Of a stretch of DNA of 20,000 bases, positions 1-20,000 are shown piece after piece. Made by a program: the position numbers and the translations under genes. Under the pieces are notes generated by a model. The model did not search any database. It worked only from the letters and a program-made list of their open reading frames with translations, and was not told the origin of the DNA. Every line of letters starts with the position of its first letter. Within the stretch, counting starts at the first letter, position 1. The stretch comes from a virus: positions 7,985-27,984 of IMG/VR virus record IMGVR_UViG_3300002242_000664; one strand, given 5' to 3'.

Positions 1-237
1 AAGGCTGAGGTCGACAGGAAGCTGAAGGAGCGACTTGGCGAGACCAAGCTGGAGCTGGCCAAGGACGCCGCACAGGCGGCCCTTGAAGCCAGACAGAACG
101 GGGAGAGCAACCGCAACTCCCTGCTCGCTGCCTTGGCGTCCCTGGTTGCCGCATACGGTGCCAAGCAGGGATTCATGAAGCGGTTCGCCGCAAAGCGTAT
201 TGCAGACAAGATTGAGTCCCTTAAGGAACAGGCGTAA
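1..237 (+). CDS. C-terminal part of a coiled-coil protein, 5' end outside window
   Basis: The reading frame is open from the first base and ends at TAA 235-237, giving 78 residues with no start in view. It opens with a charged helix rich in Lys, Glu, Ala and Leu with heptad-like spacing (AEVDRKLKERLGETKLELAK). A short hydrophobic stretch follows (SLLAALASLVAAYGAK), then a basic amphipathic tail. The hydrophobic stretch is about 15 residues, marginal for a membrane helix. Its stop overlaps the next ATG (TAATG), so the two are probably translationally coupled. I do not recognise the family. The position before a membrane-type protein suggests a lysis or membrane module, but that is inference. 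Confidence 0.6.
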   Translation, partial: KAEVDRKLKERLGETKLELAKDAAQAALEARQNGESNRNSLLAALASLVAAYGAKQGFMKRFAAKRIADKIESLKEQA

Positions 238-455
238 TGCTAACACTGATTCTTACATCGCTGCTTGGTGGCTCCAGTGCCGGGGTAATTCTGGCCCTTA
301 TCGAGTCGCCAGCAGCGTCGGTTGCCGCAAGGCTTATTAAGATTGCCTGCTCGAAGGAGTACACGGAAGAGGAGCAGAAGATCGCACGGAAGCACTGCCT
401 CGCTAACCAGAGTACACAATACTTCATTTTGGAAACACTCAGAAGGGGCAGGTAA
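237..455 (+). CDS. Small hypothetical protein with hydrophobic N-terminus
   Basis: A 72-residue protein with ATG inside the upstream stop (TAATG at 235-239) and AAGGA about ten bases upstream, overlapping the next gene by another TAATG. Residues 1-22 are hydrophobic with a Gly-Gly-Ser-Ser-Ala-Gly turn (MLTLILTSLLGGSSAG then VILALIE), which could be one membrane segment or a signal-like helix. The rest is a charged helix with a Glu-Glu-Glu-Gln-Lys patch and a basic end (LRRGR). Cysteines sit near residues 38 and 54. No family is recognised. Size, hydrophobic N-terminus and neighbours fit a small lysis or membrane accessory protein, which the sequence does not prove. Confidence 0.6.
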   Translation: MLTLILTSLLGGSSAGVILALIESPAASVAARLIKIACSKEYTEEEQKIARKHCLANQSTQYFILETLRRGR

Positions 456-949
456 TGCTGAGCGTCATAGGTGAAATGCTACAGACGCTCAGGGACTTCT
501 TCCCGAGGACCGCAAACATAGGTCCGGGTGAGATCGGGCTGCTTAAGCGGTTCGGCAGATACAAGGAGGTGACACCAAGGTTTTGTGTCTATTGGCCAAT
601 GTGGTCAGAGCTTGAGGTCCATCAGGCTAACCTTCACTCCATATTCGTAACCGAGCCAATCGAAGTCGATGGGGAAATAAAGGTGGCCCGTGTCAGGCTG
701 CTGGTAGAGCTAGATAACATATGCAAGGCTGCACATAAGTCAGTAGACTGGGTGACGGCTATAGATGACGTGGTAGTTCAGTGCCTGATTGAGGCACAAA
801 GGAAGCAGTGGAGTCTCCGACGCTTCAAGAACAAGGTGAGCATGTCTCTTGAGGAGTTTGGGATTAGGACAATAAGCGTAACCTACAACATACACGGCAC
901 GACGCACATAACCGCAGACGTGGAGGGCGTCGGGGAGAGGAACGTCTGA
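455..949 (+). CDS. SPFH/Band 7 (stomatin-like) domain protein, phage-encoded
   Basis: A 164-residue protein. Residues 22-36 (IGPGEIGLLKRFGRY) match the opening of SPFH/Band 7 domains, where a V-x-P-G-E-x-G-V-V-x-R-F-G-K-Y-like strand is typical. A 'P-x-x-x-E-L-E-V-H-Q' segment comes next, where family members carry P-x-I-D-x-V-x-x-V. Then follow a 'Dge-i-k-v-a-r-V-x-L-x-V-E-L-d' strand pair, a helix with aromatic and acidic residues, and the 'E-E-F-G-I-R-T-I-S-V' end that resembles the family's G-I-x-V strand. Family members assemble into membrane microdomain rings, often around proteases. There is no clear N-terminal membrane anchor, only a weak amphipathic stretch, and the C-terminal coiled coil is missing, so this is a minimal domain. 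The start overlaps the upstream stop (TAATG) and follows AAGGGGCAGG. Remote-homology assignment by eye. Confidence 0.5.
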   Translation: MLSVIGEMLQTLRDFFPRTANIGPGEIGLLKRFGRYKEVTPRFCVYWPMWSELEVHQANLHSIFVTEPIEVDGEIKVARVRLLVELDNICKAAHKSVDWVTAIDDVVVQCLIEAQRKQWSLRRFKNKVSMSLEEFGIRTISVTYNIHGTTHITADVEGVGERNV

Positions 950-950
950 G

Positions 951-1301
951 ATGGGCAGGAAGGATAACGAAGAGGGTTCAAGCGTAGACCTACAGAGAAG
1001 TGCAACCGAGGTTTGGATTTATAGGCTCAGGGAAGATGTCAAGAGTCTCCAAAGGGATGTCGACGAACACGACGATCAAATCAGAGGAATGCAACTCCAA
1101 TTATCATCCATGGACGGCAAGCTGGACCGTATCAGCAAGATACTGGACGACAGTAAAGACCTTTGGTCTGTCGCCAGGCTGCTGGGGCCGAAGGGTGCCC
1201 TGTTGGTCGGGTGCCTTGCTGCGTGGGGAATCTACAAGGCTGGCGAGGCTGTGGCGTTCCCGCCCGCCCCAGTCGAGGTCCGCGATGTCCAGCAGCCATA
1301 G
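951..1301 (+). CDS. Coiled-coil plus C-terminal transmembrane protein, XhlA/holin-accessory-like
   Basis: A 116-residue protein starting one base after the upstream stop, with GGAGAGGA as ribosome binding site. Residues about 15-70 form a heptad-rich helix (RLREDVKSLQRDVDEHDDQI and onward to LDRISKILDD). A hydrophobic segment at about 80-100 (LGPKGALLVGCLAAWGIYKA) follows, then a short Pro/Val tail. This plan, an N-terminal coiled coil and one C-terminal membrane helix, is that of XhlA-type haemolysin/holin accessory proteins and of some phage structural anchors. With its small neighbours it may form a lysis or membrane cassette. No endolysin is visible here, so the lysis role is inference from architecture. 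Confidence 0.55.
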   Translation: MGRKDNEEGSSVDLQRSATEVWIYRLREDVKSLQRDVDEHDDQIRGMQLQLSSMDGKLDRISKILDDSKDLWSVARLLGPKGALLVGCLAAWGIYKAGEAVAFPPAPVEVRDVQQP

Positions 1302-1309
1302 CTAAATAT

Positions 1310-1348
1310 CTCCAGAGGGGAGGGTGTCTCTTTAACCCCTATCTGGAG
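1310..1348 (+). promoter_or_regulatory. Hairpin that includes the ribosome binding site of the next gene
   Basis: CTCCAGA (1310-1316) plus GGGG (1317-1320) can pair with CCCC (1336-1339) and TCTGGAG (1342-1348), with a two-base bulge and a 15-base loop. The 3' arm contains the GGAG that serves the GTG start at 1355. No T run follows, so it is not an intrinsic terminator. It could hide the ribosome binding site or mark an RNA-processing point. Confidence 0.5.
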
Positions 1349-1354
1349 AAGAAC

Positions 1355-2116
1355 GTGGCAAAAGTAAACTGGACCAGTAAAAACGAGGGTGACCTATTCA
1401 CCCATATTGAAGTCAACGATATTGTTGACAAGCTAAACTCCAACGCTGACGCCTCTATTGGCGGGTACGAGTACACTGCGGGTTTCGCAGATCGGACCAC
1501 GGGGACAGCCGGTGTGTCCGAGCTTGGCGATAACGTCAGCTACACCCAGGCTATGGTGGACGCAGGCCAATGGCTAAGGTTTGGATTCGACTCATCCCAG
1601 CAGGTAACGAATGATGCTCCGTACTGGTCAGACCCGGCACCCGCCAGTGCTTCCGGCGTCGGCCTGTTCGGGGGCAGTTACATGCCAGAAGGAATGACGT
1701 CGATGTTCGACTACTCATTCAGCTCGTCCGGATACAGTGACGAGTTGGCCTCGGGAGACCTTCAGTATACGCAAGCTAACGGCTCCCTGGACTTCACAGA
1801 AGCCGCCCCTGGCGACTACGCTAACGTCCGATTCGACTTCAACGTGGTCCCGCAGATCGCTAACACGACCCTTGAGGTTGCACTAATCTGGCAGACGCGC
1901 GACTCCTCGGATGTTGCGACATTCACATTCGCACTGACTGGCGACCCTTCGTTCTATGGCACTGGAACAGTAGGAAAGACATTCCTTGCCAGGCCGGTCC
2001 TGACCGCCTACTTCGCCTCTAACGAGGACGTTAACGCAAGGGCGCTTCCCGCAATCAGGTCAGACAATCCCGTACAGATTCAGCCGCTCGCAATCCTTTC
2101 GACAATCTTGAGGTAA
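1355..2116 (+). CDS. Hypothetical virion structural protein
   Basis: A 253-residue protein. The frame is open further upstream, but GTG at 1355 is preferred: it follows TCTGGAGAAG with about six bases spacing, begins the plausible sequence MAKVNWTSKNEGDLFTHIEV, and avoids overlapping the upstream gene. Composition is that of a phage surface protein: rich in Ser, Thr, Asn, Asp, Gly and aromatic residues, almost free of Lys after the start, and predicted beta-rich, with no signal peptide or membrane segment. The second half (about residue 140 onward) contains beta-strand-like alternations such as LEVALIWQTRDSSDVATFTF. It lies eight bases before the 1293-residue fibre-type gene, so both probably contribute to the same appendage. 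No named family recognised. Confidence 0.6.
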   Translation: MAKVNWTSKNEGDLFTHIEVNDIVDKLNSNADASIGGYEYTAGFADRTTGTAGVSELGDNVSYTQAMVDAGQWLRFGFDSSQQVTNDAPYWSDPAPASASGVGLFGGSYMPEGMTSMFDYSFSSSGYSDELASGDLQYTQANGSLDFTEAAPGDYANVRFDFNVVPQIANTTLEVALIWQTRDSSDVATFTFALTGDPSFYGTGTVGKTFLARPVLTAYFASNEDVNARALPAIRSDNPVQIQPLAILSTILR

Positions 2117-2123
2117 AAATATA

Positions 2124-5100
2124 ATGATCCGCATTGTAAGAAACGAAAATGGAAACTGCATTAACTTCGTGGGAACCTCGATGCCCGCATACTTTAATGC
2201 CTGCCTTTCCGGTGAAGTGGACTCATCCAACGATGAGCTCGTAAGCGTAGTCAATGACGTTCAAACTGCCACGACCGGCACAAAGAAGTATGAGTTCTTT
2301 CAGATTCACTTTACGGAGTGGGAGGACCGAGACGGGAACACATTCTCTAACTCACAAGAGGTTGCCGACTACATCACTGCCAACGGTAATGTCGTGGGAA
2401 TTGGCGAGACCGGAAGAGACCTAGTAGGTATCGACGTTAACTTCAGGCTAGACGATACGCATACCAGCGTGATCATGTCTAACGGCTTTTCGTTCGGCGT
2501 TAACACTATTCAGGCTGTTCCCCACACCGATGGGACAGTACACATTAACGCTGTCGGCACAGGGAATCCCTCGGATGGCTCTGACGCTAACACGAAACAA
2601 CACTTTCTCGGCCTTGAGGTCGGAAGGGTTCTAGTCAACGACCAAGTTGTGGCCGGGGGAATTAACACGGTCTGCAACAAGCTTAACGAACTGTTCACGG
2701 TCGGCCCGTTCGAGGCTGTGGTAATTACCGACCCGTTCTCAACGATGATTGCAGACGTTGACGGTGTTGCGGCTGCTGGTGGACTCGTCGGCTCCGGTGC
2801 AGTCGATCCAGCAGGCTCCGACATTGGCTCTAACACGGGCACTCATAACAATAACGCCGGATGGCTGGCAACTGACTCAATCGACCAGGCTGGCGAGTAT
2901 TACACGTTCGACATCAGGGGAGAGGGCCAGATCGGTTTCGGGCTTGTCCTCGATGACGCAGCTGACGTTAACGGTAACGCGACTTACGGAGACCCAGCTT
3001 CATTCTGTAACGGAGTAAACAATAGCCACTACGGTTACCAGTTCTCCCACTTCTTCCACCAGACGCCTAACGGCCCGTGGACGAACTACGGAGCCAATAC
3101 ATCTTACGTTCAGGGTCCAGGATGGTATAGCTCCACCCTGAGGTTCCCTGTTTCTGACGAAGGTGCTGACTGGCTAGCTGGCAACCCAGTTAAGATGAAG
3201 GTTGGCCTTGACACTAACGGTTATGTCTCCATTGAGTATTACGACGCCAGCGAGGGCCTCTGGGTCGTTTGCGCGAGGAGTGGATACCCAATCGCAGATG
3301 GAGTGTCCCTTAATCTTGGGATCAAATTCAGCAGAACAAGCGCAAGGCTCTTTAGTGCCCCTAAGATTCACCTACTTGAGTCAGCGGCGCCTGTTATGAA
3401 CTTCAGGTACATCGAGAGTCCGGACGGAAACTTCCACTATCCCCTGTTCTCGACAGCCGAAGAAGCTGAATACTACGACCAGAATCACGACGGGACAACA
3501 GGCACTGGTACCTACATTAGTTCCGTGTTCCCTGATGACCCATCTGGTACATCTTGGTTTCAGCCTGACACGGGTTACACCGACAACGGCTCCTCGGCTC
3601 CGTCAGGGGTAACATTCCAGTCCAACAGTATTAACTGGACAGAGATCACATCCCTGAGTGACTCGGACCTTGTGCCTCCTGCATTCAGTGGCCCCGACTA
3701 CACGTTCGCAGAGGACGACTCTGTTGGCATTCAGGTTTCAGCCCAAGATGTGTCCTACACGACAACCGTTTCTGGCCTGCCCAGTGGGCTGTCCCTGTCG
3801 GGCGGATACCTTATCTCCGGCACAACCAGGCACGTATTTGGGGACCAGACATACACCATTGTCGTAACTCGAACCAACTCTTACGGTTCAAGCAGCGGAA
3901 CCTTTGATATCACTGTCACTGACGACGTTGCACAGAACGCTATCCCTGGTTACTCGATTCACGGTCAGAACCCAATCACTCAGACCCCGGACCTGATTCA
4001 CCACTACAGTGGTGCAGTCAACTTAGACCTTGACCTGACCCTCAACCCTGGCACCGAGCTTACCTGGACACAGTTAAACTCCAGCCCCGTGGGCGGACAG
4101 GGTCAATATCTACAGATCGGAGTGGCCACCTCAGGTGTTGATAAGTCCACAACCCAGCTTGGAAACACTAACGCTGGGTGGGATTTGAAGTGTACAATCT
4201 GGACGAACAGCCTGAACCACAACTGGGCAACCGGATGGGTCAGTAATGCATCGCAGAGCTTCTCTACCAATAATGGCTCAGACTGGAGACTGGCGTTTCC
4301 TACTGACAATGGACCAATTGAGCTTTACCGTGACGGTGTGCTAGTTGCCACTTCGGCGATGAACTTCACTGGAAACCAGACTGTCACGGCAGCAGTTCCA
4401 GTAGCCTACAGCACAAGCACGCGAATGCCGTCCGTCACCAGGTCAGATATAACCTTCACCGGAGACCCGCCAGCCGGTTTCACGCAGACAAGCGGCTCCA
4501 TGTTGGACGCTAATACCCTGGGCGACAACTCGGTCGTAACGCTAGACTCAGTTCTTGAGCCTGGCAAAAGAATGATCGTTAACAAATCTTGGGTGGAGGC
4601 GAATGTTCTTCCTAATATACCCGACAGCTTGAAGAAGGCGTACGTGGCCGTGCCATCGCCCTCGGCAGCGTGGGGTAGTGTTGACCTGCATCTTGACTTC
4701 GACGCAGTAATGCGATGGGAGGGCACTAACAGCACCGACTCCCACAAGTCCACACTGGCGGACGGCAGTGATACTGTCGCGCGACACGAGGGTAGTATCG
4801 GCTCTTCCACTAACGCTTACTACCATTACGCGATCCAGTGGGACGGCACTGACCTGGTTGTCATGTCCGATACAGACATGTCTAAGCTGACCGGCACTAA
4901 CGACTACTCGCAGATGAACCGATACTCTGCCTACGAGTCTTATGGCGAACAGTCGGGAGACTTGCCCTTGGTGATGGCAACCAAGTCGAGCGGAAGCCTG
5001 ACCCTTAAGATGTCCGGAATTAGCTTTATCGACATACCTGCGGCACCAGTTAGTATCGTGACACCTTGGACTAAGGCAATTGACTTCTCTGGCTCAGCCG

Positions 5101-6005
5101 AGAGGATGCAGCAAGAAGGCGGAGGAACCTCGGCAAGAAACACCCTTTACCTTCCTAACGGTGTTACCGTGCCTGAGCATGGTACGGACCCAGCTTTAAC
5201 GTCAAACCATACGGACGCTCGCCCCTGGGCAACTGCCATTGTGTTCAAGGTTGACGGCCATAGCAGTAATCAACATATCTGGAATCACGGAGAGGGCCAG
5301 AACGGGGACAATATCTACCTCAGAATGAACTCTGCGGGCCACCTGTACTTCGGCTGGGGAATCGACGGTGGGAATAATGAGTGCAAAATCGTTGACGACC
5401 CCCTGGACACGAACCGCTGGTATGGCGTTTATGTTGCACATAGGGGTCCTCGATTCACTTCCGGGGACGCCACTGCGTCGAATCTCGCTTCTGCGTTCGA
5501 TATATATGTCACCGACTCGGTCGAGGAATTCGGTAGTTTCCCAGATGGAAACCGTAGCATCAGTTCGCAGTGGACGGCCACCGGAAACCGAATGAACAGG
5601 AGTATTAAGGGAAATACGTTCCTCGGGGGTCGTGATGCCAACCGCAGCTTCCACGGCAAGGTTGCATCCTTCGTTCTAACCAGTCTTAAGTTGGGTGAAG
5701 CCATGCCCGATGAAGCAGAAGCACTGATGATGGTTATGGACCCGAAGAAGTGGCTGACAGACTACAAGATCGGCAACACCTGGCGACAAACGGGTGCATC
5801 TTGGTCTAACGCCAACTTCCAAGTCGGAGATATCGGATGTGCCCGGGCTACCCAGGTATGGCTGATGGGCGACCGCACAAATGAACCATATGCGGTTATG
5901 CGGAACCAAGTAATGACTAGCGACCAGAACGAGACTGCAATTCGCATGGTCTCAATGGTCTCCAACGACATCCAGACGGTCAACATCTCTGGCCTGACTT
6001 CATAA
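2124..6005 (+). CDS. Large multidomain virion fibre/adhesin-type protein (putative Ig and LamG-like domains)
   Basis: A 1293-residue protein with GAGG at 2110-2113 before ATG 2124. A mosaic of beta domains can be read. The N-terminal unit is about residues 1-240. A second unit at about 245-425 begins near AGEYYTFDIRGEGQIGFGLV. A short 'YPLFSTAEEAEYYDQNHDGT' segment, also seen in other phage surface proteins, lies near residues 440-460. Residues about 515-601 form a putative Ig fold of the He_PIG type, ending in SSGTFDITVTDD after GLPSGLSLSGG. A beta-rich stretch follows to about 975. A concanavalin/LamG-like C-terminal domain at about 980-1215 contains AIDFSGSAERMQ, RPWATAIVFKVDG and SFHGKVASFVLTS. 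Such proteins usually bind host surface glycans as tail fibre or decoration. Cys is very rare and no protease motif was noticed. The virion location is inferred from neighbours. Confidence 0.7.
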   Translation: MIRIVRNENGNCINFVGTSMPAYFNACLSGEVDSSNDELVSVVNDVQTATTGTKKYEFFQIHFTEWEDRDGNTFSNSQEVADYITANGNVVGIGETGRDLVGIDVNFRLDDTHTSVIMSNGFSFGVNTIQAVPHTDGTVHINAVGTGNPSDGSDANTKQHFLGLEVGRVLVNDQVVAGGINTVCNKLNELFTVGPFEAVVITDPFSTMIADVDGVAAAGGLVGSGAVDPAGSDIGSNTGTHNNNAGWLATDSIDQAGEYYTFDIRGEGQIGFGLVLDDAADVNGNATYGDPASFCNGVNNSHYGYQFSHFFHQTPNGPWTNYGANTSYVQGPGWYSSTLRFPVSDEGADWLAGNPVKMKVGLDTNGYVSIEYYDASEGLWVVCARSGYPIADGVSLNLGIKFSRTSARLFSAPKIHLLESAAPVMNFRYIESPDGNFHYPLFSTAEEAEYYDQNHDGTTGTGTYISSVFPDDPSGTSWFQPDTGYTDNGSSAPSGVTFQSNSINWTEITSLSDSDLVPPAFSGPDYTFAEDDSVGIQVSAQDVSYTTTVSGLPSGLSLSGGYLISGTTRHVFGDQTYTIVVTRTNSYGSSSGTFDITVTDDVAQNAIPGYSIHGQNPITQTPDLIHHYSGAVNLDLDLTLNPGTELTWTQLNSSPVGGQGQYLQIGVATSGVDKSTTQLGNTNAGWDLKCTIWTNSLNHNWATGWVSNASQSFSTNNGSDWRLAFPTDNGPIELYRDGVLVATSAMNFTGNQTVTAAVPVAYSTSTRMPSVTRSDITFTGDPPAGFTQTSGSMLDANTLGDNSVVTLDSVLEPGKRMIVNKSWVEANVLPNIPDSLKKAYVAVPSPSAAWGSVDLHLDFDAVMRWEGTNSTDSHKSTLADGSDTVARHEGSIGSSTNAYYHYAIQWDGTDLVVMSDTDMSKLTGTNDYSQMNRYSAYESYGEQSGDLPLVMATKSSGSLTLKMSGISFIDIPAAPVSIVTPWTKAIDFSGSAERMQQEGGGTSARNTLYLPNGVTVPEHGTDPALTSNHTDARPWATAIVFKVDGHSSNQHIWNHGEGQNGDNIYLRMNSAGHLYFGWGIDGGNNECKIVDDPLDTNRWYGVYVAHRGPRFTSGDATASNLASAFDIYVTDSVEEFGSFPDGNRSISSQWTATGNRMNRSIKGNTFLGGRDANRSFHGKVASFVLTSLKLGEAMPDEAEALMMVMDPKKWLTDYKIGNTWRQTGASWSNANFQVGDIGCARATQVWLMGDRTNEPYAVMRNQVMTSDQNETAIRMVSMVSNDIQTVNISGLTS

Positions 6006-6029
6006 GGCTATATACTGTTGTCTCCTGGG

Positions 6030-6069
6030 GCACCCTCGGTATTGGCTTCGGCTGGCCGGGGGTGCTTTT
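6030..6069 (+). terminator. Intrinsic terminator with UUCG tetraloop
   Basis: GCACCC (6030-6035) pairs with GGGTGC (6060-6065). The stem continues through TCGG/CCGG and closes on a C(TTCG)G tetraloop at 6046-6051, followed by TTTT at 6066-6069. It ends the fibre gene. The next gene's ATG is only 16 bases past the T run, so there is no room for a separate promoter between them. Confidence 0.85.
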
Positions 6070-6085
6070 CATTTATGGGTTTAAA

Positions 6086-6628
6086 ATGCCAAAACTATCA
6101 AAAGTAGGAATGCACTCCGATGTCGTTAAGGTAATGGGTGCCCTTAAGGTGAACAGGGCCTTCAAGAGGCTCAGTAACCAGTTCAAGCATAAGGTCACTC
6201 GCTCCGTAACGTCTGCTGGTGCGGGTGTACTTAAGAAGGAAGTGAAGAAGCAGGTTCCACGGAACGGTAAGGACGCCAGAAAGAGGGATAACAAGGGTAC
6301 GCCGAGAGTCCAACTCTGGAAGGCTATACAGTCCATCCAGAGGAAGAAGAAGGGCGGCACTTGGTACTCGGTCGTCGGGCCTGGTTACAAGGTAGCACCA
6401 CATGACCACCTGGTCCACGACGGAACCAAGCCACATATCATCACCGGCTCCGCGAGGGTCGGGGCAAATAGATACGTCAGCAGAGAAGACTACCCTTACC
6501 TGTCTCCCGTTCACCACCCCGGTGCGAGGAAGAACGAATACATGACTCGCTCGGTACAGAAGGCTGGCCCCAGAATGGCTAGGGTCATGGCGAGTCGGAT
6601 CAAAACGAAAATAAGGCAATTCAAATGA
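6086..6628 (+). CDS. HK97 gp10-like head-tail connector / neck protein
   Basis: A 180-residue basic protein. A GTG at 6062 in the same frame lies inside the terminator hairpin, so ATG 6086 (MPKLSKVGMHSD) is chosen, though no clear ribosome binding site precedes it. The second half shows the gp10-family signature: HDHLVHDGTKPH (family pattern H-x-x-x-V-E-x-G-T), then SPVHHPGARKNEYMTRSVQK (family: H-P-G-x-x-x-x-P-F-M-x-x-A), and a basic C-terminal helix RVMASRIKTKIRQF. Family members act at the head-tail joint between connector and tail terminator. Overlap with the next gene by ATGA (6625-6628) and the gp11-like product that follows support the call. In typical phages this gene lies shortly after the capsid gene on the same strand; here it does not. 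Confidence 0.75.
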   Translation: MPKLSKVGMHSDVVKVMGALKVNRAFKRLSNQFKHKVTRSVTSAGAGVLKKEVKKQVPRNGKDARKRDNKGTPRVQLWKAIQSIQRKKKGGTWYSVVGPGYKVAPHDHLVHDGTKPHIITGSARVGANRYVSREDYPYLSPVHHPGARKNEYMTRSVQKAGPRMARVMASRIKTKIRQFK

Positions 6629-7044
6629 TAGAGGCAAGCATCTACTCGGCACTGACTGGTGACGCTACGCTGGCGGCCCTCGTCGGCACTAAGGTTCGCC
6701 CCGTTCAGGCAAGGATCGGCGACTCACACCCACTGCTCGTGTACACCGTGCAGGATGTGATGCCTATCGGCGACATTAACTGCGAGTCTGACACCAATGA
6801 GGCAACACTCATCTTGGACTCCTACTCACGCAGCTACCTTGAGGCGGCGTCAATTGACGAGGCTGCCTACAATGTCTTCAAGGCTACAGACGGTCGCTAC
6901 CCACGCACGATGGGAGACGAGCGTATCGGGAGCGTATACACCGATCAGGTAGATAACGACTCCTATGTACTAACGGATGATAACGATGCAGTTCTGTACC
7001 GTCGTAGGCGTACACTCGTTATCTGGTTCGAGCCAAATTCCTAA
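6625..7044 (+). CDS. Tail terminator / tail completion protein (gp11, DUF3168-like)
   Basis: A 139-residue protein overlapping the connector by four bases (ATGA). The start, MIEASIYSALTGDATLAALV, is typical of DUF3168-type tail completion proteins, which open with a helix 'x-I-y-x-x-L-t-x-d-x-x-l-a-a-L-V' followed by a strand with 'HPLLVYTV'. The middle has EATLILDSYSRSY and an alpha helix (ASIDEAAYNVFKA), and the C-terminal strand is RRRTLVIWFEP. The family caps the tail tube and joins it to the head. Order gp10-like, then this, then major tail protein, is the canonical siphovirus order. Confidence 0.75.
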   Translation: MIEASIYSALTGDATLAALVGTKVRPVQARIGDSHPLLVYTVQDVMPIGDINCESDTNEATLILDSYSRSYLEAASIDEAAYNVFKATDGRYPRTMGDERIGSVYTDQVDNDSYVLTDDNDAVLYRRRRTLVIWFEPNS

Positions 7045-7056
7045 AAGTTAACTTTT
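7043..7056. repeat. Perfect 14-bp palindrome before the major tail gene
   Basis: AAAAGTTAACTTTT is perfectly self-complementary. It begins inside the stop codon of the tail terminator gene and ends two bases before the AAAAGGAG ribosome binding site of the major tail gene. It could form a weak RNA hairpin or a DNA-binding site; the sequence does not decide. Confidence 0.6.
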
Positions 7057-7071
7057 GAAAAGGAGCCAGTT

Positions 7072-7485
7072 ATGGCTTGCAAGCTGACACAGGTTACGGG
7101 AACGACCGTTTCCTTTGCTACGCTCTCCGCCACGCTCAACGTGACGGCGATTGACTTCGGCGGGGTTTCCCGCGAGTCGCTGGAAGACACTGTCATCGGC
7201 GACAACTACCGCAAGTTCTGCCCGTCGACCCTGATCGACAACGGCGAACTGACGCTGAGCGTCAATGCGGACCCGGATCACGGTATCCTGATGGCACCAA
7301 CAGACGTGGAAGAGGCGGTTACTGTCACTTTCCCCGCTCCTGCTGGAAAGTCGACGGGTGCTTCGTTCGCGTTCAACGGTTTCGTCACTGACGTTAACCT
7401 GTCTGGCGAACAGGGCGAGAAGTACGAAGGCGACGTGACTGTCCGCATCAGCGGAGAGATTACTGTCACGGCTTCCGCCATCTAA
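7072..7485 (+). CDS. Major tail (tube) protein
   Basis: A 137-residue protein with a strong ribosome binding site (AAAAGGAG about eight bases before ATG). It is acidic, beta-rich and low in bulky residues, starting MACKLTQVTGTTVSFATLSA. Diagnostic-looking parts are the 'FGGVSRESLEDTVIGDNYRKF' region (tail-tube proteins commonly have 'T-s-l-x-d-x-x' near here), then NGELTLSVNADPDH, and a closing pair of strands ending VTVRISGEITVTASAI. Tube proteins polymerise as hexameric rings to make the siphovirus tail. Position between the tail terminator and the frameshifted chaperone is canonical. The gene is bracketed by two short palindromes and followed by a strong terminator, fitting high expression. 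Confidence 0.8.
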   Translation: MACKLTQVTGTTVSFATLSATLNVTAIDFGGVSRESLEDTVIGDNYRKFCPSTLIDNGELTLSVNADPDHGILMAPTDVEEAVTVTFPAPAGKSTGASFAFNGFVTDVNLSGEQGEKYEGDVTVRISGEITVTASAI

Positions 7486-7499
7486 TCCAAGTTGGATTA
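7483..7499. repeat. Inverted repeat spanning the stop of the major tail gene
   Basis: TAATCCAA (7483-7490) and TTGGATTA (7492-7499) are perfect inverted arms around one base, and the left arm includes the TAA stop. As RNA it would form a hairpin of six to seven pairs. It lies just before the strong terminator at 7513 and may stabilise the transcript end. Confidence 0.6.
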
Positions 7500-7512
7500 A
7501 GGCTAATTACTG

Positions 7513-7546
7513 GCGGGCAGGACAACGCCGTCCTGCTCGCTTTTTT
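7513..7546 (+). terminator. Strong intrinsic terminator after the major tail gene
   Basis: GCGGGCAGGAC (7513-7523) pairs with GTCCTGCTCGC (7530-7540) over eleven positions with one G-T wobble and a six-base loop, followed directly by six T, then C and five more T. It ends just before the AGGAGAGG ribosome binding site of the next gene. The chaperone and tape-measure genes downstream must rely on read-through or antitermination unless a promoter lies inside upstream coding sequence. Confidence 0.92.
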
Positions 7547-7569
7547 CTTTTTACCACAGGAGAGGTAAG

Positions 7570-7887
7570 ATGTCTGATTTGAAAAGTAAGTTCCTGGCCA
7601 TTCAGTCCGCCAAGATCGTGCCCGTGCAGGGTGCAGAAGGCTTCTTCGTTAAGGAGCTGACCGCTGGCGACCGCGACCGCTGGGAGAAGTCCATCGAGCA
7701 GCCGGACCCACGCTCACGAACGATCATCATCTCGTTGTGCGATGCGGAAGGCAGTCTCGTCTTCGGTAAGAACGACTCCAAGGAAGTGGGTCAAATCCCC
7801 GCGAGCCTCGCGGACGCAGTGCTGGAAGCCTTCAAAGTCGCCAATGGGGTGACTGAGGAAGAGGCGGACGCCATTGAGGGAAACTAG
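7570..7887 (+). CDS. Tail assembly chaperone, short form (gpG-like)
   Basis: A 105-residue product with ribosome binding site AGGAGAGGT seven bases before ATG. The sequence is compact: a basic N-terminal segment, FFVKELTAGDRDRWEKSIEQ (tail chaperones often have 'v-x-E-l-t-v-x-e-r-d-x-w' here), an 'IISLCDAEGSLVFGKND' strand pair, and a helix LADAVLEAFKVANGVTEEEAD. Chaperones of this type bind the tape-measure protein and recruit tail tube subunits. Its last codons carry a slippery heptamer, so it is also the N-terminal part of a longer product. The position between the major tail and tape-measure genes is where gpG/gpGT genes always lie in long-tailed phages. Confidence 0.8.
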   Translation: MSDLKSKFLAIQSAKIVPVQGAEGFFVKELTAGDRDRWEKSIEQPDPRSRTIIISLCDAEGSLVFGKNDSKEVGQIPASLADAVLEAFKVANGVTEEEADAIEGN

Positions 7888-8189
7888 CGTCGGACGCCGC
7901 TGAGCAACTTTGGTGCTTCATCGCCTACCGTGTACTGGGATGCACGGTGGGCGAGGCCAAAGCAAGGTTCACGATGTCCGAATTCTACAATTTTGCCGCC
8001 TACAAGAAGATTGCCCCGTGGGGTGACGATTGGGACCAGGCGTCAATTATCGCCAGCATGTGCTATAGAGGGAAGGGGAGGAAGAAACCGAAAGACTTCC
8101 GGCCTAATTATAAACGGAAGTCTCAGTCTGCTGAGGATATGTTTGCAGGCTTTGAGGCGTTTGCTAAACGACATAATAGAAACGCATAA
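7570..8189 (+). CDS. Tail assembly chaperone fusion by -1 frameshift (gpGT-like)
   Basis: Reading 7570-7884 and then slipping back one base gives about 206 residues, ending at TAA 8187-8189. The -1 frame is closed by TGA at 7875 and open from 7878, so the only window for slipping contains GGGAAAC. The extension begins LASDAAEQLWCFIAYRVLGC, continues with MSEFYNFAAYKKIAPWGDDW, and ends in a basic segment (RGKGRKKPKDFRPNYKRKSQ) and a helix. 'EFYNFAAYKKIAPWG' resembles the T part of other chaperone fusions, which often carry 'W-x-x-y-x-x-x-e-P-x-g'. A GTG at 7947 could start the second frame alone but has no good ribosome binding site and lies in a hairpin. In known gpG/gpGT pairs only a minority of ribosomes shift. 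Confidence 0.8.
7878..7884 (+). promoter_or_regulatory. Slippery heptamer for programmed -1 frameshift
   Basis: G GGA AAC, with zero-frame codons GAG-GGA-AAC followed at once by TAG. This is the X-XXY-YYZ pattern: after slipping, the two tRNAs re-pair with GGG and AAA. A small hairpin GCGT/ACGC (7887-7897) starts two bases after the heptamer, and a stronger one lies at 7922-7953. Confidence 0.85.
7922..7953 (+). promoter_or_regulatory. Strong RNA hairpin downstream of the frameshift site
   Basis: CGCCTACCGTG (7922-7932) pairs with CACGGTGGGCG (7943-7953): eleven pairs with one wobble and a ten-base loop. It is about 37 bases past the heptamer, farther than the usual 5-9 for a stimulator, and no T run follows, so it is not a terminator. 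It also buries a GTG at 7947. Confidence 0.6.
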
Positions 8190-8191
8190 AA

Positions 8192-11100
8192 ATGCCTAAA
8201 GCGAAAACAATCGGTCGGCTTGGCGTCGTGGTGGGACTTGATATATCCCAGCTCACCAAGGGCGTCAAGTCGGCTGGAATGCAGGTCAAGAGCTTTAACC
8301 GCACGATGGGCGGGATGGCTGCTGGTATCAGCGGTGCTGTCGCCGCAATGGCTGGCTTCAGGGTGCTTGGTAAGTCGGTCGCTACGGCTTCCAACCTTGA
8401 GCAGGCCCTCAGTCATGTCCGGGCACGTACACGAGCCTCAGCGGACACTATGGCCGAGCTGACGGCTGCTGCACGAGAGCTTGGGCGAACGACCCAGTTC
8501 ACCTCGACAGAGGCCGCGCAGGGCATGGAGCTGATCGCCCGTAACGGCTTCAAGGCGAAGGATGCAATTGTCGCCATTACGCGAGAGGCGTTGAACCTCG
8601 CGTCCGTGGACGGCCTTGAGGGCGGAATCTCCAAGTCGTCCGACATCCTCACGAAGCTGATGCGTCAGTACAACCTGAACTTCGACGAGGCTTCCCGGAT
8701 CGCCGATACGATGGCGATCTCGGCAGACAACGCCGCCACCAGCGTGGGCGAGCTGTTCCGCAACATGGAAATCTCAGGCGCCCAGGCTAGGGCGTTGGGA
8801 ATGGACCTGAAGACCGCCGCTGCGTGGCAGGCGGAAATCTCCGACCTTCGCGGCGAGCGTCGTGCTGGTACGTCACTGCGTGCTATGCTGGGTGCCATGT
8901 CTGCACCGACCGAGAAGGCCAAGGAGGCCATGAGGCAGCTCAAGACTGAGAGTGGCGAAGCCTTCTCGTTCCTGGACAAGGACGGCAACTTCAAGGACCT
9001 GCTGACCATCATCAAGGAATTCGAGTTCGCGTTCAAGGACATGAGCGAGGGGCAGATTCCTGAAATCCTCGCCGACATGTTCGAGCAAGAGGGCCTGAGT
9101 ACCCTGATGGCCGTTCTGAAGGCCGGAACCGATAAGGTTGAGTCCAACCTCGGGAAGGTCGCCAATGCGTGGCACAGTGCGAACTCGGAAGCTCAGGAGA
9201 TGGCTAGCATTCGTCTGGACAACGTGCTGGGCGGACTCACGAGGCTCAAATCGGCCACTGAGCATGTCATGGAGTCCTTCAGTCTGCCGATGCTGCCTTT
9301 CTTCAAGGAAGTCATCGACAGCGTTAAGGTGGGAATGCAGACGTTCTCGAAGTGGGCCGCCAAGGCTGGCGTGAGCGTGACGAACCTGATGCGTGAGACC
9401 CTCAACGGGAGCGGCAAGGCACTGCCTACGCTGATCCGCATGGGGGCGTCCCTGACCGCCATCGGGGCCTCAGCAATCGCCGCCGGTGCTGCCTTCAGGA
9501 TCATGGCATTTGGTGTCGGTATCGCCTCGACTGCCTTCCATGCCCTCAGGGGGGCCGCATACGCCTCTCTCACAGCCGCTACGGCTGTCGCAGGCGTGTC
9601 CATGATGGCAACCTTGGGAGTGAGCGTTTTGGCCACCACAGCGGCTCTCTGGGCGTTTCACGGGGTGCTGATTAAGATAAGCGTAGGCTTCGTGGCCATG
9701 ATCGCCAAGGGCGTCGGTGCCATGCTGGCCTGGGTGGCAACCGGGATCGCCACTCTGGCGGCACAGGGTGCGGCCCTTATGGCGAGACTTGCAGCCGCCA
9801 TTGCGGTCGAGTTCGCGGCAATCGTATCGACGGTCGGGGCAGGAATCGCGGGCGTGTTCGCTAACCTGGCAAATATGGTCGTGGGTCTGATTGGCGGTGT
9901 CGCAAGGTTGGCGGCCCTGATGGCTGAGGTGGTCTTCCAGGCTATCGCGTTCGTTGCAGAGCTTGTGGCAGCGTCTGCCGCCGAGGTCATGGGGGCGTTG
10001 GTTGCTGGGTTCCAGATGATCGCTACCGCCATTGCCAGCGTTGTCGGGACGATGCTGACGGGCCTGGCCTCCGCGATCCCGATCATGCTCGGAATCGCCG
10101 CTGCGGGCATTGGGGCGTTCCTGTTTATCGCCGCCGCTGCCGGTGCCCTGTTCCTCGCCACTGAGGACGGCGTGGCCGGACTGAAGCTCGGCTGGCAGTC
10201 CCTCAAGGAGAACGTAAGCAGTATCATCAGGTCGTGGCAGGGCGCCTTTAAGGCGATGTTCGACCTGGCCCTTCAGCTCGGCAAGAGCTTCTTCGCCGCC
10301 CTCGGCATCGACTTCGACGCAACCGCTGACGGAGTAGGGTCCACTTGGAAGAGCATGATGGCCAACCTGGGCGTCAGTGTCACCAAGCTCGGTATGTATG
10401 TCAGGGCAATTGCTAAGGACTGGCGAACCGTCTCTGACGTTGCCAATGCTGCTTGGGATTCAGTCTGGGCAAACTTCAAGGTAAAAGGGTTCCTGGCGAT
10501 GGGGCACATAGCTAACTGGCTCATCGAGAAGATAGGCGGGGCACTTGAGTGGGCAGCGGAAAAGCTGGCCAGCCTGGGGGAAATTATAGAGATAAACATA
10601 AGTCTTGCGGCTCTCGCAGTCAATCCCCTGATTGGCAACGAAGAGAGACAGGAGAAAATGGCCAGGCTGCACGAAAAGAAGGATGCCTTCTATAAGATGG
10701 ACCCGAACGACGGTGGACGCCTCGACATCATGGCCGACCTTGAGAAGGAAGCCAAGGCTGCCAATGAGAGGATCGGAAAAACAATGGAGAGCGTCCACTC
10801 TGACGTTGGAGTAATGGAGAAGGCCGAGGCTTCCAACATCTTCGACGACGCTAACGTTGAGGTCGGCGAGATTCACGCCGAGATGGACAAGGACTTCGCT
10901 CGCGAGTACGGAGACTCGGCCCCGTCGCCCGTGAGCCGGTTCCACGAACTCAAGAAGCAAGAGGCACGGGAGCTGGCACGAGAGAGTGCCATGAGCCGAG
11001 CAACGCAGTTCGACAGGCCCACCGCGACGGCAGAGAACGAGAGGTGGCTTAGCCCGTTTAAGCAGGATACGCCATTGGTCCCCGAGGATGTGTTCAAGGA

Positions 11101-11302
11101 AATGCCAAAGGGCACGGGACCGCTGGGTCTCCCAGAGGTCGAACTGGAGCCGGTCACCAGTGGTATCGAAGCACTAAATAATACTACGGACGCAGCGGCC
11201 AAGGAGCAGACAGCGGAACTCCGCGAGATGAACGGCTACCTGCGAGAAATGAACCGTGAATCGGGCCGAACAACATACCAGCCCATCGTGACGATGAGCT
11301 AA
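8192..11302 (+). CDS. Tail tape measure protein (TP901 family)
   Basis: A 1036-residue protein that sets tail length and crosses the host envelope during DNA entry. The TP901-type core lies at about residues 55-260: ASNLEQALSHVRARTRASAD, ARELGRTTQFTSTEAAQGME, the 'ASVDGLEGGISKSSDILTKL' stretch, IADTMAISADNAATSVGEL and LRAMLGAMSAPTEKAKEAM. Residues about 408-656 are an unusually long Ala/Gly-rich hydrophobic region with several possible membrane helices. The rest is helical, acidic and basic by turns, ending in QTAELREMNGYLREMNRESG, a short coiled-coil-like end. The gene starts three bases after the chaperone fusion stop and has no Shine-Dalgarno-like sequence upstream (ACGCATAAAA before ATG), which hints at coupling to translation of the frameshifted chaperone. 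Confidence 0.92.
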   Translation: MPKAKTIGRLGVVVGLDISQLTKGVKSAGMQVKSFNRTMGGMAAGISGAVAAMAGFRVLGKSVATASNLEQALSHVRARTRASADTMAELTAAARELGRTTQFTSTEAAQGMELIARNGFKAKDAIVAITREALNLASVDGLEGGISKSSDILTKLMRQYNLNFDEASRIADTMAISADNAATSVGELFRNMEISGAQARALGMDLKTAAAWQAEISDLRGERRAGTSLRAMLGAMSAPTEKAKEAMRQLKTESGEAFSFLDKDGNFKDLLTIIKEFEFAFKDMSEGQIPEILADMFEQEGLSTLMAVLKAGTDKVESNLGKVANAWHSANSEAQEMASIRLDNVLGGLTRLKSATEHVMESFSLPMLPFFKEVIDSVKVGMQTFSKWAAKAGVSVTNLMRETLNGSGKALPTLIRMGASLTAIGASAIAAGAAFRIMAFGVGIASTAFHALRGAAYASLTAATAVAGVSMMATLGVSVLATTAALWAFHGVLIKISVGFVAMIAKGVGAMLAWVATGIATLAAQGAALMARLAAAIAVEFAAIVSTVGAGIAGVFANLANMVVGLIGGVARLAALMAEVVFQAIAFVAELVAASAAEVMGALVAGFQMIATAIASVVGTMLTGLASAIPIMLGIAAAGIGAFLFIAAAAGALFLATEDGVAGLKLGWQSLKENVSSIIRSWQGAFKAMFDLALQLGKSFFAALGIDFDATADGVGSTWKSMMANLGVSVTKLGMYVRAIAKDWRTVSDVANAAWDSVWANFKVKGFLAMGHIANWLIEKIGGALEWAAEKLASLGEIIEINISLAALAVNPLIGNEERQEKMARLHEKKDAFYKMDPNDGGRLDIMADLEKEAKAANERIGKTMESVHSDVGVMEKAEASNIFDDANVEVGEIHAEMDKDFAREYGDSAPSPVSRFHELKKQEARELARESAMSRATQFDRPTATAENERWLSPFKQDTPLVPEDVFKEMPKGTGPLGLPEVELEPVTSGIEALNNTTDAAAKEQTAELREMNGYLREMNRESGRTTYQPIVTMS

Positions 11303-11313
11303 AGGAGATACTG

Positions 11314-12315
11314 ATGGCTGAGCTAAAAGGCATACTGGAAACGTCATCGGACCTCGACCGAGAGGGTAACCGTACCCATACGATCAAGTACCTCATCGAG
11401 GTAGACATTAACGCTGGTGAAGGCTCCTTCGAGGCGTCTAGCGTGGCGGGTCTCCCTGCTGCTGGGGAGCCGCACCCGTCAGACCTCCAGGCGATTGCCG
11501 ACAGCGTCAAGACGAGCCAGGTGTCCGATGATGGCCGCAGGTTCACCGCCGAGGTCACATACACCAACATCGTGAGCGATACGGGGCCGGACTCGCAGTC
11601 TTCAGGCTCCGGGTCAAGCCCGACCGACTCTGCCGTTTCCCTCGAAGGGTGGTCCACCGAATCCGTCACCGGCGTGCATGGCAGGGCATGGAAAGCTGAC
11701 ACGCAGTGGCATGACCTCAACCATTCCTTCAACCAGGCGTACGTCGCTGGGGATTTCAGTGCTACCGTTTACAAGGCCCAGGTTCAGAACGAGGCCAAGC
11801 GGCCCTACGAGGAAAGGCTTGAGTTTGACAGCATTGTTCCCGTTGTAACTTTCGTCAGGAACGAGTCTAGCTTCGGCTTCGACTTCATGTATGAAATTAA
11901 CAACTCCGTAAACGACAAGACATTCCTCGGGGCGAGGCCGGGAACCATCAGGGCGAGAGTTGAGGCTGACCATAAATGGAAGAACGGCGAAAACTACTAC
12001 GAGGTAACGTACAGGTTTACCTACAACCCTTACACCTGGTTTCAGCAGGTATTCGAGAAGTCTGAGCTTGTGTTCGACGAAACAAGGGACCTTCCGGCTG
12101 GGGGCACTAACGCAGGAAAGCACATGAAGCCGCACGAAGTGCCGACAAAGGTCCGTGGTGGCGGCAAGGAGATAGACGGGTTCGTCTTCATTGATGAATG
12201 GGGTTTCCAACTGGGATGGTCCGAGGCGGCGGCTGGCACTAATCCACCTGACCCTATCATCGCGGGCTGGACTAATCTCGATGCCTACGACTACAACACC
12301 CTGGGCCTCAACTAA
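11314..12315 (+). CDS. Hypothetical tail protein following the tape measure gene
   Basis: A 333-residue protein with ribosome binding site AAAGGAG eight bases before ATG. It is beta-rich, without signal peptide or membrane segment. The N-terminal part is MAELKGILETSSDLDREGNR; a Ser/Gly/Pro linker lies near residues 90-108 (DTGPDSQSSGSGSSPTDSAV). The middle has long strands such as LEFDSIVPVVTFVRNESSFG and YYEVTYRFTYNPYTWFQQVF, and the end is PDPIIAGWTNLDAYDYNTLG. In siphoviruses the gene after the tape measure usually encodes a distal tail or hub protein; this could be one, but I recognise no motif. Its stop overlaps the next ATG (TAATG). Confidence 0.6.
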   Translation: MAELKGILETSSDLDREGNRTHTIKYLIEVDINAGEGSFEASSVAGLPAAGEPHPSDLQAIADSVKTSQVSDDGRRFTAEVTYTNIVSDTGPDSQSSGSGSSPTDSAVSLEGWSTESVTGVHGRAWKADTQWHDLNHSFNQAYVAGDFSATVYKAQVQNEAKRPYEERLEFDSIVPVVTFVRNESSFGFDFMYEINNSVNDKTFLGARPGTIRARVEADHKWKNGENYYEVTYRFTYNPYTWFQQVFEKSELVFDETRDLPAGGTNAGKHMKPHEVPTKVRGGGKEIDGFVFIDEWGFQLGWSEAAAGTNPPDPIIAGWTNLDAYDYNTLGLN

Positions 12316-12590
12316 TGGGTAAGAGGCCCGGAAGGGTGAAGCCCCGAAAGTCCTACAAGAGGAAGAACTCGACGGACAGAGGCTATAACTACAAGTGGCA
12401 GAAGGTGAGCCGGAACTTCCGGCTTGCCCAGCCCGCCTGCAACGAGTGCGGAGTCGTCGAGAGCCTAAATAATATGGTAGTAGACCATATCGTTCCGCAC
12501 AGGGGAGATATGCAAATCTTCTGGAACCCGAACAACTGGCAGTCGCTGTGTAGGACATGCCATAATAAGAAAACCGCAAGGGGCGAGTGA
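12315..12590 (+). CDS. HNH endonuclease
   Basis: A 91-residue basic protein. The HNH motif is readable: Asp57-His58 in VVDHIVPHRGD, Asn73-Asn74 in NPNNWQSLC, and His83 in CRTCHNKKT. A structural zinc site is formed by Cys42 and Cys45 (CNECG) and Cys79 and Cys82. The lead-in 'RGYNYKWQKVSRNF' matches phage HNH nucleases of the gp74 type, which have 'R-G-Y-x-x-x-W-Q-k-x-R'. Those usually sit beside terminase and help cut or package DNA; here the gene lies inside the tail operon, overlapping both neighbours (TAATG before, TGATG after). It could be a packaging nuclease or a free-standing homing-type gene; all catalytic residues look intact. Confidence 0.85.
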   Translation: MGKRPGRVKPRKSYKRKNSTDRGYNYKWQKVSRNFRLAQPACNECGVVESLNNMVVDHIVPHRGDMQIFWNPNNWQSLCRTCHNKKTARGE

Positions 12591-13000
12591 TGCCAGAGAA
12601 GGGCTATCTTGTAAGTGAGGAGTTCGCCAGACGAACTACCAAGGCTGTCAAGAGGGTCGAGGATATGGCTCGCAATGCGGAGCGTATCGCAAGGTCCGCA
12701 AGTGACTCCACCAAGAACATCAGGTTCTGTAAGCTCAAGACTCCAGGGTTCTCGGTTGCAACTGACCCACTGACGGGTGCCACGACATGTGATGCAACAA
12801 TGCTTACGCCCGACTACTCGGTGGCCCACGTTGCAGGCGACCCGTTCCCGCTTGCGGAAGTTCCTGATCCCGAGGGCGAGATTACGCTGGTCAACAGGTC
12901 TGTCGACCTGACTGCTGGCGAAGGGACACTGGTTATTGCAATGTGGAATGGGCTTGAGTGGATGCCAATCTGGGTAGACTGCTCGTCCTACAGTTCATAA
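12590..13000 (+). CDS. Small hypothetical virion protein, helical stalk plus beta end
   Basis: ATG 12590 overlaps the HNH stop (TGATG); an in-frame GTG three bases earlier is an alternative start. The 136-residue product starts with a helix (SEEFARRTTKAVKRVEDMAR, then NAERIARSASDSTKNI) that looks able to trimerise. A beta-rich domain follows with EGEITLVNRSVDLTAGEGTL and ends MWNGLEWMPIWVDCSSYSS. A helical stalk with a small C-terminal beta domain is common in short phage fibre or tail-tip proteins. The family is not recognised; the function is inferred from shape and position between tail genes. Confidence 0.5.
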   Translation: MPEKGYLVSEEFARRTTKAVKRVEDMARNAERIARSASDSTKNIRFCKLKTPGFSVATDPLTGATTCDATMLTPDYSVAHVAGDPFPLAEVPDPEGEITLVNRSVDLTAGEGTLVIAMWNGLEWMPIWVDCSSYSS

Positions 13001-13012
13001 AGGAGACAAGCC

Positions 13013-13429
13013 ATGAGTCAGAAAGTTTACCCGCAAGGCTTGATTCGCATAGCTAACTGCTCTGTCGATTGGGCGTCAGACACCATTAAGGTTGCCCTCT
13101 ACGACGAGACTCAGGACCTGAGTGCGAACGTGGAGTTCATGTCTCAGGTGTCGGCAACCGAGTTCGCCGGTGCCGGATATGCACGGGCGACACTTATAAG
13201 CAAGAGCATAACGCTGGACGGCAACGTCGTTAAATTCGCAGGGGACGCCACGTTCTCCTCGGTGTCCGCTGGTGCCAACGATGTCCAGTTCGCTATATAC
13301 TACAAGGAGGTCACAGGCGATACTGACTCTCCTGTTATTTGCGTGGGTGGTTGGTCTACCCCGCAGGCCCCGGATGGGGGAGACCTCGAATTACACCCCG
13401 GTCGGGGAGTCATGGTTCTGAAAGGCTAA
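13013..13429 (+). CDS. Phage structural protein, single copy of a repeated beta domain
   Basis: A 138-residue protein with ribosome binding site AAAGGAG. It reads as one beta domain: SDTIKVALYDETQDLSANVE, then EFAGAGYARATLISKSITLD, VVKFAGDATFSSVSAGANDV and QFAIYYKEVTGDTDSPVICV. This is a layout I know from many unnamed phage tail-region proteins ('ikVALYts...y...GYtaGG.tL...v.fda.dv.Ws...atfRyavvYkd...spll'). The next gene carries two further diverged copies of the same layout. Likely a tail or decoration subunit; the exact role is unknown. Confidence 0.6.
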   Translation: MSQKVYPQGLIRIANCSVDWASDTIKVALYDETQDLSANVEFMSQVSATEFAGAGYARATLISKSITLDGNVVKFAGDATFSSVSAGANDVQFAIYYKEVTGDTDSPVICVGGWSTPQAPDGGDLELHPGRGVMVLKG

Positions 13430-13433
13430 TTTA

Positions 13434-14354
13434 ATGGCTCTTACAAACACTAAAATTAACCCCCAGTTCATGCTGCACGCAATGAACGGGGACATCGACC
13501 TCACTGCTGTTGGCTCTAAGATTTACTGCAAGCTCGTCACGACTTCCTCTACGGTTGATGCCGCTGACCCGCAATACATGAGCAACCTGACGACTGAGCT
13601 TCAGGAGTGTGCGACCACGGGTTACGCACAGCAGGAACTGGCGAGCATTGCCGTTGCAATTGACGAGGTGAACCGACGTGTCGAGCTGGACGCTGCCGAC
13701 ATTACCTTCGCATCGGTTGGCTCGGGTGCAACCATTGACGGCTTCGTCCTTGTCTACGATCCCGATGGCACTGACACCAGTACGGCGAATGTCCTCATTT
13801 CGACGCACAAGTTCGCGGCCAGCTTCTCAACTGACGGTGACGACATCGTCATCGCTGTGAACGCTGAGGGCCTCGTACACTTCAGTGCAGCGGTCGCCTT
13901 GGACTCAGCGTTCAACCTTGAGTTCCTCAGGGAAGCATTGGATGGCGGAAACTACACAACCGGAGGCGTAGAGGCCTGGTTCTGCAAGCTCATCATGACT
14001 AACAATACGTCGGAAGACCAGAACCCATCGCCGGAGTTCGAGACTGGAATCACGACACTCGACGAGATGGATGGCTCGGGTTACGTCACCAAGACTGTTA
14101 CCGTGACTCCCACCCTGAGTGGACAGGTTGTCAAGCTGGACTTCGCCGACCAGACCTGGACCGCACTGGGTGCTGGAACGCGAAACGTTGCCGGATTCGC
14201 CTTGTTCTACAACTCGGGTGGAACTGACACGGCAACCAGTAACCGACTGGTTATGACTAACCGTGCATCCAATGCTCGTGCGGCGACTGGTGCTGACTTC
14301 GACCTGAAGCTCAACGCGAGCGGAGCGGGCGACGGGCAAGCAATTGCCTCCTAA
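13434..14354 (+). CDS. Phage structural protein with two tandem copies of the same beta domain
   Basis: A 306-residue protein four bases after the preceding stop, with only AAAGG upstream as ribosome binding site. Two copies of one domain can be aligned by eye: residues about 24-150 (KIYCKLVTTSSTV, TTGYAQQELASIAVAID, ELDAADITFASVGSGATIDG, FVLVYDPDGTDTSTANVLIS) and about 176-306 (AWFCKLIMTNNTS, GSGYVTKTVTVTP, KLDFADQTWTALGAGTRNVA, GFALFYNSGGTDTATSNRLV). Both share C-K-L, G-Y, the D-x-T-[FW] strand, G-F-x-L-x-Y and G-T-D-T-x-T. The preceding gene has one copy of the same layout. Probable virion protein; there is no signal peptide or membrane segment. A strong terminator follows. Confidence 0.65.
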   Translation: MALTNTKINPQFMLHAMNGDIDLTAVGSKIYCKLVTTSSTVDAADPQYMSNLTTELQECATTGYAQQELASIAVAIDEVNRRVELDAADITFASVGSGATIDGFVLVYDPDGTDTSTANVLISTHKFAASFSTDGDDIVIAVNAEGLVHFSAAVALDSAFNLEFLREALDGGNYTTGGVEAWFCKLIMTNNTSEDQNPSPEFETGITTLDEMDGSGYVTKTVTVTPTLSGQVVKLDFADQTWTALGAGTRNVAGFALFYNSGGTDTATSNRLVMTNRASNARAATGADFDLKLNASGAGDGQAIAS

Positions 14355-14380
14355 GTACCCTTAGAGGTACTTCTTGATAT

Positions 14381-14410
14381 GGGACACCTCTCTGGGGTGT
14401 CCCTTTTTTT
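14381..14410 (+). terminator. Intrinsic terminator
   Basis: GGGACACC (14381-14388) pairs with GGTGTCCC (14396-14403) over eight perfect pairs with a seven-base loop, followed by seven T at 14404-14410. A smaller inverted repeat, GTACC/GGTAC (14355-14370), precedes it. The ribosome binding site of the next gene (TTGGAG) begins only a few bases after the T run, so no promoter fits between them. Confidence 0.92.
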
Positions 14411-14423
14411 GTTGGAGAAACCA

Positions 14424-14858
14424 ATGGAAGATATACTTAAGGCAGAGCTACTCGCTGGGCACCCGCTGACGGGCGACTACAGCGGCGATCCGGCCACTGC
14501 CTGCGAACAGATCAACGCGAAGAACATTACTAAGTACAACCCTATTAGCTCGGCCTCACTCATTGCGTGGGCGGCCACTGGTCCGCGAGTTTCTATCATG
14601 GATGCGGCAGATGACCTCAACAGCCCAGTGCGTGCGGCAGCAATCGCTGCACTCGACCTGATTGCTCACCCATCGGCCTATCTGGACCTCAACCTTGCTG
14701 GGCACGTCGCCCTGCTGGGTACCCTTGAGACCGCTGGCGTGCTAGACCCAGACGAGACCGCCGAGCTGTTCGAGATGTCCCACAAAGAGATAAGCAGAGC
14801 GGAGGAACTCGGCCTGAGCCGTGTCCGACCTGGAACCATTGAAAGGGCGATGCTGTGA
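14424..14858 (+). CDS. Conserved phage protein of unknown function (tail/fibre region)
   Basis: An in-frame ATG at 14379 lies inside the terminator region; ATG 14424 follows TTGGAGAAACC and gives a 144-residue product, MEDILKAELLAGHPLTGDYS. The start 'eL-x-a-G-H-P-x-T-G-x-Y-s' and the later 'AYLDLNLAGHVALLGTLETAGVL' and 'SRAEELGLSRVRPGTIERAML' match the layout of an unnamed family, all alpha-helical, that I know from tail-region genes of other phages ('...A-G-H-P-x-T-g-a-Y...ELGLg-x-V-x-x-G-x-v-x-x-A'). The function is not known. It overlaps the next gene by GTGA, so translation is coupled. Confidence 0.6.
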   Translation: MEDILKAELLAGHPLTGDYSGDPATACEQINAKNITKYNPISSASLIAWAATGPRVSIMDAADDLNSPVRAAAIAALDLIAHPSAYLDLNLAGHVALLGTLETAGVLDPDETAELFEMSHKEISRAEELGLSRVRPGTIERAML

Positions 14859-15355
14859 CACAGTTAATCTATAACACAAGAGAGACGGCCCTCGTCTTTG
14901 CGGATAGCTCGCAGACGCCTGACGCCAACCTTACACTGAGTGCCCTTGCCGCTGATGCTGGCAGGGTGTCGGATCAGCAAGACCTGACTGCAACATCATC
15001 AAGGATGTATGAGTGGCGAGCTGTCGTGCAGTTCGGAACAGCCCCCGTGGCGGGTGAGGCAGTCAACAGCTACGCAGCCTATGGTGACACGACCGTGCAG
15101 GATGGCGGTGTCGGGACTATGGACTCGGCACTGGGTTCAGTCAACACTCTGCCTAACCTGCACTTCATCGGTAGCGTTGTTGTTGATACGACCTCGACAA
15201 ACACTGACGTTGTCGCTTCGGGCGTCTTCGCCTGCTCGTCACGCTACATCACAATCGTTGTTCACAACAACACAGCCGACGCACTGAGGACGAGCGGCAC
15301 AGTTAACAATGTAACCATCACGCCAATCCCTGACCAGATTCAGAATGACGTATAA
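14855..15355 (+). CDS. Conserved phage structural protein
   Basis: A 166-residue protein starting at GTG 14855, within the stop of the preceding gene (GTGA). It is beta-rich: ETALVFADSSQTPDANLTLS, then SRMYEWRAVVQFGTAPVAGE, NLHFIGSVVVDTTSTNTDVV, and 'CSSRYITIVVHNNTADALRT' with the end VTITPIPDQIQNDV. This matches an unnamed phage family with 'x-Y-e-W-r-a-x-x-x-f-x-x-a-P-x-A-G', 'L-x-F-I-G-S-l-v' and 'R-Y-x-x-l-V-v-x-N-x-S/t', found next to fibre genes. It probably sits at the virion surface or baseplate. Stop and next start overlap as TAATG. Confidence 0.6.
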   Translation: MTQLIYNTRETALVFADSSQTPDANLTLSALAADAGRVSDQQDLTATSSRMYEWRAVVQFGTAPVAGEAVNSYAAYGDTTVQDGGVGTMDSALGSVNTLPNLHFIGSVVVDTTSTNTDVVASGVFACSSRYITIVVHNNTADALRTSGTVNNVTITPIPDQIQNDV

Positions 15356-18156
15356 TGCTTAGAGGCTCACTAAAGTCTGGATTTGCACCACGCGACTATA
15401 AGCCAGCCAACCCTGAGCTGTGGGATGGCTGTATAGCTGCTTGGTGTCCAGGCTTGGGGCCAACTGGGCACGCACTGATCGACTACAGCGGTTCAGGATA
15501 TCACGGCGATGTCATCACGTCCGGGACGCAGATGTCCCCGGTGGATATGTGGGACCTGGACGACGGAGGCTGGGCGCTCAACTTCGAGAACACCGGCTCT
15601 CGTGGCGATAACCACGTTAAGTTGAGAGCCAGCAGCCAGGACATGGTTGACCCTACGGGCGCGTTCGCCGTGTCCCTGTGGGTGAGGCGTACACTGGATA
15701 GTGCGTTCGACGGATTCATCTCCTTTGGCGACAACTTCGATAACTCGTTCAACCTCAACCATCAGGTGAACGACCGCTTCTCAATCATGTGTAATGACGA
15801 GCCTGGTCTTTACATCTTAGAGGACAGCACAGCCGACAGGTCGAGCGACTTCGATTGGCACCACCTGATTGCGACAAGTGATGCATCTGGCCTCACGATC
15901 TGGGTGGACGGAGTTAAGGGTAGCACGGGAGCCGTCCCTACGACGCAGAGTAGTGCTTCGGCGGCTTACATCGGAAAGATGTATGCCAACGACACCAGTG
16001 CCCACGGTATGAATGGCTACCTGGACGACATCCGTGTATACAACAGGCCACTCTGCGACGAGGAGATCGCACTCCTCTACACTGGCAGGGGTGTCTCCTA
16101 CGAGTACAGGCTGAACTATCAGTTTCCGCCCACGCCCCCAACGCCCATTAACGTCAATGGTACGGTGGCAGATGCGGCATGGGATACGCAGGCCCCGACC
16201 CTACATCCGAAGCTGGATGCGACTGTCGCGGACAGCGAGTGGGATACGCAGGCCTGCTCCACGGCAGTGCATAAGTCTTCCACGGTTGCGAATTCGGCAT
16301 GGGACACCCAAGTCCCGACGGTAGTGCCGAGATTCAAGGCGCCGGACAGGGATGCAGACTGGACGCTCTCTAGCGGAACAATTAACACTGGCGACTATTA
16401 CGACGAGTCAGGAAGCCCCGGAATTGGTCGGCTCCAGGACTGCGTTCTTCGCTTCGACATGACAACCACGAACGCCTCGCTGATAGCTTTTGAAGATGGG
16501 AAGATATTTCACGCCGGGGACAGCAGTGGCGGCATCTGGGTGGGCGTCACCAGCAATACCCTTAAGGTGATCGCTTCAGACAATGGCGGCTCAGGTTCCA
16601 TCACAGTGAACGAGAGCGTCTTTGGTGTTTTCCAAGACGGTGTAGCTAAAGAGGTGATGATTGACGTACAGAGCGGAAGAGGCAACCATAGCGAGAACGG
16701 CAGAATCAGACTATTCCTTGACGGCGAGCTGATAGGCACCGATACGACAACTGGTGGACTCTACCTTTCCTCTGGATGGTTCACTGATACAAGCTCCGAA
16801 TACCTGAGCTACGCTGAAACCAGTATGCCGCACGGCGAGGCTGACGGATCAATTACGAACGCCACATTCGGCGACCTGGACTTCTGGACAGAGTGCAACG
16901 TCGGTGATACCACATTTAATGGGCAGGCTAACTCGCAGTGGGACACGCAGTCGGCAACAACTGCGACGGAACAACTGGCGACCGTCGCCGACGCTGAGTG
17001 GGACACCCTGCCCTGCTCAACGGTGGACAATAAGAACTCCACCGTAGCGGACGCCGAATGGGACACGCAGGCTCCAGCGACATCTGCTGGCCTAGGATCG
17101 ACCGTAGCCGACGCAGAGTTCGACACTCTGGCCTGCACGACAGCCACTGAGCATCCATCCACAGTCTCTGACTCAGAGTGGGACACGCTCGCACCGACGA
17201 CGCAGCCGAAGCTCGACGCTACGGTCGCGGACTCCGAATGGGACACACTGCCCTGCTCCACGGTCTCTCACGCAGGAGCAACCGTAGCCGACGCTGAGTG
17301 GGACACTCTGCTGCCTGTAGTTAATGGCAGGTTCGCGGCGGTTGTTGCGAATACTGAGTGGGACACGCTCGCCTGCTCGACTGCGGACCAGAAGGCCGCC
17401 ACACTCCCGAATTCGGAGTGGGACACCCTCGCACCAGTCACGGTTGCCTACCAGCCCTCAACGGTCGCGGACGCCGAGTGGGATACGCTCACGCCATCGA
17501 CGGTATCACATGCTGACTCGACCGTTGCCGATGGCGAGTGGGATACGGTTACCCCGGCAATCAGCGGAGCTTTCGTTAATCCGGTTGCGGATGCCCAGTG
17601 GGACACCCTGGCCTGCTCCACGGTGGATCATAAGAACTCCACGGTGGCTGACGCTGAATGGGACACGCAGGCATGTGAAACGCTTATCACCTACGCCGGG
17701 ACAGTCGCCAGCTCGGAGTGGGACACCCAGGCCCCGTCGACTGTCGCGCAACAGCCTGCCGTCACTGCGGACGCCGAGTGGGATGTCCAGCCGGGAATGC
17801 TGCCGATCAAGATACCGAGCGTCGAGGCAGACACTCAGTGGGACACGTTCCCTTGGGAGATTAAGAGGACCTATAACAATCCCATAGCGGATACACAGTG
17901 GGACACTCAGGTTCCCGTTGCAGAGCCTTACGCTTTCTTCACCCCAGCGATGAGCCTCACTGCGAGACTCTGCCCCTACGCTGGCGAGTTCCTTGAGTTC
18001 ACAAGCGAGAACGCCGTCTCGGGCAGCCACAAGTCCGAGGCCCTGGGTCAGCACGAGATGAAGTCCGGGTCGCTCTCGAACACCGAGATGTCCGGCGGGT
18101 CACTCTCTACCGCCCAGATGATCCGAGTCGGCGGAACGACTTTTCCCACTGCATAA
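15355..18156 (+). CDS. LamG-domain fibre-type protein with 20 copies of a 20-residue W-D-T repeat
   Basis: A 933-residue protein whose ATG overlaps the upstream stop (TAATG). Residues about 20-250 form a LamG/concanavalin-like domain, recognised from GAFAVSLWVRRTLD, HHLIATSDASGLTIWVDGVK and GYLDDIRVYNRPLCDEEIAL. At about residues 270-329 come three 20-residue repeats. A second LamG-like domain follows at about 330-522 (LQDCVLRFDMTTTNASLIAF through RIRLFLDGELIGTDTTTGGL). Then seventeen further repeats fill about 523-862. The repeat core is T-V-A-D-x-E-W-D-T-[LQ]-x-[CP]. The last 70 residues are Ser/Gly/Met-rich, with 'KSGSLSNTEM' and 'SGGSLSTAQM' as a diverged pair. A virion fibre or adhesin is likely; the LamG parts probably bind glycans. 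No signal peptide is seen, as expected for a virion protein. Confidence 0.75.
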   Translation: MLRGSLKSGFAPRDYKPANPELWDGCIAAWCPGLGPTGHALIDYSGSGYHGDVITSGTQMSPVDMWDLDDGGWALNFENTGSRGDNHVKLRASSQDMVDPTGAFAVSLWVRRTLDSAFDGFISFGDNFDNSFNLNHQVNDRFSIMCNDEPGLYILEDSTADRSSDFDWHHLIATSDASGLTIWVDGVKGSTGAVPTTQSSASAAYIGKMYANDTSAHGMNGYLDDIRVYNRPLCDEEIALLYTGRGVSYEYRLNYQFPPTPPTPINVNGTVADAAWDTQAPTLHPKLDATVADSEWDTQACSTAVHKSSTVANSAWDTQVPTVVPRFKAPDRDADWTLSSGTINTGDYYDESGSPGIGRLQDCVLRFDMTTTNASLIAFEDGKIFHAGDSSGGIWVGVTSNTLKVIASDNGGSGSITVNESVFGVFQDGVAKEVMIDVQSGRGNHSENGRIRLFLDGELIGTDTTTGGLYLSSGWFTDTSSEYLSYAETSMPHGEADGSITNATFGDLDFWTECNVGDTTFNGQANSQWDTQSATTATEQLATVADAEWDTLPCSTVDNKNSTVADAEWDTQAPATSAGLGSTVADAEFDTLACTTATEHPSTVSDSEWDTLAPTTQPKLDATVADSEWDTLPCSTVSHAGATVADAEWDTLLPVVNGRFAAVVANTEWDTLACSTADQKAATLPNSEWDTLAPVTVAYQPSTVADAEWDTLTPSTVSHADSTVADGEWDTVTPAISGAFVNPVADAQWDTLACSTVDHKNSTVADAEWDTQACETLITYAGTVASSEWDTQAPSTVAQQPAVTADAEWDVQPGMLPIKIPSVEADTQWDTFPWEIKRTYNNPIADTQWDTQVPVAEPYAFFTPAMSLTARLCPYAGEFLEFTSENAVSGSHKSEALGQHEMKSGSLSNTEMSGGSLSTAQMIRVGGTTFPTA
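16162..16341 (+). repeat. First block: three 60-bp coding repeats
   Basis: Three in-frame 60-base units encode TVADAAWDTQAPTLHPKLDA, TVADSEWDTQACSTAVHKSS and TVANSAWDTQVPTVVPRFKA. In order, they resemble units 5-7 of the second block (PKLDA, then C-S-T, then a R-F-x-A ending), which suggests that one block was copied from the other. Confidence 0.9.
16921..17940 (+). repeat. Second block: seventeen 60-bp coding repeats
   Basis: Seventeen consecutive units of exactly 60 bases, no insertions or deletions. The consensus is T-V-A-D-A-E-W-D-T-[LQ]-x-[CP]-x-T; Trp and Asp of WD are present in all but one (unit 4 has FDT). Synonymous codons differ widely between units, so they are old or selected at protein level rather than a fresh slippage expansion. 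Confidence 0.95.
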
Positions 18157-18184
18157 AAAAAATCCCCGACACTTTGCCGGGGAT
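18155..18184 (-). terminator. Intrinsic terminator for the leftward gene
   Basis: On the - strand, ATCCCCG (18184-18178) pairs with CGGGGAT (18168-18162) around a nine-base loop, then a run of eight T (18162-18155; the first also closes the stem). On the + strand no T run follows, so it serves the - strand. Its T run overlaps the stop codon of the + strand repeat gene, so the two convergent genes abut here. Confidence 0.88.
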
Positions 18185-18199
18185 GAATCGCCTCGCCTC

Positions 18200-18553
18200 T
18201 CAATGTGCCAGTTGGCCTGGCTGCCCTTCAGCGTAACTACCAGGGCCGAACTCGGCTTCAACATCAGCCTTCTGAAGGCCATGCTCTCCACCATTAACCT
18301 GATAAGCCTGAGAGCCATAAACCGTTCTACCGCGAACCCAATGATCATTATCTGGCGTCCAACCTTCAGGTCGGCGATCGGCGATCTTATCAGCCAGCAG
18401 GTCAGCGTCCCAAGCCGAATCAAAAGCCTTGAAATGAACCCAAGTGTTACCGGCCAGGTCTCGGCACTCGACGAAATAATTAACAGCCGTGTAAGGGCCA
18501 TCTTCACCAAGGGCTTCATAATGATTAGGCAGGATTGAAAAAGTAAAAGCCAT
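18200..18553 (-). CDS. Small hypothetical protein, moron-like single gene
   Basis: ATG at 18553-18551 is preceded on the - strand by AAGGAGACACAAAA, a strong ribosome binding site, so the frame's longer extension upstream is rejected. The 117-residue acidic product starts MAFTFSILPNHYEALGEDGP and continues NYFVECRDLAGNTWVHFKAF, then SAWDADLLADKIADRRPEGW, WVRGRTVYGSQAYQVNG, and ends QPGQLAH. It is rich in Trp and Tyr and lacks a signal peptide or membrane helix. I recognise no family. It has a promoter candidate in front, its own terminator behind and a terminator upstream, so it is a self-contained unit inserted between capsid and tail blocks. Such morons often alter host behaviour or exclude other phages, but nothing here shows which. 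Confidence 0.7.
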   Translation of the reverse strand: MAFTFSILPNHYEALGEDGPYTAVNYFVECRDLAGNTWVHFKAFDSAWDADLLADKIADRRPEGWTPDNDHWVRGRTVYGSQAYQVNGGEHGLQKADVEAEFGPGSYAEGQPGQLAH

Positions 18554-18575
18554 TTTTGTGTCTCCTTGGTTAGTT

Positions 18576-18618
18576 GCTTGCCGTGTCATGCCTTTGATTG
18601 TAGTGACTATCGGCAAGC
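18576..18618. repeat. Inverted repeat around the promoter of the moron-like gene
   Basis: GCTTGCCG (18576-18583) and CGGCAAGC (18611-18618) are perfect eight-base inverted arms 27 bases apart. The -10 candidate lies between them. One arm falls in the -35/-10 spacer, the other in the leader. This could be an operator for a dimeric repressor or a leader hairpin. Confidence 0.55.
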
Positions 18619-18624
18619 CAGCAA
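18597..18624 (-). promoter_or_regulatory. Candidate sigma70-type promoter for the moron-like gene
   Basis: On the - strand, TTGCTG (18624-18619) and TACAAT (18602-18597) are 16 bases apart. The -10 matches TATAAT in five of six positions; the -35 matches only TTG. It lies about 44 bases before the start codon and downstream of the terminator at 18672-18705. Confidence 0.5.
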
Positions 18625-18671
18625 GAGATGTTTAGGCTTTTTTGAAAAAAATCTAGAAGCTGGATGTGCGT

Positions 18672-18705
18672 AAAAAAACGGCCCCCGACACGTTGCCGGG
18701 AGCCG
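18672..18705 (-). terminator. Intrinsic terminator of the capsid block
   Basis: On the - strand, CGGCTCCCG (18705-18697) pairs with CGGGGGCCG (18687-18679) with one mismatch and a nine-base loop, followed by seven T (18678-18672). It ends the leftward transcript of the capsid and post-capsid genes. Its upper stem and loop are nearly identical to the terminator at 18155-18184. Confidence 0.88.
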
Positions 18706-18741
18706 CAGAGGAGAGGTAAGGTTACTCCTCCTGGGTTAAGG

Positions 18742-19182
18742 TCACTCGGGTGACTCAATCTTCACGTCGTCCGAGATGTCAGCCGAAACGCTGTTGTACT
18801 TACGCTCAGCCGAGACAACTGCGAGAACGCTGTTGACTTCGCTGGCAGCGACAGTTCGCTCGACGATGCAGCGGACGTACTGCTTCGTGCATCGAGCAAC
18901 GTCCACAACCAGCAACTTGTCGCTACCGTCAGTGACGGTCGCACGAGGATCGACAGGATCGCTAGGAGCGGCCCAAGTCGAGTTATCGTCAGACAGTTCG
19001 ACGCCAACCGAGACGACTCCGCCAGACAGCACGGCACCGAGGTGCACGAGGAAAGAAACGTCAGAAGCCTTGTGGGCATCCAGGTCAATCGAAGCGGCTT
19101 CGATCTTTGTCGTTCCTGAAGCAACTGCGTCCGAAGCAATCACTGGCGTCACGACTTCCGTGAGAAGGTTATTGTTCTGCAT
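18742..19182 (-). CDS. Post-capsid virion structural protein (conserved phage family)
   Basis: A 146-residue acidic, beta-rich protein. On the - strand ATG follows AAGGTAGTTACCA. The sequence, MQNNNLLTEVVTPVIASDAV, then ASIDLDAHKASDVSFLVHLG, VVSVGVELSDDNSTW, DKLLVVDVARCTKQYVRCIV and VNSVLAVVSAERKYNSVSAD, matches the layout of small proteins commonly encoded just after the major capsid gene in siphoviruses ('..i...s.DmsgydsvtFv...G.i..g.....l..sdd...w', 'd.dn.ll.vdv.r...rYvr..v.rg', 'a.v..vl..........'). The exact role, whether decoration or head-completion, is not certain. It follows the capsid gene with about 70 bases between them, containing a GC-rich hairpin. Confidence 0.65.
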   Translation of the reverse strand: MQNNNLLTEVVTPVIASDAVASGTTKIEAASIDLDAHKASDVSFLVHLGAVLSGGVVSVGVELSDDNSTWAAPSDPVDPRATVTDGSDKLLVVDVARCTKQYVRCIVERTVAASEVNSVLAVVSAERKYNSVSADISDDVKIESPE

Positions 19183-19212
19183 TGGTAACTACCTTGCTTT
19201 GAAGTTAAAGGA

Positions 19213-19236
19213 GGGGACCGGACCATTCCGGCCCCC
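19213..19236 (-). promoter_or_regulatory. GC-rich intergenic hairpin between capsid and post-capsid genes
   Basis: GGGG plus CCGGA (19213-19222) pair with TCCGG plus CCCC (19227-19236) with one internal mismatch and a four-base loop. On the - strand it is followed by TCCTTTAA-type sequence and only a three-base T run. It may slow polymerase or protect the abundant capsid message from 3' decay; it is too weak in T to be called a terminator. Confidence 0.5.
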
Positions 19237-19252
19237 GCTGCTCAGTCAGTGA

Positions 19253-20000
19253 TTAGGAAACGGTCTTCAAAAACTTGAGTGGACCTTCCGTAGCGGACAA
19301 ATAAGGGTTCAGGACGCCAGAGTCGGCTTCCACGAAGGCCACGAAGCCCTCTTGATCCGACTCACGGTAGAGTTCGGACAGGCGGTAAGATCGGATAGCA
19401 CCGACACGTCGCACTTTGAAGGCAGACATGTCACCGAACAGGACCGCTTTGTCGCCAACCGTGGTGCCATCCGGCATCTCGTGGTTGATGACAACTGGGC
19501 GACCGTGCAGACGATCTGGCTCACCGACCTGGAGGCTGTCCTGCCACATCGGTCGTCCGTCAGCGTCTTTCAGCAGACGGTACTGCTTAGCAACCTGGTC
19601 GTGCATCATGTAGGCACCAGCTCGGTTGCGGATCGCGTACTCGATGCTGTGCTCCAGCTCGATCAGGCTCACCCAATCCCAAGTAGCGATGGACTGCGTA
19701 ACACCACTGTCCAGCGAGCCAGTCAGGATACCTTCACAGGTAACTCCGCCGCCGCCAACAGTCATCTTCTCGTTCAGGATGCGACCGAGACGAACACCGA
19801 AGGCTTCGCCGATGCGAGCCGTCAGGTTCGGGATGTCACGGAGCGACTCGTGGCTGATCTTCAGAGCGTCCGAGGTGAACTTGAAAGCTCCCCAAGTCTG
19901 CTTACCGAATTTCAGGCTCGCGGCGTTTCCGACAGTCTTAGCTTCGCCGATCTGACGACCCTTGTTGGCAGTGTCGTCGAACGTCGGCCAGCTCAGCGGG
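19253..20000 (-). CDS. Major capsid protein, HK97 fold, N-terminal part outside window
   Basis: The frame is open from the right edge to the stop at 19253 on the - strand, 248 residues in view. Readable HK97-fold landmarks in order are PTFDDTANKGRQIGE (most family members have 'P-T-x-D-D-T-x-N-x-G-x-x-v-G-E' where the A domain begins), FKFTSDALKISHESLRD, IGEAFGVRLGRILNEKMTVG, GRPVVINHEMPDG (family: G-x-P-v-v-x-n-d-x-M), VLFGDMSAFKVRRVG and GFVAFVEADSGVL near the end. The missing N-terminal part would hold the delta/E-loop region. The protein forms the icosahedral shell. In typical siphoviruses connector genes follow on the same strand; here a post-capsid protein follows, then a terminator, and the connectors lie 12 kb away on the other strand. 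Confidence 0.93.
   Translation of the reverse strand, partial: PLSWPTFDDTANKGRQIGEAKTVGNAASLKFGKQTWGAFKFTSDALKISHESLRDIPNLTARIGEAFGVRLGRILNEKMTVGGGGVTCEGILTGSLDSGVTQSIATWDWVSLIELEHSIEYAIRNRAGAYMMHDQVAKQYRLLKDADGRPMWQDSLQVGEPDRLHGRPVVINHEMPDGTTVGDKAVLFGDMSAFKVRRVGAIRSYRLSELYRESDQEGFVAFVEADSGVLNPYLSATEGPLKFLKTVS

Follow-up and report, generated by a model that had tools for sequence, protein, structure and literature searches.

An exact 20-residue WDT tandem repeat in a LamG-domain protein encoded by a viral tail module

An open reading frame (ORF) of a viral contig contains a repeat that recurs twenty times at a length of exactly 20 residues. The questions raised by this locus are what kind of protein carries the repeat, whether the repeat belongs to a described family and what the units do. 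The window analysed was a stretch of 20,000 nucleotides corresponding to bases 7985-27984 of the source record, a virus contig from IMG/VR that is 27,984 bases long.

Protein architecture and gene context

The coordinates of the features are collected in Table 1. Domain 1 of the repeat-bearing protein scored 69.9 bits against the Pfam profile Laminin_G_3 (gathering cut-off 27.6) and belongs to the LamG / concanavalin-like lectin superfamily; it is probably carbohydrate-binding. The domain between the two repeat blocks gave no family match in searches of Pfam and PHROGs. A preliminary description of the locus had placed the repeats at 16162-17940. Both blocks lie inside this span, but they do not form one continuous array, as 193 residues of unique sequence stand between them. 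A possible degenerate unit following block 1 (W336, exactly 20 residues past W316) scored -12.7, compared with at least +28 for real units, and was not counted. The C-terminus also contains a short imperfect tandem repeat, SGSLSxxEM, with a period of 30 nt at 18066-18125, which is unrelated to the WDT units.

Table 1. Positions within the window of the repeat-bearing ORF, its parts and two neighbouring genes
Feature	Position	Strand	Basis or remark
1293-aa protein, full-length relation to cyanophage 'fiber Ig/hemolysin'	2124..6005	+	context
Tape measure protein	8192..11302	+	tail-module context
ORF, 933 aa, LamG protein with two WDT-repeat blocks	15355..18156	+	ATG overlaps/abuts upstream ORF stop (TAATG)
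N-terminal signature KSGFAPRDYKPANPELW, common to relatives (L162: KSGYAPRDGEPLYPNLH)	15373..15423	+	sequence comparison
LamG / concanavalin-like domain 1	15400..16131	+	Pfam Laminin_G_3, aa 84-239, E 3.5e-19; family alignment; 70 related viral loci
Repeat block 1, three 20-residue WDT units, aa 270-329	16162..16341	+	
Unique 193-aa domain separating both repeat blocks	16342..16920	+	by eye resembles a jelly roll; no family match
Repeat block 2, seventeen WDT units of 20 residues in unbroken series, aa 523-862, no indels	16921..17940	+	
C-terminal 71 aa, Ser/Gly-rich	17941..18156	+	sequence

The ORF closes a + strand tail module in which an HK97-gp10-like protein, a tail terminator, a major tail protein and the tape measure protein are encoded in that order. 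An HNH endonuclease and small uncharacterised proteins are encoded between the tape measure and the ORF. An HK97-type major head protein is encoded on the - strand at the end of the window. Two small - strand proteins near the head genes (window 18742-19182 and record 2529-2993) are of similar size and by eye possibly paralogous; neither gave a Pfam match. Upstream of the window, record bases 6202-6879 encode a class 3 lipase (Pfam Lipase_3, E 9.5e-22); the gene that follows, for a trypsin-like plus thioredoxin-like fusion protein (record bases 6881-8098), extends into the window. Full-length relatives of the 1293-aa protein, at 32-37% identity, were found in marine cyanophages, e.g. PSS2; other genes of the contig did not point to those phages.

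The repeat unit and its divergence

The twenty WDT units each measure exactly 60 nt, or 20 residues, and are arranged 3 + 17; all 18 unit-to-unit steps within the blocks are exactly 20 residues. The unit motif is T-V-A-D-[AS]-E-W-D-T-[LQ]-x-[PC]. The unit length, the copy number, the 3 + 17 arrangement and the core TVADxEWDT[LQ] had been given in the preliminary description, and were all recovered here. Over the twenty units the core residues were counted as T1 14, V2 15, A3 18, D4 15 (N 4, S 1), E6 14 (Q 4, A 2), W7 19 (F 1) and T9 19, with D8 invariant (20/20). Position 10 is divided between Q (9) and L (9) and position 12 is mainly P (10) or C (7). Hardly any constraint is visible in columns 15-19, and the columns of the unit are almost without Gly. 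The most frequent residues of the array are A, T, D, V, S and P, and 19 of the 20 units carry a net charge of -2 to -4.

Self-comparison of aa 523-862 at a lag of 20 residues gave 140 identities, compared with 27.9 +/- 4.9 in 2000 shuffles (maximum 45). In the DNA, the pattern TGGGAY x3 at 60-nt spacing occurred 13 times, and 0 times in 200 shuffles. The array was not reported by Tandem Repeats Finder at the DNA level; the mean DNA identity of two-unit windows is about 52%. Identical residues are encoded by the same codon in 0.414 of pairs, where 0.387 is expected for independent draws from the codon usage of the phage. Unit pairs gave a median dN of 0.56 and a median dS of 1.47, with 96/190 pairs lacking a usable divergence estimate and treated as saturated. 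Because codon choice is near-random and synonymous sites are near-saturated, the array is old and held by selection at the protein level, in agreement with the earlier proposal that strict unit length together with wide synonymous divergence indicates such selection.

The array still bears faint signs of block duplication. Units 5-6 and 15-16 are 70% identical in DNA, block 1, compared unit by unit in order, is most similar to units 8-10 of all twenty (63% aa, 61% DNA), and the first and last three units of block 2 are among the most divergent. P-type and C-type units alternate with a period of 40 residues in the variable half, where pairs separated by an even number of steps are more alike than pairs separated by an odd number (permutation p 0.002-0.03, by block taken). 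This alternation is weak and may stem from duplication of two units at a time, not from structure.

Relatives of the protein and of the repeat

In IMG/VR, 25 viral loci matched a degenerate pattern designed on the signature A-W-C-P-x-L-G-x-T-G, and a profile search with domain 1 retrieved 70 viral loci with a best E of 3e-26 (E relative to the candidates only). By these comparisons the protein is a member of a family of LamG phage proteins with an AWCPxLGxTG start. The relatives are LamG proteins; some (L155, L162, L181), like the phage protein of L151, are chains of several LamG modules with short linkers between them, and L162 has the N-terminal peptide KSG[YF]APRD in common with the present protein. 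A domain 1 relative is also carried by one Planctomycetaceae metagenome-assembled genome (MAG). This makes Planctomycetaceae at most a candidate host group, as LamG is widespread there and the gene at 2124-6005 points to cyanophages.

Approximately 21 of 67 distinct relative ORFs contain a 13-residue NVGGTWK repeat after the LamG domain, usually in three units; in PHROGs this repeat matches PHROG 6977 (minor tail protein) at its C-terminal end. The first block of WDT units occupies the equivalent position. The NVGGTWK proteins (L125, L166, L200) resemble the present protein in the type of LamG domain at the N-terminus and in its signature (25-32% identity), and also in carrying short tandem units with one Trp each after the LamG domain, in three copies as in block 1. 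The NVGGTWK unit differs in its length of 13 residues, in its GG-T-W-K motif without a WDT core and in its copy number of about three. It was considered as an ancestor of the WDT unit on the basis of a shared V-x3-W-x4-P spacing and rejected, with an hhalign probability of about 0 and no HMM cross-hits; the likeness is one of position and design only. The assignment to a fibre-type protein made in the preliminary description is supported by the LamG domain, by the position downstream of the tape measure and by the LamG and minor tail relatives in phages.

No relative of the WDT repeat was detected by HMM/profile and sequence searches in Pfam, PHROGs or PDB sequences, which agrees with the earlier failure to assign it to a named family. 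None was found in INPHARED (tblastn), in IMG/VR by peptide and DNA patterns, in GTDB by one peptide-pattern scan or, with the repeat HMM, in 392 genomes from the phylum to which the Planctomycetaceae MAG belongs. As a positive control, the HMM recovered the window itself at 1.7e-30. The pattern scans demand exact codon patterns, which strongly diverged units would escape. The TGGGAY x3 scan returned at least 119 loci; the matches listed were mainly 4-residue WDAA/WDSV repeats and out-of-frame occurrences. A WDT x3 match in L118 was out of frame and was rejected. From a two-copy WDT scan yielding 83 stretches, none passed the inclusion threshold of the repeat HMM bar the window's own loci. L020 (A6 HMM, E 0.0005) was rejected as a biased 4-residue WDSV repeat. 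Long in-frame 4-residue repeats of the WDAARDAA, WDSVRDSV and WDQLRDQL type are present in many IMG/VR contigs (L006, L008, L030, L057, L100, L115 and others). The WDT repeat thus appears to be an orphan within the collections searched, where near relatives of its own record may be absent.

Predicted structure, possible functions and known repeat systems

The preliminary description had suggested a beta solenoid, a rigid stalk or a ligand array. An AF2 model of aa 521-862 alone contained regular strands at TVA and EWDTL in most units, which suggests a coil that makes one turn every 20 residues, with pLDDT 53.3 (28-53 across the five models) and pTM 0.44. The solenoid is therefore drawn by AF2, but at low confidence, and it was not reproduced in 60-residue windows with an 8-row alignment, which gave coil and no strands (pLDDT 58, pTM 0.12). 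The imperfection of the natural units also lowers AF2 confidence. In published tests, AF2 turned >40% of perfect repeats of random sequence into beta-solenoids, for the most part with pLDDT >= 70 (PMC11795689). In view of the low pLDDT, the loss in the 60-residue run and this bias, the solenoid was rejected as evidence. Foldseek with the array model found no PDB match at E < 0.001. In charge-hydropathy the array falls almost exactly on the line dividing order from disorder (0.466 vs 0.462), and its hydrophobic moments did not separate helix from strand.

Our tentative reading is that a tailed phage carries this protein distally, as a minor tail or fibre protein, and that the WDT units would form a fixed-pitch spacer beside LamG, either folded or at least regular in conformation. 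The LamG/concanavalin-type domain, three WDT units, the second unique domain and seventeen WDT units would follow one another, each unit consisting of a small module of beta structure around V-A-D-x-E-W-D-T and a variable connector of ~10 residues. Stacked units would give an elongated stalk that sets the distance from adhesive domain to virion. Regular structure is suggested because unit length is exact despite near-saturated divergence; the Trp-Asp core, being conserved, may contact neighbouring units or a partner, and the connector, being free to vary, is probably exposed. The lack of any indel in 18 steps would be unexpected for a loose linker, and together with the nine-position core kept beside a free connector it argues for a spacer. 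So do the homologues of domain 1, which are LamG chains or carry short W-repeats in the same place matching PHROG 6977, and the gene's place in the tail module, where the genes for tape measure, tail terminator and major tail protein precede it; a location in the virion is suggested by the same context and relatives. The strands drawn by AF2 point weakly the same way. Against a fixed-pitch spacer are the low AF2 confidence, the strandless 60-residue run, the solenoid bias and the empty Foldseek search, the charge-hydropathy near the boundary, and the acidity of the array, in which in-register stacking would crowd like charges unless cations bind.

Bound cations are the basis of a very unlikely alternative, a parallel beta-solenoid in which D4, E6 and D8 would line up along the axis and hold Ca2+ or Mg2+ as in RTX or antifreeze beta-rolls. 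In its favour, the acidic positions change mainly to the oxygen-keeping residues N, Q and S and D8 is constant, and the AF2 model is a solenoid with a 20-residue coil; but that model is unreliable, no RTX or other repeat family was matched and E6 is Ala in two units. A serious though less likely rival to the spacer is that the array is a disordered, extended tether rich in Thr, Ala, Ser, Pro and Asp with a WDT core left mainly by duplication; the composition, the boundary position in charge-hydropathy, the low AF2 confidence and the coil of the 60-residue model would all suit it. Disordered tethers normally tolerate indels, whereas here exact length and a nine-position core were kept at near-saturated synonymous sites, and Trp in 19/20 units would not be expected. 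As probable as the tether is a ligand array, with one acidic-Trp-Asp-Thr binding motif per unit and avidity for a repetitive partner (host polymer or virion protein), as in choline-binding repeats with their 20-residue beta-hairpin module. W7, D8 and T9 could form a contact surface while the remainder drifts, the units are about as long as choline-binding repeats (PMC4471590), and a separate three-unit block beside domain 1 suits a motif working in small numbers; yet no choline-binding or other repeat model of Pfam matched, and each unit core has a single aromatic with no GW or WYY signature.

That the array is a new repeat fold, a strict 20-residue module with Trp and Asp/Glu ladders in a long stalk that divalent cations may clamp, and with a two-module period of 40 residues, is considered distinctly improbable. 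A unit of exact length over twenty near-saturated copies, unmatched in the collections searched, is nevertheless a clean target for such a fold, and a good test case for telling genuine structures of repeats from solenoids that AF2 produces as artefacts. If the array is only another fibre spacer, its value is that of a new entry in a known class.

Among known systems, WD40 beta-propellers (blades of about 40 residues) gave no Pfam match to the array, and the GGxGxD nonapeptides of the RTX beta-roll are absent from the units, again with no Pfam match. Beta-solenoid repeats of the pentapeptide, RTX and haemagglutinin type have coils of about 20 residues, as in the AF2 model, and gave no sequence match. 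Choline-binding repeats of the pneumococcal LytA type likewise form tandem arrays of units of about 20 residues with Trp; their hairpin-plus-linker modules build a two-strand solenoid (PMC4471590). The WDT unit differs in lacking the GW...WYY aromatic set, with one aromatic per core, and choline-binding and cell-wall-binding models did not match the array (Pfam, E up to 10). The IGW(D) repeats of L102 and of Nocardia phage NTR1 Orf50 (L124), a related pair with about four tandem units, likewise occur in a phage protein and have units of some 20 residues that contain W (WDI in L102); the NTR1 gene lies a few positions past the tape measure. They differ in motif order and in a carrier without recognised LamG, and showed no meaningful BLASTP similarity to the array. 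Repetitive virus fibres are a familiar kind of protein, and phage adhesins often use repetitive stalks. As judged from sequence, the WDT units make up a new family of repeats, carried by a phage tail protein of repetitive build: the repeat sequence is new and the object familiar.
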